Assembly: GCF_003363135.1 (NCBI RefSeq)
Contig: NZ_QRBB01000001.1
Coordinates: forward strand, 2,020,501-2,084,500
Direction of reading: 5' to 3'
Source of the DNA: Alteriqipengyuania lutimaris
GTDB taxonomy: Bacteria > Pseudomonadota > Alphaproteobacteria > Sphingomonadales > Sphingomonadaceae
Length of the DNA stretch: 64,000 bases
Shown in pieces: positions 1 through 64,000 of the stretch. Positions within the stretch are counted from its first letter, which is position 1, and every line of letters starts with the position of its first letter. A model generated the notes under the pieces. That model was not told the origin of the DNA, made no database searches, and was given only the letters and a program-made list of their open reading frames with translations. The position numbers and the translations under genes are program-made.

Positions 1-211
1 ATGCGGGCAGCTCGATCACGCTCAGCTCGGGCGCGAAATAGCGTGCGGCATCGGCGACCGCGCGCATCGCGCTGTCTTCGGGCGCGATGAACACGGCGCG
101 ACGTTTGGCGGCGCGGGCGATGTCCGCCATGACCAGCGGCTGCGCACCGCGGGCGACCTGTGCGAAGGTGAGCGGCTGTTTGGCGGCGAGGATGCGGGAA
201 AGATCGGGCAT
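1..211 (-). CDS. mfd: Transcription-repair coupling factor Mfd, N-terminal fragment
   Basis: Only the first 70 codons are in the window; the gene runs off the left edge. The protein begins MPDLSRILAAKQPLTFAQVA and continues into an alternating hydrophobic stretch typical of the N-terminal UvrB-like domain of Mfd, the ATPase that removes stalled RNA polymerase and recruits UvrA. No ATPase motif can be seen because it lies outside. The call rests on this N-terminus and on the order mfd-sdhE-recG, which is common in sphingomonads. The start is the ATG at 211, about 100 bases downstream of sdhE on the same strand. Confidence 0.75.
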   Translation of the reverse strand, partial: MPDLSRILAAKQPLTFAQVARGAQPLVMADIARAAKRRAVFIAPEDSAMRAVADAARYFAPELSVIELPA

Positions 212-311
212 TGGTGTCTAAGTCGCTCCTGCGCAAAGGCGTTCCGCGCACACGAAAATTGCCCCCTGCCCGGATCGGGAAGGGGGGTCGATGGCTGTTG
301 GTGACGTGGCC

Positions 312-587
312 CTAGCGCGGAATATCGACGTAATCGAGCTTTTGCATGATCGCGATGCGTTCGCCCTGCATTTCGGCGGGTACGGGCTGCGTCTTGAGCG
401 CCCAGGCCATGATGTCGACATCGTCGTAATCGAGCAGCCTTTCGAACCAGACGAGGTCGTCCTCGGCCCAGTCGGCGTGGTAGCGATCGAAATAGCCGCC
501 GATCATGTAATCGGCTTCGCGCGTGCCGCGGTGCCAGCTGCGGAATTTCGCGCGGGCGAGGCGGGCTTCGAAGGTGGGGGCGGTCAT
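312..587 (-). CDS. sdhE: FAD assembly factor SdhE (succinate dehydrogenase flavinylation)
   Basis: This is a 91-residue protein, the usual size for SdhE. It carries the family signature RGxxE as RGTRE at residues 20-24, followed by a helical region with paired acidic residues (DYDDVDIM). SdhE helps attach FAD covalently to SdhA in the cytoplasm. It lies between mfd and recG; the first is on the same strand and the second is divergent. Nothing is missing. Confidence is high because both length and motif fit. Confidence 0.92.
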   Translation of the reverse strand: MTAPTFEARLARAKFRSWHRGTREADYMIGGYFDRYHADWAEDDLVWFERLLDYDDVDIMAWALKTQPVPAEMQGERIAIMQKLDYVDIPR

Positions 588-617
588 GGCTGCCCTTTAA
601 CCCCTGCGCCTTCATTC

Positions 618-705
618 GTCATCCCTATGCAGGCAGGGATCCATCCGAGGCTGGCGGCCCGCGATATCGACAGCTTATCTGGACCCCTGCCTGCGCAGGG
701 GTGAC
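618..705. repeat. Intergenic inverted repeat (REP/MITE-like), 27-base arms
   Basis: The arm at 618-644 and the arm at 679-705 are near-perfect reverse complements (24 of 27 by eye), with cores GCAGGCAGGGATCCA and TGGACCCCTGCCTGC. The element sits in the divergent gap between sdhE and recG. It resembles short palindromic repeats scattered between genes in alphaproteobacteria. Whether it acts as a terminator or is simply a non-autonomous mobile repeat cannot be seen here. Confidence 0.75.
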
Positions 706-737
706 GACCGGATTTGTGGTGGAGTAAGGCTACGCCA

Positions 738-2801
738 ATGCGGCCCGAAATCCTCAACCCCCTGTTTGCCGAGGTCGACACGCTGGACGGTGTCGGCCCC
801 AAGCTGAAGAAGCCGCTCGAGAAACTGCGCTGCACGCGGGTGCGCGACATTGCCTACCACTGGCCCGACCGCTTCGTGACGCGCCGCCCGGTCGACAATC
901 TGGACGACGCGGGCGAGGGCGAGCAGATCATCGTCGCGCTGACCGTGACCGAACATCGCGCGGGTGCCTCGCGGCGCGCGCCGTACAAAATCCTCGCCAC
1001 CGACAGCGCGGGCAACGTGCTGGCGCTGACTTACTTCGGCCGGTCGAGCTACACCGCGAAAAAGCAGCTGCCGGTGGGCGAGAAGCGCCGCGTGGCGGGC
1101 AAGCTGGAGCGCTATGGCGACATGCTCCAGATGGTCCACCCGGACCATGTTCTGACGATGGAGGATGCCGCGCTCGGGCAAATGCGCGAGCCGATCTACC
1201 CGCTGGCGGAAGGGCTAACCCAGCCGCGCATGGCGAGCCTCGCGGCGCAGGCGCTCGATCGCCTGCCCGCGGTGCCCGAATGGATCGAGCCCGGCATGCT
1301 CGCGCAGCAGAAATGGCCCGCCTGGGCCGACGCGCTGCGCAGCGTGCACGCGCGCGATGACGAGACCGCGAAGGACCGGCTCGCCTACGACGAACTGCTG
1401 GCAAATGCGCTCGCGCTGCAACTGGTGCGCGCGGATAATCGCAGGAAGCGCGGCCGCCCGCTGGCAGGCGACGGGAGCCTGCGCAGCAAGCTGCAACTGC
1501 CGTTCCCGCTGACCGGCGCGCAGGAGCGCTCGATCCGCGAGATCGAGGGCGACCTCGCGCAGGACGCGCCGATGCTGCGCCTGCTGCAAGGCGATGTCGG
1601 CGCGGGCAAGACCGTGGTGGCGCTGCACGCGATGCTGGTCGCGGTGGAAGCGGGCGCGCAGGCGGCACTGCTCGCCCCGACCGAAATCCTCGCGCGCCAG
1701 CATTTCGAGACGCTGCGCGAGATGGCGCGGCCCACCGGGGTCGAGGTCGCGCTGTTGACGGGCCGCGACAAGGGCCGCTCGCGCGAGAGCATCCTGATGG
1801 GGCTGATGGACGGCAGCATCCAGATCGTCGTCGGCACGCACGCGATTTTCCAGGAGGCGGTGCAGTACCGCGACCTCGGGCTGGTGGTGGTGGACGAACA
1901 GCACCGCTTCGGCGTTTCGCAACGGCTCCAGATGGCGGGGAAGGGCAAGCGCCCGCCGCACACCCTTTCGATGACCGCGACCCCGATCCCGCGCACGCTG
2001 ACGCTGGCGAACTACGGCGAGATGGAAGTTAGCCGGCTCGACGAACTGCCGCCCGGCCGGCAGGCAATCGACACGCGCGTTGTCGGGATGGATCGCCTGC
2101 CCGAAGTGGTCGAGGCGGTCGGGCGGCATCTCGCGAGCGGCCAGCAGGCCTATTGGGTGTGCCCGATGGTCCGCGATGAGGAGGGCATGGAGAAAGCCGC
2201 GGCCGAGCAGCGCTTCGCAGCGCTCAAGGCGCGGTTCGACGACGATGCCGTGGTGATGGTCCACGGGCAGCTCGACCCCGAGGTGAAGGACGCCGCGATG
2301 GCGCGGTTCGCCAGCGGACAGGCGAAGCTGCTGGTCGCCACCACGGTGATCGAGGTCGGCGTCGACGTGCCCGCCTCCACGCTGATCGTGATCGAGCAGG
2401 CGGAAAGCTTCGGCCTCGCCCAGCTGCACCAGCTGCGCGGGCGTGTGGGGCGGGGGAGCGAGAAGTCGACCTGCCTGCTGTTGCGCGGCAACCAGCTGTC
2501 CGAGACCGGCCAGCGCCGCCTCGCCCTGATGCGCGAGACGCAGGACGGGTTCCGTATCGCCGAGGAAGACCTCGAACTGCGCGGCGGCGGCGAACTGCTC
2601 GGCACGCGGCAGTCGGGCGACACGCCGTTCCGCATCGCCACGCTCGACCAGATGCAGCGCTTCCTCGACCCCGCGACCGCCGATGCCAAACTGCTGATGG
2701 ACCGCGACGCCGGGCTGGAAGGCGAACGGGGCGAGGCGGCGCGCATCCTGCTCTACCTGATGGAGCGCGACATGGGCGTGCGCACGCTGCGGGGTGGGTA
2801 A
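738..2801 (+). CDS. recG: ATP-dependent DNA helicase RecG
   Basis: The product is 687 residues, close to the family norm. An N-terminal wedge/OB region is followed by the helicase core: Walker A GDVGAGKT, the RecG-type DExH box DEQHRFG, and TATPIPRTL. A C-terminal helicase domain includes HQLRGRVGRG and the final ELRGGGELLGTRQSG block. RecG remodels stalled forks and Holliday junctions. I chose the ATG at 738 because MRPEILNPLFAEVDTLDGVG matches the usual RecG beginning and a GGAG lies about a dozen bases upstream; an in-frame ATG at 714 would add eight poorly conserved residues. Confidence 0.96.
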   Translation: MRPEILNPLFAEVDTLDGVGPKLKKPLEKLRCTRVRDIAYHWPDRFVTRRPVDNLDDAGEGEQIIVALTVTEHRAGASRRAPYKILATDSAGNVLALTYFGRSSYTAKKQLPVGEKRRVAGKLERYGDMLQMVHPDHVLTMEDAALGQMREPIYPLAEGLTQPRMASLAAQALDRLPAVPEWIEPGMLAQQKWPAWADALRSVHARDDETAKDRLAYDELLANALALQLVRADNRRKRGRPLAGDGSLRSKLQLPFPLTGAQERSIREIEGDLAQDAPMLRLLQGDVGAGKTVVALHAMLVAVEAGAQAALLAPTEILARQHFETLREMARPTGVEVALLTGRDKGRSRESILMGLMDGSIQIVVGTHAIFQEAVQYRDLGLVVVDEQHRFGVSQRLQMAGKGKRPPHTLSMTATPIPRTLTLANYGEMEVSRLDELPPGRQAIDTRVVGMDRLPEVVEAVGRHLASGQQAYWVCPMVRDEEGMEKAAAEQRFAALKARFDDDAVVMVHGQLDPEVKDAAMARFASGQAKLLVATTVIEVGVDVPASTLIVIEQAESFGLAQLHQLRGRVGRGSEKSTCLLLRGNQLSETGQRRLALMRETQDGFRIAEEDLELRGGGELLGTRQSGDTPFRIATLDQMQRFLDPATADAKLLMDRDAGLEGERGEAARILLYLMERDMGVRTLRGG

Positions 2802-2808
2802 GGAAAAC

Positions 2809-2900
2809 TCTCCTCCCTTGGGGGAGGGGCTGGGGGTGGGTGCTCTGCCCTCTCGACCCGAATAAACCCCCACCCAGCCTCCCCCTCAAGGGGAAGGAGC
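2809..2900. repeat. Intergenic GC-rich inverted repeat downstream of recG
   Basis: The left arm at about 2809-2840 (CTCCTCCCTTGGGGGAGGGG followed by a G-rich tail) pairs with the right arm at about 2868-2900 (CCCCCACCCAGCCTCCCCCT then AAGGGGAAGGAG). Each arm can also fold on itself. It begins 7 bases after the recG stop codon and may stop transcription, but it has no clear U-tract. A related but different palindrome follows gap at 50959-51087. Confidence 0.7.
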
Positions 2901-3025
2901 GGGTCGCGCATCACCTCAGCGGGCAGTTTCCTACTTCACGCGCAAAGAGTAATGAGGCGGCGGCTCTTTCCCATCGTCGTCCACCTCGCTCTCGCACGCA
3001 GATTTTCACGGCCAAAAACCCGAAA

Positions 3026-3121
3026 GTGTCACCCGAATGGATATAACATGCTGAGAGATAAAGGTTTTCCGAGGGTGACACCTGGGTGACACCTGGGTGA
3101 CACGTGTCACCCGTGTCACCC
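3026..3121. repeat. Cluster of six GGGTGACAC elements with an 18-base perfect palindrome
   Basis: Forward copies of GGGTGACAC start at 3073, 3084 and 3095, the first two as exact 11-base units ending in CT. Reverse copies (GTGTCACCC) lie at 3104-3112, 3113-3121 and 3026-3034. The third forward and first reverse copies form the perfect palindrome GGGTGACACGTGTCACCC at 3095-3112. The cluster lies between the convergent genes recG and the phosphatase, so it is not in an obvious promoter position. No protein-coding gene is apparent in the 336-base gap. Confidence 0.85.
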
Positions 3122-3137
3122 GCCGTGGGGGAGGAGG

Positions 3138-3608
3138 TTATGTCGGCTCCGACAGCCGTTCCACCAGCGCCTTCGCCGCCGCGTCGACATCCTCCCACGT
3201 ATATTCGAACTGCTCCTCGCCGTCGTGATACGGGTCCGCGATCGCCGCGCCCTCGCGCCCGGGCACGAGGTCCATCAGCAGAGAGACATGCACGCGCGAT
3301 CCCTCGGGCCTCAGCGCCTCGATATTGCGCAGGTTCTGATGATCCATCGCGAAGATATGCGTGAAGCGGTCGAAATCCTCGACCACCAGCTGGCGGCCCG
3401 CGTAGCCCGATATGTCGATCCCGTGCTTGGAGGCTTCCTCGACGCTGCGCGGATCGGGCGGGCTGCCCACGTGGTAGTCCGCGGTGCCCGCACTGTCGGC
3501 TTCCGCCTCCAGCCTGGCCTTTTCCGCAGCGTCGCGGAACGCCGCTTCGGCGAGGGGGGAGCGGCAGATATTGCCAAGGCATACGAACAGGATTGCGGGT
3601 TTTTCCAT
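3138..3608 (-). CDS. Low-molecular-weight protein tyrosine phosphatase
   Basis: The 156-residue protein has the phosphate-binding loop CLGNICRS (Cys10 nucleophile, Arg16) near the N-terminus and the general-acid motif DPYH at residues 125-128. These two together define the family. Such enzymes remove phosphate from tyrosine, often linked to exopolysaccharide control, or from small substrates. The gene is divergent from the DUF885 gene with a 65-base gap. Arsenate reductases share the fold, but the DPYH motif and N-terminal loop favour the phosphatase. Confidence 0.92.
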   Translation of the reverse strand: MEKPAILFVCLGNICRSPLAEAAFRDAAEKARLEAEADSAGTADYHVGSPPDPRSVEEASKHGIDISGYAGRQLVVEDFDRFTHIFAMDHQNLRNIEALRPEGSRVHVSLLMDLVPGREGAAIADPYHDGEEQFEYTWEDVDAAAKALVERLSEPT

Positions 3609-3673
3609 GGCTCCGGCCTACTGGACGCACGCCGCCGGGCGCAATAGGGATTGCCGCAAACAAGGGGAACCAC

Positions 3674-5428
3674 ATGAAGCACCTGCTCGCCGCCACCGCG
3701 CTCGCATTCACCATAGCCAGCCCGCTGACCGCCGGCCCGGTGGAGGATTACAAGGAACTGCGCGAAGACGTCTGGCAGGACATGCTCGACGACAATCCTA
3801 CCTTGGCGACTTCGGTTGGCGATCGGCGCGGCGACGGGCAGCTGGGCGACCTCAGCATGGCGGCCTATGATCGCAACGTCGCCGAAGACCGCGAATTCCT
3901 CGCGCGGCTGAACGCCATCGACGAGAGCGCGCTGCCCGAGGACCTGCGGGTCGACTACGCGATTCTCAAGTCCTCGCTCGAAGATGGAATCGAGGGCGCG
4001 CAGTTCGACCAGACCCGCTACGTCCTGTTCACCAATCGCGGCGGCTGGTTCAGCTGGATCGCGTCGCTGCCCTACAGCTCCCCGCTCTTCACTAGGGCCG
4101 ACTACGAAAGCTACGTCTCGCGCCTCGAAGCCTATGGCGCCCAGAACGAAGCCGGGATCGCTCGCAGCCGCGAGGCGGTGGCGCGCGGGCTGACGCAGGC
4201 ATGCGGGCCGATGGAAGGCGTCGAGGACCAGATCACCGGCCAGATGGCGGACAACCCCGAGGAATCGGGCTTCTGGCGTCCCTTCGAAAAGCGCCCGTCG
4301 ACCATTTCGGAAGCCGACTGGGCAGCCTTGCAGGCCCGTGCCCGCGCCGCGCTGACCGATGTGGTGTTCCCCGCCTACGAGGATTTCCTCAGCTTCTACA
4401 CCGAGGAATACGCGCCCGAATGCCGCACCGGCCTGCCCGGTGTCGCCGAAACCGCCAATGGCGATGACTACTACGCCTATCGTGTCCGCAGCTTCACCAC
4501 GACCGACATGACGCCGGACCAGATTCACCAGCTCGGCCTGTCCGAAGTCGCGCGGATCCGGGCCGAAATGGAGCAGGTCGCGGCCGAGGCCGGGTTCGAC
4601 ACCCGCGAGGCCTTCGTCGAACACCTGCGCACCGACCCGCAATATTACATGACCGACGAAGCCGAGTACGAACGCTATGTCGGCGCGCTGGCCAAGCAGA
4701 TCGACGGCTGGATGCCCAAGCTGTTCGGCACCCTGCCGCGCCAGCCCTACACGGTCCAGCCGATCCCCGCCGCGCAGGCGCCGGGCAACACCACCGCCTA
4801 TTACGAGCCGGGTTCGCTCGAAACCGGGCAGGCGGGCATCTACCGCATCAACCTGACCGAGCTGGACCAGCGCCCTCTGTGGGAACTGCCGGCGCTCGGC
4901 GTGCACGAGGCGGTGCCGGGCCACCACCATCAGATCGCGCTTCAGCAGGAGCTCGACCTCCACCCGCTGCGCCGCAACGGCACCTTCTTCACCGCCTTCG
5001 TGGAAGGGTGGGGCCTCTATTCCGAGCGGCTCGGGATCGAGATGGGGCTGTACGACACCCCCGCCAAGCAGATGGGACGGCTGAGTTACGAGATGTGGCG
5101 CGCCACCCGGCTGGTGGTCGATACCGGCATCCACTCGAAGGGCTGGACCAAGCAGCAGGCGGTCGATTTCATGACCGAGAACACCGCGCTTTCCGCCGCG
5201 AATATCGATGCCGAGGTCAACCGCTACATCACCTGGCCCGGCCAGGCGCTGGCCTACAAGATCGGCGAGCTGAAGATCCGGGAACTGCGCACCCGCGCGG
5301 AAGAGGCGCTGGGCGACCGGTTCGACCTGCGCGCGTTCCATGACGCAGTGCTGAAAAACGGCGCGGTCCCGCTGGATGTGCTGGAAGAGCATGTCGATCG
5401 CTGGATCGCGGAGCAGCAGGCGGGCTGA
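3674..5428 (+). CDS. Secreted DUF885 family protein (putative metallo-hydrolase)
   Basis: The product is 584 residues. A signal peptide ([20 protein letters not shown]) precedes a long helical protein typical of DUF885. The probable metal site is [10 protein letters not shown], and [11 protein letters not shown] downstream is the second hallmark of the family. The family is often annotated as a peptidase-like zinc hydrolase; the substrate is unknown. I chose the ATG at 3674 because it gives the signal peptide and has GGGGAAC just upstream; an earlier in-frame ATG gives no such signal. It has its own divergent promoter region shared with the phosphatase gene. Confidence 0.88.
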
Positions 5429-5436
5429 GCCTCCAA

Positions 5437-5572
5437 ACTCGTCATTGCGAGCGACCGGAGGTCGCGCGGCAATCCATTGTCAGGCGTCGCAGCTTGTTCG
5501 GACCGCTTTAGAGGAAGCGAAGTCTGGCCATGGATTGCTTCGGTGCCCTTCGGGCTCCTCGCAATGACGAGT
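5437..5572. repeat. Alphaproteobacterial palindromic repeat (terminal arms ACTCGTCATTGCGAG)
   Basis: The ends are exact inverted copies: ACTCGTCATTGCGAG at 5437-5451 and CTCGCAATGACGAGT at 5558-5572, with further internal pairing around GGCAATCCAT / ATGGATTGC. The element fills the gap between the convergent DUF885 and ABC1 kinase genes. Similar GTCATTGCGAG palindromes are scattered through many alphaproteobacterial genomes and probably spread as non-autonomous elements. It could also act as a bidirectional terminator. Confidence 0.85.
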
Positions 5573-5575
5573 AAG

Positions 5576-6916
5576 CTAGGGTTCCGTCCGCTCCAGCACA
5601 TCGCGCACGATGGCGTGAATGTTCACCACCGCGCCGATCCGCGCGCCGAGCAGGGCGGTGCCGCTGACCTTGCGCTGGACGAACAAGGTCTCGGCAGGCG
5701 GGATGTGCCAGATCGCCTTGTCCTGCGCGATGGCGATGCCCTCGTCGCGCAATGCGGGGACGAAGCCGCGGTCACCAAAGTCGAACGGCGCATCCTTGGC
5801 CATTTCGCCAAGGATGATGTCGATCATCCGGTCGATCGCCTCGCCGTGCTTGTCGACCACAGCAGGCGACATGAACTTCGCTTCGATCGCGGCCTGCTGC
5901 ACGCCCTCGTGATCCCGATCGAGTCCGGCGCGCAGCAGGTTGCGGTAGGATTGCTGGACCTGCGCATCGACCTCTCGCGTGGCGCCGAAATCGAGCAGCA
6001 CGATCTTCCGGTCCGCATCGCGGTATCGGTAATTCGCGAAGTTGGGGTCGGTCTGCATCAGGCCCCATTCGAACAGCTCACGCGCGACGAGTTCGATCAC
6101 CTCCGCGAAGACGGCATCGCGCACGTCCTGCGGCTGGTCACCGAGCTGTTCGACCGGGCGGCCTTCCTCGTAACTCATCGCGAGGATGCGGTCGCGGGTC
6201 AGCTCTTCGTCGAGCGTAGGGACAACGAATGCCTCGTGTCCGGCGAGCAACTCGCCGTAGCGCTCCATCATGCGGCCTTCGCGGCGGTAGTCGGCTTCCT
6301 CGTGCAACTGCTCCTTCGCTGCGGCGAGGAGCGGCTTGATGTCGAGTTCCTTGGGCAGGAGGCCTGTGATGCGCAGCAGCGTTGCGACATTGTCGACATC
6401 GGAATCGATGCTCTGCTTCACGCCCGGGTACTGGACCTTGATCGCCAGCGTGCGCCCGTCACGGGTCAGCGCGCGGTGCACCTGGCCGATGCTGGCGGCG
6501 GCGATCGGACGGGGCTCGAAACGGCGGAAGTTCTTGCGCCAGTCCGCGCCCCATTCCTCCGCCAGCACCCTGTCCAGCTGTCGAGGTGGCATGAAATCCG
6601 CATTGTCGCGCAGCTTGGCAAGTATCTCGGACAGCTCGGGCCGCAGGGCATCGCCCGCGTCCATCGAAAGCATCTGCCCCATCTTCATCGCCGCACCGCG
6701 CAGGTGCGACAGGCGCTCGGTCAGGCGGCCGATATTGCCGGGGGTGAGGACAAGGTCGTTCATCCTGACCTGCTCGCCCGAAGCGACGCGGCGGGCGCCT
6801 TCGGCCAGCATGCCTCCGGCCACCCCGCCTGCCAGGCGGCCGAAGCCGCTCAGCCGCCCGAAGCGGGAGGAAGGGACTGCGCGGTGGCGGCCCCTGTTGT
6901 CGCGCTCCAGCGCCAT
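5576..6916 (-). CDS. ABC1/AarF (UbiB-like) atypical kinase
   Basis: The 446-residue protein contains the KxGQ motif ([15 protein letters not shown]) that replaces the usual glycine-rich loop in the ABC1 family. It also has GQVHRA, the AIKVQYPG lysine strand, ADYRREG, and the metal-binding LLDFGATRE segment. Members support ubiquinone biosynthesis or lipid handling at the membrane; no C-terminal membrane anchor is obvious here. It starts four bases after the Pmp3-like gene and is probably transcribed with it. Whether it is the genuine UbiB or a paralogue cannot be told without the ubi genes. Confidence 0.88.
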
Positions 6917-6920
6917 GCCC

Positions 6921-7076
6921 TTATGCGTAGTTCACGTAGAGCGAATAGATGAGGCCGGGGATGTAGAAGATCAGCGTCAGGACGAGGCTGATGAGAAATT
7001 GCGTGCCGAGGCCGTGCTTGAGCGCAACGCCGAGCGGCGGAAGCAGGATCGTGGCGATAAGAATCAGAATTGGCAT
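6921..7076 (-). CDS. YqaE/Pmp3 family small membrane protein
   Basis: A 51-residue protein begins MPILILIATILLPPLGVALK and has two hydrophobic segments joined by a short loop with GLGTQF, ending in IFYIPGLIYSLYVNYA. This is the classic Pmp3/YqaE layout, including the PPLGV motif. Such peptides lie in the cytoplasmic membrane and are often linked to membrane potential or stress. A strong Shine-Dalgarno (AAGGAGAA) lies 8 bases before the ATG. It precedes the ABC1 kinase gene. Confidence 0.9.
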   Translation of the reverse strand: MPILILIATILLPPLGVALKHGLGTQFLISLVLTLIFYIPGLIYSLYVNYA

Positions 7077-7144
7077 AGAAAAGTTCTCCTTTGCCTTCTC
7101 AACCGTGCCGGACGGGCGCTGTTCCGCCCTTGCGCCGATTGGCG

Positions 7145-8650
7145 TCAGGAAACCTCGCCGGCACCCGTCGCTTCTTCCAGCCCGACGACGATGATCGTTC
7201 GTCCGCCGCCGAACTCCTCGCGCACCACGATCAGCCCCTGCCGCTCCATATGTTCGAGCAGACGCCGGATGCGGCTCGGCGATGAACTGCCGTAGACGCG
7301 TGCCAACTCGTCCTCGTCGGGCGCGGGGCGACCCTGGGCCGCAGCGACCGCGATCGCGAGGTAGGGGGCGAGCACGTCCTCCGGCACGGCCTGGGAAAGC
7401 TCTTCGATCGCGTCGCGTGCGGGCTGCGGAAGGTCGTGCAGCCCCGCGCTCGCGAAGGCGAACAGGCGGCGGAACTCGAGCATGTCGACATGCGCGCTAG
7501 GCACGCCTTGTTGGCGGCAGCGCTGCGCGAAGCTGCGGAACAGAGCGGCGGAGGACTGGAAGGTGGCGCCTTCCTCCGCTGCGAGATCGGCGATGATCTG
7601 AGAGAGCGCGTCGGCGCTGTCGCCGGTGTCGGTTCGAGGTGCCTCCTCGGTCGGGGGATCGCCCGATCCGTTGCCCTCCAAGCTTTCCCCACCGGCTGCA
7701 TTCGCGGCAGCACGCTCGGAAATCGCCTGCTCGATCTCGGGTGTGCGCGGGGGCGGGGGAGGGGCCGGCGCCGGGGCAGGCGTGGTCGCTTCCTCCGCCA
7801 GTTCGGAGTGGAGCAGCGCCTCCAGCTCCTCGCCCTTCGCTTGCGGCAGCGGCATCAGGCCTTCGGCGGCGTTCTTCCCGCCGGTCCGCACGTCGCCGAT
7901 GTGGACTGCGATCGGGCGGCGGCTGATCGCAGGGCCGAGGCCCAGGAAATGGCCGCGCTGCAGATCGCGGATACGCTCTGCCTGCCGGCGGTCCATGCCG
8001 AGCAGATCGGCCGCGCGTTGCATGTCGATGTCGAGGAAGGTTCGGCCCATCAGAAAGTTCGAGGCTTCGGCGGCGACGTTCTTCGCCAGCTTGGCCAGGC
8101 GCTGTGTGGCGACGATCCCCGCGAGGCCGCGCTTGCGCCCGCGGCACATCAGGTTGGTCATCGCGGACAGGGTGAGGCGGCGCGTGTCCTCGGCCATGTC
8201 GCCTCCAGCAGAAGGCGCGAACATCTGCGCCTCGTCGACCACCACCAGCGCCGGATACCAGTGCTCGCGCGGGGCATCGAACAGCGCAGCCAGGAACAGC
8301 GCGGCGCAGCGGATCTGTTGCTCCACTTCCAGCTCGTCGAGCGCGAGCACGACCGAGACGCGGTGCTGGCGTACACGCCCCGCCAGCGCCTCGATCTCGC
8401 GCACCGAATGGGCGGCGCCGTCGATCACGATATGGTCGAATTCGTCCGCCAGGCTGGTGAAGTCGCCCTCCGGGTCGATCACCACTTGCTGGACGAGGCC
8501 GGCGGTCTGTTCGAGCAGGCGGCGCAGCAGGTGCGACTTGCCCGAGCCCGAGTTGCCCTGGACGAGCAGCCGCGTCGCGAGCAGTTCGGCAATATCGACG
8601 GACACGCCCTGTCCGGACGAATCCGTGCCCATTTCGATCTGCGACCTCAT
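7145..8650 (-). CDS. HerA-like ATP-binding protein (DUF87-type P-loop ATPase)
   Basis: The product is about 501 residues. The P-loop GNSGSGKS lies some 35 residues in, and Walker B is ALVVVDEAQMFAP. A region GLAGIVATQRLAKL with a nearby arginine resembles the sensor and arginine finger of HerA/FtsK ATPases. After residue 270 there is a proline-rich linker (about PAPAPPPPPR), then a helical C-terminal domain ending with a winged-helix-like segment. HerA ATPases pump or process DNA, but no NurA-type nuclease partner is adjacent. The start at 8650 is a choice; ATGs at 8686 and further inside are possible. Confidence 0.8.
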   Translation of the reverse strand: MRSQIEMGTDSSGQGVSVDIAELLATRLLVQGNSGSGKSHLLRRLLEQTAGLVQQVVIDPEGDFTSLADEFDHIVIDGAAHSVREIEALAGRVRQHRVSVVLALDELEVEQQIRCAALFLAALFDAPREHWYPALVVVDEAQMFAPSAGGDMAEDTRRLTLSAMTNLMCRGRKRGLAGIVATQRLAKLAKNVAAEASNFLMGRTFLDIDMQRAADLLGMDRRQAERIRDLQRGHFLGLGPAISRRPIAVHIGDVRTGGKNAAEGLMPLPQAKGEELEALLHSELAEEATTPAPAPAPPPPPRTPEIEQAISERAAANAAGGESLEGNGSGDPPTEEAPRTDTGDSADALSQIIADLAAEEGATFQSSAALFRSFAQRCRQQGVPSAHVDMLEFRRLFAFASAGLHDLPQPARDAIEELSQAVPEDVLAPYLAIAVAAAQGRPAPDEDELARVYGSSSPSRIRRLLEHMERQGLIVVREEFGGGRTIIVVGLEEATGAGEVS

Positions 8651-8737
8651 ACCCCTAGCGAATAGGTGGCGAGGGGCGGCGCGCAAAGGCGGATCGGGCA
8701 GTTATCCCGCTCTCGCTGCGCGCCGCCTGCGATCGCG

Positions 8738-9955
8738 TCAGACCGCTTTCAGCCCCTCGTCGAGCTGTGCGATCAGATCCTCGGCGTCTTCGACCCCGCA
8801 CGAATAGCGCAGCAGCGTCTCCGAAATGCCCAGTTCAGCACGCTGCTCCGCGGTGCACTCGACATGGCTGGTGACCGACGGCGGGCCGATCAGCGTGTTG
8901 ACCGAGCCAAGGCTGGCCGCACGGTGGACATATTTGAGCCCGCCGACGAAGCGCTTGAGCGCGTCGAAGTCGCCATCGACCGAGAAGCTGAGCATCCCGC
9001 CGAAGCCGGACATCTGTCGCTTCGCCACCTCGTGCTTGTCGTGGCTTTCGAGCCCCGGATAGAACACGCTCGCCACCTTCGGGTGCTGATGCAGGAACTT
9101 CGCCACGGCGAGGCCGGTCTCGTTCTGCTTCTTCACGCGCAGGTCGAGCGTCTTCATCCCGCGCAGCAGGAGATAGGCGGAGAAGGCGGACAGGACGGCG
9201 CCGCAGATCTCGCGGTGCTCATAGACAGTCTTCACCAGATCCTCGCGCCCGATGAGCACGCCGCCCATCGCATCGTCGTGCCCGCCGAGATACTTGGTCG
9301 CCGAGTGCAGCACCAGATCGGCACCGAAGGCCAGTGGCTGCTGGTTGATCGGGGTCGCGAAGGTGTTGTCGACCACCACGATCGCGCCCCGTTTCCTGGC
9401 CGCGCGGATCGCCCGGTCGAGATCGATGATCTTGAGCGTCGGGTTGGTCGGGGTTTCCAGATAGACCAGCTCGCAGCCCTTATCGATCGCCGCGTCGATC
9501 GCGTCGGCATCGCTGGTTTCGACCAGATCGACCTCGATATGCATGCGCGGGAGCGTATCCATGAACAGGCGGCTGGTGCCGCCATAGCTGTCCTTGATCG
9601 AAACCACGCGGTCGCCCGGTGACAGCAGCGAGAGCAGCGTGTTCGAAATCGCCGCCATTCCGCTGGCAAAGGCGATCGCCTTTTCCCCGCCTTCGAGGAT
9701 CCGGCATTTCTCCTCGAACACGCCTACGGTCGGGTTCGTGTTGCGACTGTAAATATACCCTTCGGCCTGCCCCAGTGCGACCGCGGCCCATTCGTCCATA
9801 TCCTCGTAGGCGAAGGGGGCGCTCTGCACGATCGGCACCTGCGCGGCCCCGAAGGCCAGCGGCTTTTCCTCGCCCCCCCACACGGCGATGGTGGCGGGCT
9901 TCTGGTTGATGATGGACATGCGGTCTGCCCCGTTCGCGGGCGTGTAATCGGCCAT
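8738..9955 (-). CDS. Cystathionine gamma-synthase family PLP-dependent enzyme
   Basis: The product is 405 residues. Family motifs appear in order: YIYSRNTNPT (PLP-phosphate Tyr/Arg region), FASGMAAI, DSYGGTSRLF, LVYLETPTNP, VVDNTFATP, and the Schiff-base lysine in SATKYLGGH. Members carry out gamma- or beta-elimination or replacement on sulfur amino acids; the exact reaction (synthase, lyase or sulfhydrylase) cannot be read from the motifs. It begins four bases after the stop of the cyanophycinase fusion, with GAGG nine bases before the ATG, so it is probably translated from the same mRNA. That neighbour suggests a role with amino acids released from peptides, though this is inference. Confidence 0.88.
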   Translation of the reverse strand: MADYTPANGADRMSIINQKPATIAVWGGEEKPLAFGAAQVPIVQSAPFAYEDMDEWAAVALGQAEGYIYSRNTNPTVGVFEEKCRILEGGEKAIAFASGMAAISNTLLSLLSPGDRVVSIKDSYGGTSRLFMDTLPRMHIEVDLVETSDADAIDAAIDKGCELVYLETPTNPTLKIIDLDRAIRAARKRGAIVVVDNTFATPINQQPLAFGADLVLHSATKYLGGHDDAMGGVLIGREDLVKTVYEHREICGAVLSAFSAYLLLRGMKTLDLRVKKQNETGLAVAKFLHQHPKVASVFYPGLESHDKHEVAKRQMSGFGGMLSFSVDGDFDALKRFVGGLKYVHRAASLGSVNTLIGPPSVTSHVECTAEQRAELGISETLLRYSCGVEDAEDLIAQLDEGLKAV

Positions 9956-9959
9956 TATC

Positions 9960-11906
9960 TCAATCCTCGTTCGCCAGCGTTTCGTCGGCGTAGATCGCCT
10001 CTTGCGCCGGGTAGTCGCTGCTGGCCGCGCCCCGATACATTCCTTCGGTGTTCATCGCGAAGGCGACGCGCCCCATCGCGTCCATCGCGATCAGGCCGCC
10101 GTCGCCGCCCAGCGCGCCGATCGACCCGATCGTATCGTCGGCCGCCTGTGCGATGCTCTGTCCGTTCCACGCGACCCGGTCGCACACTTGGCGGCCCGCG
10201 CTCTCTCGGATGAAATATTCGCCGGTGCCGGTGCCCGAGACCGCGCACTTGCCGTTTGCGGCGTAGGTGCCCGCGCCGATGATCGGTGAATCGCCGATCC
10301 GGCCCCAGCGCTTGCCGGTGAGCCCGCCAGTCGAGGTGGCGGCAGCGAGGTTGCCGTCCTTGTCCAACGCCACCGCGCCCACCGTGCCGAAGCGATGCGT
10401 GGGATCGAGCGCGAGGGCGGAAAGGTTGTCCCGGCGCCACTCCTCGATTTGCCGCCAGCGGTGCTCGGTGCGGAAGTAGGACGGATCGACCTGCTCGATC
10501 CCCTGTTCGCGGGCAAACTGATCCGCACCGTCGCCCGACAGGAGTACGTGGCGCGAATTTTCCAGCACCGCACGCGCCAGTGTAACGGGGTGTTTCGTGG
10601 TGCTGACCGCCGCAACCGCGCCTGCATTCAGGGTCGCGCCGTCCATGATCGCGGCGTCGAGCTGGTTGCGACCTTCGGCATCGAACACCGCGCCGCGTCC
10701 CGCGTTGAACAGCGGATCGTCCTCGAGGATCCGCAGCGTCGCTTCGACCGCGTCGAGGCTGGTGCCGCCGTTTTCGAGAACTTCGGAGCCTGCTGCCAGC
10801 GCCGCCTGCAGGCTGGCGCGGTACGCCGCTTCCATCTCGGGCGTCAGGTCGCCGCGCTCGATCACGCCCGATCCGCCATGGATGGCGAGCGACCATTCGC
10901 GCCGCGCGGGCGGGGCGGGAACATTGCTCAACTCGCCGCCGCTGACCTGCGCAGTGCCGGAGACAGCAGGGTTGCTGACGGTCATATGGGCGAGATCTGC
11001 CCGGCTCTGCTTCCCGATGGCGGTTAGTTCGACCTGAGCCCATTCGAGTGCGCCGCTGTCTTCAAAACCCGGCGCGCCCTGTGGACGGACGAGCCATGCA
11101 TGCCCGTCGCTGGTCGTATGGAGGCGTGCGGTTCCATCGGCCTCGACGCACAGCGCAGTGTCCTCGTCGATGCCGAGGCCGATCGCGTCCGTGTTACCCG
11201 CAGCTCGCGCCTGCGCCAGGAAAGCGACCAGCCGGCCGAGCCGGTCGCGCTCGCTGAAATGCGTGTCGGTGATGACATTGCCAAGGAAAGGCGCGGTGAG
11301 AAAATCGCTCACCAGCGTCACCTTAGAGCCCCTCGGATCGGCGAGTGCTTCGCGCGAATCGACCGCCTCTTCGGCCAGTGCGCCGTATCCGGTGCCGCCC
11401 AGGATCGCGAGGCCTGCGCTGGTCCCGCCAATCGGGCGACCCGCGGCCATATGAGCGTTGAGCGCAATCTCGACCGGCGTGTCCCGCCAGAAGCGCACAT
11501 ATTTCGACTGGTCGCCGCCTGCGATGAAAATTCCGTCGGCATGGGCGAGAATCTCGCCCACTCGCGGGTCGAAGGCGGCGTCGCGGTTCGCAAAGACCAG
11601 CGTCTGGACCGACGCGAGCCCGCCGATATTCTCCATCAGCCATTCGCCGTCGCTGCCATCCTGCGAGGCGCGCAGGATGACGAGGTGGCCGCCGCCTGCC
11701 TTGCCCGCGAACCAGCGCCACGCGGGCTTGCTCCAGTCAGACCCGCCGATCAGCAGCAGACCCGGCGACGGCACACCCGGCGTTGGATCCGACAGGTCTC
11801 CGGTCTCGTAATAGGTGTAACCGGGTGCGTCCCTGGCCTGGGCAAGGCCTGGCAGCAGCAGGGATAGGGCAGCGAGAAGCGCGACGACCAAACTTCTGGG
11901 TTGCAT
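9960..11906 (-). CDS. Exported cyanophycinase (S51) - isoaspartyl peptidase (Ntn) fusion
   Basis: The 648-residue protein has a signal peptide (MQPRSLVVALLAALSLLLPG, cleavage near AQA). Residues about 45-280 are a peptidase S51/cyanophycinase domain: LLLIGGSDWS, IFIAGGDQSKYVRFW, nucleophile elbow GGTSAGL with Ser163, and ITDTHFSERDRLGRL. Residues about 335-648 are a plant-type asparaginase/isoaspartyl peptidase: SLAIHGGSG, NAGRGAVF, the autocleavage site HRFG/TVGAVALD with Thr508 as nucleophile, and STGGLTGKRWGRIGDSP. Together they could cut cyanophycin to beta-Asp-Arg and then to Asp plus Arg outside the cytoplasm. The start at 11906 has GGGAGG eight bases upstream. Substrate is inferred from the families. 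Confidence 0.88.
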   Translation of the reverse strand: MQPRSLVVALLAALSLLLPGLAQARDAPGYTYYETGDLSDPTPGVPSPGLLLIGGSDWSKPAWRWFAGKAGGGHLVILRASQDGSDGEWLMENIGGLASVQTLVFANRDAAFDPRVGEILAHADGIFIAGGDQSKYVRFWRDTPVEIALNAHMAAGRPIGGTSAGLAILGGTGYGALAEEAVDSREALADPRGSKVTLVSDFLTAPFLGNVITDTHFSERDRLGRLVAFLAQARAAGNTDAIGLGIDEDTALCVEADGTARLHTTSDGHAWLVRPQGAPGFEDSGALEWAQVELTAIGKQSRADLAHMTVSNPAVSGTAQVSGGELSNVPAPPARREWSLAIHGGSGVIERGDLTPEMEAAYRASLQAALAAGSEVLENGGTSLDAVEATLRILEDDPLFNAGRGAVFDAEGRNQLDAAIMDGATLNAGAVAAVSTTKHPVTLARAVLENSRHVLLSGDGADQFAREQGIEQVDPSYFRTEHRWRQIEEWRRDNLSALALDPTHRFGTVGAVALDKDGNLAAATSTGGLTGKRWGRIGDSPIIGAGTYAANGKCAVSGTGTGEYFIRESAGRQVCDRVAWNGQSIAQAADDTIGSIGALGGDGGLIAMDAMGRVAFAMNTEGMYRGAASSDYPAQEAIYADETLANED

Positions 11907-12060
11907 GTATCGACCTCCCAAAGCGACCGGACCGATTATGGGAAAACGGCGCATCGGCGGCCGGAATGCCACACGCCCGCTTGCCCCTGTCAAACGATTC
12001 GACCGGCGCCAGCTTCGCAGATAGGTTGGATTGAATCAGGACTAATCGGCATATCCAGAG

Positions 12061-12073
12061 ACAGATTTTGTCG
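12061..12073. promoter_or_regulatory. Putative Lrp/AsnC operator in the divergent promoter region
   Basis: The 13-base ACAGATTTTGTCG lies between the divergent fusion gene (start 11906) and the Lrp/AsnC gene (start 12097). With the preceding base it forms a dyad GACA-N5-TGTC. Its exact reverse complement occurs at 12593-12605 in front of the TonB receptor gene. The placement 24 bases before the regulator start codon suggests autoregulation. Binding is inferred, not shown. Confidence 0.6.
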
Positions 12074-12096
12074 CTAATGAGCCCAGGGAGGCCAAT

Positions 12097-12570
12097 ATGA
12101 GGAATATCGACGCGGCAGACGCCCGCCTGCTCGAGGCGGTGCAGGCCGATGCGCACCTGACGGCCGAACAGCTCGGCGCCGCCTGCGGACTGTCTCCCAC
12201 CGCCGCGCTCAAGCGATTGAAACGGCTGCGTGCGGACGGCATCATAGAGCGCGAGGCGGCGATCGTTTCGCCGCGCCCGCTGGGCTACAACATCATGGCG
12301 CTGGTGATGGTGACGCTCGATCGCGAGGATCGCGGCGTGATCGACCGGTTCAAGCAGGACATCCGCAACACGCCCCAGGTCACCAACGGCTATTACATCA
12401 CCGGCGATGCGGATTTCATCCTGACCGTCGTGGCGCGCGATATGGACGAGTACGACGAATTTACTCGTGACTTCTTCTACGACCGCCATCCGATCAAGAC
12501 GTTCAAGACCTGCGTGGTGATGAGCGTGGTGAAGACCAACGGGCCGCTCCCCGTGCACAAAGATGCGTAA
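12097..12570 (+). CDS. Lrp/AsnC family transcriptional regulator
   Basis: The product is 157 residues. An N-terminal winged helix-turn-helix (DARLLEAVQADAHLTAEQLG then LSPTAALKRLKRL) is followed by the RAM/AsnC ligand domain with VVARDMDEYDEFTRDF and a Gly-rich turn YYITGDADF. Lrp/AsnC proteins sense amino acids and bind DNA as dimers or octamers. It sits between an exported peptidase fusion and a TonB receptor, with matched operator-like motifs on both sides, so it is the likely local regulator. AGGGAGG precedes the ATG. Confidence 0.93.
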   Translation: MRNIDAADARLLEAVQADAHLTAEQLGAACGLSPTAALKRLKRLRADGIIEREAAIVSPRPLGYNIMALVMVTLDREDRGVIDRFKQDIRNTPQVTNGYYITGDADFILTVVARDMDEYDEFTRDFFYDRHPIKTFKTCVVMSVVKTNGPLPVHKDA

Positions 12571-12589
12571 TCTGTAAAAAGTCTCTCTA

Positions 12590-12610
12590 GAACGACAAAA
12601 TCTGTCGTTC
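12590..12610. promoter_or_regulatory. Putative Lrp/AsnC operator upstream of the TonB receptor
   Basis: A 21-base palindrome has perfect 8-base arms GAACGACA (12590-12597) and TGTCGTTC (12603-12610) with spacer AAATC. It contains the reverse complement of the motif at 12061-12073. It lies 20 bases after the regulator stop codon and about 200 bases before the receptor start codon, in the only gap that could hold the receptor promoter. Confidence 0.65.
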
Positions 12611-12807
12611 GACGAAGCGGATTTGCCCGAAGCTCTGAACCCGGCGCGATATAGTTTCCGGCAATGATCCTTTGCGCGGCGCATCCGACAGAGAACGCGC
12701 GCGTCAGGGGATGGCCGCTCCGCCAATCGGTGGAGACGGGAGGGGACGCCGGTTCAGGCGAAGTAATCAAGGTCGCGGGTGCGCTGCACCCGAGGGGGAA
12801 CATTTTT

Positions 12808-15684
12808 ATGCGCCGAATCTCAATTGCCATCGCGCTGGCAGGCACCAGCCTGATCGCAACCGCCGCCGCCGCCCAGAGTGCGGATCCGGCGCCGCAGGCG
12901 GACGCGGACGACGATACGCTCGAACTGCGCGACGACGACGCGCCCGAGCAAGGCAATGTCATCATGGTTCTGGGCTCGCGCATTCCGCGCTCGCAAGAGG
13001 AAGGGCCCGCGCCGGTCACGGTCATCAGCTCGGAAGACATCCTCAGGCAGGGCTATGGAGACGTCCCCGAACTGCTGCGCTCGGTCACCCAGAACAACGG
13101 CGAGACGCAGAGCACGCAAAGCTACGGCGCGAACACCTTCACGCCCGGCGCCAAGCAAGTGGACCTTCGCGGGCTCGGCCCCAACCATACGCTGGTGCTG
13201 GTCAACGGCCGCCGCGTCGCCGATTTTCCCATGCCCTATGGCGGGAACAGCAACGTCGCCGACATCTCCAACATCCCCATCGGCCTGATCGAGCGGGTCG
13301 AAATCCTTAGCGGCGCGGCTTCCGCGATCTACGGATCGGACGCGATTTCGGGTGTGGTCAATTTCCAGCTCAAGCAGGAACCGGACGGCACGCGAATCGA
13401 TGCGCAGGTTGGCCTGACCGAGGATGGTGGCGGGGAATCGTGGCGCATCACCGGGTCGACCGGCTTCCGGTCGGGGCCCTTCCACGCGCTGATCGGCGCG
13501 CAGTACAGCGCGCAGCGCCCGCTATGGGGCTACGAGCGCGAAATTCAGGATTCGACCGCCGACAATTCGACGACGGAGGATCCGCTCGCCTACCGCAACT
13601 TCGTGCGATACGATTCGGGCGGCTACTACATCGATCCGGGCGCCTCGACCTGCGCCGATCTGGGCTTCACCAACCAGGGCACCACCTTCTACGCGTCGCG
13701 CGATGGATACGGCTTCGACGTCGACAACGGCTATGCCGCGACCGACGGCTATTTCTGCGGCAGCAACGAAGCGATCGCCTATGGCCAGATCCTGTCGGAC
13801 CGCGACCAGATCAGTCTCTATGGCTCGGCGGGCTATGAACTGAGCTCCACCACCGATCTCTTCCTCGACGCGCAGTTCGGCTATTCGGATCTCGAACTCT
13901 TCAACGGCTTCAAGACCTGGTTCTACGTCGCGCCCGACGGGAACGAGGAGGGGCTGTTCTACAACCCGCAATATCTCGATCCGATCGACACCTACTGGCT
14001 CGATCAGCTCGACGGGTGGAGCCGGACGTTCACCCCCGAGGAGATCGGCGGATTCGAGAACGGGATGATCCAGAACGAATCCTACACGTTCAACATCACG
14101 CCCGGCATTCGCGGGCAGATGGGCCTCGCCGGGCGGCAGTGGGATTACGAGCTCTATTTCAACCATGCCAGCTACAGCTCGCGCATGGCGTGGCCCGAAA
14201 TCGTGATCGACAAGGCGAACGACCTGTTCCTCGGCCAGCCGATCGACGATCCGGACAACATCACCGGCTACCAGCGCTTCGATGCCGACCCGACGCGCCT
14301 GTTCACCGCACTGACCCCGGCCGAATATGCGAGCATCCAGGAATACACGGTCTACGAGCCCAAATCGTGGGTGAACAATATCCAGGCGAACATCACCACG
14401 ACCAGCCTGTTTGAGCTGCCGGCCGGGCCGGTCGGGTTCGCCGTGGTCGCCGAAGCCGGCAAGGCGGGGTACGAGATCAACCCCGATCCCAAGGCGCTGA
14501 CGCAATACTACGTCGGCATCCAGGATTCGGACGGCGAGGGCGATCGCGAACATTGGGGCATCGGCGCGGAAATGCGCGTGCCGGTATTCTCTTTCCTCAG
14601 CCTGACCGGCGCGGGCCGTTACGACGGATACAATTACGCGGGCAACAATTTCGGCGAGTTCACCTATAATGCGGGCGCCGAATTGCGGCCCACCGACACG
14701 ATCCTCGTGCGCGGAGCGATCGGTACGGGCTTCCGCGCACCCGACCTGCACTACGTCTATCGCGGCCCAGGCACGGTCAACGGCGGCGGCGCGGACTATT
14801 ACAACTGCCGCCTCGAACAGACCGACCCCACGCTCGCCGATTGCGTCAATACCCGTTACGAGGGCTTCATCCAGCAGCGCAGCGGCAACCGCGAATTGCT
14901 GCCCGAAACCGCGCAGTCGGTCACTGCGGGGATCGTCTGGGCACCGGGCCGGATCTTCGACATCTCGGTCGACTATTTCCGCATCCGGATGGAAAACCAG
15001 GTCCTCAACCTCGACACCAACAGCCTGCTGATCGACGAGGCGAATTGCCGCCTCGGCACCGATATCAACGGCGGCACGATCGACACGAGCTCACCCACCT
15101 GCGTCGACGCGCTCGAGCGAGTCCAGCGCTATGAGTCGGGCGCGTCGGCTGGCGAACTGCAAAGGATCAGCGTCGTGCCGATCAACGTGGCGCGCGAGCG
15201 GGTGGAGGGGATCGACGTCGCGCTCAACAGCCGTTTCGGCATGGGGCGCGCGGGCGATGTCGCGATCGGCGCCAGCTACACCTACGTCTTCGACCACAAG
15301 ATACAGCAGTATCCGGGCGATCCGACGCTGGACAAATACGTGCCCCTCAACGGCTACGAAATCCCACGCGACAAGGGCAAGGCGTACCTCACGTGGAGCC
15401 TTCCGCGATTCTCGACCACGATCACCGGCATCCGCATCGGCGAGATGACCAACTGGAACTGGGACGACAAGATCGACGAAAGCTATTGGTTCAACCTGTC
15501 GGCCCAGTATGATGTCACTGAGCGGATCCGCCTGTCTGGCACGGTCAACAACCTGTTCGATCGCGACCCGGTCGAGGACCCGAGCCACGCGAGCTATCCC
15601 TATTACAACGGATCGTGGTTCGATGCGGTCGGGCGCCGCTACTACCTTCAGCTGACCTACAAGTTCGGCGGGGAGGCGCTCTGA
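12808..15684 (+). CDS. TonB-dependent receptor (probable peptide/amino-acid oligomer uptake)
   Basis: The 958-residue protein starts with a signal peptide (MRRISIAIALAGTSLIATA, cleavage after AAAAQ). The plug domain follows (PVTVISSEDILRQGYGDVPE, VDLRGLGPNHTLVLVNGRR, ILSGAASAIYGSDAISGVVN). A long aromatic-rich beta barrel ends YYLQLTYKF with a short tail. TonB receptors of this size in sphingomonads import peptides, sugars or siderophores. The neighbours (peptidases, Lrp regulator) point to a peptide substrate, which is inference. The ATG at 12808 has GAGGGGG about ten bases upstream; an in-frame ATG at 12664 lacks a signal peptide. Confidence 0.93.
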   Translation: MRRISIAIALAGTSLIATAAAAQSADPAPQADADDDTLELRDDDAPEQGNVIMVLGSRIPRSQEEGPAPVTVISSEDILRQGYGDVPELLRSVTQNNGETQSTQSYGANTFTPGAKQVDLRGLGPNHTLVLVNGRRVADFPMPYGGNSNVADISNIPIGLIERVEILSGAASAIYGSDAISGVVNFQLKQEPDGTRIDAQVGLTEDGGGESWRITGSTGFRSGPFHALIGAQYSAQRPLWGYEREIQDSTADNSTTEDPLAYRNFVRYDSGGYYIDPGASTCADLGFTNQGTTFYASRDGYGFDVDNGYAATDGYFCGSNEAIAYGQILSDRDQISLYGSAGYELSSTTDLFLDAQFGYSDLELFNGFKTWFYVAPDGNEEGLFYNPQYLDPIDTYWLDQLDGWSRTFTPEEIGGFENGMIQNESYTFNITPGIRGQMGLAGRQWDYELYFNHASYSSRMAWPEIVIDKANDLFLGQPIDDPDNITGYQRFDADPTRLFTALTPAEYASIQEYTVYEPKSWVNNIQANITTTSLFELPAGPVGFAVVAEAGKAGYEINPDPKALTQYYVGIQDSDGEGDREHWGIGAEMRVPVFSFLSLTGAGRYDGYNYAGNNFGEFTYNAGAELRPTDTILVRGAIGTGFRAPDLHYVYRGPGTVNGGGADYYNCRLEQTDPTLADCVNTRYEGFIQQRSGNRELLPETAQSVTAGIVWAPGRIFDISVDYFRIRMENQVLNLDTNSLLIDEANCRLGTDINGGTIDTSSPTCVDALERVQRYESGASAGELQRISVVPINVARERVEGIDVALNSRFGMGRAGDVAIGASYTYVFDHKIQQYPGDPTLDKYVPLNGYEIPRDKGKAYLTWSLPRFSTTITGIRIGEMTNWNWDDKIDESYWFNLSAQYDVTERIRLSGTVNNLFDRDPVEDPSHASYPYYNGSWFDAVGRRYYLQLTYKFGGEAL

Positions 15685-15722
15685 TCGGCAGGGTGATTGA
15701 CCCGGTGCGATGTCGATCCGAC

Positions 15723-15756
15723 AAGGGAGGCTCCCCATCGTGATGGAGCCTCCTTT
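15723..15756 (+). promoter_or_regulatory. Stem-loop covering the ribosome site and start of the C69-like gene
   Basis: Bases 15723-15734 (AAGGGAGGCTCC) pair with 15745-15756 (GGAGCCTCCTTT) to make a 12-base stem with one G-U pair and a 10-base loop. The stem hides the Shine-Dalgarno GGGAGG, and the ATG at 15743 falls at the loop edge. It could limit translation of the C69-like gene, or serve as a terminator of the receptor transcript, although only three T residues follow and they are part of the stem. Confidence 0.6.
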
Positions 15757-17287
15757 CGTGCCTCTCTTCGTCCGCGCCTTCTCCATCGCAATTGCCGGCC
15801 TTGCGCTGGTCGCAACGACCGCCGCGCAGGCGAGCTATGCCTATTACGTCGGCAAGGACCTGACCGAAGACGGCAGCGTGATGGTCGGCGGGACGGGCGA
15901 GGAGGTGTCGAGCCACTGGCTCGAGATCGTGCCCGCGAAGGACCACCCGACCGATGCGACGATCACCGTCGGGGTGACGGCGGACGCGGTGATCCCGGGC
16001 GAACTGATCGCGATCCCGCAGGCGGCGCATACCTTCCGCTACATGCAGATGGCCTATACCGATTTCGAAGGTTTTCCGCCGCCGCTGACCAATGGCGGCG
16101 TCAACGAGCACCAGGTTGCCGTCCGCGACGTCTGGGCGCCGAGCCGGCAGGAACTGGTCGACATGACCCCCCGCCCGCAGCGCGGGGTGCAATATTCCGA
16201 CCTCGCCCGCATCGTGATGGAACGTGCCCGCACCGCGCGTGAGGGCGTCGAGATCATCGGCGATCTGATCGCGGCGCACGGCTTCGCGACCTATGGCGGC
16301 AACACCCACCTGATCGCCGACCCCGACGAAGGATGGGTCGTGTGGGAGTTCGCGGGCGGGCAGGGCCTGTGGGTGGCCGAACGTCTCGGGACCGACGAGG
16401 TGCGCGTGCTCTACCCCGGCGGGATCGGCGAGATACCGACCGAGCTTGCGGGCAATCCCGATTACCTTGCGTCGGACAATTTCATCTCCTTCGCGATCGC
16501 ACAGGGCTGGTACGATCCGGTTTCGGGCGAGCCGTTCAACGTCCAGCACGTCTATGGCGACCAGAGCATCCGCGATTTTCGCGATCCGGGCATCAAGCTG
16601 ATGTCGCCCGCAGCGATGGAGGCGGCGACGCGCGCGATGGCGCCGGTCAGCGAGGCCGATCTGATGGAACGGGTGCGCGATCCGCGCGTGGTCGATGACG
16701 ACAGCGGTTACGGGCAGGTCGTCGGCCTGCGCTCGGACCTCGCAGACCCCGACCTTATCCGCGTCTGGAACGCTCCGACAGGTTCGGTCGCCGCGCCGTT
16801 CAACGTGTGGTGGATGGGCATCGAGAAGGTGCCGATGGAATATGCGCAGCATCGCTATCTGACCAAGGACTCGGCGGCGACCTTCCTCGATCCCGATTAC
16901 CAGATGCAGGAGGCGACCCGCTTTGCCGGGCGCACCTTCAAGCGGGTGATGTATTATGCATGTTCGGCCCCGGACCGCCTGCTGCCGCCGGTGACCGACA
17001 TGCTGACGGGTTTCGAGCGCGAGACGCGCGGCGATCTGGAATGGGTGGAGCGGACCGCGCGGGCGATGATTGCCAGTGGCGACCGAGAGGCGGCGCGTGC
17101 GCTCCTGACGCACTATGCCGAAACCCGCGCCATTGCCGCGCTCGACATGGGCGACACCATGGCCGGCGCGCTCGACGCCTATACGCGGCTCGTGACCGAC
17201 CGGATCGCGCCGGAGGGCAAGCGGATCAACACGCTCGACCCGACGGTCAACTGCCTTGCCGATGGCGACCCGGATATCGCCGAGTAA
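15743..17287 (+). CDS. Secreted C69-like dipeptidase with Ser in place of the catalytic Cys
   Basis: The 514-residue protein has a signal peptide ending AAQA, after which the mature chain would start SYAYYVGKDLTEDGS. In C69 dipeptidases this position is the N-terminal Cys nucleophile (pattern C-x-x-x-x-VGK-x-x-x-DGS); here it is Ser31. Other family blocks are present: SSHWLEIVP, HTFRYMQMAYTDFEG, PPLTNGGVNEHQVAVRDVW, YATYGG-type NTHLIADPDEGW and EQGWYD-like IAQGWYDP. It may act as a Ser-type Ntn hydrolase or be a divergent relative. The start could be ATG 15743 or GTG 15758, which lies just after a stem-loop. It follows the TonB receptor by 58 bases and is probably co-regulated with it. Confidence 0.82.
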   Translation: MEPPFVPLFVRAFSIAIAGLALVATTAAQASYAYYVGKDLTEDGSVMVGGTGEEVSSHWLEIVPAKDHPTDATITVGVTADAVIPGELIAIPQAAHTFRYMQMAYTDFEGFPPPLTNGGVNEHQVAVRDVWAPSRQELVDMTPRPQRGVQYSDLARIVMERARTAREGVEIIGDLIAAHGFATYGGNTHLIADPDEGWVVWEFAGGQGLWVAERLGTDEVRVLYPGGIGEIPTELAGNPDYLASDNFISFAIAQGWYDPVSGEPFNVQHVYGDQSIRDFRDPGIKLMSPAAMEAATRAMAPVSEADLMERVRDPRVVDDDSGYGQVVGLRSDLADPDLIRVWNAPTGSVAAPFNVWWMGIEKVPMEYAQHRYLTKDSAATFLDPDYQMQEATRFAGRTFKRVMYYACSAPDRLLPPVTDMLTGFERETRGDLEWVERTARAMIASGDREAARALLTHYAETRAIAALDMGDTMAGALDAYTRLVTDRIAPEGKRINTLDPTVNCLADGDPDIAE

Positions 17288-17302
17288 ACGGCATTCCCCG
17301 GA

Positions 17303-18304
17303 TCAGAACCAGGCGCGCAGGCCGATCAGGGCCTTGAGGCCGTCGGGGTCTTCGCCGCCAGCGCGCGCGATGTCCGCCGTCTCGCCCAGCTTCGCCTCGT
17401 ATTCGACGCCGATATAGGGCGCGAATTCGGGCACGATCTCGTAGCGCAGGCGCAGGCCCGGCTCGATCTTGGTGACGCCTGCGCCGATCTCGCGCTCGGG
17501 AATGTCCTGCGCGGCGAATTCGGCCTCGATGCGGGGCTGGAGGATGAGCCGCTGCGTGATCTTCTGGTCGTATTCGCCCTCGATCCGCGCGGTCAGGTCG
17601 CCCCGGTCGGACAGGAACAGCGCCCCTTCGACATGGAACATGTAGGGCGCGAGGCCGGCCACGCCGACCACCAGATGCGTGAGGCTGTCGGGTTCGGGAT
17701 CGAACCGCGCACCCGCCTGCAGATCGAAGAAGGGGCCGATCGCGCGGCTGTAGAGCGCCTGGATTTCGGCATCTTCCAGCGCGCCGCCAATCTCGCCTTC
17801 GCCTTCGGTCTTGAGCACGAAGCGGTTGATGTCGCCGCCATACCAGCCTTGCGCATCCCACACGTAGCCGTCCTCACCGCCGTCGGTCGCGATCCGCGCC
17901 TCGAGCCGTTCGACGAGGATCATGCCCGTGCTAATCCCGCCATGCTCGCGCGCGAGCTGGCGACGCGCGGGCGCCATCGCCCCGCTGCCCCAGATCGCAT
18001 CGGCGGCATGTTCCGGCCCTTCGAGCGCGCGCGGCGGGAGGGCATCCTCGGGCGCTGCGCCCGGAGCGGACTTGTCGGCCATGCCACCATGCGAGCCGTG
18101 GCTCATCCCGGCCATCGTGTCGTCCATTGCCGCGGTAGGCTCCGCGTCGTCCTTCGGCGGGCATTTTTCGGGCGGGAGGTGGCCCATCGCGCAGTGGTCC
18201 ATTTCCGGCTGCGCGTCGGCGTCCATTCCGTGCGCCGAATGATCCTGTGCGGCGAGCGGGGCGGCGAAGAGCATGCCGCCCGCCAGCAGTGCGGCGCGCA
18301 TCAT
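17303..18304 (-). CDS. copB: Copper resistance protein B (outer-membrane CopB/PcoB)
   Basis: The 333-residue protein has a signal peptide (MMRAALLAGGMLFAAPLAAQ), a Met/His-rich N-terminal part (DHSAHGMD, MDHCAMGHLP, MAGMSHGSHGGMADK), and a C-terminal beta-barrel domain with WDAQGWYGGDINRFVLKTEGE, the hallmark of CopB. CopB sits in the outer membrane and binds copper with CopA. Its ATG overlaps the copA stop codon by four bases (ATGA), so the two are translationally coupled. It converges with the C69-like gene, leaving only 15 bases between stops. Confidence 0.93.
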   Translation of the reverse strand: MMRAALLAGGMLFAAPLAAQDHSAHGMDADAQPEMDHCAMGHLPPEKCPPKDDAEPTAAMDDTMAGMSHGSHGGMADKSAPGAAPEDALPPRALEGPEHAADAIWGSGAMAPARRQLAREHGGISTGMILVERLEARIATDGGEDGYVWDAQGWYGGDINRFVLKTEGEGEIGGALEDAEIQALYSRAIGPFFDLQAGARFDPEPDSLTHLVVGVAGLAPYMFHVEGALFLSDRGDLTARIEGEYDQKITQRLILQPRIEAEFAAQDIPEREIGAGVTKIEPGLRLRYEIVPEFAPYIGVEYEAKLGETADIARAGGEDPDGLKALIGLRAWF

Positions 18305-20013
18305 GCCCCGCCTCCTGCGGGGAAGGGCCGCACGGTCACCACCTGCATCATGCCGGCATGCATGTGATAGAGCAGGTGGCAGTGGAAGGCCCAGTCGCCC
18401 GGCTCGTTCGCGGTCAGGTCGAAGGTGGCGGTGCCGCCCGGTTGCACGACCACCGTGTGCTTGAGCGGCTGGTGCATGTGGTCGGCGCCGTTGACGAGCT
18501 CGAAAAAATGACCGTGCAGGTGGATCGGGTGCGCCATCATGGTCTGGTTGACCAGCTTCACCCGCACCCGCTCGTCGTAGCCGAAGCGGATCGGATCGTC
18601 GGTAACGGCGGTAAATTTCCTGCCGTCGAAGCTCCACATGTAGCGTTCCATGTTGCCGGTGAGATGGATCTCCATCTCCCGGTCGACCTCACGGTGCGGG
18701 TTCATCCGCTTCGCCTTGAGGTCGGTGTAGCGCAGCACGCGGTGCGAGACATTGTCTAGGCCGAGGCCGGGGAAGTGCATCCGGTCCATCGGCATGGGCG
18801 CGATCATGTCCACGCCCGGGCCGACCTTCACGTCGTCGGGCACGAGGGACTTGTCGCGCATCGAGTGGTCCATCCCGCCGCTCATGGCTTTTGGGCCCTC
18901 CATCCCGGCCATGCCCGAATGGTCCATCATGCCCATATCGACCATCGACAGCGTCGGAATTTCGCGCAACGCGGGCGGGGTCGCACGGTGGCCCTTGTGC
19001 GAGGTGAGGCTGGCCACGCCCATGCCGCTGCGGTCCACCGCCTCGGCGACGATCGCGTGGCTGCCATCGGGCGGGGTCACGACGACGTCGTAGGTCTCGG
19101 CAACACCGATCTGGAATTCCTCAACCTCTACCGGGTCCACGTCCTGCCCGTCGGCCGCGATGACGGTCATCGGCACGCCCGGGAGGCGCACGTTGAAGAA
19201 GGTCATCGCCGATCCGTTGATGACGCGCAGGCGCAGGCGCTCGCCCGGATTGAACGCGAGTTGCAGATCGTCGGCAGGCCCGTGGCCGTTGATGAGGAAG
19301 GTGTAGGTGCTGCCGGTAACGTCCGAGATGTCGCGCGGGTTCATCCGCATCTCGCCCCACATACGCCGCATTTCGCCGGGCATCTCGCCTTCGGTCGCGG
19401 TCAGCATCTGGCGCTGGAAATAGTGCTCGCCCACCTTGAGCTTCCGCATGATCTCGTGCGGATGCATCGGCGTGAACTCGCTCAGCAGCACGACGTAATC
19501 GCGGTCGTAGCGCGGATCAGGGTCGGCGCTTTCGACCACGATCGGCCCGTAGTGCCCCGCCTGTTCCTGCAGGCCCGAGTGCGAGTGCCACCAGTAGGTG
19601 CCGCTCTGGCGGATCGGGAATTCGTAGGTGAAGCGCTCGCCCGGGCGAATGCCCGGGAAGCTGACGCCGGGCACGCCGTCGAACTGGAACGGCACGAGCA
19701 GGCCGTGCCAGTGGATCGAGCTGTCCTCCTCCAGATGGTTGGTGACGTGCAGCCGCACGTTCTGGCCTTCGCGCAGGCGGATGAGCGGCCCGGGCACGGT
19801 GCCATTGACCGCTACCGCGTGGCCCGAACGGCCGCCGGTGCTGAAATGGTGGTTGCGAATGGCGAGCTCGATATCCTCGCCCGCGACTTCGCCGAAACCG
19901 TTTTTGGCATGGGTGAGCGACGCGCCGCGCGCCCAGGCGGGCATGGGCAGGGCGCTGGCTGCGGCGAGTGCGGCGGTGCTGCGGATAAGGTTGCGGCGGG
20001 AGATGGGGGGCAT
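18301..20013 (-). CDS. copA: Multicopper oxidase CopA (periplasmic copper resistance)
   Basis: The 570-residue protein carries a Tat signal (SRRNLIRSTAALAAASALPM). Copper ligands are in the expected order: SIHWHG, YWWHSHSG, HPIHLHGHFF, and HCHLLYHMHAGMM with the type 1 Cys. A Met-rich insertion around MGMMDHSGMAGMEG is typical of CopA from copper-resistance systems and helps Cu(I) oxidation. The start at 20013 gives a clean Tat signal but no strong Shine-Dalgarno; an upstream ATG at 20076 overlaps the operator and is unlikely. The gene is divergent from csoR, and the operator lies between them. Confidence 0.94.
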   Translation of the reverse strand: MPPISRRNLIRSTAALAAASALPMPAWARGASLTHAKNGFGEVAGEDIELAIRNHHFSTGGRSGHAVAVNGTVPGPLIRLREGQNVRLHVTNHLEEDSSIHWHGLLVPFQFDGVPGVSFPGIRPGERFTYEFPIRQSGTYWWHSHSGLQEQAGHYGPIVVESADPDPRYDRDYVVLLSEFTPMHPHEIMRKLKVGEHYFQRQMLTATEGEMPGEMRRMWGEMRMNPRDISDVTGSTYTFLINGHGPADDLQLAFNPGERLRLRVINGSAMTFFNVRLPGVPMTVIAADGQDVDPVEVEEFQIGVAETYDVVVTPPDGSHAIVAEAVDRSGMGVASLTSHKGHRATPPALREIPTLSMVDMGMMDHSGMAGMEGPKAMSGGMDHSMRDKSLVPDDVKVGPGVDMIAPMPMDRMHFPGLGLDNVSHRVLRYTDLKAKRMNPHREVDREMEIHLTGNMERYMWSFDGRKFTAVTDDPIRFGYDERVRVKLVNQTMMAHPIHLHGHFFELVNGADHMHQPLKHTVVVQPGGTATFDLTANEPGDWAFHCHLLYHMHAGMMQVVTVRPFPAGGGA

Positions 20014-20054
20014 GGGGGCGTGCAACTCTGTTGATCCTGTGCTGCACCACATAT

Positions 20055-20071
20055 ATACCCCCATGGGGTAT
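20055..20071. promoter_or_regulatory. CsoR-type operator between copA and csoR
   Basis: ATACCCCCATGGGGTAT is a near-perfect palindrome of the A/T-TACCCC-GGGGTA-T/A type bound by CsoR/RcnR-family repressors. It lies in the short divergent gap, 20 bases before the csoR ATG and 42 bases from the copA ATG, so it can control both genes. A second, similar site is at 21005-21023. Confidence 0.85.
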
Positions 20072-20090
20072 GACAACTGGACCTAGGGCC

Positions 20091-20390
20091 ATGAGCGCAA
20101 CAAATACGAGCACCGCAAAAACGGCAGACGGGAAGACCGCGAAGATCAACCGGCTGAACCGGATCGCGGGGCAGGTGCGCGGCCTCGCGCAGATGATCGA
20201 GGACGATCGTTACTGCATGGACGTGCTGCACCAGATGCAGGCGGTCAAATCGGCGCTCGCCAAGGTGGAGACGCAGGTCCTGAAGGATCACGCCGCCTGC
20301 TGCGTGGCCGAAGCCATCGCCAGCGGCGACGAAGCCGACCAGCGCGAGAAATTCGAAGAGCTGGTCGAGCTGTTCGCCAAGCGGCGCTGA
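20091..20390 (+). CDS. csoR: Copper-sensing repressor CsoR
   Basis: The 99-residue all-helical protein has the CsoR/RcnR core INRLNRIAGQVRGLAQMIEDD. The Cu(I) ligands are Cys42 (RYCMDVL), His67 and Cys71 (KDHAACC), with the 25- and 4-residue spacing of Mycobacterium CsoR. Cu(I) binding should release it from the GGGGTA-type operators on either side. The ATG at 20091 fits the conserved N-terminus; upstream ATGs would run through the operator. The next gene (DUF305) is convergent. Confidence 0.92.
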   Translation: MSATNTSTAKTADGKTAKINRLNRIAGQVRGLAQMIEDDRYCMDVLHQMQAVKSALAKVETQVLKDHAACCVAEAIASGDEADQREKFEELVELFAKRR

Positions 20391-20393
20391 CGC

Positions 20394-20984
20394 CTATTCG
20401 GCGCCGGTCAAGCCGGCATCCTCGCGGGCCTTTCGGCGCAACTCTGCCGTCAGCTCGGCGGTACGAGGGGGGAGGGCGGTTCCATCGCCCTGTTCGCCGT
20501 TCTCCTCGATATCTTCGAGCAGCATTTCCATCTGCGCGATTTCCTTCACCTGCGCCTCGATGATCGCATCGGCGAGTTCGCGCACGCGCGGATCGCTGAT
20601 TTCGGCGCGGCGACTGGTCAGCACGGCGATCGAGTGATGCGGGATCATCGCCTTCATCCATGCCTCGTCGTCGACCGTCGCCTGGCTGCGCGCGAGAAAC
20701 AGGAACAGGATGAAGCCCAGTACCGCGCCCGCCATGACCAGCACCTTCGTTATGAAGGTCTTGTACATGCCCCACATGAAGCCGAGCATGATGACGATCA
20801 TCGCCATGCCCATCATCAGCGCCATCCACATGCGGGTCTGGCTGAACCAGATGTGCCCGGCCTCGTAGACGTTCGAATATTTGAGCACGAACATCGTGAC
20901 GATGGACGTCGCGATCATGGCCGCAAAGGTCGGCCACTTGCTCTGGTGTTGCCGATCGTTCGTGGTCGCGTTTTCGCTAGCCAT
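20394..20984 (-). CDS. DUF305 membrane protein, copper-regulated
   Basis: The product is 196 residues. Three membrane segments (about 20-35, 53-72 and 75-98) carry several Met residues (MALMMGMAMIVIM). They are followed by a DUF305 helical domain with the paired histidines AMIPHHSIAVLTS and DAIIEAQVKEIAQME. DUF305 proteins bind metal in the periplasm and often accompany copper-resistance genes. A CsoR-type operator lies 21 bases before the start codon, which supports copper control. The function itself is inferred from context. Confidence 0.88.
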   Translation of the reverse strand: MASENATTNDRQHQSKWPTFAAMIATSIVTMFVLKYSNVYEAGHIWFSQTRMWMALMMGMAMIVIMLGFMWGMYKTFITKVLVMAGAVLGFILFLFLARSQATVDDEAWMKAMIPHHSIAVLTSRRAEISDPRVRELADAIIEAQVKEIAQMEMLLEDIEENGEQGDGTALPPRTAELTAELRRKAREDAGLTGAE

Positions 20985-21004
20985 AATTGCCTCCTTGTCA
21001 GGAA

Positions 21005-21023
21005 ATACACCCCCGGGGGGTAT
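21005..21023. promoter_or_regulatory. Second CsoR-type operator, upstream of the DUF305 gene
   Basis: ATACACCCCCGGGGGGTAT is a palindromic site matching the one at 20055-20071 in its C-tract, G-tract and flanking ATA/TAT. It lies 21 bases before the DUF305 start codon. Together the two sites make a three-promoter CsoR regulon (copA-copB, csoR, DUF305). Confidence 0.82.
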
Positions 21024-21169
21024 CGGGTTCCGAAACAGGAGGCGCTTGGAAACTGCTCGCCATCGTCGAATTTCTGGTTCGCGATAGAGGACCTAGGTGC
21101 CCGACATGGGCGTCCTCTCCGGCGGCGGCGCGCCGAGTCGCGGGGATCATTGGCGAAAGCGAAGAAAAT

Positions 21170-21187
21170 TGGTCGGGGAGAGAGGAT
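21170..21187. other. attL: 18-base duplicated tRNA-Pro 3' end
   Basis: TGGTCGGGGAGAGAGGAT is identical to the end of the tRNA-Pro gene at 38592-38609. Past this core the sequence no longer matches the tRNA (the next bases are GCGAGTCC against TCGAACCT), so this is an attachment scar and not a second tRNA. Confidence 0.85.
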
Positions 21188-21527
21188 GCGAGTCCACTTT
21201 TCCGACCATCTGCAAAGCCAGGAAAACCGCAGGCTTGCACCACCGAAATCCGGTGGGTGAACCAGCATGTGACATGCGCCGGGGCAGGGTGCAAGCCCGA
21301 GATATCAACATGTGGTCGTGAGCCCGGAAGCACAAAACGGGAAGGGCAAAACTGAGCCAGTCGGGACGCCGACTAGGGGCCACCTTCTGCTGTTCTGCTT
21401 TGCGAGCACAGGGCCTCAAGCCTTCCTTCCCGCTGCAACCTATTTCTCCTCATCACAGCCTACGTGCTGGACGTCTTTCTCACTGCGCCGGTTTCGGCTA
21501 GCTCTATTTCCAGGGGGAAAGTGCATT
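21188..21527. other. Left end of the island: non-coding, holds an integrase-arm-like repeat
   Basis: No convincing gene lies between the attL core and the GTG start of the GHKL gene. The stretch holds a 16-base repeat at 21256-21271 that recurs at the right end of the island. It also provides the likely promoter and leader of the GHKL gene, but I see no clear promoter hexamers. Confidence 0.6.
21256..21271 (+). repeat. Putative integrase arm site, left
   Basis: GGTGAACCAGCATGTG matches GGTGAACCGGCATGTG at 38506-38521 with one mismatch. It begins 68 bases inside the attL core; the right copy ends 70 bases from the attR core. In the excised circle the two would flank the joined core almost symmetrically, in the same orientation. 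Confidence 0.6.
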
Positions 21528-23114
21528 GTGACGGACCAGACGATCGACGGGACGCCCGAGAAGCACATCTTTCGCGGTATGATCGCGGATTACGATATGC
21601 GCACCGGCCTGTGCGAGCTGATCGATAATGCGCTGGATTTCTGGGGCGCTGGCGGCCGCAGATCCAAGGTTACTATCGATCTGGTTCTAGACGCTGCGCG
21701 GCAGATCATCACGGTGAAGGACGACGCCGGAGGGGTTAGGGAGGAAGATCTGCGGCTGCTGATCGCGCCGGGTGCGAGTCGCGAGGCGTCTGAGGAGAAC
21801 CGGATCGGGATCTTTGGTGTCGGCGGCAAGCGGGCCGGAGTTGCTCTGGGCGAGCTGGTTGAGATCCGTTCCCGTCATGGGAATGGTCGCAGTTTCAAGA
21901 TCAGGATCGACGACGAGTGGCTGCAGGACGAAAGCTGGGACATCGGCTATGGCGACTGCGCCCAGATTGAGGCCGGAACGACAATCGTTGAGGTGTCGAA
22001 GCTCCGCCAGCCGTTCGGGAAGGCCGATGTCGACCGCATGGCTAGGAGCCTCGGCGAGATTTATGGCCGCTTCATCGGACCAGACTGCGAGATCAGGCTC
22101 AACGGCGCGGCGGTCGATGGACTGACTTTCGAAGTTTGGTCGTATCCGCCCGATTATCCGCCGCGCACGCTAGGCTTTACCATCAAACCTGACGGCGAGC
22201 GCGATCTCCAGGTGGTGATGAACGCGGGGCTTATCGGGGACCGCGACCCTGAGGGCGAAAACTACGGCGTTTACATCTATTGCAATGACCGATTGATCGT
22301 GAAGGAGATGCGTGAGCGCGACGTCGGATACTTTGTTACCGGAGAGGCCGGCGTGCCGCACCCTGACGCATCGTTGTGCCGGGTGATCGTGCGTCTCGAG
22401 GGCAGCCCGGAGCTTATGCCGTGGAATAGCAGTAAGAGCGGCGTGAATATCGCGCACCCCTCGTTCATGCAGCTCCGGGCAAATGTGATCGCGCTCGTCA
22501 GCTACTACAGCAAGTTGTCGCGCCGGCTAAAGAACACATGGGAGGAGGACGTCTTCGCGCACTCAGTCGGAGAGGTCGAGGTAGTCGACGCCGACGAGAT
22601 CATCGACGGGGCGAGGCTGGTTTTGCCAAAGCTCCCGCGGGGACGGCGCGCGTCATATCTCGAGAGAGCGCGACAGCTCAACGCGACCATCATGGCAGAC
22701 CAGCCGGTTACCGTTGGGCTGGTCGAGGCCATGGTGATGGTCGACTCTGTGAAGCGTGTGAAGGTTGAAACGCGCAACCGCGCGGCGCTAATCCTCCTGG
22801 ACAGCAACTTTGAGATCGCCCTTAAGGAGTTCATCGTCACGAACAAGGCCGCCTTCCCTCCCAAGGCTTATAGCGACAAGCAGATCAAAGCGATCCTCGG
22901 TCAACGAACGACCGTTATCAAAGAAGTGCGAGGGAAGATTTCCGGCCTGACGCCGGCGATGGTGACGAAAGCCGAGTTCTACTACGGACTGCGCAACAAG
23001 CTAATACACGAGAGGACGACGGTGCCGATCAGCGACCGCGAGGTGGATGACTACCGGAAGCTGGTCGAAGAAGTCCTAGAGCTATTGTTTGGCCTCTCTT
23101 TCCCGACAGGCTGA
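21528..23114 (+). CDS. GHKL ATPase with C-terminal HEPN-like domain (putative defence protein)
   Basis: The product is 528 residues. The N-terminal GHKL (Hsp90/MORC/MutL-like) ATPase shows the N box ELIDNA (residues 30-35), the G1 box DDAGG (65-69) and the G2 box GIFGVGGKRAG (94-104). The middle region has no recognised motif. Near the C-terminus YYGLRNKLIHE gives the HEPN RNase pattern R-x4-H (Arg489, His494). Such pairings suggest an ATPase-gated RNA-cutting effector, but activity is inferred. I chose GTG 21528, which has CAGGGGG about 11 bases upstream and begins just before the conserved part. It is the first gene inside the left end of the island. Confidence 0.75.
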   Translation: MTDQTIDGTPEKHIFRGMIADYDMRTGLCELIDNALDFWGAGGRRSKVTIDLVLDAARQIITVKDDAGGVREEDLRLLIAPGASREASEENRIGIFGVGGKRAGVALGELVEIRSRHGNGRSFKIRIDDEWLQDESWDIGYGDCAQIEAGTTIVEVSKLRQPFGKADVDRMARSLGEIYGRFIGPDCEIRLNGAAVDGLTFEVWSYPPDYPPRTLGFTIKPDGERDLQVVMNAGLIGDRDPEGENYGVYIYCNDRLIVKEMRERDVGYFVTGEAGVPHPDASLCRVIVRLEGSPELMPWNSSKSGVNIAHPSFMQLRANVIALVSYYSKLSRRLKNTWEEDVFAHSVGEVEVVDADEIIDGARLVLPKLPRGRRASYLERARQLNATIMADQPVTVGLVEAMVMVDSVKRVKVETRNRAALILLDSNFEIALKEFIVTNKAAFPPKAYSDKQIKAILGQRTTVIKEVRGKISGLTPAMVTKAEFYYGLRNKLIHERTTVPISDREVDDYRKLVEEVLELLFGLSFPTG

Positions 23115-23124
23115 GTGCGCGGCA

Positions 23125-24993
23125 TCAAACGCCAAAATCGGGCGGGGGGAACCCATGCCGCGCGAGGACCTGCTGGGCCTCGCTCACGATTGGCTTCTTG
23201 GCTGGTGTCAGCAGCGGCCCCGCCTGCTCGATCATCGCTGCGAGCTCCTGAGCAGCGGCGTCCGCTGCTTGCGTGCTCTCATCCGCCTTTCGCTTGGCCG
23301 CTGCGAGATCATGGCGCTGGCCAACCAGCCACGTCGCCCATTCTGGGGGCTCCTTCTTCAGAAGGTCCGCGACTGCGGCTGGAAGAGCCCTTTCGGCATT
23401 TGGCGTGACCGAAATACGCCCGTTGGGCGAAACGCTCACTTCTTCAGATAGAGCCTCCAAGGCCTGCATCGCCGTGAACCATTTGTTCTGCTCTTCGCGC
23501 TCAGCCTTCGTCACGAAGGCGTCAAACTCCGCGTCCTGCAGCTTCTTCTGTGCTTCCGCCGCGACCTTCGCAGCGGCCTTCTCAGCGGCCTTCTCGGCTT
23601 CCGTAAGTCTGCTCGTCCTGACGTTGAACTGGACCAACCTCTTTTCGTGCTCGGCGCGATCAGCAGCGTAAGTGGCTTGGTTATGCTTCAGCTCGGCTTC
23701 GCGCTTGTCCAACGCTGCATCCCGCTTTGCCATTACCAGTTCGCGCTGCGCCAAGCTGGCAGCCATGTCTCGTAATTTCTGCAGAGTGGTGGCGATGGTT
23801 CGGGCGATGGCAATGATGTAGTCTGGCCACTTGGTGGCTTGTGTGACCTTTTCATCCTCGGTCATCTTCGAGCTGGACATTGTGAAGGTGTTGCTGGCGA
23901 TCCTCAAGTCCAAGCCATTGGCGTCGTCAGAGGCGCGAGCGACGAGGGCAAGTTGCTTTTGATGCAGAGCGCGCTTTTGCGCATCTGTCTCGCGGTCTGC
24001 CTGTCTGGCTTCGCGATGGGCGGTGGCTTCAGCCAATGCCGCCTCCGTTGCGATCCGGTTTTGCCGGCTTGCCTCGGCATCGACCAGTGCCTTCCTGCCG
24101 TTTTCAGCGACTTCGGCAGTGCGTTTGGCAAGTTCGTCTTCTTGTCGCTTCAGGGCTGCTTTTATATCTTCCACTTCGTGATTGGTGCGTTCTTGCTCCT
24201 GCATGGCTATGCGGGCTCTCTCGTCAGCCTCGAGGACTATCCTCTCGGCTTCGGCGCGGCTCTGCTCAAGGAGAATCCCATCATGCTCGGCTTTCGCTGC
24301 AGCGGCGCGCGCGCGCCTGAGCTCTGCCTCAATCTGCCTCTCTTTTTCCGCCAGCTCCTCCATGCGTAGCTGCTCGGCAGTCTCCCAGTCGGAGCCCGCG
24401 AATTTTTTGGGCTCCCCACGTTTAACTCCCTCCAGGCCGACGGTGTTTTTGAGGTAGTCATAGAGCGCATCCTGAAGCGCACGCCCCGTATCCCATTTGT
24501 GCTGTTTCCGACCATATTTGTCAGCCACAGCCTTTAGGTCTCGCGTCATGGAGACTGCGAGTTTTTCGGTGTGCTTGGTCCTTTTGAGATATTTCGGCGT
24601 AACGAACAGATCGACGTTCGTTCGCCCCTTCTCATCGCGATCGACCCGATCTGCGAAGATCGCATGGGAGCCGAATACGGTTTCAACGAACCCGCGCGCA
24701 TATTTCAGCAAGGTGTCCGGATTTTCGCCGTCTATCAAATTTTTGGGAAGTTGGACCAAGACATGAATGGCAATGGCCTTGGCCGTCGGCACGAATGCAT
24801 CGGCAACGTGAGCTTTATACAGTTTTTCGAGGTCAGGTCCGGTTGTTGTCACGGGCGGAGCTTCGAACACCGCGCGTGATTTGCCAGTAGCGTCCAGGCG
24901 CTTACCGTGACGTTCGGCTTTGCGAAGTTCTGAAAGGTTTAGCTTTTGTACTCTGACGGCGCCGGCGCAGCCGGAAACGGGGCTGAGCTTCAT
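23125..24993 (-). CDS. MobV/Pre-like mobilisation protein, divergent active site
   Basis: The product is 622 residues. The N-terminal 200 residues resemble MobV/Pre relaxases: VRVQKLNLSELRKAERHGKR (motif I region), AIHVLVQLP, and a motif III region RVDRDEKGRTNVDLFVTP at about 117-133. In canonical MobV this motif is HxDExxPHxH; here the DE (120-121) remains but the His ligands are replaced (T-N-V-D at 125-128). Residues about 210-480 form a long charged coiled coil. It lies next to an oriT-like region, which fits a relaxase or accessory role. It converges with the GHKL gene, 10 bases apart. Confidence 0.65.
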   Translation of the reverse strand: MKLSPVSGCAGAVRVQKLNLSELRKAERHGKRLDATGKSRAVFEAPPVTTTGPDLEKLYKAHVADAFVPTAKAIAIHVLVQLPKNLIDGENPDTLLKYARGFVETVFGSHAIFADRVDRDEKGRTNVDLFVTPKYLKRTKHTEKLAVSMTRDLKAVADKYGRKQHKWDTGRALQDALYDYLKNTVGLEGVKRGEPKKFAGSDWETAEQLRMEELAEKERQIEAELRRARAAAAKAEHDGILLEQSRAEAERIVLEADERARIAMQEQERTNHEVEDIKAALKRQEDELAKRTAEVAENGRKALVDAEASRQNRIATEAALAEATAHREARQADRETDAQKRALHQKQLALVARASDDANGLDLRIASNTFTMSSSKMTEDEKVTQATKWPDYIIAIARTIATTLQKLRDMAASLAQRELVMAKRDAALDKREAELKHNQATYAADRAEHEKRLVQFNVRTSRLTEAEKAAEKAAAKVAAEAQKKLQDAEFDAFVTKAEREEQNKWFTAMQALEALSEEVSVSPNGRISVTPNAERALPAAVADLLKKEPPEWATWLVGQRHDLAAAKRKADESTQAADAAAQELAAMIEQAGPLLTPAKKPIVSEAQQVLARHGFPPPDFGV

Positions 24994-25044
24994 GATCCAC
25001 CCCCGGCGAAAGCAGAGGTAGAAAAAAAGGAGTACACGCTACAC

Positions 25045-25065
25045 TTTTTTCCCGCAGGGAAAAAA
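25045..25065. terminator. Perfect bidirectional hairpin with T and A tracts
   Basis: TTTTTTCCC, loop GCA, and GGGAAAAAA form a perfect 9-base stem. Read from the KfrA-like side it ends in a T-run after a short G/C stem, the form of an intrinsic terminator. It separates the KfrA-like gene from the mobilisation gene. The stem has only three G-C pairs, so it could instead be part of the transfer origin. Confidence 0.45.
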
Positions 25066-25071
25066 GGCGTG

Positions 25072-25203
25072 CCAGGGGAGAGCCCCTGGACCCCCGTCGA
25101 ACCTGCGCTGTTTGCTGCGGTTCGAGGCTTCCCCGAATACAGGGAAGCCGGGTTCCGGCATGCTATGCCTTCACCCGTGGCGCCCCCTGAAAGGAGGCGC
25201 CAC
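25072..25203. other. Possible origin of transfer (oriT-like inverted repeats)
   Basis: Between the mobilisation gene and the KfrA-like gene lie two strong inverted repeats. The first is CCAGGGG-AGAG-CCCCTGG at 25072-25089. The second is at 25177-25203, with arms GTGGCGCC and GGCGCCAC extended by CCT/AGG around a GAA loop. On the minus strand the second is preceded by GCAAGTGGCGCC, which is reminiscent of MOBQ-type nick regions. The 230-base gap has no gene. Location beside a relaxase homologue supports oriT, but the nick site cannot be assigned. Confidence 0.45.
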
Positions 25204-25231
25204 TTGCGTGACAGATTGACCGTATGCGCCA

Positions 25232-26137
25232 TCACCGATCCTCCCCTTTGCGGGCAGGATCGCTGCTTGCGAGCGGAAGCTCACTCTGGCCACCCTCAGG
25301 GCGGTCAGGTTCGCTTGCCGACGGTCTATCGTCACGCAAGGAATTGTGAGCAGCAGACGCCTTGTCATCGGACGCTGTTGCCTCGGCTTTCCTGCCATCG
25401 GGCAGGGGCGGCTGGCTCCCTGACGGTTTGCCTGCCGGCCCTGCCTGTGGCCGATCCGATGCAACCTCGGGCGCGCGTGCCGGCGTCTGCGCTGCATCAG
25501 TTGCAGCCAGCGATTGAGCAGGGCGACCATCCTGCTCACTTGCGATGTCTGGCGATGGCTCAGGTGCCTTCGCTATGGCCGTCCTCGCTTTGGCTGCCTG
25601 CACCTGCTCTTGCATGATAGCCCCGCGTTCTTCGAGGCGCCCGGCCAGGCGCTCCTCGCGGGACTTGCCTTCAGCCAGTTCTCGCTCGAGGGTTTCGACC
25701 TTCTGCCGCACAGCGCGGAGTTCCTCTTCGGTCTCCACCCATGACGCGATCACTTCATCGGCTGCCGCTTGTTCCTTTGAGGCTCGCCGCTCGGCCGCCG
25801 CAATCCGGAGCAAGGCAGCACCGTTGACGTCATTGACTGCCATGCGCAGTGCGCGCTGGAAATGGCCCATAGCGTCGTCCGAGAAGGTCTCGAGGGCCTT
25901 ACGGAAGCCAGTTTGCGCCTCCGGCGAAACATCGACTTCCGGTTGGTCGCGTTCTGCGACACGACACTCCGCCCATTCTCTTGCCACAGCATAGAAACGG
26001 CCATTTGGCTCGATCCCCAACGCTCTGGCTGCGGAATAGATCTTCATCTCCTCTGGGGGAAATCCTTTATCCTGGGCCAGTTGGTCGAGCCGTTTAAACA
26101 GTTCTGTTTTTGTGGCCCAATCTTCACTCTTCTTCAT
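25232..26137 (-). CDS. KfrA-like DNA-binding coiled-coil protein
   Basis: The product is 301 residues. An N-terminal helical DNA-binding-like segment (IYSAARALGIEPNGRFYAVAREW at about 33-55) is followed by a long coiled coil (ASKEQAAADEV through REERLAGRLEERG). The C-terminal third is disordered and rich in Pro, Ala, Ser and Asp. This architecture matches KfrA proteins of plasmids, which bind their own promoters and form filaments that aid stability. A 30-base palindrome with two extra half-sites lies just upstream. The KfrA assignment is by architecture, not by strong motif. Confidence 0.55.
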   Translation of the reverse strand: MKKSEDWATKTELFKRLDQLAQDKGFPPEEMKIYSAARALGIEPNGRFYAVAREWAECRVAERDQPEVDVSPEAQTGFRKALETFSDDAMGHFQRALRMAVNDVNGAALLRIAAAERRASKEQAAADEVIASWVETEEELRAVRQKVETLERELAEGKSREERLAGRLEERGAIMQEQVQAAKARTAIAKAPEPSPDIASEQDGRPAQSLAATDAAQTPARAPEVASDRPQAGPAGKPSGSQPPLPDGRKAEATASDDKASAAHNSLRDDRPSASEPDRPEGGQSELPLASSDPARKGEDR

Positions 26138-26172
26138 TGCACCGAACTCTCATCGAGCGCGGCATGTCATCC

Positions 26173-26220
26173 TGCGAGACCTGCGAGACCTGCGAGCCCT
26201 GCGATATCGCAGGTCTCGCA
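26173..26220. promoter_or_regulatory. Palindrome plus two half-site repeats upstream of the KfrA-like gene
   Basis: Two direct copies of TGCGAGACC (26173-26181 and 26182-26190) run into a 30-base palindrome at 26191-26220. Its arms TGCGAGCCCTGCGAT and ATCGCAGGTCTCGCA differ at a single pair, centred on GATATC. It begins 36 bases upstream of the KfrA-like start codon. This is the expected layout for an autoregulatory operator, and it could also serve as a partition site. Confidence 0.75.
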
Positions 26221-26316
26221 CTTCGATTTCATGGGGATGGTCGATGTCGCGTATAATTGCAGAGGCGCGCCCGCGTAGAAGCGGTGGCGCCTATCGAATT
26301 GACGAGGCTCGGAAGG

Positions 26317-26625
26317 TTAGGGCGCAGCCCACACTTGTGCGGGGCGGCAGAGCATCCGGAATTGCCGGATAGCCGCAAGCGCCGCGGCAATCTGTGATCG
26401 CCGGTATGTTCGGCGGGTAAGCTCCAGGCTCGCGAATGCTGCCAGCATCGCCTTCAATTGCCCCGCATTGCGGGCCAGCATCGGATCGAGAGGAGGCAGG
26501 CCTTTGAGGGCCTGCAAGATAAGGGAAGTTGCGGCAAGAAGTTTGCCAATCGCTTCGATTGCAGAATCAGAGAGGTTCTTGCGCTCTCCATGATTCATTT
26601 CTTCGAGGCGATCCGCTTGATCCAT
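26317..26625 (-). CDS. Hypothetical small helical protein
   Basis: The product is 102 residues and mostly helical, with a hydrophobic central stretch (AIEAIGKLLAATSLILQALKGL) and an Arg-rich later part (LELTRRTYRRSQ). I do not recognise a family. It lies in the mobilisation part of the island, oriented like the relaxase and KfrA-like genes. The ATG follows an A/T-rich stretch. A role in mobilisation is possible only by position. Confidence 0.45.
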   Translation of the reverse strand: MDQADRLEEMNHGERKNLSDSAIEAIGKLLAATSLILQALKGLPPLDPMLARNAGQLKAMLAAFASLELTRRTYRRSQIAAALAAIRQFRMLCRPAQVWAAP

Positions 26626-26703
26626 TTCATTATTATAGCGAATTTTGAATTTTATGCCAAACAGGCATGGAATTGTTTTTCAAAATATACGCCCAAGAAA
26701 TTC

Positions 26704-26829
26704 ATGCGGGAAATTTTGTTGCCCTGCATGGCTGCATTGGAAGATGGTCAGCCAATGCGATCTGTTCGCGACCAACTTTGGCGCTCATATAGGGAGTTAG
26801 TTTCCAGATTGAATGTGAAAGGCGAGTGA
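26704..26829 (+). CDS. Possible small ORF, 41 residues
   Basis: A short open frame reads MREILLPCMAALEDGQPMRS and ends NVKGE. It lies in a locally A/T-rich stretch divergent from the 102-residue gene. The composition is plausible for a protein but there is no clear Shine-Dalgarno and no recognised family. It may be non-coding. Confidence 0.25.
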   Translation: MREILLPCMAALEDGQPMRSVRDQLWRSYRELVSRLNVKGE

Positions 26830-26857
26830 GCCTTCCAGATGAAGGAAAAAGGGGCTC

Positions 26858-26874
26858 CAGCCGCAAGACGGCTG
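26858..26874 (+). promoter_or_regulatory. Leader hairpin before the 181-residue gene
   Basis: CAGCCG (26858-26863) pairs with CGGCTG (26869-26874) around the loop CAAGA, ending 24 bases before the ATG at 26899. Similar hairpins precede the next two genes, at 27470-27503 and 28142-28161, so this looks like a shared leader design. Confidence 0.45.
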
Positions 26875-26898
26875 CCACACGAGCAAGAGTGAAATACA

Positions 26899-27444
26899 AT
26901 GAATACTTACTACGATCAGGTAATGAGGATGACAGCCTATTCCTATGGCCTGTGCTGCGCGATGGTCGACGATAGCTTGAACAGCATCTCGCCCGCAGGC
27001 TTCAGGAACACGCTGGGGCTGACGGAGGCCGAGCTGCAGTCAGATTTGGTAGGTGCTGCGATGGAGGCCGGCTGCGATGTCGTTTTTGACAATTGGCAGT
27101 CTGGAGACGCGGATCAGCCGACCGAGATTGTGGTCGCCTTCCACAAGGATATCGGGGTCGAGCTCTTGCGCGCCTGCGTCCCGGTCGTGAGCGCAAACGG
27201 CAGTCGCCTAAAGCTATATGCCCCACGAACTCATGAGCTGGTGTTTGTTGGAGAAGGTGGCCTTATTCGGCGCCAGGCCGTGCCGTCAGGGTGGAAGTTG
27301 GGCCCTGCGGTTCGGCGTGGAGCGAAGCGGATGGCAGCGGCCACCATGGAAATGGTCACCTTGCTTTCTGGGGTTTTGGACATGCTTGAAGTTGACAACG
27401 ACCTTTTGTCCGCAGGCGACGCTGAAGCTTTTCAGGTCGCCTGA
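26899..27444 (+). CDS. Hypothetical protein (island)
   Basis: The product is 181 residues and is not recognised. It has no signal peptide or membrane segment. Acidic and hydrophobic residues alternate, with VVFDNWQSGD and HELVFVGEGGLI visible. A long helix near the C-terminus (RMAAATMEMVTLLSGVLDML) could be an oligomerisation element. It is the first of three genes in one direction, each with its own hairpin leader, and all probably belong to one accessory unit. It is very likely a real gene because of its length, codon use and start context. Confidence 0.6.
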   Translation: MNTYYDQVMRMTAYSYGLCCAMVDDSLNSISPAGFRNTLGLTEAELQSDLVGAAMEAGCDVVFDNWQSGDADQPTEIVVAFHKDIGVELLRACVPVVSANGSRLKLYAPRTHELVFVGEGGLIRRQAVPSGWKLGPAVRRGAKRMAAATMEMVTLLSGVLDMLEVDNDLLSAGDAEAFQVA

Positions 27445-27469
27445 ACCCATCAATCCAAAATGACTCGCG

Positions 27470-27503
27470 AAAGGGTCGGCGCCGCGAGGCCGCTGGCCCT
27501 TTT
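27470..27503 (+). promoter_or_regulatory. Leader hairpin before the 188-residue gene
   Basis: AAAGGGTC (27470-27477) pairs with GGCCCTTT (27496-27503 region) through eight base pairs including one G-U, with further G/C pairing inside. It lies about 30 bases before the ATG at 27534 and 26 bases after the previous stop, so it could terminate the previous transcript or act as a leader. Confidence 0.45.
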
Positions 27504-27533
27504 GCGCATCTGGCCCTCGGAAAGGACCACATC

Positions 27534-28100
27534 ATGCGTATTAACGAATCCATCACCAGCCATGCAGCTGCTTACGACAGTGACGGCAGGTTACTAGATT
27601 TCGTCACCTTCACTGCTACCCGCGAGGACGAGGAGACCATCGCTTTCGACCTTCGGCGGGGGCACGCCGCCAAATATTCGCACATGCATCCGATTCTGTT
27701 GCTGTTGGAGCAGGTCCCGGAGGGCGGGAATGTGCTTGCCCCTGTCGTGGAGCGGGCGGACCCGGTCGATCGCGGGGCAAGGGCGATGCAGTTCAGCGCA
27801 GACGATCTTGTTTCTTCGTTTCCCTTCCTAAACCTTGAACCCGGCCGGTTCGGCTCGCTGTTGATGCTAGGCTCGGCGGAACGCGCGATCGAGGATCGGG
27901 CCAAGGCCTTTGGCCTTGCCTACCACTGGCCGCGAGATGACGCAGAGGACGCCCTGCGAATTGCCGTCCTGCCAGACCGCGCGCAGGCTATTTGGCTGAC
28001 TTGGGTCACCACCATGGTCGACGACGTCAGCGACCGGCACCTGCTCGTCGCAGCCTGGCGAGCTTGGTCCGCACTGGAGGCGGCCAGGATACCGTTCTGA
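27534..28100 (+). CDS. Hypothetical protein (island)
   Basis: The product is 188 residues and is not recognised. It starts MRINESITSHAAAYDSDGRL and has a Trp/Ala-rich C-terminal part (AIWLTWVTTMVDD, VAAWRAWSALEAARIPF). There is no signal or membrane segment. GGAAAGGA sits upstream of the ATG, which supports the start. It is the second of three consecutive unknown or nuclease genes on the same strand. Confidence 0.6.
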   Translation: MRINESITSHAAAYDSDGRLLDFVTFTATREDEETIAFDLRRGHAAKYSHMHPILLLLEQVPEGGNVLAPVVERADPVDRGARAMQFSADDLVSSFPFLNLEPGRFGSLLMLGSAERAIEDRAKAFGLAYHWPRDDAEDALRIAVLPDRAQAIWLTWVTTMVDDVSDRHLLVAAWRAWSALEAARIPF

Positions 28101-28141
28101 CCCGCCGTCACGTTTCCCACCACCATCACCAACACCTGCCA

Positions 28142-28161
28142 GGGCCGCCTTCGTGCGGCCC
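28142..28161 (+). promoter_or_regulatory. Leader/terminator hairpin before the exonuclease gene
   Basis: GGGCCGC (28142-28148) pairs perfectly with GCGGCCC (28155-28161) around the loop CTTCGT. It lies 22 bases before the ATG at 28184. It resembles an intrinsic terminator stem but has only a weak T-run (TTGGCGTTT) after it. Confidence 0.5.
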
Positions 28162-28183
28162 TTGGCGTTTCTGGAGCCATGAA

Positions 28184-28945
28184 ATGAAATACATCGCCAT
28201 CGACACCGAGAGCACCTTCGATCCCTACCTGAAGGAAGCCTACGAATGCATCGACCCGGATCAAAATAGAGCCCGCGAAGCCTGCCGCGTCATTACCGCA
28301 GCCAGCGCCTTCCAATTCGAGCTGGATGAACAGGGCAGGGTATCAACCGGCCCCGTAGCGAGCTGGACAGCATACGATCATAGCGAGGCGGAAATCCTGG
28401 GCCGCCTGTCGAACCACCTGATCAGCCAACCGGAGCATTCAGTCGTCACCTGGGGTGGTGCCAGCGCTGACCTTGTGCGGCTGACGCTCGCCTCAATGGC
28501 AAACGACCTGCCGCTGCCCGGGCAATTGCGGCGCGAGCCATCGGGCCACCGGTCACGTCAGCATATCGATGTGAGCGCGGCCATGACGGCGGGAACCGGG
28601 AAGTATCATCACCTGTCCGAAGTTCTTATCCGGCTAGGCCTCCCGGTGGGGTTGCTGCTGGATAAGGCTTGCCCGTTGCAGGCTCATACTTCGACCGAAT
28701 GGGACCACCTGCGCCAGCACTGTGAGCTGGACAGTCTGTTCGCCAGCATCGCGTTTGTTGCATGGCGCAGGGTCGAAGGCGCGCCGGGACTGCGGATCCC
28801 TGAGGCCGTCTACGCGCTGATCGCTGGATACCTGCGCCAGCGTCCCGGCTGCATTGGGGAACCGATGCTCACGAGTGTATGCTCGGACATGGCGGAGAGG
28901 GTTGCTGCGCGAATGGCGCAATTGGTTCAGGGGGCGCACGCTTGA
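28184..28945 (+). CDS. DEDD-type 3'-5' exonuclease-like protein (PolB/DnaQ exonuclease fold)
   Basis: The product is 253 residues. Motif I is at the N-terminus: IAIDTEST (Asp and Glu). A later HIDVSAAM and HHLSEVLIRLGLP fit motif II, and HCELDSLFASIAFVAWRR fits motif III with its Asp. This arrangement matches predicted 3'-5' exonucleases related to the PolB proofreading domain, which remove nucleotides from DNA ends. It probably acts in the cytoplasm on element or phage DNA. It is the last of three aligned genes and ends 92 bases before the convergent hsdR gene. Precise substrate is unknown. Confidence 0.65.
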   Translation: MKYIAIDTESTFDPYLKEAYECIDPDQNRAREACRVITAASAFQFELDEQGRVSTGPVASWTAYDHSEAEILGRLSNHLISQPEHSVVTWGGASADLVRLTLASMANDLPLPGQLRREPSGHRSRQHIDVSAAMTAGTGKYHHLSEVLIRLGLPVGLLLDKACPLQAHTSTEWDHLRQHCELDSLFASIAFVAWRRVEGAPGLRIPEAVYALIAGYLRQRPGCIGEPMLTSVCSDMAERVAARMAQLVQGAHA

Positions 28946-29037
28946 AAAAAGTACGGGCCTCGGCTTGCCCTAACCCACCATCACAGTAAGGCGGGCCTGA
29001 ATAGCTTGGAGCCTACAGCATCCTTGGTTCGCGTCGA

Positions 29038-32000
29038 TCAGCCGAGGTCCTTTAACAGGATCTCGGCTTGCGCCAGAACCGTTTGGACTGCCTCATCCGC
29101 GAGGTCTGGTGGGTAGCCGTATTTCTTCAGGATACGCTTCACCAATACCCGCATCCGAGCGCGCGCGCTCTCTCGCTGGTGCCAGTCGACGGTCACATTG
29201 CCGCGAAGCTTCTCCAGCAACTCGTGGGCAATCACGCGCAGCTTGTCGTTGCCCATAGCTTCAACTGCGCTCTCGTTGTCAGCAAGCGCCATGTAGAACG
29301 CGACCTCTTCGGGGCTGAGCCCCAACTCATCGCCACGTGTGCGAGCTGCCTTCATCTCCTTGGCAAGCTCAATCAACTCTTGGATCATTTCCGCCGCTGA
29401 GATGGCACCAGCATGGTAGCGGGCGACTGCCTCCTCCAGACGGTTGGAGAAGGCCTTGCTCTCGACCAGATTGGCTTTTGAACGGCTGGCGATTTCACCG
29501 TTTAGCAGCTTTTTCAGCGCTTCAAGAGCGAGATTCTTCTTCTCCAGCTTACCGACTTCCATGAGGAATTCGTCGGACAGGATGGAAATGTCTGGTGATT
29601 GCAGGCCAGCTGCCTGCAGGATGTCGATGATCTCGGATGATGCAACCGCTCGGTCCACGAGCTGTTGCACGGCAAATGCACGGTCCTTCTCACTGATCTT
29701 GCCGGTTGCGGTGGTCTTGGAGAGCGCCGCCCGGATAGCCTGAAAGAACCCTACTTCGTCCCGAATGGCACGGGCTTCGTCGCTCGCTGAAGCAAGAGCA
29801 TAGGCCTTCGACAGTTCCAGAACCATATCGAGGAACCGGCGGTGAGCGCGCTTCTTCTCTTCGTCGGTCTTCTGCCGTGCTGCCAGCGATTCCTGCCACT
29901 TCAAGACCCAGTCAATGGCACCGCCAAGGCAGATCAGGCGTTCGCGCGGTTGCCCCGTTATGCCGGGACGGTAGTCGAAGCCGTGGAACAGGTCGCGGAT
30001 GGCTTCATACCGTTCTACCATCGCGGCGACGGCGGCGGCCTCATCGATGCCGGTCTTGTCGCGGTCGGATTCGGTATATTGGCTGAGCGCGTTGCGCAGG
30101 TTCTGGGCGACGCCAATGTAGTCGACTACCAGCCCGCCAGGCTTGTCCTTGAATACCCGGTTCACGCGGGCAATGGCCTGCATCAGTCCGTGTCCGCGCA
30201 TTGGCTTGTCGATATACATGGTGTTCATGCACGGGGCGTCAAACCCCGTAAGCCACATGTCGCAGACGATGACGAGGCGAAGCGGATCATCGGGTTTGCG
30301 GGCGCGCTTGGCGAGCTCATCGCGGCGCTTCTTCGATCCGATATGTGGCTGCCATTCGAGCGGATCCGATGCCGAGCCGGTCATCACGATCTTGATCCCG
30401 CCTTTGGCATCATCGGTAGAATGCCACTCGGGACGCAGGGCGATGATCCTGTCGTAAAGGGCAACGCATATTCGACGGCTCATGCAAACGGCCATAGCCT
30501 TGCCATTCATGGCTTCGCTGCGCGTCTCAAGGTGAGCGACCATGTCTTCCGCCACTTGCGCCAGCCGCTTATCGGAACCGACCAGCGCCTCGACCGCGGA
30601 CCATTTGGCCTTCAGCTTTTCCGCTTCAGTCAGCGATTGATCTTCGATCAGCGCCTCGATCTCGCTGTCGATCAGCGGCTTTTCATCGTCGTTCAGCTCG
30701 ATCCGGGCGAGGCGGCTTTCGTAGAAGATCGGCACCGTCGCGCCGTCTTCCACGGCGCGGCTGATATCATAGACGTCGATGTATTCGCCGAAGATCGCGG
30801 GCGTATTGATGTCGGCGGCTTCAATCGGCGTGCCGGTAAAGCCGATAAACGACGCGTTCGGCATGGCTTGCCGGATATAATGAGCATAGCCATAGCGCCT
30901 GAGGCCTGTTTCGCGGTTTAGTTTCGCCTCGAACCCATACTGGCTGCGGTGCGCTTCGTCGGCGATGATGATGATGTTGCGCCGATCGCTGAGCAACGGG
31001 AAACTTTCTTCACCCTTTTCCGGTGAGAACTTTTGAACAGTGGTGAAGACCACACCGCCAGCTGCCTTGTCCAACAGCCGCTTGAGATCTGCGCGGCTGT
31101 CAGCTTGAGCGGGTTTTTGCCGGATCAGATCCCGGCAAACGCCGAACGTGCTATATAGCTGATCGTCGAGGTCATTGCGGTCGGTCAGCACAACCAGCGT
31201 TGGATTTTCCAGCGCCTGCGATTTCACCGCCAGCCCCGCGAAGAACGCCATCAACAGGCTCTTGCCCGAACCCTGTGTGTGCCAGATCACACCAATCTTG
31301 CGATCGCCACCGGGCCGCGTTGCTTCAATTGCCTCTCGCACAGCCTTCTGCGCGCCATGGAACTGGTGGTAGCCGGCGATGATCTTGAACGGTCCATCGC
31401 CTTTGTCGCCGAACACGATAAAATCCCGGATCAAGGCGAGCAGGTTGGCAGGCTTGCAGACCCCTCGGAGCAGTGTTTCAAGCTCCGGCGTTCCCCGATG
31501 GGCGAAGTCCTCTCCGTCGACTGTGCGCCAAGGCATGAAGCGCTCGGCATTCGCGGTAATGGAGCCGACGCGCGCTTCCATCCCGTCCGATGTAACCAGC
31601 ACTGCGTTTGTGCTGAACAGGCTCGGGATCTGTTGCAGATAGGTCTGCAACTGGTTGTAGGCGTCGGTGATCGTGGCGTTCTGTGCGGCGGCGTTCTTCA
31701 GCTCCAGCACAGCAAGCGGTAGACCGTTTACGAACAGGACGAGATCGGGGCGCCGGTTGGCGCGGTTCTGGACGACCACGAACTGGTTCACAGCCAGCCA
31801 GTCATTGGCGTCCGGCCGCAAGAAATCGATTAGCCACACCTTCGTTGTCGCGGTAGCTCCGCTTTCGGAGCGATACTCAACATCGATGCCGTCGGTCAGC
31901 AGGCGATGGATGCGTCGGTTCTCTTCGACCAGCGATGGCAACTCGCCGGTCAGAACGCGGCGCAGTGCTTCGGCCCGCGCAGGCTCCGGCGTATCAGGAT

Positions 32001-32172
32001 TTATGCGCGCTATAGCCGCTTCCAGCCTGCCGGTGAGTATCACATCGCCGAAGGAGCGACGTTCCGGGGCGGAGCCATCAGGGGCAATTACTGAGCCGTG
32101 GCAATACGCCCAGCCCAATTCTTGCAGCGTTTCGACGGCCGCCTGTTCGACGATATCTTCGGTGATGCTCAA
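29038..32172 (-). CDS. hsdR: Type I restriction enzyme, R (endonuclease/translocase) subunit
   Basis: The 1044-residue protein has an N-terminal nuclease domain with [20 protein letters not shown] (PD...ExK type), then the translocase motor: Walker [32 protein letters not shown] and FIGFTGTPI. The DUF3387-like C-terminal region contains [20 protein letters not shown]. HsdR cuts unmodified DNA after translocation in complex with HsdM and HsdS. It is the last gene of the operon; its ATG overlaps the FRG stop codon by four bases. All key motifs are intact, so the enzyme is probably active. Confidence 0.96.
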
Positions 32173-33419
32173 GGCTTGCCACCAGCAGCCGGCCTATTGG
32201 TAAGCCGCCATTTCGCCATGAAGAAGCCGATCATGCGGCGAGCGCAAATCTCCGCCATCTCCTTATCGACACTATTCGAGAGGAAGAAGCGCCGGAACTC
32301 GAGCTTAAGCCGTGAGCTTGCCGTCGGGCGCTCTGGCCAATCGATTTCTGCCTTCCGGCTATACAAAGCTTCGAGCTTGCCAGACCAGTTCGCCAGTAGA
32401 TCATCCGGGTGCGTAGCTTGATCCGGTAGCAAGTCGCGCAGGATACGCACGATCTGCTCATCGACCGCTCCATCTTCGGCGGCGATGGCCGCCGGATCGA
32501 GTTTCTTGCGAGCCTCCGCCGCCTTTGCGGCCTCCGCCGCCTTTGCGGCCTTCGCCGCCTCAGCTGCGATTGCGGCCTCTGCCTCTTCCTTATCTTTCTG
32601 CTCTTCTCTGATCAGCCGGGTCAGCCAATCATTGCAGTATTGGGAAGCGCCGCCAGGATCGGGAAACAGGTTTCCAGGGTGAATGTTCATTTTGCGAAGT
32701 GTGTTCAGGCAATCCGTCCGGCCTTCATTCGGGATGTGGATCTTGCTGATGTAGCGGGCAACATCCTTTGGATTATCGGGGTCGATAACCTCATTGTCGA
32801 TCAGTTCATTCAGAAGGGCGGAAACAAGGTTGTCCCTCCCGCTGGGCGTGATCGTAAACAGCCCCGCCTGACTGACTAGCCGCGCGTTATCGTGGTGCGT
32901 CGGCTGAAAGACAATTTTTGACAATTCCTCATCCGCGCGAAGCACGGTCGTGTTCAGGCAGAAGACCGCCCGTGATGGATTTTCCTTGCCCTTCTCATCA
33001 AGCTCGCCGAAGGCGAAGAACAAGGCGACGTAGGGCGATTTTGTCCAATCGAGCAGCGGAGTCATTAGGCCGTGGTGCTGGCCAAAGGCCCAAAGCTCCT
33101 CCACGTCCAGCTTGCTGCAATCTAGCCCGCGTCCTCGCATGGCGAGGCGGAACTGTTCAAGCAAATTTGCCTCATGTTGCTCGGGAACCGCTCCGCCATC
33201 GAACAAACGGCTGAGCGTGGACGACAGATGCCAGTCGTGGCCGCGATGTCCACGATAGACGAATTCATCCTTGGCCTTGTTATGATCGGGTGAGCGCATC
33301 GCGGTGATGAAGTCTTCCCAGCTCTCCACCCGGCAGGCAGGGACGAGGCCATCTATCTCCTCTTCGCCGAAGTCGTAGTTGGGGAACTTGGGAAGCGAGG
33401 TGAAATATGGGCCGGCCAT
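32169..33419 (-). CDS. FRG domain protein embedded in the type I restriction operon
   Basis: The product is 416 residues. The FRG domain at about 30-200 contains [19 protein letters not shown] and, later, [24 protein letters not shown], the two signature blocks. A low-complexity Ala/Lys/Glu helix (about residues 272-312, [20 protein letters not shown]) separates it from a C-terminal helical domain. FRG proteins are frequent in defence islands, but their biochemistry is not settled. The gene overlaps hsdS by one base and hsdR by four, so it is a structural part of this operon and probably tuned to its expression. Confidence 0.85.
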
Positions 33420-34723
33420 CAGGTTGCTTCAGCGTTGGGCACGACGCGCACCGCGCCGGACATCAGCCGGGGCAGGAGGTAATCGCGGGTTTCGGCGAGG
33501 GTTTTTGTTTCGGAATTGCTGGCATCTTGTCTGGCACGCAGGGGATTAGCGATTGCCTCGAATGCATCCAGAAGCGGCGAACCGCCAAAGGCGAACTCCA
33601 GACGATAGGCGTTGCCACGGTTCAAACCCGGAACGGCTGCATCGGTATTCATGCCTTCTAGACCAAGTGTTTGGAGCAGGTGCCAAGCGAAGTTCAGCGG
33701 GACACCATCCCTTGGGATGACATAGAAAACAGTGTCGATTGCGAAGAAATCCCCCGCCTCCCAATAGAGGCTACCCACGGTCCCTTTGCGCCCAACAATG
33801 ATGCCGGGACCATTGGCAAGAGGGGTGGAGTGCGTCCCAGAAATTCCGCCGGAACCATAGACGGGATACGGGCCATCTTTCCGCACCGTTTTGGGCAGGG
33901 ATTTGCCATAAGCAAGTTCCATGATACTTTCGACGGTTCGGCGGGACCATCCCACTGGCAAGCCATCGGCGCCGAGCGCGTCGGGGAAGTGAGCTGCGAG
34001 TTCGGCGGCGCGGGCGGGGTCTGGGGTCAGGCCACCCATGATCGCCACCGGATCGGCCTCGCCAGCCGCCCTACGGCGCACGGGGCCGAAGTCGACAAAC
34101 CAATCCCGAAAGACCGCCTGCGCCATGCCCTCCAGTGTCTTATTCATCCGCCGGTTAAGTTCGATCTTGTCGTCAAATGCCTCCATCGCCTCGGCAATGA
34201 TCCGTTGTTCATCAAGCGCGAGGGTCGGAATTTCCAGCGAGCGAAGGCGATCCGTGTCGAGCACCCCGGTTCCGTGGCCGGCGGCACTAACCAATCCAAG
34301 CAACACCGGCTTGGCGGCGGAGAGTGCATAATACAGGAAGGTGGGGTCAATAGACGGCCCGGCGACAACAGCCTTGATGTCTTGATTGAACGAAATCGGC
34401 CGGGCACTACGCACCACACGAATTTCATTGTGCAGCGACATTCCCCGCACGGCTACGTATGAAGCGTTTTCGGGCGCGAGTTTTGTGCCTTTGCCAATAG
34501 CCGCCTTGGTGACGTGCGCTTCCGTGACACCCTCCCATTGGCTCATATCCTTTGGAGTCAGCCATGGAACGTCGCCGTTCCAGAAGGCGCTATTCGCCTT
34601 GCTGGGAGTGCCGCCGGAAAGCAGCTGCACGACATCGCCGAGTTTCTGCATACGTCGTCCGCTTTGGACATTAGACCAGTTCGCTTGCGGCGATGCGCCG
34701 TCCATATCTGGCTGGTTAGGCAT
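33419..34723 (-). CDS. hsdS: Type I restriction enzyme, specificity (S) subunit
   Basis: The 434-residue protein has two target-recognition domains. The first begins [25 protein letters not shown] and the second [21 protein letters not shown]. Each is followed by a conserved helical spacer ([23 protein letters not shown] and a similar C-terminal helix). HsdS sets the DNA sequence recognised by the complex. The start at ATG 34723 lies inside the last codons of hsdM (8-base overlap), giving translational coupling; an ATG at 34750 would be further inside hsdM. The recognition sequence cannot be predicted by eye. Confidence 0.94.
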
Positions 34724-36311
34724 CGGCCTGCACCATCGCCAACTTGTCACGGATTAGCGCTGTCAGCCGGTCACTCTCGTCGAACTGATTTTCAAGCGTC
34801 GCGGTCAAAGCCGAGATGCGTTCCGCGAACGGCACGCCGTCATCTTCAGCATCTTCCGCCCCGACATAGCGCCCCGGTGTGAGGACGTGGCCATGCTTGC
34901 GGACTTCCTCAAGTGTGGCTGATTTGCAGAAGCCGGGGATGTCATCATACTCGCTCAGCCCCGCATCAGTCTTTGTGCGCCAGCGGTGATAGGTGTCCGC
35001 AATCGTGGCGATGTCGCTTGTCGAAAACTCGCGGCGAGTGCGGTCCACCATGTGGCCAAGGTTGCGAGCATCGATGAACAGGATTTCGCCGCGCCGGTCA
35101 CGGTGACCATTCGCGCTCTTGTCCCGCGCCAGAAACCACAGGCAGGCCGGAATCTGTGTGGAATAGAACAGCTGACCGGGCAGGGCGACCATGCAATCCA
35201 CCACGTCGCCCTCGATCATAGCTTTGCGGATTTCGCCTTCGCCAGACTGCTGCGATGACATCGAGCCATTGGCCAGCACCACGCCTGCTGTTCCGCGCGG
35301 GGCAAGGTGATGGATGATGTGTTGGAGCCAAGCAAAGTTGGCGTTACCCGCAGGCGGCTGACCGAACTTCCAGCGCACATCACCTTCGAGCTGCGGCTGC
35401 CACCAATCCGAGATGTTGAATGGCGGGTTGGCCATGACGTAATCGAACTTGAGCGTGGGGAAGGCGTCGTTGATAAACGAGCCCTCCTTGTTCCATTGGA
35501 TGTCCGCGTCGATGCCACGCACCGCAAGGTTCATCTTGCAAAGCTTCCACGTAGTGTGGTTGCGCTCCTGCCCGTAGATCGCGATGTCGCCGATCCGACC
35601 CTGATGATTGCCAACGAAGCGCTCCGATTGGACGAACATGCCGCCGGACCCACAGCAGGGGTCATAAACGCGACCGTTATGCGGCTCGAGCATTTCGACG
35701 ATGGTTTGCACCACCGACCGGGGGGTGAAGAATTCCCCGCCTCGCCGCCCTTCAGCGCCGGCAAACTGGCTGATGAAATATTCGTAGGCGCGGCCCAGCA
35801 AGTCCCTCGACTGGCCGTCTGTGCTGTGCATGCCGACCGTTGAAAACAGGTCGATCAGCTCGCCCATCATCGTCTTGTCGAGTTGAGGCTTCCCGTATTC
35901 CTTGGGAAGAACCCCATCGAGTACAGGCGTGTTGGCCCGTTCGATCGCTTCCATGGCGTTGTCGATCAGGTTGCCGATGTCGCCCACGCGCTCGTTGCCC
36001 GTCGTAACATCGACGAACGGGATCTGCTGGAGCTTGGCGTTGGCCTGCAAGTTCGACCAACGAGCCTCCGGTGGCACCCAGAACACGTTCGAAGCGAGGT
36101 ATTCCTCGGGGTCTTCCGCGTCGGCGTATTCTTCTTGCAGCAGATGCGCACGGTGCTGCTCAAAGGCGTCGGAGATATACTTGAGGAAGATCAGGCCGAG
36201 GGCAATGTGCTTGTATTCGGACGGCTCAAGGGTCCCGCGCAGTTTGTCCGCAGCCCTGAAGAGATCGGCCTCGAATCCGAGATCTCCGCCGCCATTTTTT
36301 TGTGATGCCAT
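34716..36311 (-). CDS. hsdM: Type I restriction enzyme, N6-adenine methyltransferase (M) subunit
   Basis: The 531-residue protein has an N-terminal HsdM helical domain ([20 protein letters not shown]) and the methyltransferase core. The SAM motif is [12 protein letters not shown] and the catalytic motif is [11 protein letters not shown]. It methylates adenine at the site chosen by HsdS and protects host DNA. It is the first gene of the hsdM-hsdS-FRG-hsdR operon, whose promoter should lie in the 145-base gap before it at 36312-36456. No defects are seen. Confidence 0.96.
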
Positions 36312-36456
36312 GGGTGGTTAATTCCTCCGCCTGCAGGGGTAGCGGAACCTGGGCGAAGGGGGCAACAGGCGAACGCGGGCATGAATTGAAGTTGGTGGCG
36401 GGGCTGCGGCTGAAGGTCGCAGACCCGTCACGAGGGCGATCACCTCATCGCCTCAT

Positions 36457-38481
36457 TTACTTGGGCATACGCGGCTTACCCGTCCGCGACCGATGGTTGA
36501 TCGGCAGCAGCTTGACCGGGTGCGGCTGAAGTTGGTCGGTGGCAACATCGGTCCACTTCTCCATGAAGTCGAGATATTCTGACAGAACCAGCTGCACTCC
36601 ATGCGTATCGCTGCGCTTCGAGTAGTGGAGGGCATTCGTCCCGCTGCGAGCATGCCCCATTACGTCGGCGCGCATGAAATCCGGCACCTCGGCCTTGGCA
36701 TAGAAACTGGATCCGAGCGCGCGGATCGAGTGCATGTCTGCCGACTTGCCGACCTTATTGGTAGGAATGTGCATATGCAGGCCGATCCACGCCACCATAT
36801 GACGCCAGGCGATGTTTCGGAACTGGTGGCCGCCGATCCGAGCTTCGTTGAGGTAGAGCTCGGGGAACAACTCTCTGTGTCCTTCGGCCCGGATCGCCTT
36901 CACGTAATCGAGGAAGCCAAGCCGCAATAGCTCTGGGTGGAGCGGAATCAGTCGGCCGCGGTCTTCGTTTTTCTCGCCACCGTCGACATTATCCTCGGCG
37001 CGCACGTCATTGTCTTGGATGACGATGTTGGGGATGGCATCATCGAGATGAACCTCATCGGCCCGCAGGCCAGCAATCTCGTTTAGGGCGGCGTGCGTGT
37101 AGTATAGCAGGAGCGGCAGCCAGTAAGCGGCATCATGCCAGACATTGTTGCCCGCCGCACTGTCGAGCCGCCGCAACTGACCGCCACCGCCCGTCCAGAT
37201 CGGAGCGGAAAACAAGCAGATCATGTGCTCCGGCATCCACGGCGGACGCGCGGTCTTCTTCGACACCTTCTTGTGCTTGCCCAGCTTCACCGCCGAGAAG
37301 TCCAGCGCCTTGGTATTGGGGATCTTCGGCGCCCATTCGTCTTCGGCCAACAGGTCGTAAGCGGTCGACATGTAGGAGAGATCGCGCTTCAGAGTGTTCA
37401 TCGAACGGGCATTGCCGCTGGTGACGGTAAAGGTTTCGGCAACCTCCTCGAACGGGCGATCAAAATCCTTCGAAGGGCGGTAGGTGCGGGGCATATCCAG
37501 CAATGCGTTCTTGAACTTGGCAACATCTGTGTGGTCGTAGGCGCCGAGAGGCTTGTCGCCCGTCACCCATGCGAAGGTTTTGAGAACGCGCTCGTATTGG
37601 GCAAGACCCCGGTTCCAATGGCCGGTGCGACGCGCAAGCCGAATGATCTTGGGAATCACCTCGCTGAACCGCGTGGCATGGTAGGTCTTGAACACGCAAT
37701 CTGGGTGGGAAGCTGCGCTGGTCTCGGCGGGCGCTGATACAGGCAAGGGCTGGGCAATCGTTTGTGGCGTTGCCGGCTGCGGCGGCGCAAAGGTCAGTGA
37801 TGCCCCGTTCGCCCGGCGTTTCGCCAGCAGGGCTTCTTCCTGATCGAAGGCCGATTGCACATCCTCGTCGAGGAAGTGGGACGCCAGGCGGTGCGCTTCG
37901 GCCTTTGCTTGAAGATGGACATGTTTGAGACGGGCTACCACGGCGTCAGTCGGTTCAAGCCCCAGCCCTTCGGCCATGAGGGCCATGATTTCGTCGTCGA
38001 TGGTATCCTTTCCGCAGTAGCGGTCGAGATCGCAGGCTACCCACTCGATATCCATTTCGTCATGGCCCGCAGCTGCCAGCGTTTGACGCTGGGCGTCGGT
38101 CAGCTCGTTGGTTGTGCCTGGCCGCTGGGCGATATCCAAAGCGCTCGCCATTGTGCGGAAATCCCGCACCTGGGCGGCGGGATTACGTGACGGGTCGTGC
38201 AGTTCCATGATAAGCTTAGACAGGCAATCGCGTAGCTCGGTTTCGAACAACGCCTTGATTGTGCCGCCATCGAGCGTCTGGTTCTGTTCGAAATAAGCGT
38301 TCACTGTCCGGCGCACCCTGTCAAATTGCGCGGCGAGAATCGCGGTCCGCTCGCGAGCTTCCTGCCCATCGCAGGTCGAAAGCGGCACGATTACATGTAT
38401 ATCCTTGCCATCGTGCAAACGCACACGGCGGCGGAAATAGTAGCGGCCTGAGCGGCGGGTGCTGAAGGGAATCTTGGGCAT
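36457..38481 (-). CDS. int: Tyrosine-type integrase of the island, catalytic Arg I replaced
   Basis: The product is 674 residues, long for the family, with an extended N-terminal part. The C-terminal catalytic domain shows HSIR (His584, Arg587), VMGHARSG and the nucleophile in ALHYSKR (Tyr620). Where the first catalytic Arg is expected (pattern TGxRxxE), the protein reads THAALNE, with Ala465 at the Arg position. It may use another residue or be impaired. The gene starts 110 bases from the tRNA-Pro 3' end and faces away, the normal layout for tRNA-specific integrases. Confidence 0.85.
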   Translation of the reverse strand: MPKIPFSTRRSGRYYFRRRVRLHDGKDIHVIVPLSTCDGQEARERTAILAAQFDRVRRTVNAYFEQNQTLDGGTIKALFETELRDCLSKLIMELHDPSRNPAAQVRDFRTMASALDIAQRPGTTNELTDAQRQTLAAAGHDEMDIEWVACDLDRYCGKDTIDDEIMALMAEGLGLEPTDAVVARLKHVHLQAKAEAHRLASHFLDEDVQSAFDQEEALLAKRRANGASLTFAPPQPATPQTIAQPLPVSAPAETSAASHPDCVFKTYHATRFSEVIPKIIRLARRTGHWNRGLAQYERVLKTFAWVTGDKPLGAYDHTDVAKFKNALLDMPRTYRPSKDFDRPFEEVAETFTVTSGNARSMNTLKRDLSYMSTAYDLLAEDEWAPKIPNTKALDFSAVKLGKHKKVSKKTARPPWMPEHMICLFSAPIWTGGGGQLRRLDSAAGNNVWHDAAYWLPLLLYYTHAALNEIAGLRADEVHLDDAIPNIVIQDNDVRAEDNVDGGEKNEDRGRLIPLHPELLRLGFLDYVKAIRAEGHRELFPELYLNEARIGGHQFRNIAWRHMVAWIGLHMHIPTNKVGKSADMHSIRALGSSFYAKAEVPDFMRADVMGHARSGTNALHYSKRSDTHGVQLVLSEYLDFMEKWTDVATDQLQPHPVKLLPINHRSRTGKPRMPK

Positions 38482-38505
38482 TGAAAGGCTCTTTCCGACT
38501 GGGTC

Positions 38506-38521
38506 GGTGAACCGGCATGTG
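38506..38521 (+). repeat. Putative integrase arm site, right
   Basis: GGTGAACCGGCATGTG matches the left-end copy at 21256-21271 with one mismatch. It lies between the integrase start and the attR core, 70 bases from the core. The following bases (GTGTCACAT) form a small dyad with CATGTG. Confidence 0.6.
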
Positions 38522-38591
38522 TCACATCAAGTGGCACCCCGCTTCACCGGGTGGGTGAAAGCGGTTTTCTTTCAATGCGTTGCAGGAAAAA

Positions 38592-38609
38592 TGGTCGGGG
38601 AGAGAGGAT
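38592..38609. other. attR: 18-base core within tRNA-Pro 3' end
   Basis: TGGTCGGGGAGAGAGGAT is the reverse complement of the tRNA 3' end (from the T-arm to the encoded CCA) and is identical to the sequence at 21170-21187. Integration here keeps the tRNA complete. Confidence 0.85.
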
Positions 38610-38668
38610 TCGAACCTCCGGCCCCTGCCTCCCGAAGACAGTGCTCTACCAGGCTGAGCTACTCCCCG
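38592..38668 (-). tRNA. tRNA-Pro(CGG)
   Basis: The 77-base gene includes CCA. The acceptor stem CGGGGAG/CTCCCCG, the D-arm (AGCTCAGCCTGGTAGAGC), and the T-arm (GGAGGTTCGAATCCTCT region) are intact. The anticodon stem CTGTC/GGCAG closes a loop TTCGGGA, giving anticodon CGG, which reads CCG. It is the integration site of the island. Confidence 0.95.
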
Positions 38669-38709
38669 ACCGGATGCTTGCGGGGCGGACCCCGCGAGGC
38701 AGAGGCGGC

Positions 38710-38738
38710 CCTATAGGTGTGGATCACCGCACACGCAA
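38710..38738 (-). promoter_or_regulatory. Promoter of tRNA-Pro
   Basis: On the minus strand TTGCGT (38733-38738) and TATAGG (38710-38715) are separated by 17 bases, a good sigma-70-type spacing. The -10 box lies 42 bases before the tRNA 5' end. Confidence 0.55.
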
Positions 38739-38800
38739 GCGGACATTCGCAGGCAAAGTGTCCTAAGCACCTCGGGCCAGCCACAAGAGCGCAATTCCCC

Positions 38801-39733
38801 GTGTCCGAGTCGCATTTCGAACAGTCCTATCTCGATCTGATGGAGCGCATCTGGCGCACCGGCGACGAGCGCGTCGATCGTACGGGTATCGGCACCCGCT
38901 CGGTCTTCGGCGCACAACTGCGGTTCGACCTCGGTGACAACCGCGTGCCGTTGCTCACCACCAAGCGGGTCTACTGGAAAACCGCCGCGCGCGAGATGCT
39001 GTGGTTCCTGACCGGGGAGACCAATATCCGCCCGCTGGTGCTGCAGGGCGTGAAGATCTGGAACGAGTGGCCGCACGCACGCTACGTGAAAGAGACGGGT
39101 AACGACCTGCCGCTCGGCGAGTTCGTCCAGCGTATCGGCGATGACGAGGCTTTCGCGGAGCGCTGGGGCGATCTCGGCCCGGTCTACGGCAAGCAGTGGG
39201 TCGACTGGCCCACCTACCGCTATCGTCCCGATGGCCTCTACGAAAAAGGGGAGGGGATCGATCAGGTCAGCCAGGTGATCGAAAGCCTGCAGAGCAATCC
39301 CGGCAGCCGGCGACATATCATCGAAGGATGGAACGTCGCCGAACTCGACCGGATGGCGCTGCCGCCATGCCACAAGACCTACCAGTTCCACGTCGGCTCC
39401 GGAGGTACCCAGCTCAACTGCCTGCTCTACCAGCGCAGTTGCGACGTCGCGCTGGGCCTGCCGTTCAACCTGTTCGGGGCGGCGCTCCTGATGCGCATGA
39501 TCGCGCAGCAGGCCGATCTGGAGCCGGGCGAGCTCGTGTGGATGGGGGGCGATACGCACCTTTACCTCAATCATGCGCACCTGATCGAGGAGCAGCTCTC
39601 CCGGGAACCGCGAGGCACCCCGAGGCTTGAGTTCACAAGGCACGCGCCGAGCATTTTCGACTACCGGATAGAGGATTTCGCAGTCAGCGATTACGATCCC
39701 CATCCGCCCATTAAGGCACCTGTCGCCGTCTGA
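38801..39733 (+). CDS. thyA: Thymidylate synthase
   Basis: The product is about 310 residues. ThyA motifs are in order: DRTGIGTRSVFG (dUMP phosphate Arg), LLTTKRVYWK, WFLTGETNI, LGPVYGKQW, the catalytic Cys in LPPCHKTYQF, QRSCDVALGLPFN, and GDTHLYLNH. It makes dTMP from dUMP with methylene-THF. I chose GTG 38801 because the protein then begins just before the conserved FEQSYLDLMERI helix; an ATG at 38717 would add 28 non-conserved residues overlapping the tRNA promoter. The middle insertion (about 100-150) makes it longer than E. coli ThyA, as in many alphaproteobacteria. Confidence 0.94.
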   Translation: MSESHFEQSYLDLMERIWRTGDERVDRTGIGTRSVFGAQLRFDLGDNRVPLLTTKRVYWKTAAREMLWFLTGETNIRPLVLQGVKIWNEWPHARYVKETGNDLPLGEFVQRIGDDEAFAERWGDLGPVYGKQWVDWPTYRYRPDGLYEKGEGIDQVSQVIESLQSNPGSRRHIIEGWNVAELDRMALPPCHKTYQFHVGSGGTQLNCLLYQRSCDVALGLPFNLFGAALLMRMIAQQADLEPGELVWMGGDTHLYLNHAHLIEEQLSREPRGTPRLEFTRHAPSIFDYRIEDFAVSDYDPHPPIKAPVAV

Positions 39734-39855
39734 GTGCGGGCCCCGACGATCGGCGTGCTTGACCCCGTCGGGCTCGCGCAATAACCGGTCGCCAATGTGA
39801 AAGAATGCGTCCCAGGCGATTGAATTCAGGTCTGGCCGGGCGCGGGGAGATGAAT

Positions 39856-41157
39856 ATGGCCAATCGGCCCGAGCGCGAGACTTCGCGCGCAAACAAGCCG
39901 CAATTATCGCTTCACGTGCCCGAGCCCGAGTATCGGCCGGGCTCGGAAGAGGTCGACTTCTCCGGCATCGAAATTCCGGAAGCGGGAGCGCAGCCGCGAC
40001 CCGACGAGGCGTGCGATCCCTCGGAGACTGTGGGCCTGTGCACCGATCTGATCCGCGTGCTGGGCGATGACAACAAGGCGCACGGTCCATGGGACCCCAA
40101 GCTCGATCCCGATACTCTGCGCGAGATGCTGCACCACTTCTCGCTGGTGCGCGCGTTCGACGAACGCATGTTTCGGGGCCAGCGGCAGGGCAAGACCAGC
40201 TTCTACATGAAGTGCACCGGGGAAGAGGCGACCAGCATCTCCACCGCGATGGCGCTGCAGCCGGACGATATGGTGTTCCCCAGCTATCGCCAGCAGGGCG
40301 TGCTGATCGCGCGCGGCTATCCGCTGATCGAGATGATCAACCAGATCTATTCGAACAGTGGCGACAAGCTGAAAGGCCGCCAGTTGCCGATCATGTATTC
40401 GAGCCGCGAGCACAGCTTCTTCAGCATCTCGGGTAACCTCGCCACGCAGGTCCCACAGGCGGTCGGCTGGGCGATGGCGAGTGCAATCAAGAACGACAGC
40501 CGGATCGCGACGAGCTGGGTGGGCGAGGGCAGCACGGCGGAGGGCGACTTCCATGCGGCCTGCACCTTTGCCAGCGTGTACAATGCACCGGTTATCATCA
40601 ACCTTATCAACAACCAGTGGGCGATCAGCAGCTTCTCCGGCTTTGCGGGCGGCGAGCGCGCGACCTTCGCCAGCCGCGCGATCGGCTACGGCCTCGCGGG
40701 GCTTCGCGTGGACGGCAACGACCCGCTGGCCTGCTATGCCGCCGAACGCTGGGCCGCCAACCGCGCGCGGACCAACAGCGGCCCGACGCTGATCGAATTC
40801 TTCACCTATCGTGCGGAAGGCCACTCAACATCGGACGATCCCTCGGGCTATCGCAGCGCGAACGAGCGCGAGGCCTGGCCGCTGGGCGATCCCGTGGCGC
40901 GGCTCAAGAACCACCTCATCGAACTGGGTGAGTGGGACGAGGACCGACAGGCCGAGATGGACCGCAACGCGGCCGAGAAGGTCAAGAAGGACACCAAGGA
41001 GGCCGAGAAGAACGGCATCCTGGGCCATGGCATGCACCAGCCCTTCCACACCATGTTCGAAGATGTCTTCGACGAGGAGCCGTGGCACCTGCGCGAGCAG
41101 AACGAAGAGTCGCAGCGTGAGCGCGAAAAGAAATATCCGGACGGGGTGCCGCACTGA
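39856..41157 (+). CDS. bkdA1: Branched-chain 2-oxoacid dehydrogenase E1 alpha subunit
   Basis: The 433-residue protein has a TPP-binding E1 core. SFYMKCTGEEATSISTAMAL and FPSYRQQGVLIARGYP mark the substrate channel. The TPP motif GEGSTAEGDFHAACTFASVYNAPVIINLINNQW includes the metal-binding NNQ. TYRAEGHSTSDDPSGYR is the conserved loop near the phosphorylation site of eukaryotic homologues. The long N-terminal arm favours BCKDH over pyruvate E1. I chose ATG 39856 because GGGGAG lies six bases upstream; the nearby ATG at 39850 overlaps that site. It is the first gene of an E1a-E1b-E2 operon. Confidence 0.92.
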   Translation: MANRPERETSRANKPQLSLHVPEPEYRPGSEEVDFSGIEIPEAGAQPRPDEACDPSETVGLCTDLIRVLGDDNKAHGPWDPKLDPDTLREMLHHFSLVRAFDERMFRGQRQGKTSFYMKCTGEEATSISTAMALQPDDMVFPSYRQQGVLIARGYPLIEMINQIYSNSGDKLKGRQLPIMYSSREHSFFSISGNLATQVPQAVGWAMASAIKNDSRIATSWVGEGSTAEGDFHAACTFASVYNAPVIINLINNQWAISSFSGFAGGERATFASRAIGYGLAGLRVDGNDPLACYAAERWAANRARTNSGPTLIEFFTYRAEGHSTSDDPSGYRSANEREAWPLGDPVARLKNHLIELGEWDEDRQAEMDRNAAEKVKKDTKEAEKNGILGHGMHQPFHTMFEDVFDEEPWHLREQNEESQREREKKYPDGVPH

Positions 41158-42233
41158 TGAGCGAGACGAAAGAGAAGTCCAAGCCCCAGCCCAAACAGGG
41201 TCGGCACGCGACTGGCGACGATCGCCGGCTCAACATGATCGAGGCGATCAACGATGCGCTCGACGTGGCGATGGGCCGCGACGACGATGTGGTCGTGTTC
41301 GGCGAGGATGTCGGCTATTTCGGCGGCGTCTTCCGCTGCACCGCAGGGCTCCAGGAAAAATACGGCAAGACCCGCGCGTTCGATACGCCGATTTCGGAAT
41401 GCGGCATCATCGCCGCGGCGATCGGGATGGGCGCCTACGGCTTGCGCCCGGTGCCCGAAATCCAGTTCGCGGACTACATCTACCCCGGATACGACCAGAT
41501 CATCAGCGAAGCGGCACGCATCCGCTATCGCAGCGCGGGCGAATATAATGTGCCGATGACGGTCCGCTCGCCCTTCGGCGGCGGCATCTTCGGCGGGCAG
41601 ACCCACAGCCAGAGCCCCGAATCGCTGTTCACCCACGCCTCGGGCATCAAGACGGTGATCCCGGCGACGCCCTACGACGCAAAGGGCCTGCTGATTTCGT
41701 GCATCGAGGATAACGACCCGGTCATCTTCTTCGAGCCCAAGCGCATCTATAACGGCCCGTTCGACGGTTTCTTCGATCGCCCGGTGCAGAACTGGAAGTC
41801 GCATCCCGACAGCGTGGTGCCCGAAGGCTATTACAAGGTCCCGCTGGGCAAGGCGCGGCTCGTCACCGAAGGCGAGCAGCTGACCGTGCTGACCTACGGC
41901 ACGATGGTCCACGTCGCGAAGGCGGTGATGGAGGAGCGCGGCGTTGAGGCCGACATTCTCGACCTGCGCACGCTCGTCCCGCTCGACATCGAGGCTGTGG
42001 AAAAGTCTGTGAAGAAGACGGGGAAATGCCTGATCATCCATGAGGCGACACGCACTTCGGGCTTCGGCGCGGAGCTTTCCGCGCTGGTGCAGGAGCGCTG
42101 CTTCTATCATCTCGAAGCGCCGATCCAGCGCGTCACCGGCTTCGACACGCCTTATCCTCATAGCCTCGAATGGGCCTATTTCCCCGGCCCGGTGCGCATC
42201 GGCACCGCCCTCGACAAGCTTCTAAGCGAGTAA
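41157..42233 (+). CDS. bkdA2: Branched-chain 2-oxoacid dehydrogenase E1 beta subunit
   Basis: The 358-residue protein contains LNMIEAINDALDVAMGRDDDVVVFGEDVGYFGGVFR, the TPP-binding Glu region, and PISECGIIAAAIGMGAYG. A C-terminal transketolase-type domain has LTVLTYGTMVHVA and ADILDLRTLVPLD. The beta subunit completes the TPP active site with E1 alpha. It overlaps bkdA1 by one base (TGATG). The hydrophilic N-terminal tail (about 20 residues) is longer than usual but not odd. Confidence 0.93.
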   Translation: MSETKEKSKPQPKQGRHATGDDRRLNMIEAINDALDVAMGRDDDVVVFGEDVGYFGGVFRCTAGLQEKYGKTRAFDTPISECGIIAAAIGMGAYGLRPVPEIQFADYIYPGYDQIISEAARIRYRSAGEYNVPMTVRSPFGGGIFGGQTHSQSPESLFTHASGIKTVIPATPYDAKGLLISCIEDNDPVIFFEPKRIYNGPFDGFFDRPVQNWKSHPDSVVPEGYYKVPLGKARLVTEGEQLTVLTYGTMVHVAKAVMEERGVEADILDLRTLVPLDIEAVEKSVKKTGKCLIIHEATRTSGFGAELSALVQERCFYHLEAPIQRVTGFDTPYPHSLEWAYFPGPVRIGTALDKLLSE

Positions 42234-42240
42234 ATCCGAC

Positions 42241-43569
42241 ATGGCGAAATTCACCTTCAACCTGCCCGATATCGGCGAAGGCATCGCCGAGGCCGAGATC
42301 GTCGCATGGCATGTCTCTGTGGGCGACACGGTCGAGGAAGACGGCCCGCTGGCCGACATGATGACCGACAAGGCGACGGTCGAAATGGAAAGCCCGGTCG
42401 CGGGCAAGATCATGGAGATCGCGGGCGAGGTGGGTGACACCATCGCGATCGGATCAATGCTGGTAACGATCGAGGTCGAGGGCGAGATTCCCGACGATGT
42501 TGCGGAAGAGAACGCCGCCGCAGCCGATGCCGAGCCGGAAGCCGGTCCCGCACCATCGCCCGCTCCCGCGCCGAAGTCCGACGAGGTCGAAGAAAGGATC
42601 GAGGTCGAGAACCCCGATGCGAGCGATGCGAACGACGCGCACGAGGCCGATCCCGAACCTGCACCCGAGCAGCCGGTCGGCAAGAGCGAACCCAAATCGC
42701 AGAGCAAGGTCCTCGCCAGCCCGGCCGTGCGCAAGCGCGCGAAGGACATGGGCATCGATCTGGCGCAGGTGAAGCCGGCCGATGACGGCCGCGTGCGCCA
42801 CGGCGACCTCGACCAGTTCATTGCCTATTCGGGCGGCTATTCGCCTGCCAGCGGTCCGCGCGCCGACGAGACCGTGAAGGTCATCGGCATGCGCCGCCGG
42901 ATCGCGCAGAACATGAGCGCGTCGAAGCGCAACATCCCGCACTTCACCTATGTCGACGAGGTCGACGTGACCGACCTCGAGGCGATGCGTGCGCAGCTCA
43001 ACGACGGGCGCGGCGACAAGCCGAAGCTCACCATCCTGCCGCTGCTGATCACATCGATCTGCCAGTGCCTGCCCGAATTCCCGATGATCAACGCGACCTA
43101 TGACGACGAAGAAGGCGTGGTGACGCGCCACGGATCGGTCAACATGGGCATGGCCGCGCAGACCGATGCCGGGCTGATGGTGCCGGTCATCAAGGACGCG
43201 CAGAGCCAGAACCTGTGGCAGCTCGCGCGCGAGATCGGCCGCCTGGCCGAGGCCGCGCGCAGCGGCAAGGCCAAGTCTGACGAAATGCAGGGCGGCACGC
43301 TGACCGTCACCTCGCTCGGGCCGCTGGGCGGGATCGCGACCACGCCGGTCATCAATCGCCCCGAAGTCGCGATCATCGGACCGAACAAGATCGTCGAGCG
43401 TCCGATGTTCGTGAAGGGTGCCGATGGTGTTGAGCGGGTCGAGAAGCGCCTGCTCATGAACATCTCGATCAGCTGCGATCACCGCGTGGTCGATGGCTGG
43501 GATGCGGCGAGCTTCATTCAGGCGTTGAAAGCCCGGCTCGAATCGCCTGCGCTGATTCTGGCGAACTGA
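42241..43569 (+). CDS. bkdB: Dihydrolipoyl acyltransferase E2 of the branched-chain 2-oxoacid dehydrogenase
   Basis: The product is 442 residues. One lipoyl domain has the modified lysine in MMTDKATVEM, followed by an acidic/Pro-rich linker. An E3-binding domain (ASPAVRKRAKDMGIDLAQV, then DDGRVRHGDL) and the acyltransferase core with SCDHRVVDGWDAASFI complete it. It transfers the branched acyl group to CoA. It starts eight bases after bkdA2. No lipoamide dehydrogenase (E3) gene follows, so E3 must be supplied from elsewhere. Confidence 0.94.
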   Translation: MAKFTFNLPDIGEGIAEAEIVAWHVSVGDTVEEDGPLADMMTDKATVEMESPVAGKIMEIAGEVGDTIAIGSMLVTIEVEGEIPDDVAEENAAAADAEPEAGPAPSPAPAPKSDEVEERIEVENPDASDANDAHEADPEPAPEQPVGKSEPKSQSKVLASPAVRKRAKDMGIDLAQVKPADDGRVRHGDLDQFIAYSGGYSPASGPRADETVKVIGMRRRIAQNMSASKRNIPHFTYVDEVDVTDLEAMRAQLNDGRGDKPKLTILPLLITSICQCLPEFPMINATYDDEEGVVTRHGSVNMGMAAQTDAGLMVPVIKDAQSQNLWQLAREIGRLAEAARSGKAKSDEMQGGTLTVTSLGPLGGIATTPVINRPEVAIIGPNKIVERPMFVKGADGVERVEKRLLMNISISCDHRVVDGWDAASFIQALKARLESPALILAN

Positions 43570-43573
43570 GCGG

Positions 43574-44014
43574 CTAGCGTACGACCGCGCTGTAGGTGAA
43601 CACACCGCGCCCTTTCGCGGCACGGGGGTTCGCGACGTCCCAGCGAATATTGGTGACATCTGCCGAGGTCGCCGGGCGGCCTTCTACCCGGAGGCTCGCC
43701 AGCGTGCCCCACGTCCGCCCGCCGTCGACCGACACCTGCGCGGTGGCGCCTCCGCTGGCGCGGAAGGCGAGATTGCGCGGTACGCGACTCGAAATGGTGA
43801 AGGGCGCGTCACGGGGCGAGCGCCACGCGAGCATCAGCACCACCGTGTCGCCGCGTTCGAGCATCTCGGCAGGCGCGAGCAGGCGCTGCGTGCGGCCGTC
43901 GCGCTCTTGCGATACTTCGAGAAACACCTCGCGGTCGATGGCGACCAGCGATTGCGCGCCTGCCGTGCTCGCGGCGAACATCGCGGCGCTTGCGATCAGC
44001 AATCCTGTACGCAT
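43574..44014 (-). CDS. Secreted hypothetical protein
   Basis: The 146-residue product has a signal peptide (MRTGLLIASAAMFAASTAGA, cleavage near AGAQS). The mature part is beta-rich with DTVVLMLAWR, TISSRVPRNLAF and VSVDGGRTWGTLASL, which looks like an Ig-like or DUF11-type fold. The role is unknown. The start at 44014 has GGGGGAG seven bases upstream. It converges with bkdB, four bases apart. Confidence 0.75.
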   Translation of the reverse strand: MRTGLLIASAAMFAASTAGAQSLVAIDREVFLEVSQERDGRTQRLLAPAEMLERGDTVVLMLAWRSPRDAPFTISSRVPRNLAFRASGGATAQVSVDGGRTWGTLASLRVEGRPATSADVTNIRWDVANPRAAKGRGVFTYSAVVR

Positions 44015-44139
44015 GAAACGGCTCCCCCTGCCGATTTCCAAGGTGCTGCGGACGCTGCCCGAAAATGCTCAAAATGGGGTTAATCCCGCGCTAACCACGA
44101 GTCCGGCGCGCACATGTGAAAAAGCTTCGCGACAATCCA

Positions 44140-44167
44140 TTGACAGCCCCGAAAGGGTGGCTTAAGC
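44140..44167 (+). promoter_or_regulatory. Promoter of tRNA-Asp
   Basis: TTGACA at 44140-44145 and TTAAGC at 44162-44167 are separated by 16 bases. The -10 box lies 45 bases before the tRNA. The same TTGA-N16-xTAAGC pattern precedes tRNA-Leu. Confidence 0.55.
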
Positions 44168-44211
44168 GCGCCCCTCCCACGCAGCGGAGACACTCTCTCC
44201 CACGTGTTTGC

Positions 44212-44288
<77 letters not shown>

Positions 44289-44390
44289 TTTCACTCAGAA
44301 ATGGTGTTCTCGAAGGCAGGCTTAGTGCTTGCGCGAAGCCGTGCGCTTCGCCACCCCCGCAGGCGAACCTACGCAGGGAAGGGCCATTCG

Positions 44391-45066
44391 ATGATCACGC
44401 TTCACCACCTCGAATATTCGCAGAGCTTCCGCATTCTCTGGCTGCTCGAGGAACTGGGCACGCCTTACGAGCTCAAGATCTACGAGCGCGATCCCGAAAG
44501 CCGTCTCGCGCCTGCCGAGTACAAGGCACTCTCGCCGCTCGGCACCGCGCCCGTCATCACCGACGACAAGGGTCTTGTGCTGGCGGAGAGCAACGCGGTG
44601 ATCGACTATATCCTCGATTCGCATCCCCAGAGCCCGCTGCGGCCCGCTCCGGGCGAAGCGAGCCGCGCGGACTACCTTTTCTGGTTTCACGCAGGCACGG
44701 GCAGCCTGATGCCGATGCAGTTCTTCAACGGGCTGCTGACGATGATGAAGGCGCGCTCGCCCGCGCTGGTCAAATCGGTGGTCGGTATCGCGACCGACAA
44801 AGTCCGCGAAATGCTGGTCGCGCCGCGGCTCAAGACCATCTTCGACAAGCTGGAGAGCGATCTGGGGCGCAACACCTTGGCTCGCGGGCGACCAGCTGAC
44901 GGCAGCCGATATCTCGATGTGCTATTCGATCGCCTCGGCCGATGCGCAGGGCAGGCTCGAAGGGCGGCCCAACTGCCAGCGCTGGATGGCGCAGATGCGC
45001 GATACGCCGTCGTTCCAGCGGGCGATGCAGAAGGACGGTCGCGAGACCTTCGTCTTCACTTTCTAG
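44391..45066 (+). pseudogene. Glutathione S-transferase, broken by a one-base frameshift
   Basis: The frame starting at ATG 44391 encodes a GST thioredoxin domain (MITLHHLEYSQSFRILWLLE, and TAPVITDD, LAESNAVIDYIL). It continues into the helical domain until about 44876. There the bases CACCTTGGCT read through into a long wrong frame. If one T at 44877-44878 is removed, the frame continues as TWLAGDQLTAADISMCYSIA to a TAG at 45064-45066, the normal GST C-terminus. Either the gene is a recent pseudogene or the base is a sequencing error. It lies just after tRNA-Asp. Confidence 0.85.
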
Positions 45067-45069
45067 GCG

Positions 45070-45852
45070 TCATTCCTGGTGGCGGTCGCAGTGATAGGCG
45101 CTGCGCCCGCTCACCTTGGTTCTCACGATCTCGCCGTCGCAGCGCGGGCACTGCGCGCCCTCCTCGCGATGGCGGATCAGCCAGTCGTCGGGCAGTTTGC
45201 GGTAGGTCGCTTCGGTGTCCATCACCGCTTTCAGGATATCGCGCATCTCGTCGTACATCTGCGCGAGCTTTTCCTCGGATAGGTCGGTGCCCTTGCGTTC
45301 CGGCCCGATGCCGACGCGATAGAGGATTTCGTCGGACCACAGGTTGCCGATCCCGGCGAGCTTCTGCTGTGCCATCAGCGCGGACTTGATCGCGCCACGC
45401 GACGATCCGATCGCCTCGACGAAGGCGTCGCGCGAAATCTCGAGCGCGTCGGGACCGAAGCCGATCCGCTCGATCTCCTCCTCGGGGTTGTCGACCACAC
45501 GCACCCAGCCGAGCTTGCGCGGGCAGCGGAAGGCCAGGCGGCGGTCGCCTTCGAAGCGGATCAGGAATTTCGTGTAATCGGGCGCGCCGTCTTCTTCGTC
45601 GAAGGGGCGAAGCGAGCCGGTCATCCCCAGATGGACGCCGATCCACGGGCCGGTCTTCGATCCGGCAAAGATCAGCTTGCCATGGCGATGAGTCTGCGTG
45701 AACTGGTGGCCGACCAGCCGCGCACGTTCGTTGTCGCCCGGCAGCTCGATATATTCGGTATCCTCGCCAGGCTCGGCCGCCTCCATCGTGCGGTTGAGGC
45801 ACTTGCGCTCGATCCGCAGGCGATTGGCCTCGGCCTCCGGAGCCTCAGGCAT
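45070..45852 (-). CDS. Fpg/Nei family DNA glycosylase
   Basis: The 260-residue protein starts MPEAPEAE, with the catalytic Pro2 and Glu3 of the Fpg/Nei family. HRHGKLIFAG (lysine), GVHLGMTGSLR, AGIGNLWSDEILYRVGI (helix-two-turn-helix) and a C-terminal zinc finger CPRCDG...HCDRH follow. The fourth zinc ligand appears to be His, not Cys. It removes damaged bases and nicks the strand. The start at 45852 gives the essential Pro2; an ATG four codons upstream would bury it. It overlaps the upstream DUF2842 gene by eight bases. Confidence 0.88.
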   Translation of the reverse strand: MPEAPEAEANRLRIERKCLNRTMEAAEPGEDTEYIELPGDNERARLVGHQFTQTHRHGKLIFAGSKTGPWIGVHLGMTGSLRPFDEEDGAPDYTKFLIRFEGDRRLAFRCPRKLGWVRVVDNPEEEIERIGFGPDALEISRDAFVEAIGSSRGAIKSALMAQQKLAGIGNLWSDEILYRVGIGPERKGTDLSEEKLAQMYDEMRDILKAVMDTEATYRKLPDDWLIRHREEGAQCPRCDGEIVRTKVSGRSAYHCDRHQE

Positions 45853-46087
45853 CCGCGCCGTCATCGGCAGGCGCGCCCCAGCGGCCGGTTTCCATCCAGA
45901 TCAGGAAGCGCCGCAGCGGCAGCAGCCAGATCAGGCCGAGGACGAGATAGACGACCATTTGCAGGATGACGGGCCACCCCACGACCAGTTCGGGTACGTA
46001 GCGGGCGATGACGATGCCGTAGACCAGCAGCCCGATCAGGAGGGCAAAGATGCCGACCGGAATACGCCAGTTGGGTTCCTGCCTCAT
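45845..46087 (-). CDS. DUF2842 small membrane protein
   Basis: The product is 80 residues with two membrane segments (about 10-27 and 37-55: VGIFALLIGLLVYGIVIA and VILQMVVYLVLGLIWLL), then RRFLIWMETGRW, the family C-terminal block. The function is unknown. Its ATG overlaps the stop of the cyclo-ligase gene by four bases, and its end overlaps the glycosylase gene, so all three are one operon. Confidence 0.85.
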   Translation of the reverse strand: MRQEPNWRIPVGIFALLIGLLVYGIVIARYVPELVVGWPVILQMVVYLVLGLIWLLPLRRFLIWMETGRWGAPADDGADA

Positions 46088-46659
46088 GCCTCGCCTCCAT
46101 GGACCCGCGTGGGGGTGATGACGAGGTGCAGGGGGATATCGTGTGGCTCGCTCGGCACCTCGTCGACCGCTTGCGTGTCCCACGCGAGGCCGATGCGCAA
46201 TACCTCCCTGTGGTCCGCCATCCAGCGGTCGTAGTAGCCGCCGCCCTGGCCGAGCCTGCGGCCTGCCGCATCGAATGCCAGCAGCGGCACGAACAGCACG
46301 TCGGGCACCAGATCGGCCGCGCCGCCGCCCGGCTGCATGATGCCGTGCGGGCCTTCGACAAGGTCGCTCTCGCCCAGCGGGTCGGTGTGTTCGGCAAAAC
46401 GCATCGCACCCTCTTCGGCCAGCAGGCGGGGGAGGGCGATGCGATGGCCCGCTTCGAGGAAGAACTGGGCGTAGCGCGCCGCCGGGGCTTCGTTCGTGCT
46501 TGCCCGGTACAGGCCAATGACCGCATTATCCGCGATCCGTTCGAGGACCGGTCCGGGAGGGCGCGAGAAGACGAGGCTGCGCACCGCGTCGGGCAGATCG
46601 GCGACGGTTGCCTTGCGAATGGCGCGCATATCGCGGCGGAGTTCTGATTTCTGGTTCAC
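46084..46659 (-). CDS. fau: 5-formyltetrahydrofolate cyclo-ligase
   Basis: The 191-residue protein has the basic N-terminal helix KSELRRDMRAIRKA, the Pro-rich PLGESDLVEGPHGIMQP substrate loop, and the nucleotide motif GRRLGQGGGYYDRWM. It turns 5-formyl-THF into 5,10-methenyl-THF using ATP. It is the first gene of the fau-DUF2842-glycosylase operon. Downstream of zapA with an RNA gene in between, it repeats the arrangement in which 6S RNA is found in many proteobacteria. Confidence 0.94.
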   Translation of the reverse strand: MNQKSELRRDMRAIRKATVADLPDAVRSLVFSRPPGPVLERIADNAVIGLYRASTNEAPAARYAQFFLEAGHRIALPRLLAEEGAMRFAEHTDPLGESDLVEGPHGIMQPGGGAADLVPDVLFVPLLAFDAAGRRLGQGGGYYDRWMADHREVLRIGLAWDTQAVDEVPSEPHDIPLHLVITPTRVHGGEA

Positions 46660-46679
46660 CGCTCGCCCTGTAGCTTGGT

Positions 46680-46885
46680 GGAAGCTCTACTGGCCAGAGG
46701 CCGATGGCCGGCTTTCTTCGACAACATCGGCCAGAGCCGCCCCAGGTCGAAGCACTTCGGCGTTCGAGTGGCGGAACCACCATGGGTCGGTGCCTGGGAA
46801 ATCCTCTGACGCAAAAGGTCAGGTGGGTGCCGTATACCCCGGTCCCACAGCCGAACTGGTGGACCAGGACAGGGACAGCTCCCTA
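46680..46885 (-). ncRNA. ssrS: Probable 6S RNA
   Basis: The 290-base gap between zapA and the cyclo-ligase gene, both on the minus strand, has no good gene and is the classic location of 6S RNA. On the minus strand GGGAGCT (at 46877-46883) can pair with AGCTTCC (at 46680-46686) as a closing stem. Between them lie several complementary G/C-rich stretches that allow a long imperfect hairpin. A -10-like TATAAG (46893-46898) lies just upstream of the proposed 5' end. 6S RNA binds the housekeeping RNA polymerase. Ends are approximate. Confidence 0.6.
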
Positions 46886-46949
46886 GGATAAGCTTATAGC
46901 CTCAGGGATGTTCTACGGCTCGTGCCGGGCAGTCCCGCCACCCACCTAT

Positions 46950-47522
46950 CTAGGCGTTGCCGACGCGACCCTCAAGCTTGTCCGCGCAGGATTCGAGCAG
47001 ACCCGCAAAACGCTCCAGCGCAGGCAGCAGGTCGGGATCGTCCGAGGCGCCGTTCGATCCGCCGAAAGGCAGTTCCTGCATCTGCGCCGCTTCGAGCTTG
47101 TGCTGCAAGTCTTCGCAGCGGTTTTCGAGCAGCGCGATCCGATCCGCCTGTGCCTTCGACTCGGCGTCTTCGCGCTCGCGTGCTTCCTCGCGGGCGGTGC
47201 GCATGTCGCGTTCCAGCCGACCGCGCGCATCGGTCGCGGCCGACAGGGCGGCCTCCAGCCGGTCGCGCTCGTGCTCGACTGCTTCGAGCTGTTCGCGCAA
47301 ACGCTTGGTCTCGGGATCCTCGCCCGGCGTGACGCCCGCCTGGTCGAACACGTCGTCCGCCGCGCGCAGGCAGGCGAACAGAAGATTCTGCGAAAAGCGC
47401 GGGGCGAGAGGCTGGTAGTGCTCGTCGATCGCGGTGGCGAGCGCCCGCACGCGCGGCTCGTCGTCGGGCCCGCAGGTGAATACGAATTCGCGCCCGCCGA
47501 TCGTGATCTCGACCTTGCTCAT
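46950..47522 (-). CDS. zapA: Cell division protein ZapA (extended)
   Basis: The product is 190 residues. The N-terminal ZapA domain (MSKVEITIGGREFVFTCGPD, then RVRALATAIDEHY) is followed by a coiled coil (EAVEHERDRLEAALSAATDAR onward). The tail is longer than in E. coli ZapA. ZapA tethers FtsZ filaments at the division site. The neighbouring 65-residue coiled-coil gene lies 10 bases upstream and is probably co-transcribed. Confidence 0.88.
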   Translation of the reverse strand: MSKVEITIGGREFVFTCGPDDEPRVRALATAIDEHYQPLAPRFSQNLLFACLRAADDVFDQAGVTPGEDPETKRLREQLEAVEHERDRLEAALSAATDARGRLERDMRTAREEAREREDAESKAQADRIALLENRCEDLQHKLEAAQMQELPFGGSNGASDDPDLLPALERFAGLLESCADKLEGRVGNA

Positions 47523-47532
47523 GTCGCGAATC

Positions 47533-47730
47533 TCACCTTTCGACCTCGCCGATCACGTTGTCGAGCCGTTCGAGCTGCGCGCGCACCTGCTTGCGCAGCG
47601 CCGCGTGGCGCTCCGCCAGATCGACGGGGACGCCCGGGCGCTCGCTGGCTGCCGCATCGGCGGCGGCGGCGATCCGGGCCAGCGCCCGCTCGATCCGCTG
47701 GATGGTCTGTTCAAGCCGTTGGTCGGTCAT
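47533..47730 (-). CDS. Small coiled-coil protein upstream of zapA
   Basis: The 65-residue product starts MTDQRLEQTIQRIERALARI and is almost entirely a charged helix with heptad-like spacing (Leu/Ile at a and d positions), ending LERLDNVIGEVER. I do not recognise a named family. Its position directly before zapA suggests a partner in division, but this is inference. The start at 47730 is preceded by weak signals only. Confidence 0.7.
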   Translation of the reverse strand: MTDQRLEQTIQRIERALARIAAAADAAASERPGVPVDLAERHAALRKQVRAQLERLDNVIGEVER

Positions 47731-47936
47731 CGTACGAACGTGTAATAGGCATTTGCGCCATCCCCAAGAGCGGGCACGCATTTTTTGGACAGATTGGGCA
47801 ATCGCCGAGGGGATCGGGGCGGGCAAACCGCGCTTTGCGCAGGGCTCCATGCCTTGACCTGAGCGCCCGCCTTGTCGAAGGCACTTGCGATGATCGAATC
47901 GCGCGCGTCTCTCGCCGCTCAGGAGTACCCCCACAG

Positions 47937-49928
47937 ATGAGTCTCGACCCAGCCCGCATGATCCCGATGGCCAACGCCATTCGGGCCCTCTCGATGGATG
48001 CGGTGCAAAAGGCACAGAGCGGCCATCCCGGCATGCCGATGGGCATGGCCGATGTCGCCACGGTGCTGTGGTCGAACTACCTCAAGTACGACGCCAGCGC
48101 GCCCGGATGGGCCGATCGCGACCGTTTCGTGCTGAGTGCGGGACACGGTTCGATGCTGGTCTATTCGCTGCTGCATCTCTCCGGCTTCGCGCACCCGACG
48201 ATGGAGGAGATCGAGAATTTCCGCCAGCTCGGTAGCCCGACCGCCGGGCACCCTGAGAATTTCCTGCTCCCCGGCATCGAATGCACCACCGGCCCGCTGG
48301 GCCAGGGGCTGGCGATGGGCGTGGGCATGGCGATGGCCGAACGTCACCTCAACGCGCAGTTCGGAGACGACCTGGTCGACCACCGCACCTGGGTGATTGC
48401 GGGCGACGGCTGCCTGATGGAAGGCGTGAATCACGAAGCGATCGGCCTGGCCGGGCACCTCAAGCTCAGCCGCCTGATCGTGTTCTGGGACGACAACCAG
48501 ATCACCATCGACGGCAGCACCGATCTTTCGACGAGCGAAAACGTGCGCGCCCGCTTCGAGGCGACCGGATGGTTCGTCAATTCGTGCGACGGGCACGACT
48601 ATGCCGATATCTCGCGCGCGATCGAGGAAGCGCTGGCGGAAGACCGTCCCGCGCTGATCGCGTGCCGCACCATGATCGGCTACGGCGCGCCCAACAAGCA
48701 GGGCACCGCCGCCACACACGGTTCGCCGCTGGGCGCCGCCGAGATCGAGGCTGCGCGCGAGGAACTGAAGTGGACCGCGGCCCCGTTCGAGATTCCCGAC
48801 CAGGTCAGCGCTGAATGGCGCTCCGCCGGATCGCGCCACTACCAGACCCGCACCGACTGGACGACGCGGCTTGGCGACAGCGACCAGAAGGCAGAGTTCG
48901 AACGCCGCATGGCAGGCAACCTGCCCGAAGGCTTCGACCTGGGCGAATTCATCGCCGATCTGGTGCGTGAGCCGGAGAAGGTCGCCACCCGCAAGGCGAG
49001 CGAAAATGCGCTCGCCGTCATCAACCAGCGCCTGCCCGAAACGATTGGTGGCTCCGCCGACCTGACGGGTTCGAACAACACCAAGACCGAGCAGCTCCAA
49101 CCCTATACCGCCGACGATGGCAGCGGCCGCTATGTCTATTACGGCATTCGCGAATTCGGGATGGCTGCGGCGATGAACGGCATGGCGCTGCATGGCGGCG
49201 TGATCCCCTATGGCGGCACCTTCCTGGTGTTCAGCGATTACTGCCGCCCCGCGATCCGCCTGTCGGCCCTGCAACAGACGCGCGTCATCTACGTGATGAC
49301 GCATGATTCGATCGGGCTGGGTGAAGACGGGCCAACCCACCAGCCGATCGAGCACCTGCAATCCTTGCGCGCGATTCCCAACCTGCTCGTGATGCGCCCG
49401 GGCGATGCGGTCGAGACTGCCGAATGCTGGGAAGTCGCGCTGCAGCAGAAGAAGCGGCCGACCGTGCTGGCCTTGTCGCGCCAGGGCCTCGCGCAGTTCC
49501 GCACAGAGGAGGCTGAAGAGAACCGCTGCGCACGCGGAGCCTACCGGATCAAGGACGCCGAGGCGGACCGCCGCGTGATCCTGATCGCGACCGGGTCCGA
49601 AGTCGGACTCGCGCTCGAATGCGCAGCCGATCTGGAAAAGCGCGGCATTGGTGCGGACGTCGTTTCCATGCCGTGCGCGGAGCTGTTCGACGAACAGAGC
49701 CCGACCTATCGCGACAACGTGCTGCCCAATGTTGGCCCCGAGGAAATCCTGCGGGTCAGCATCGAGGCGGGCACCACCTTCGGGTGGGAACGCTATACGA
49801 TGGCGAACGGCCTGCGGATCGGCATCGACAGCTTCGGCACTTCGGCCCCGGCGCCGGATGCCTTCAAGCATTTCGGTTTCACCAGCGAGGCGATCCTGTC
49901 CAAGATCGTCGGCAAGCTAGAAGCATAA
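47937..49928 (+). CDS. tkt: Transketolase
   Basis: The 663-residue protein shows MANAIRALSMDAVQKAQSGHPGMPMGMADVATVLW, the TPP site GDGCLMEGVNHEAIGLAGHL...WDDNQITIDG, the pyrimidine-binding part REFGMAAAMNGMALHGG, and HDSIGLGEDGPTHQPIEHL. It moves two-carbon units in the pentose phosphate pathway. ATG 47937 with AGGAG eleven bases upstream is the clear start; a much longer open frame runs upstream through zapA on the other strand and is not real. It leads the tkt-gap-pgk-fda carbon cluster. Confidence 0.97.
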   Translation: MSLDPARMIPMANAIRALSMDAVQKAQSGHPGMPMGMADVATVLWSNYLKYDASAPGWADRDRFVLSAGHGSMLVYSLLHLSGFAHPTMEEIENFRQLGSPTAGHPENFLLPGIECTTGPLGQGLAMGVGMAMAERHLNAQFGDDLVDHRTWVIAGDGCLMEGVNHEAIGLAGHLKLSRLIVFWDDNQITIDGSTDLSTSENVRARFEATGWFVNSCDGHDYADISRAIEEALAEDRPALIACRTMIGYGAPNKQGTAATHGSPLGAAEIEAAREELKWTAAPFEIPDQVSAEWRSAGSRHYQTRTDWTTRLGDSDQKAEFERRMAGNLPEGFDLGEFIADLVREPEKVATRKASENALAVINQRLPETIGGSADLTGSNNTKTEQLQPYTADDGSGRYVYYGIREFGMAAAMNGMALHGGVIPYGGTFLVFSDYCRPAIRLSALQQTRVIYVMTHDSIGLGEDGPTHQPIEHLQSLRAIPNLLVMRPGDAVETAECWEVALQQKKRPTVLALSRQGLAQFRTEEAEENRCARGAYRIKDAEADRRVILIATGSEVGLALECAADLEKRGIGADVVSMPCAELFDEQSPTYRDNVLPNVGPEEILRVSIEAGTTFGWERYTMANGLRIGIDSFGTSAPAPDAFKHFGFTSEAILSKIVGKLEA

Positions 49929-49945
49929 GTCAGGAGAGAATCATC

Positions 49946-50953
49946 ATGGCGACCAAGGTTGCAATCAACGGTTTCGGGCGCATCGGGCGGCTTGTCGCGC
50001 GCGCCATTCTGGAGCGGACCGATCACGATCTGGAACTGGTCGCGATCAACGATCTCGCCAATGCAGACGCGAACGCGCTGCTGTTCCAGTACGATTCGAC
50101 CCACGGGCGCTTCCCCGGCAAGGTCTCGGTCGATGGCAACGCGCTGGTCGTCGACGGCAAAAAGATCGCGGTGACGAGCGAGCGTGAGCCGGGCAAGCTG
50201 CCGCATGGCGAGATGGGCGTGGACATCGTGCTCGAATGCACCGGCTTCTTCCAGTCGGTCGACGCCGCCAAGCCGCACCTCGACGCAGGCGCCAAGCGCG
50301 TCCTGATCTCCGCGCCGGCCAAGGGCGATCTCAAGACGATCGTCTACGGCGTGAACCATGAAACGCTGACCGGCGACGATCATATCGTGTCGAACGCCAG
50401 CTGCACCACCAACTGCCTCGCTCCCGTGGCGAAGGTGATGCACGACACGGTGGGGATCGAACGTGGCTTCATGACCACGATCCACTCCTACACCAACGAC
50501 CAGCGCATGCTCGACCAGATGCATTCCGACATGCGGCGTGCCCGTGGCGGCGCGCAGAACATGATCCCGACCACCACTGGCGCTGCCCGCGCGGTTGGCC
50601 TGGTGCTGCCCGAACTCAACGGCAAGCTGGACGGCTCCTCGGTCCGCGTGCCGACGCCCAATGTCTCGCTGATCGACCTGGTATTCACGCCGGGCCGCGA
50701 CACCACGGCGGAAGAGCTGAACGAAGCGCTGAAGGCGGCTGCCGACGGCGCGATGAAGGGCGTGCTCGACTTCACCGACCAACCGCTCGTCTCCAGCGAC
50801 TTCAACCACCAGCCCGCCAGCAGCACGGTCGACAGCCTTGAGACTGCAGTGCTCGAAGGCAAGCTGGCGCGCGTGGTCAGCTGGTACGACAACGAGTGGG
50901 GCTTCTCCAACCGGATGATCGACACTGCCGGCGTGATGGCCGGGTTGATCTGA
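49946..50953 (+). CDS. gap: Glyceraldehyde-3-phosphate dehydrogenase, type I
   Basis: The 335-residue protein begins MATKVAINGFGRIGRLVARA (NAD-binding) and contains the catalytic Cys in SNASCTTNCLAPVAK, HSYTNDQRMLDQ, TGAARAVGLVLPEL and WYDNEWGFSNRM. It interconverts G3P and 1,3-bisphosphoglycerate. It follows tkt by 17 bases with AGGAGA before the ATG. A palindromic repeat separates it from pgk. Confidence 0.97.
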   Translation: MATKVAINGFGRIGRLVARAILERTDHDLELVAINDLANADANALLFQYDSTHGRFPGKVSVDGNALVVDGKKIAVTSEREPGKLPHGEMGVDIVLECTGFFQSVDAAKPHLDAGAKRVLISAPAKGDLKTIVYGVNHETLTGDDHIVSNASCTTNCLAPVAKVMHDTVGIERGFMTTIHSYTNDQRMLDQMHSDMRRARGGAQNMIPTTTGAARAVGLVLPELNGKLDGSSVRVPTPNVSLIDLVFTPGRDTTAEELNEALKAAADGAMKGVLDFTDQPLVSSDFNHQPASSTVDSLETAVLEGKLARVVSWYDNEWGFSNRMIDTAGVMAGLI

Positions 50954-50958
50954 CGCCG

Positions 50959-51087
50959 GATCCTCCCCGGCACGGGGAGGGGGACCACCGAAGGTGGTGG
51001 AGGGGCACCCACCACTGTTCGGACCATTGAAAGTGCCCCTCCACCCCGCGCTGCGCGCGCGGTCCCTCTCCCCCAAGGGGGAGGATC
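50959..51087. repeat. Intergenic inverted repeat between gap and pgk
   Basis: The left part (50959-51007: GATCCTCCCC, then GGGGAGGGGGACCACCG, then GGTGGTGGAGGGGCA) pairs with the right part (51034-51087: TGCCCCTCCACCCCGCG through CTCCCCCAAGGGGGAGGATC). It is the same general type as the element after recG. It lies within an operon-like run, so it may weaken read-through from gap to pgk. Confidence 0.75.
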
Positions 51088-51097
51088 GGGAGTTCTC

Positions 51098-52312
51098 ATG
51101 ACCACTTTCAAGACCCTCGACGATCTGCCTGCCGATCTTTCGGGTAAGGTCGCGCTCGTGCGCGTCGACCTCAACCTGCCGATGCGCGATGGCTCGGCGA
51201 CCGATGTGACCCGGGTCGAGGCGGCGAAGCCGACGATCCTCGAACTGTGCGACAGGGGCGCCAAGGTTCTGCTGCTCGCGCATTTCGGGCGTCCCAAGGG
51301 CCAGCGCCATTCGACCATGTCGACCAGTTTCGTGCAGGACGATGTCGAGGAGGTGCTGGGCAAGGAACTGATGTTCATCTCCGAAGTCTCGGGCCCCGTG
51401 GTCGCACAGTCGATCGGCATCCTCGGCAATGGCGATGTCGGCCTGCTCGACAATGTGCGCTTCTGGCCGGGCGAAGAGGCGAACGACGCCGATTTCGCCG
51501 CAGGCATGGCCGAACATGCGGATTTCTACGTCAACGACGCCTTCTCCGCCGCGCACCGTGCGCATGCGAGCACCGAAGCGATTGCGCGCCTGCTGCCTGC
51601 CTATGCCGGGCGGGCGATGGAAGCGGAGCTGAAAGCGCTCGACGCGGCGCTCGGCAGTCCGGAAACGCCGGTAGCCGCGGTGGTCGGCGGGGCGAAGGTC
51701 TCGACCAAGCTCGACGTGCTCGAAAACCTCGTCGGCAAGGTGCAGCACCTGATCATCGGCGGCGGGATGGCCAACACCTTCCTCGCCGCACGCGGCGCGG
51801 ATGTCGGCAAGTCGCTGTGCGAGCACGATCTCGTCGACAAGGCGAACGCGATCATGGACGCCGCCGATCATGCCGGCTGCACCGTGCACCTGCCCTACGA
51901 TGTGATGGTGGCGACCGAATTCGCGGCCGATCCCGAATCGCTGCGGACGAGCAACGTCCACGAGGTCGCGGCGGACGAGATGATTCTCGATATAGGCCCG
52001 CAGGCGACCGAAGCGCTGGCGGACGTTCTCAAGACCTGCAAGACGCTCGTGTGGAACGGCCCGCTCGGGGCGTTCGAGACATCTCCTTTCGATCAGGCGA
52101 CCGTCAGCCTCGCGCGCACGGCAGCGGCGCTGACCAAGGAAGGCTCGCTCGTCTCGATCGCCGGGGGCGGGGATACGGTCGCCGCGCTCAATGTCGCGGG
52201 CGTGGCCGATGATTTCACCTATGTCTCCACCGCCGGCGGCGCTTTCCTCGAATGGATGGAGGGCAAGCCGCTGCCCGGCGTCGAAGCGCTGAAGAACGCG
52301 GCAAAGGCCTGA
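51098..52312 (+). CDS. pgk: Phosphoglycerate kinase
   Basis: The 404-residue protein contains VALVRVDLNLPMRDG (the family RxDxNxP signature), LLLAHFGRPKGQ, FYVNDAFSAAHRAHAST, VVGGAKVSTKLDVLENL, and near the C-terminus GGGDTVAALN and STAGGAFLEWMEGKPLPGV. It makes ATP from 1,3-bisphosphoglycerate. GGAG lies a few bases before the ATG. The thioesterase gene starts one base after its stop codon. Confidence 0.97.
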   Translation: MTTFKTLDDLPADLSGKVALVRVDLNLPMRDGSATDVTRVEAAKPTILELCDRGAKVLLLAHFGRPKGQRHSTMSTSFVQDDVEEVLGKELMFISEVSGPVVAQSIGILGNGDVGLLDNVRFWPGEEANDADFAAGMAEHADFYVNDAFSAAHRAHASTEAIARLLPAYAGRAMEAELKALDAALGSPETPVAAVVGGAKVSTKLDVLENLVGKVQHLIIGGGMANTFLAARGADVGKSLCEHDLVDKANAIMDAADHAGCTVHLPYDVMVATEFAADPESLRTSNVHEVAADEMILDIGPQATEALADVLKTCKTLVWNGPLGAFETSPFDQATVSLARTAAALTKEGSLVSIAGGGDTVAALNVAGVADDFTYVSTAGGAFLEWMEGKPLPGVEALKNAAKA

Positions 52313-52313
52313 C

Positions 52314-52778
52314 ATGAGCGAGAACCAGGGGGTAGGCGACGAGAGCGGGCAAGGCCTCGTCGATGTGACCGAGGGCGAGTTCGCGGGCTGGCAGGTGTGG
52401 CAGTCCGACGCCTTCGAGCAGCGCGCGGGACCGTTCTACGAAAAACGGGCCGACGACGGGTCGATGATCGCCGCGTTCCGGGCCGAGCCGCGCCACATGA
52501 ACGGTGCGGGCTTCATGCATGGTGGCTGCCTTATGACCTTCGCGGACGCCGCGATCTTCACGATCGCGCGCGATGCGATGGGCGACAGCCACGGCGTGAC
52601 CCTGACGCTGACGGGCGATTTCCTCGACCCCGCGCGGGTCGGGCAACTGATCGAAGCGACGGGCGAGGTGGTGCGCGCGGGCGGCAAGACGATCTTCGTC
52701 GCCGGGATCGTCAAGGCCGACGGCAAGCCCGTGCTGCGCTTCGATGGCATTATCCGCAAGGTGCGCGGGGAGCGCTGA
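52314..52778 (+). CDS. PaaI-type hotdog thioesterase
   Basis: The product is 154 residues. The hotdog helix GFMHGGCLMTFADAAIFTIA contains the HGG motif and the conserved Asp of PaaI-like acyl-CoA thioesterases. VTLTLTGDFLDPARVGQLIEA gives the next strands. It hydrolyses acyl-CoA esters; the acyl group is unknown. It starts one base after pgk and is probably co-transcribed. Confidence 0.85.
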   Translation: MSENQGVGDESGQGLVDVTEGEFAGWQVWQSDAFEQRAGPFYEKRADDGSMIAAFRAEPRHMNGAGFMHGGCLMTFADAAIFTIARDAMGDSHGVTLTLTGDFLDPARVGQLIEATGEVVRAGGKTIFVAGIVKADGKPVLRFDGIIRKVRGER

Positions 52779-52781
52779 GCC

Positions 52782-53540
52782 TCAGGTGCGGTGCTGCGGG
52801 TCGGGGCTGCCGAAGCGCATCCCGTCGCTCCAAAGCTCCTGCGAATTGCCATAGGCGGGAAGGCCGCCCGCATCCTTCAGCATCCGCGCCATGTGCAGCA
52901 TGTTCCAGGTGGCGAAGGTCGTATTGCGACGGGTGAAGTCGTTGTCGAAGCCGGCGCGGCTGCCATCCTCGCGCTCGTCGCCGTAGCTGGGGCCGGGGCC
53001 TGCCTCGCCGATCCAGCCTGCGTCGGCCTGCGGCGGGATGGTGTAGCCCACGTGGCTCATCGCGTAGAGCACGCCTGCGGAGACATGCTTTATCCCGTCC
53101 TCGTTGCCGGTGACGATACAGCCGCCGACCTTGCCGTAGAACACGTATTGGCCCTTGTCGTTGGTCTGACCCGAATGGGCATAGAGCTTCTCGATCAGGC
53201 CCTGTGCGATTGAGCTTTTCTCGCCCAGCCAGATCGGCGTTCCGATGACGAGGATGTCGGCGGCTTTCACGCGCGGCCAGATCTGCGGCCATTCGTCGCG
53301 GTCGGCACCATGCTCGGTCATGTCGGGATAGACGCCGGGCGCGATATCGTGGTTGATCGCGCGCATCCGGTCGACCGAGACGCCGACCTTTTCGAAGATC
53401 GTCGCGACCTGATCCAGCAGCGTGTCGGTATGGCTCGGCTCGTCGCCGCGCTTGAGCGTGCAATTCACGATCATCGCGCTGAGGTCACCGAAATCCGTGG
53501 TATTTTCGGCGCAGAGTCGCTCCTGTGTCGGGTCCAGCAT
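52782..53540 (-). CDS. Flavodoxin/NADPH-dependent FMN reductase family protein
   Basis: The 252-residue protein has a flavodoxin-like fold: AMIVNCTLKRGDEPSHTDTL (phosphate loop region), ADILVIGTPIWLGEKSSIAQ, and KVGGCIVTGNEDGIKHVSAG. A C-terminal extension carries ATWNMLHMARMLKDAGG. It probably binds FMN and reduces small compounds with NAD(P)H. The start at 53540 is chosen because the conserved part begins about 28 residues later and no better Met precedes it. It converges with the thioesterase gene. Confidence 0.82.
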   Translation of the reverse strand: MLDPTQERLCAENTTDFGDLSAMIVNCTLKRGDEPSHTDTLLDQVATIFEKVGVSVDRMRAINHDIAPGVYPDMTEHGADRDEWPQIWPRVKAADILVIGTPIWLGEKSSIAQGLIEKLYAHSGQTNDKGQYVFYGKVGGCIVTGNEDGIKHVSAGVLYAMSHVGYTIPPQADAGWIGEAGPGPSYGDEREDGSRAGFDNDFTRRNTTFATWNMLHMARMLKDAGGLPAYGNSQELWSDGMRFGSPDPQHRT

Positions 53541-53663
53541 TGCAATCCTTCCGTGTGCGCAGTCGTCGGCGTCTGACGCCAGAGCGCACGGCTTGCGGGG
53601 CTTGTTCCGGCTGGCTAAGCGGCTTCCAACGCATTCGAATGTGAGGAAAGGCGAGAGACACCC

Positions 53664-54557
53664 ATGGATTTCGAACAGATGAAGGCGAAAATCGCCCAAG
53701 GTAAGGGCTTCATCGCTGCGCTCGACCAATCGGGCGGCTCCACGCCGAAGGCGCTCGCCGGATATGGTGTCGGCGAGGACGAATATTCGGGCGAAGACGA
53801 GATGTTCGCCAGGATCCACGAGATGCGCTGCCGCATCGTCGAAAGCCCAGCCTTCACGGGCGACAAGGTTGTCGGCGCGATTCTGTTCGAAAAGACCATG
53901 GAAGGCTGCAACGAGGAAGGCATGCCGATTCCCGAGCGGCTCGCAGGCAAGGGCATCGTGCCGTTCCTGAAGGTCGACAAGGGTATGCACGACGAGGCCA
54001 ACGGCGTGCAGCTGATGAAGGACATGCCGCAGCTGGCCGACCAGTGCGCCCGCGCGAAGGAGCTCGGCGTGTTCGGCACCAAGATGCGCTCGGTGGTGCA
54101 CGAGGCGAACCAGCAGGGCATCGCCGACGCGGTCCGCCAGCAGATGGATTTCGGCCTGCAGATCCTGGGACACGGCCTCGTCCCGATCCTCGAGCCCGAA
54201 GTCAGCCTCAAGTCCGCAACCAGGGGCGAGGCCGAGGCGCACCTGCTCGCATCCTTCCAGGAACAGCTCGAGCGCGTGCCGGAAGGCCAGCAGGTCATGC
54301 TGAAGCTGACCATCCCGACCGAGCCTAACCTCTACCTGCCGCTGGTCGAGCACCCCAGGGTGCTGCGCGTGGTGGCGCTGTCGGGCGGTTACGAGCGCGA
54401 CGAGGCCTGCCGCGAGCTGGCCAAGAACACCGGCATGATCGCGAGCTTCAGCCGCGCGCTGCTCGAAGAACTGCGCGCGCATATGGACGACGAGAAGTTC
54501 AACAACGCGCTCGAAACCGCGATCGACGAAATTTACTCGGCGAGCGTCGCGGGCTGA
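53664..54557 (+). CDS. Fructose-bisphosphate aldolase, class I
   Basis: The 297-residue protein matches bacterial class I aldolases: GKGFIAALDQSGGSTPKALAGYG, IVPFLKVDKGMHDE (Schiff-base region), FGTKMRSVVHEANQQGI, LVPILEPEVSLKS, MLKLTIPTEPNLY with a lysine, and VALSGGYERDEACREL. It splits fructose-1,6-bisphosphate through a Lys Schiff base without metal. It lies in the tkt-gap-pgk cluster but has its own promoter region (124-base gap to the divergent flavodoxin gene). Confidence 0.94.
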   Translation: MDFEQMKAKIAQGKGFIAALDQSGGSTPKALAGYGVGEDEYSGEDEMFARIHEMRCRIVESPAFTGDKVVGAILFEKTMEGCNEEGMPIPERLAGKGIVPFLKVDKGMHDEANGVQLMKDMPQLADQCARAKELGVFGTKMRSVVHEANQQGIADAVRQQMDFGLQILGHGLVPILEPEVSLKSATRGEAEAHLLASFQEQLERVPEGQQVMLKLTIPTEPNLYLPLVEHPRVLRVVALSGGYERDEACRELAKNTGMIASFSRALLEELRAHMDDEKFNNALETAIDEIYSASVAG

Positions 54558-54560
54558 GGG

Positions 54561-54959
54561 CTAGCCGCCTTCGAAGACGAAGCGGTATTCGGCGGAGGTG
54601 ATCTGCTTGCCCGTCTGCTGTTCGGGCATGACCGAGACCAGAGTCACGGTGACGCCGCGCACCGTGTGCGGCTCACCCAGCGTGAGCGGCTGGGTCTGCC
54701 GCCATCCCGCTCCGTCGATCCGCGTTTCGACAACCGCGCGGCCCGCCCACACGCATCGCGCGTTCATCGGGCAGCGGCTGTCCTCGGTCACGCGCATGGG
54801 AGTGACCACCACGCGCCCCAGCTGGACGGGGCGCAGCAGGCCGACGGTGCTGCCCTGCTGCGCAACCTCGTGCGGAGAATCCACGATCGGCCCCTTGTTG
54901 GGGACGATGGCGCAGGCGGAAAGCGGCAGGATCGCCGCGAGTATCAGGGCGTGTTTCAT
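54561..54959 (-). CDS. Lipoprotein of unknown function
   Basis: The 132-residue protein has a lipoprotein signal with lipobox LSAC (MKHALILAAILPLSAC). The mature part is beta-rich and contains two Cys residues (SRCPMNARCVWAG) that may form a disulfide. It belongs to a class of small envelope proteins without a settled function. It converges with the aldolase gene with only a few bases between. Confidence 0.78.
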   Translation of the reverse strand: MKHALILAAILPLSACAIVPNKGPIVDSPHEVAQQGSTVGLLRPVQLGRVVVTPMRVTEDSRCPMNARCVWAGRAVVETRIDGAGWRQTQPLTLGEPHTVRGVTVTLVSVMPEQQTGKQITSAEYRFVFEGG

Positions 54960-55052
54960 ATGCAGGGCTTAGCGCTGCGGCGGCTTGCGCTGCGCTGAAT
55001 GTCGATGCGAAAGAATCGACTGGCGGCGAAAGCGCCGCTAGGTGCGCTCGCA

Positions 55053-55724
55053 ATGAACGACAGCAACAGCACGATCCCGCACGTACCGACGCAGCTTTAC
55101 CTGATCTCGCCGCTGGATGTGGGCGGCGATTTCCCGCAACGGCTCGCGCGCGCGCTGGAGGCGGGGGCAGGGCATGTCACCGCGTTCCAGTTCCGCGTGA
55201 AGGGGTTCGACGGGTCGGCGGGCCAGCACGAGGCCGCGGCGCTTGCGCAGCCTTTGCAGGAAATCTGCGCCGCGCACGAGGTCGCCTTCATCGTCAACGA
55301 CGACATCGCGCTGGCGAAGCGCCTCAAGGCCGATGGCGTCCATCTCGGCCAAGAGGACGGCACGGTGGCCGAAGCGCGCGATGCGCTGGGCATGCAGGCG
55401 CAGATCGGGGTAACCTGCCACGCCAGCCGCCACCTCGCGATGGAAGCGGGCGAGGCAGGGGCGGACTATGTCGCCTTCGGCGCGTTCTTCCCCAGTACCA
55501 CGAAGGACAAGGGCAATGCCGAGCGGCCTCAGCCGGAAATCCTCGAATGGTGGACCCAGATCTTCGAACTCCCCTGTGTTGCCATCGGCGGAATTACGCC
55601 GGAGAATTGCGTCCCGCTGATTGAAGCGGGCGCGGATTTCCTCGCCGTGTCGGGTGCGGTATGGAACGGTGACGAGGCAAAGACCGTTCAGGCTTTCGTG
55701 GAGGTGCTCGAGGGGCATGGTTAG
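55053..55724 (+). CDS. thiE: Thiamine phosphate synthase
   Basis: The product is 223 residues and a TIM barrel with the ThiE signatures: AFQFRVKGFDG (substrate), FIVNDDIALAKRLKADGVHLGQED (diphosphate binding), GVTCHASRH, YVAFGAFFPSTTK and VAIGGITPENC. It joins HMP-PP and thiazole phosphate to give thiamine phosphate. The start at 55053 gives the usual N-terminus; ATGs at 54999 and 55005 are possible. The next gene (M23 peptidase) starts inside its last codons, so the two are coupled. Confidence 0.9.
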   Translation: MNDSNSTIPHVPTQLYLISPLDVGGDFPQRLARALEAGAGHVTAFQFRVKGFDGSAGQHEAAALAQPLQEICAAHEVAFIVNDDIALAKRLKADGVHLGQEDGTVAEARDALGMQAQIGVTCHASRHLAMEAGEAGADYVAFGAFFPSTTKDKGNAERPQPEILEWWTQIFELPCVAIGGITPENCVPLIEAGADFLAVSGAVWNGDEAKTVQAFVEVLEGHG

Positions 55725-56481
55725 GTTCGAGAAAAACAGGCCACCCAAGCGTAAGACCATGGGGCTGGTCGACCGCATCCTGACCATCATCGTCACGGCC
55801 ACGATCACCTCGATGGTGTGGATCGTGGCGGGCGGCAGCCTGATCGAACTCTCCGACGGCGACGGCCAGATCGAAAAAACGCGGCCGGGCGCAGCCGCTT
55901 CCGAGAAGAATAGGCCGGTGACTGCCGAAACGGTCTCTGCCGAGGAGGCAAGTGCGGAAAAGAATGCGCGGGCCGAGCGCGATGCCAATGTCGCATCGCT
56001 CGATCGCGGTACGGCCACGTCGCCGCGTAATCGCGAGCTTGGCCAGTTGGTGATACCCGTCCTCAATGTGCGGCCCGACGATCTCTCCGACAGCTTCCTG
56101 GCGGAGCGGGGCGACGGTTCGCGCCTGCACGAGGCGATCGATATCATGGCGCCCAAGGGCACCAGTGTGATCGCCGCAGCTCCGGGAACGATCGAGCGTA
56201 TCTACCAGTCGCAGACGGGTGGCAATTCGCTCTACGTACGCTCGTCCGACAAGCGCACGATCTACTATTACGCGCATCTCGACAAATATGCGCCCGGCCT
56301 GAAAGAAGGGCAGAGCGTGCGCCGCGGGCAGCGCCTCGGCGCGGTCGGCACGACCGGCAATGCCGCGCCCGATGCGCCGCACCTTCACTTCGCGATCATG
56401 CGGACCACCGAGGATGCCGAGTGGTGGGAACCGACCAACGCGATCAATCCGTTCCCGCTGCTGACGGCCGACGCCGAGTAG
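55717..56481 (+). CDS. Membrane-anchored M23 family metallopeptidase
   Basis: The 254-residue protein has one N-terminal membrane segment (DRILTIIVTATITSMVWIVA at about 18-37), a charged linker, and a C-terminal M23 LytM domain. Zinc motifs are HEAIDIMAPKGT (HxxxD) and HLHFAI (HxH), both present, so the enzyme should be active on peptidoglycan cross-links. It starts 8 bases before the thiE stop codon, with GAGGGG just upstream. Its link to thiamine synthesis is probably only transcriptional. Confidence 0.9.
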   Translation: MVRFEKNRPPKRKTMGLVDRILTIIVTATITSMVWIVAGGSLIELSDGDGQIEKTRPGAAASEKNRPVTAETVSAEEASAEKNARAERDANVASLDRGTATSPRNRELGQLVIPVLNVRPDDLSDSFLAERGDGSRLHEAIDIMAPKGTSVIAAAPGTIERIYQSQTGGNSLYVRSSDKRTIYYYAHLDKYAPGLKEGQSVRRGQRLGAVGTTGNAAPDAPHLHFAIMRTTEDAEWWEPTNAINPFPLLTADAE

Positions 56482-56509
56482 CGGGGTGCGGTAACGCGAG
56501 GCTACCGGT

Positions 56510-56920
56510 CTAGTCGCTTGGTCCCGAAAGCACACAGCGCATCCGGCCGAGCGTACCGTCGTCCTGCCGTTCGCGAAGGATCCGGCGTCCGGCGCGTTCC
56601 AGCATCATGCCTTCGAGCGGGCCTCGCGTGAAAGTGACCTCGTCACCGCGCAGCAGGTAGATCCCGCGGCTTCCGCGCGCTTCGTAGCTCGATGCGTTGA
56701 GGATCGTGAAATCCTTTTCCGGAATGCGGTGCCACGCTGGCCCACCTGCATCGCCGGGGAGCGTGCACTCGTACATGCCGAGCGGCAGCGTATCGAGGCG
56801 GCCCGACTGCGGCATGGTCGGCTGCCCGGCCAGCGCGAGCGCGGGCACGGCGAGAGCGGCGAGCGTTACGGCCGCTGCGAAGCGAGCGCGCACCGTGCGA
56901 TAATCGAAAATCCTGTCCAT
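56510..56920 (-). CDS. Secreted hypothetical protein
   Basis: The product is 136 residues with a signal-like N-terminus (RFAAAVTLAALAVPALALAG). The mature part has LPLGMYECTLPGDAGGPAWH, and a C-terminal Cys in MRCVLSGPSD that could pair with the first. The family is not recognised; similar small exported proteins occur next to efp in sphingomonads as I recall, but I cannot confirm this. It is divergent from efp. Confidence 0.7.
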   Translation of the reverse strand: MDRIFDYRTVRARFAAAVTLAALAVPALALAGQPTMPQSGRLDTLPLGMYECTLPGDAGGPAWHRIPEKDFTILNASSYEARGSRGIYLLRGDEVTFTRGPLEGMMLERAGRRILRERQDDGTLGRMRCVLSGPSD

Positions 56921-57046
56921 GGATCGCAATATAGTGTGCCTTACCTTGCCTGACCATGAGCGCTCGGCTAAGGCCCGCGCCTTGCTGCCTCCCGCGCGGT
57001 TTCCCGCCAGGCGGCCCCCGATTTGCTCCGAGCCAAGGTATACCCC

Positions 57047-57610
57047 ATGAAAATCAGCGGCGTCGATATCCGCCCCGGCAACATCATCGAATACGAAGGC
57101 GGCATCTGGAAGGTCGCCAAGATCCAGCATACCCAGCCGGGCAAGGGCGGGGCCTACATGCAGGTCGAGATGAAGAACCTGCAGGACGGCCGCAAGACCA
57201 ACGTGCGCTTCCGCAGCGCCGACACGGTCGAGAAGGTCCGGCTCGATACCAAGGACTACCAGTTCCTGTACGAGGATGGCGAGTTTCTGGTGTTCATGGA
57301 CACCGACACCTACGAACAGATCAACCTGCCCAGCGACCTGCTCGGCGATGCGCGTCCCTTCCTGCAGGACGGGATGACCGTCACGCTCGAACTGTGGGAA
57401 GAAAAGCCGATCTCGGTCGCGTTGCCCGAACAGGTCGAGGCCGAGATTGTCGAGGCCGACGCGGTGGTGAAGGGGCAGACCGCCTCCTCCAGCTACAAGC
57501 CCGCGGTGCTCGATAACGGCGTGCGCATCATGGTGCCGCCGCATATCGAAAGCGGCACGCGGATCATCGTTGACGTCTACGAACAGAGCTATGTCGGGAA
57601 GGCAGGCTGA
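57047..57610 (+). CDS. efp: Translation elongation factor P
   Basis: The 187-residue protein has the three EF-P beta-barrel domains. The loop with the modifiable lysine is [17 protein letters not shown], and the C-terminal domain has ATGVRIMVP-type [24 protein letters not shown] helps ribosomes make poly-proline stretches. ATG 57047 gives the normal N-terminus [13 protein letters not shown]; an ATG eight codons upstream is not needed. Whether the lysine is modified here depends on EpmA or another enzyme not in this window. Confidence 0.96.
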
Positions 57611-57612
57611 CG

Positions 57613-57978
57613 ATGCGCAGAATTTTCGGCACCCTTGCCGCCGCCGGCGCCCTGCTGGCCGCTCCCGCCATTGCACAGGATGCTCCTGCGGCACCGTCGT
57701 CCGACGAGGCGGCTACGATCGAGCGCGCGGGGCTGATCTTCCGCCTCTTCGCCAATGCGGTCGATAACCAGGAAATCCCGATAGAGGAAAAGAACGGCCT
57801 GATCGGCTGTCTCTATTCCAACACGCTGGAAACACTGAGCGTGGCGACGGGTGAGACGCTGACCAACAATCCCGAGATCGACGCGAGCGATCCCGTGAAT
57901 GTCTATGTCGTCGCGGCGATCATCTGCGGCGCACGCCAGCCCGGCGAGGCTCCGGCCGACCCGGCACCGGCACAGTAA
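57613..57978 (+). CDS. Small secreted hypothetical protein
   Basis: The 121-residue product has a signal peptide (MRRIFGTLAAAGALLAAPAIA, cleavage AIA/QD). The mature part is helical with two Cys residues (IGCLYSN and IICGARQ) about 45 apart that could form a disulfide, and an Ala/Pro-rich tail. The family is not recognised. It starts two bases after efp, so it is probably in the same operon, and the suhB-like gene follows 21 bases later. Confidence 0.75.
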   Translation: MRRIFGTLAAAGALLAAPAIAQDAPAAPSSDEAATIERAGLIFRLFANAVDNQEIPIEEKNGLIGCLYSNTLETLSVATGETLTNNPEIDASDPVNVYVVAAIICGARQPGEAPADPAPAQ

Positions 57979-57999
57979 GCGGACACGCAGGACACACAG

Positions 58000-58821
58000 A
58001 TGGCAGCGATTACCGGCCTCATTCGCGTGATGGAGCGCGCCGCACGCCGCGCAGGCAACCGCCTGCGCCGCGATTTCGGCGAGATCGAGCACTTGCAGGT
58101 CAGCCGCAAGGGTCCGGCGGATTTCGTCAGCAAGGCGGATATGCGTGCCGAGCGTTCGCTCTACGACGATCTGTTGCAGGCCCGCCCGGGCTGGGGCTTC
58201 CTGCTGGAGGAAGCGGGCGAAATCGCGGGCGAGGACGATCGCGCGCCGCGCTGGGTGATCGACCCGCTCGACGGGACGAGCAATTTTCTCCACGGCATCC
58301 CGCACTTCGCCATCTCGATCGCGGCGCAGGAGCGCAAGCTCGACGGATCGGGCTGGGGCGATGTGACTGCCGCCGTCGTCTACCAGCCGATCACCGACGA
58401 AACCTTCTGGGCGGAAAAGACGCGCGGCGCCTGGCTGCACGACGGGCGCCTGCGCGTCTCCTCGCGCAATCGCATGTCCGACGCGCTCATCGCGACCGGC
58501 ATCCCCTTCCAAGGCCATGGCGACTTTGCCGAATGGAGCCGCATCTATGGTGCGCTCGGCCCCGAAGTCGCGGGCATCCGCCGCTTCGGTGCCGCATCGC
58601 TCGACCTCGCATGGGTTGCCGCGGGACGCTTCGACGGGTTCTGGGAAAGCCACCTCAAGCCGTGGGACACCGCTGCCGGCTGCCTGCTGGTGCGCGAGGC
58701 GGGCGGTTTCGTGACCGATTATCGCGGCCGCAGCCAGCCGATCCACCACGAGCAGGTGCTCGCGGGTAATGACGGCCTGCACTCCAAGATGCACAAGATC
58801 GTCGCCGCCTCGCTGCGCTGA
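58000..58821 (+). CDS. Inositol monophosphatase family protein (SuhB-like)
   Basis: The 273-residue protein has the Li+-sensitive phosphatase motifs: LEEAGEI (metal Glu), the WVIDPLDGTSNFLHGIP motif, and the C-terminal KPWDTAAGCLLVREAGG. It dephosphorylates inositol monophosphate or related sugars; in E. coli the SuhB homologue also joins transcription antitermination complexes. It lies in an efp operon, which fits a translation/transcription-linked role, but function beyond the family is inferred. Confidence 0.92.
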   Translation: MAAITGLIRVMERAARRAGNRLRRDFGEIEHLQVSRKGPADFVSKADMRAERSLYDDLLQARPGWGFLLEEAGEIAGEDDRAPRWVIDPLDGTSNFLHGIPHFAISIAAQERKLDGSGWGDVTAAVVYQPITDETFWAEKTRGAWLHDGRLRVSSRNRMSDALIATGIPFQGHGDFAEWSRIYGALGPEVAGIRRFGAASLDLAWVAAGRFDGFWESHLKPWDTAAGCLLVREAGGFVTDYRGRSQPIHHEQVLAGNDGLHSKMHKIVAASLR

Positions 58822-58858
58822 GCGGCAGTGCGAATTGCGGCCCCTGGCCGCTTTGGCG

Positions 58859-58886
58859 TTGATGCGGCTCGCGGGCTCGGCTAAGC
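58859..58886 (+). promoter_or_regulatory. Promoter of tRNA-Leu
   Basis: TTGATG (58859-58864) and CTAAGC (58881-58886) are separated by 16 bases, and the -10 box lies 20 bases before the tRNA. The layout is like the tRNA-Asp promoter (TTGACA-N16-TTAAGC), which supports both. Confidence 0.45.
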
Positions 58887-58905
58887 GTCCGGCCCCCGCA
58901 CGGTC

Positions 58906-58990
58906 GCCCCTGTGGTGGAATTGGTAGACGCGCTCGACTCAAAATCGAGTTCCTTACGGAGTGCCCGTTCGAGTCGGGCCAGGGGCACCA
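58906..58990 (+). tRNA. tRNA-Leu(CAA)
   Basis: The 85-base gene includes CCA and a long variable arm, as expected for tRNA-Leu. The acceptor stem GCCCCTG/CAGGGGC, the anticodon stem CTCGA/TCGAG with loop CTCAAAA (anticodon CAA), and the T-arm (CGTTCGAGTCGGG region) are complete. Confidence 0.95.
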
Positions 58991-59095
58991 TTTTCCTTGG
59001 ATCACCGCTGTAACGCGCCAGCGCCGCCTGTCGTATGACACGGTATGCGCAGGCGACGAAGCCCTGCGCGATACCGGGAAGGCAGGGGCGTTTAC

Positions 59096-59689
59096 ATGAA
59101 ACATTCGATCAGGGGCCTCGCGCTGGCAGTGGCCGCCGCCTTGCTGGCGAGCGTCGCCACGCAGGTGTTCTACATCACCGTGGTGTCCGAGGCGGCACCC
59201 GATACGGTGCTGCGGCCGGCCACCTGGCTGACCGAAATGGCAATCTTCTCGCTCGCTGCCGCCGCCGCCCTGCCGCTCACCGCACGTTCCACATTCCCGC
59301 TTGCTGCATCGGCGATCGTGCTGGCGAGCATACTCAATATGATCCAGGTCGGCATCGGGCTGTCGATGTTCGGCCACGCGCAGGAGGCGGGCGAGCAGGT
59401 CTTTGCTATGGTGCTCCAGGCCGCGTTTTTCATTTTCTTCCAGGCCAAGGCGCTGCTCGGCCTCGCCGCCATCGGAATCGGTCTCGCGGCATGTCGCACA
59501 GGCGCGATCGGCAGGATCGTCGGCTTTCCGGCAATTCTCGCCGGAATTGCGGCCGCGATCGCCAACCTGCTCGGCATGGCGCAGGGCATGGCCGAGTGGT
59601 CTTTTCCCGCCGGAGCTGCGGGCACTGTGGCCACCGCGATGCTCGCCGTCGCGCTGCTGATCGTCGCGGCAGAGGATCCCACCGCCTAG
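59096..59689 (+). CDS. Multi-pass membrane protein, unknown function
   Basis: The 197-residue protein has about five hydrophobic segments (LALAVAAALLASVATQVFYI, TEMAIFSLAAAAALPL, LAASAIVLASILNMIQVGIG, LQAAFFIFFQAKALLGLAAI, GFPAILAGIAAAIANLLGMA). There is no recognised catalytic motif. The pattern is like DUF4386-type membrane proteins, but I am not sure. The ATG at 59096 is chosen because an upstream in-frame ATG (59045) would add an Arg-rich stretch typical of non-coding frame. Confidence 0.65.
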   Translation: MKHSIRGLALAVAAALLASVATQVFYITVVSEAAPDTVLRPATWLTEMAIFSLAAAAALPLTARSTFPLAASAIVLASILNMIQVGIGLSMFGHAQEAGEQVFAMVLQAAFFIFFQAKALLGLAAIGIGLAACRTGAIGRIVGFPAILAGIAAAIANLLGMAQGMAEWSFPAGAAGTVATAMLAVALLIVAAEDPTA

Positions 59690-59768
59690 GACCGGGCCTC
59701 CCAATCATCTTCGTCGCAACGTCAGTGATTGCCTAGCGGGGGGCGGGGCGGCTATCGCGGGCTCACCG

Positions 59769-61565
59769 ATGCTCGAAGCTCCATCTTTCCACGCGATCGC
59801 GGCGATGATCGTGACGGTCGCCATGTTTCTCGGCTTCGCGCGCAGCAAGCTTTCGACCGAGATCGTTTCGCTGATGACCATCGCCGTCATTGCGGTGTTC
59901 CTCTATTTCTTTCCGCTGCCCGACATGCAGCCGACCGACGGGCTGAGCATCGCGTTCTCGGGCTTCGGGCACTACGCGCTGATCACGATCTGCGCGCTGA
60001 TGATCATGGGGCGCGGGCTGGTCGTCTCCGGCGCGCTGGAGCCTGCCGCAAACCTGCTCGAACGGCTGTTCAAGTGGAACCTGCAGATCGGCCTGCTGGT
60101 CTCGCTCATCGCGGCGATGGTCCTGTCGATGGCGATCAACGATACGCCCGTGCTGGTCCTGCTGTTGCCGATCTTCGTCAGCCTTGCCGCGCGGGGCGCC
60201 TTGCCTGCGTCCAAGACGCTGATCCCGCTCAACGCTGCGGTCCTGATCGGCGGCATGGCGACCACCATCGGCACCTCGACCAACATCCTCGTCGTGTCGA
60301 TCGCAGTCGATCTTGGCATGCCCGAGATGGGCGTGTTCCACTACACCCCGATCGTGCTGTTCGCGGCGGCGATCGCGCTGCCCTATCTCTGGCTGGTCAT
60401 GCCGCGCCTGCTCAAGGACAACCGCGTCGAAGACACGCGCCCGCGCCGCCGCTTCCAGGCGCGTCTGCGGGTAAGCGAGGACGGGCCGCTGACGGGCGAG
60501 GCGATCAAGGACGTCCTCCCGCGCCTGTCGGGCGACGTGACCATCCACGACCCGCCGACAGGCACGCTGCAACCGCAGCAGCGCCTGCTGATTTCGGGCA
60601 CGCAGGAGGGGATCGAGGATGCGATGCGCCTGCTGCGTGGCGAGACCGCGCCCGAATGGGTCCTGTCCAAGATCAGGCGGCAGGCGGCGGCGCGGCACGA
60701 AGACGTGATCGTGCTGGAACTCGCGGTGACCGCGGATTCACGCCTCATCGGGCGGACGCTCGCCAGCTCGGGCATCGCCGACCTCTATGGCGTCGCCGTG
60801 CTCGGCGTGCACCGGCCCGAGCGCTGGGTGGGTGGCGAGCAGCAGTATTCCGAAGGGGACCTGCGCTTCGCCGAGGGCGACGTGCTGATGGTGACCGGGC
60901 TTCGCCACGAGCTTGAGGAATTCGCACGCAGCGACAGCCTCCTGATGCTCGAAGGCATGCGCGAGCTGCCACGCCGTTCGAAGGCGCTGCTCTCCGCCGT
61001 CATCATGGGTGGGGCCGTGTTTACCGCATCGATCGGCCTGTTTCCCATCGCCATATCCGCGCTGGCGGGCGCCATCCTGATGTTCCTGACCGGCTGCGTG
61101 AAGTTCGACCGCGTCGGCCGGGCCCTGTCGGCCAAGGTCATCGTGCTGGTTGCCGCAAGCATTGCGGTGGGCGCGATCGTCGAGGCGAGCGGCGCGGCCG
61201 CGTGGCTGGGCATGGCGCTTTCCATCGGACTGGGGGAGCTTCCTCCCGCCGCCGTGCTGGCGGCGATCATGCTGTTCGTGACCGTGCTGACCAACTTCGC
61301 GTCCAATGCCACGGCGGCGACGGTCGGCACGCCGATCGCCTTCTCCATCGCAACCGAGCTGGGGCTGCCGCCGGAACCACTGGTCCTCGCCGTGCTGTTC
61401 GGCTGCAACCTGTGCTACGCCACGCCGATCGCCTACCAGACGAACATGCTGATCATGGCGGAGGGGTCCTACGAGTTCTCCGACTACCTGCGGACCGGCG
61501 TGCCGCTGGTCGCGCTGATGGTGACGACGCTCTCCGTCCTGCTGGTGCTCACCTACCAGCTCTAG
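59769..61565 (+). CDS. SLC13-type anion transporter with RCK/TrkA-C domains
   Basis: The 598-residue protein has two sets of membrane helices separated by a hydrophilic domain (about 220-400). The N-terminal set includes NDTPVLVLLLPIFVSLA and TTIGTSTNILV, and the C-terminal set includes TNFASNATAATVGTPIAF and YATPIAYQTNMLI, the paired SNT/NT motifs of SLC13/DASS carriers. The middle part has TrkA-C-like blocks (VLELAVTADSRLIGRTLASS and FAEGDVLMVTG). Such proteins move dicarboxylates, sulfate or citrate with Na+. The substrate is unknown. Confidence 0.88.
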   Translation: MLEAPSFHAIAAMIVTVAMFLGFARSKLSTEIVSLMTIAVIAVFLYFFPLPDMQPTDGLSIAFSGFGHYALITICALMIMGRGLVVSGALEPAANLLERLFKWNLQIGLLVSLIAAMVLSMAINDTPVLVLLLPIFVSLAARGALPASKTLIPLNAAVLIGGMATTIGTSTNILVVSIAVDLGMPEMGVFHYTPIVLFAAAIALPYLWLVMPRLLKDNRVEDTRPRRRFQARLRVSEDGPLTGEAIKDVLPRLSGDVTIHDPPTGTLQPQQRLLISGTQEGIEDAMRLLRGETAPEWVLSKIRRQAAARHEDVIVLELAVTADSRLIGRTLASSGIADLYGVAVLGVHRPERWVGGEQQYSEGDLRFAEGDVLMVTGLRHELEEFARSDSLLMLEGMRELPRRSKALLSAVIMGGAVFTASIGLFPIAISALAGAILMFLTGCVKFDRVGRALSAKVIVLVAASIAVGAIVEASGAAAWLGMALSIGLGELPPAAVLAAIMLFVTVLTNFASNATAATVGTPIAFSIATELGLPPEPLVLAVLFGCNLCYATPIAYQTNMLIMAEGSYEFSDYLRTGVPLVALMVTTLSVLLVLTYQL

Positions 61566-61733
61566 CATTTCCTATCGGCTCCAATTCTGCGATGGTTTGG
61601 AGATGATGTGTCGCGCCGTCCGCTGTTCATCGACTGGATCGATTGCAAGGACCGCAACAGATCGACCGGATTTTGGTCCCTGAACACTGTGTCAGGTGTG
61701 TCAGGGCCTTCAGGTAACAGGGGAGAATCGGGA

Positions 61734-63098
61734 ATGCTCAAGCATGTTTGGATGGCGAGCGCAGCGCTGGCGCTGGCAATGGGAACGAGTGGCGCGAGCC
61801 CGGCGATGGCGCAGGCGGGCGATGCTGCGGTGGCGGCCGAGCTGCGCGCGGGCGTGGCCGAGGACATGCCCGGCCTCATGGAACTCTACCGCGATCTCCA
61901 CGCCAACCCCGAACTGAGTTTCGAGGAGGTCGAAACCGCCGCCAAACTGGCCGAAAGGATGCGCGCGCTGGGCTTCGAGGTAACCGAAGGCGTCGGCCGG
62001 ACCGGCGTGGTCGCAGTGATGCGCAACGGCGACGGGCCGACCGTGATGCTGCGCGCCGACATGGACGGGCTGCCGGTGGTCGAGCAGACTGGACTGCCCT
62101 TCGCCTCCACCGTCACCGCAACGCCCGCGACCGGCGTCGAAACCGGCGTGATGCACGCTTGCGGCCACGACACCCACATGGCCGGCTGGATCGGCGCCGC
62201 GCAGCAGCTGGTCGATCACAAGGACGAGTGGCAGGGCACGCTGGTGATGATCCTCCAGCCTGCGGAAGAAGTGGGCCTGGGCGCGCTCGCCATGCTCGAA
62301 GATGGGCTCTACGAGCGGTTTCCGAAGCCCGATTACGCCGTCGCCTTCCACGATGCGGCGCAGTTCCCGGCAGGGACGATCGGCTTCTCGCCCGGCTACG
62401 CGCTCGCCAATGTCGACAGCGTCGATATCACGGTGAAGGGCATCGGCGGCCACGGCGCCTACCCGCAGGCGACCAAGGATCCGGTGGTCCTCGCCAGTGC
62501 CATCGTCATGAAGCTGCAGACGCTAGTGAGCCGCGAGCTGTCGCCGCTCGAGCCCGGGGTCGTGACCGTCGGCAGCTTCCGCTCGGGGTCGAAGCACAAC
62601 ATCATTTCGGACGAGGCGAAGCTGCAGCTGACCGTGCGCAGCTATACCGACGAATCGCGCAAGCTCCTGCTCGACGGGATCGCCCGGATCGCACGGGGCG
62701 AGGCGATGAGTGCAGGCCTGCCCGAAGAGCTGATGCCGGTGGTGGAGGTGGAGGATCCTTACACCCCCTCGACCTATAACGACCCCGAATTCACCGAGAT
62801 GCTGATGGCGGGTTTCCGCGACCGCTTCGGCGAGGATCGCGTGATGCAGGTGCCCAGCGTGATGGGCGGGGAAGACTTCAGCCAGTTCCGCCGGGCCGCG
62901 CCCGAGGATGTGAAATCACTGATCTTCTGGATCGGCGGCGTCCCGCAGGATGAGTGGGAAGCGGCGCAGGCGGGCGAAGCCTCGCTGCCGTCGCTCCACA
63001 GCCCGTTCTGGGCGCCCGATGCGGAGAAGGTGATCGCGACCGGTGCCGAAGCGCTTGCTGCGGCGGCGATCGATCTGATGCCGGTCGGCGGCAACTGA
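61734..63098 (+). CDS. Secreted M20 family amidohydrolase/peptidase
   Basis: The 454-residue protein has a signal peptide (LKHVWMASAALALAMGTSGA, cleavage near AMA). The M20 metal motifs are RADMDGLPV, HACGHDTHM and LQPAEEVGLGA, with the dimerisation domain IGGHGAYPQATKDPVVLAS. The amidohydrolase subfamily usually hydrolyses N-acyl amino acids or small peptides. GGGGAG lies eight bases before the ATG. It has its own gene gap of about 170 bases upstream containing a short GTGTCAGGT tandem. Confidence 0.9.
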   Translation: MLKHVWMASAALALAMGTSGASPAMAQAGDAAVAAELRAGVAEDMPGLMELYRDLHANPELSFEEVETAAKLAERMRALGFEVTEGVGRTGVVAVMRNGDGPTVMLRADMDGLPVVEQTGLPFASTVTATPATGVETGVMHACGHDTHMAGWIGAAQQLVDHKDEWQGTLVMILQPAEEVGLGALAMLEDGLYERFPKPDYAVAFHDAAQFPAGTIGFSPGYALANVDSVDITVKGIGGHGAYPQATKDPVVLASAIVMKLQTLVSRELSPLEPGVVTVGSFRSGSKHNIISDEAKLQLTVRSYTDESRKLLLDGIARIARGEAMSAGLPEELMPVVEVEDPYTPSTYNDPEFTEMLMAGFRDRFGEDRVMQVPSVMGGEDFSQFRRAAPEDVKSLIFWIGGVPQDEWEAAQAGEASLPSLHSPFWAPDAEKVIATGAEALAAAAIDLMPVGGN

Positions 63099-63152
63099 GA
63101 AAGGGCGAGGCGGGCCGCATCTGCGCGGCCCGCGCGCCCTCGTTATTCGGTG

Positions 63153-63344
63153 CTATTCCGCGTCCGGAACGTAGGTGCCGAGGCGGTGGTGCAGCGCGTT
63201 GATCTTCGCCAGTTCCTCGCGGTCTTCCGTGGTGCGGGCGTGGCTCGCGAGCGCGGCGCGCAGCAGGCGGAAGTCGGCGGTGGACAGCAGCGCACGGGCG
63301 CGGCCGGGCTCCTTGCTAGGTTCTTGGGGGGTCTCGTCGGTCAT
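63153..63344 (-). CDS. Small hypothetical protein next to isocitrate lyase
   Basis: The 63-residue product (MTDETPQEPSKEPGRARALL, then STADFRLLRAALASHARTT and ALHHRLGTYVPDAE) is hydrophilic and helical. I do not recognise a family. It is downstream of isocitrate lyase on the same strand, separated by an inverted repeat that may be a terminator. The codon pattern fits a real gene. Confidence 0.6.
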   Translation of the reverse strand: MTDETPQEPSKEPGRARALLSTADFRLLRAALASHARTTEDREELAKINALHHRLGTYVPDAE

Positions 63345-63372
63345 AAGTGCATCCGCTCCATCGGAAAATCAG

Positions 63373-63420
63373 GTGTCCCGGGGTCGTCGGACAGCAATGC
63401 CGACCCGACGCCCCGGTGAC
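63373..63420 (-). terminator. Inverted repeat after isocitrate lyase
   Basis: GTCCCGGGGTCGTCGG on the left and CCGACCCGACGCCCCGG on the right form a G/C-rich imperfect stem between the isocitrate lyase stop codon and the small downstream gene. There is no long U-tract, so it may be a weak terminator or an mRNA-stabilising element. Confidence 0.45.
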
Positions 63421-63458
63421 AAGCCCGCCTCTCGAGCTCTTGATTGAATTGTGAAGGA

Positions 63459-64000
63459 CTATGCGGCGAACTGGTTCATGGTGTTGTCCTTGCCGCCCGC
63501 CTTCAGCGCGGCTTCGCCGGCGAAGTATTCCTTGTGGTCGTCTCCGATGTCGGAGCCGGCCATGTTCTGGTGCTTCACGCAGGCAATCTGCTGGCGGATT
63601 TCCTCGCGCTGGACGTTCTTGACGTAGCCCAGCATCGCTTCTTCGCCGAAGTAGCGCTTGGAGAGGTTGTCCGTGCTCAGCGCCGCCGTGTGGTAGGTCG
63701 GGAGCGTGATGAGGTGGTGGAAGATGCCGGCGCGCTTCGCGGCATCGGCCTGGAAGCTCTGGATTTTCGCATCGGCTTGCTGCGCCAGCTCGGTGCTGTC
63801 GTAGTCGACGCTCATCAGCTTGGCGCGGTCGTAGGCGCTCACATCCTTGCCGCTTTCTTCCCACGCATCATAGACTTGCTGGCGGAAGTTAAGGGTCCAG
63901 TTGAAGCTGGGCGAGTTGTTGTAGACCAGCTTTGCGTTGGGCACGGTCTCGCGGATCTTGTCCACCATGCTGGCGATCTGCTCGACATGCGGCTTCTCGG
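63459..64000 (-). CDS. aceA: Isocitrate lyase, C-terminal part
   Basis: About 179 residues up to the stop codon are in the window; the gene continues past the right edge. LVYNNSPSFNWTLNFRQQ is the isocitrate lyase active-site loop (NxSPSFNW). ITLPTYHTAALSTDNLSKRYFGEEAMLGYVKNVQ and KHQNMAGSDIGDDHKEYF are typical of the C-terminal part of this class. It is the first enzyme of the glyoxylate bypass. The call is based on this region only. Confidence 0.93.
   Translation of the reverse strand, partial: EKPHVEQIASMVDKIRETVPNAKLVYNNSPSFNWTLNFRQQVYDAWEESGKDVSAYDRAKLMSVDYDSTELAQQADAKIQSFQADAAKRAGIFHHLITLPTYHTAALSTDNLSKRYFGEEAMLGYVKNVQREEIRQQIACVKHQNMAGSDIGDDHKEYFAGEAALKAGGKDNTMNQFAA

Follow-up and report, generated by a model that had tools for sequence, protein, structure and literature searches.

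Cyanobacteria and other bacteria store nitrogen as cyanophycin. Two described cyanophycinases of family S51 are relevant here: intracellular CphB (PDB 3en0, 7uqw) and extracellular CphE of Pseudomonas anguilliseptica and P. alcaligenes. The latter is presented in the available part of PMC3235067 as an exported S51 serine peptidase of about 45 kDa, a single cyanophycinase for which replacement of CphB Gln173 by Thr is reported. The isoaspartyl peptidases IaaA/EcAIII (PF01112; PDB 2zak; RhIaaA, 8dqm) are described as separate proteins. According to the available part of PMC10206079, genomes that lack cphA1 can have cyanophycinase and isoaspartyl dipeptidase genes clustered with transporters, in loci for scavenging; one of these is the cyanophycin utilization locus of Ben Hania et al., cited therein. 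For Citromicrobium sp. JLT1363, a study of 2012 (PMC3400609, Figure 4f) pointed out a TonB receptor adjacent to a cyanophycinase gene. Other partly available sources include a Caulobacter gene table with a cyanophycinase (PMC3951458), a Lysobacter cphA-cphB pair, which is a different, storage-type arrangement (PMC4742617), and a putative cyanophycinase secreted by Pseudoalteromonas tunicata (PMC2536512). A fused cyanophycinase-isoaspartyl enzyme is unmentioned in the accessible portion of PMC10206079, nor is it described in those of PMC3951458, PMC11890772, PMC7564069, PMC4742617 and PMC2536512. In the open-access literature, a coverage that leaves most subscription-journal papers outside, no description of the fusion was found. 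Chemistry, domains and receptor-cyanophycinase neighbourhood are known, and it is the joined, receptor-linked form that is without a description found.

The window, a 64,000-nucleotide stretch of the Alteriqipengyuania lutimaris genome, contains this joined form in a single gene (Table 1). Its 648-residue product is composed of a signal peptide (recognized by eye), an S51 cyanophycinase-like half and an Ntn isoaspartyl peptidase half, in this order. The combination of the two enzymes in one protein, proposed in an earlier note on this DNA, is borne out by both Pfam domains, PF03575 Peptidase_S51 at residues 115-257 (33.4 bits, cut-off 23.9) and PF01112 Asparaginase_2 at residues 338-632 (357.8 bits, cut-off 27). 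In the predicted structure each half adopts the expected fold, and the signal-peptide region contains a helix at residues 4-16 (pLDDT about 63-65). With the model as query, the Foldseek top 50 comprised matches to the Ntn half only; the cyanophycinase structural match comes from a second-look re-alignment restricted to Foldseek's own candidates.

Table 1. Features of the fusion gene, its surroundings in the window, and the two loci with separate enzyme genes
Feature	Position	Strand	Basis
Fusion gene, 648 aa, ATG at 11906	9960..11906	-	Frame, Pfam, homologues
Predicted Sec signal peptide, residues about 1-24, MQPRSLVVALLAALSLLLPGLAQA, without lipobox	11835..11906	-	Read by eye
S51 half, residues about 46-327, C-terminal beta-rich part included	10926..11771	-	
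Predicted nucleophile Ser163 (CphB Ser132)	11418..11420	-	Alignment; 183/183 fused sequences
D214-T215-H216...R220, R222, R225: cyanophycinase pocket and catalytic His, CphE-type Thr	11232..11267	-	Alignment
Glu248 (CphB Glu201), predicted third triad member	11163..11165	-	Alignment
Ntn isoaspartyl peptidase half, residues 338-648	9963..10895	-	
Predicted self-cleavage site Gly507-Thr508, Thr508 as nucleophile	10383..10388	-	Alignment
Probable control region, the 190 bp separating the divergent genes of fusion and Lrp regulator	11907..12096	.	Gene positions
Lrp/AsnC-family regulator	12097..12570	+	Pfam PF01037
TonB-dependent receptor, start more likely 12808 (MRRISIAIALAG...)	12664..15684	+	Pfam PF07715, PF00593
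Exported C69-family dipeptidase	15710..17287	+	Pfam PF03577
Adjacent separate enzyme genes beside related receptor, Caulobacter	L077:9986-12047; L079:9845-11975		

The nearest solved sequences to the first half are cyanophycinases. The motif GGTSAGL, with Ser163, is located where the earlier note had placed it, and the predicted Ser-His-Glu triad is S163, H216 and E248. At the position of the glutamate, the 183 fused sequences have E in 176, Q in 6 and D in 1, and Gln is present in 18 of 124 S51-only sequences. Pocket residues Q133, D214, T215, R220, R222 and R225 align with the reported Gln101, Asp172, Gln173 (Thr in CphE), Arg178, Arg180 and Arg183. Among positions reported as critical for cyanophycinase, six are invariant in the fused sequences and R220 is kept in 182, whereas PepE is without four of the six pocket residues. 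Judged by alignment, the S51 half appears to have the pocket of extracellular CphE, with Thr replacing Gln173. It also resembles CphE, compared here by its description, in its predicted export and in the type of triad, and differs in being joined to an isoaspartyl peptidase. CphB is unlike the fusion, being intracellular and shorter, with Gln173 instead of Thr and no second domain. The score against the NCBIfam cyanophycinase equivalog TIGR02069 (95.3 bits) does not reach the curated cut-off of 126.6, and assignment to that family was dropped. Two standalone relatives that carry the NCBI name cyanophycinase, P0142 (101.4) and P0159 (98.8), are also below this cut-off.

The solved sequence nearest to the second half is E. 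coli isoaspartyl peptidase EcAIII. Thr508, put forward earlier as the Ntn site, corresponds in the alignment to the first beta-chain residue of solved isoaspartyl peptidases. Besides G507-T508, the half has the threonine triad completed by T526 and T559, together with R536, D539, G560, G562 and N401; it passes the PF01112 cut-off and shows the Ntn fold in the model. Position 508 is T in 199 of 199 sequences, position 507 is G in 198 of 199, and the substrate-binding residues are kept in all 199. The fusion protein is probably self-cleaving. Fold, Thr after Gly, threonine triad and Asp-binding residues are those of IaaA/EcAIII; the Ntn half differs in being exported, as read by eye from the signal, and in its location behind an S51 domain, so that the cyanophycinase would be part of its alpha chain. 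With 295.2 bits against a curated cut-off of 567, it does not reach the NCBIfam beta-aspartyl-peptidase equivalog NF007589, and filing it there was also abandoned. Because the IaaA enzymes of cyanophycin clusters are promiscuous, according to the available part of PMC10206079, the Ntn half is no proof of the substrate.

A homologue search through about 5.8 billion proteins, with 7996 candidates scored, gave 2081 hits, and both domains are present in all 120 homologues listed. Named sources among these matches are Sphingomonadales, Brevundimonas and Steroidobacteraceae. The two domains are therefore not confined to separate genes elsewhere, an outcome the earlier note had named as contrary to its proposal; the order it suggested seeking in other genomes recurs in many, and the fusion represents a family and not a one-off. 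One 649-residue homologue (P0050, 62 percent identical) has the source label Nostoc sp. 3335mG; under its cyanobacterial label it is a sphingomonad-like protein, perhaps a contamination of its assembly.

A scan of species genomes, from which the best 80 of 586 confirmed loci were taken, adds Asticcacaulis, Rhodanobacter and many Xanthomonadaceae. Both halves are present in 66 of these best 80 loci and the Ntn enzyme alone in 14; in one of the latter (L082) the match starts at residue 216, and a decayed S51 half may be present. One frame spans both halves in 63 of the 66. Of the other three, two Caulobacter loci (L077 and L079) have two neighbouring frames, both with a signal-like start of their own, and in L040 the enzyme frame is broken off by the contig end. 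In even draws of 397 genomes, the full-length fusion was found in at least 11 at the level of the order (among the matches listed) and in 3 at the level of the phylum, where a fourth match at the threshold (G676) is an Ntn gene alone; because of these frequencies we regard the fusion as an uncommon, scattered trait. On a tree of the S51 half, built from every fourth protein of P0001-P0240 and the locus frames, the fused state requires at least eight changes on well-supported branches, a figure that is perhaps too high, as P0237, which has part of the Ntn half, was scored as solo and some of the solo entries may stem from truncated gene predictions. Because of these changes, fusion and splitting seem to have occurred repeatedly.

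In the window, the fusion gene is divergent to an Lrp/AsnC gene, followed by the TonB receptor and a C69 dipeptidase. The receptor that the earlier note put beside the fusion gene is there and divergent, but not directly adjacent, with the regulator gene in between. Counting receptor relatives that are divergent, within 4 kb and above 300 bits, we found one in 61 of the 66 two-half loci and in none of the 14 Ntn-only loci (best 80 of 586). Contigs end upstream in two loci without a match (L040 and L060), and in three (L037, L058 and L061) no receptor above 300 bits is present despite at least 4 kb of upstream sequence. Neighbouring receptors in this set of 80 have a median identity of 47 percent to that of the window (range 41 to 90) and score 525-1759 bits, against 112 bits for the nearest paralogue in the window's own genome. 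All 11 fusion genomes among the listed matches of the order draw (the window and 10 loci, which partly overlap the 66, several being on identical contigs) have the receptor, as do both fusion loci examined from outside the order. The receptor link is preserved across two classes. Citromicrobium sp. JLT1363 is among the loci (L012), with receptor and fusion orthologue side by side, and this is very probably the locus of PMC3400609, which in its available part calls the gene cyanophycinase and mentions neither fusion nor peptidase half.

Regulators, assigned by similarity to a few query proteins, are of Lrp or ECF/FecR type in 59 of the 66 two-half loci (best 80 of 586). An Lrp-type gene is located downstream in 23 and upstream, as in the window, in three (L012-L014); an ECF sigma factor and FecR are found between enzyme and receptor in 33, and neither type was detected in 7. 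Among four receptors scanned with Pfam, the STN signalling domain is present in those of the ECF/FecR loci L041 and L046 and absent from those of L017 and the window. Solved structures nearest to the receptor are colicin I, B12 and siderophore receptors, with mostly the N-terminal plug part matched. The receptor is also kept at two loci with S51 but without the Ntn half (L093 and L096, the contig of L096 stopping ~1.8 kb past the S51 match). At L092, with a standalone S51 gene, no TonB receptor match was found at the locus. There (L092:5992-9823) the S51 gene comes after two others, one amidohydrolase-like with a signal-like start and one alanine-racemase-like (above the TIGR00492 cut-off), an arrangement that may point to a different substrate.

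No CphA1 over the cut-off was found in the window's own genome (best 87.1 bits, cut-off 850 bits). The same holds for cyanophycin synthetase in 13 fusion genomes, that is, this one and 12 others (E 1e-60), in a search whose control gave a match in 2 of 14 named genomes. Storage of cyanophycin by the cell itself was rejected on this ground, and since none of the 13 has a synthetase over the cut-off, the substrate would come from other cells. Absence of CphA1 alone is no proof of scavenging, because cphA1 is uncommon (6 percent of genomes, according to the available part of PMC10206079). As in the cyanophycin utilization locus of Ben Hania et al., as outlined in that part, cyanophycinase, isoaspartyl dipeptidase (both predicted here) and a transporter occur without cphA1. 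The differences are that one polypeptide carries both enzymes and that the recurrent transporter is a TonB receptor, divergent in the window, with Lrp or ECF/FecR.

We consider it likely that the fusion is an exported bifunctional enzyme for cyanophycin scavenging which performs both degradation steps. Through the divergent receptor, cyanophycin or oligomers of it would reach the periplasm, the putative workplace of the enzyme. There the S51 half, as a CphE-type serine exopeptidase, would cut the poly-aspartate backbone and release beta-Asp-Arg. The Ntn half, having cut itself before Thr508, would hydrolyse this to Asp and Arg for uptake; the mature product would be an N-terminal chain (S51 and alpha) held with the beta chain. 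We infer catalysis, self-cleavage, the periplasmic site and the receptor substrate, and the computable parts, that is, conserved catalytic sites and substrate pockets, predicted folds and recurrence of the fusion, support the two-enzyme interpretation. Because the gene for the two-step enzyme is usually beside one receptor type, the locus would be a compact system for feeding on nitrogen stores of other microbes. To a broader proposal we give even chances: the receptor family imports cyanophycin oligomers, one self-processing bifunctional enzyme of the periplasm degrades them completely to Asp and Arg, and the module varies in having its enzymes fused, adjacent or apart, with Lrp-type regulation in Alphaproteobacteria and ECF/FecR surface signalling in Xanthomonadaceae and Rhodanobacter. 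An exported enzyme that performs both steps and is tied to one type of outer-membrane receptor would offer a marker gene by which to recognize cyanophycin scavengers, and with it a single enzyme would lead from cyanophycin to free arginine and aspartate. The receptor would be a candidate for the import of a poly-amino acid, and such strains would have their isoaspartyl dipeptidase in the cyanophycinase's own polypeptide.

Among other explanations, a general scavenger is unlikely, yet the foremost. In that case the S51 half would be a peptidase E-like enzyme for Asp-X or beta-Asp-X ends, with the beta-aspartyl dipeptides finished by the Ntn half, and the receptor would import mixed oligopeptides, such as aspartyl and isoaspartyl peptides of damaged or degraded protein; the C69 dipeptidase gene next to that of the receptor, in the window as in its closest relatives, fits such a role. 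Distinctly less probable is import of another beta-aspartyl compound (a modified peptide, siderophore or peptide antibiotic), which the fusion would disarm or dismantle in the manner of MccG with microcin C products. The siderophore and B12 receptors among the nearest solved ones are in line with this, as is L092, which ties an S51 relative to amidohydrolase-like and racemase-like genes. According to the available part of PMC9239234, MccG is an S51 peptidase that cleaves an isoaspartyl-nucleotide, but it belongs to clade V of S51, whereas cyanophycinases form clade IV. Furthermore, the only recurrent neighbours, within a Pfam annotation that covered neighbour clusters 0-4 and one other gene, are receptor and regulators.

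Activity of one half only, with the other as a structural or targeting remnant, is very improbable: it is favoured by a different residue at Glu248 in 7 of 183 fused sequences and by S51-only genes that likewise adjoin the receptor, but nucleophiles and pockets of both halves are essentially invariant in sequences down to ~50 percent identity. An artificial joining of two genes through sequencing or assembly error is hardly credible. Nothing except the separate genes in L077 and L079 favours it, and it is ruled out by the homologues with both domains (120 of 120 among the matches listed), together with the single frame over both halves in 63 of 66 loci (best 80 of 586).

Among the loci tested, the C69 dipeptidase gene is limited to the closest relatives of the window, L012-L014 and L099, with L099 and L013 being one contig. 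In Ntn enzymes of family C69, the exposed residue is usually Cys. In the copies from the window, L012, L013 and L014 (4 of 4), the residue after the predicted signal cleavage is Ser (AQA|SYAYYVG), and the nucleophile would be freed by the signal cleavage itself. On the other side, a PLP enzyme of the cystathionine gamma-synthase family (above the NF006097 cut-off; 8738-9955, minus strand) starts 4 bases past the fusion stop. In L012, L013 and L014 too, its gene comes after the fusion (87-95 percent identical), and this spacing and conserved placement suggest co-transcription of the two. Just beyond it, on the same strand, is a gene for a HerA-like ATPase (7145-8686, minus strand), and about 4.5 kb from the fusion a DUF885 protein with a HEAVPGHH motif and the look of a zinc peptidase is encoded (3593-5428, plus strand).
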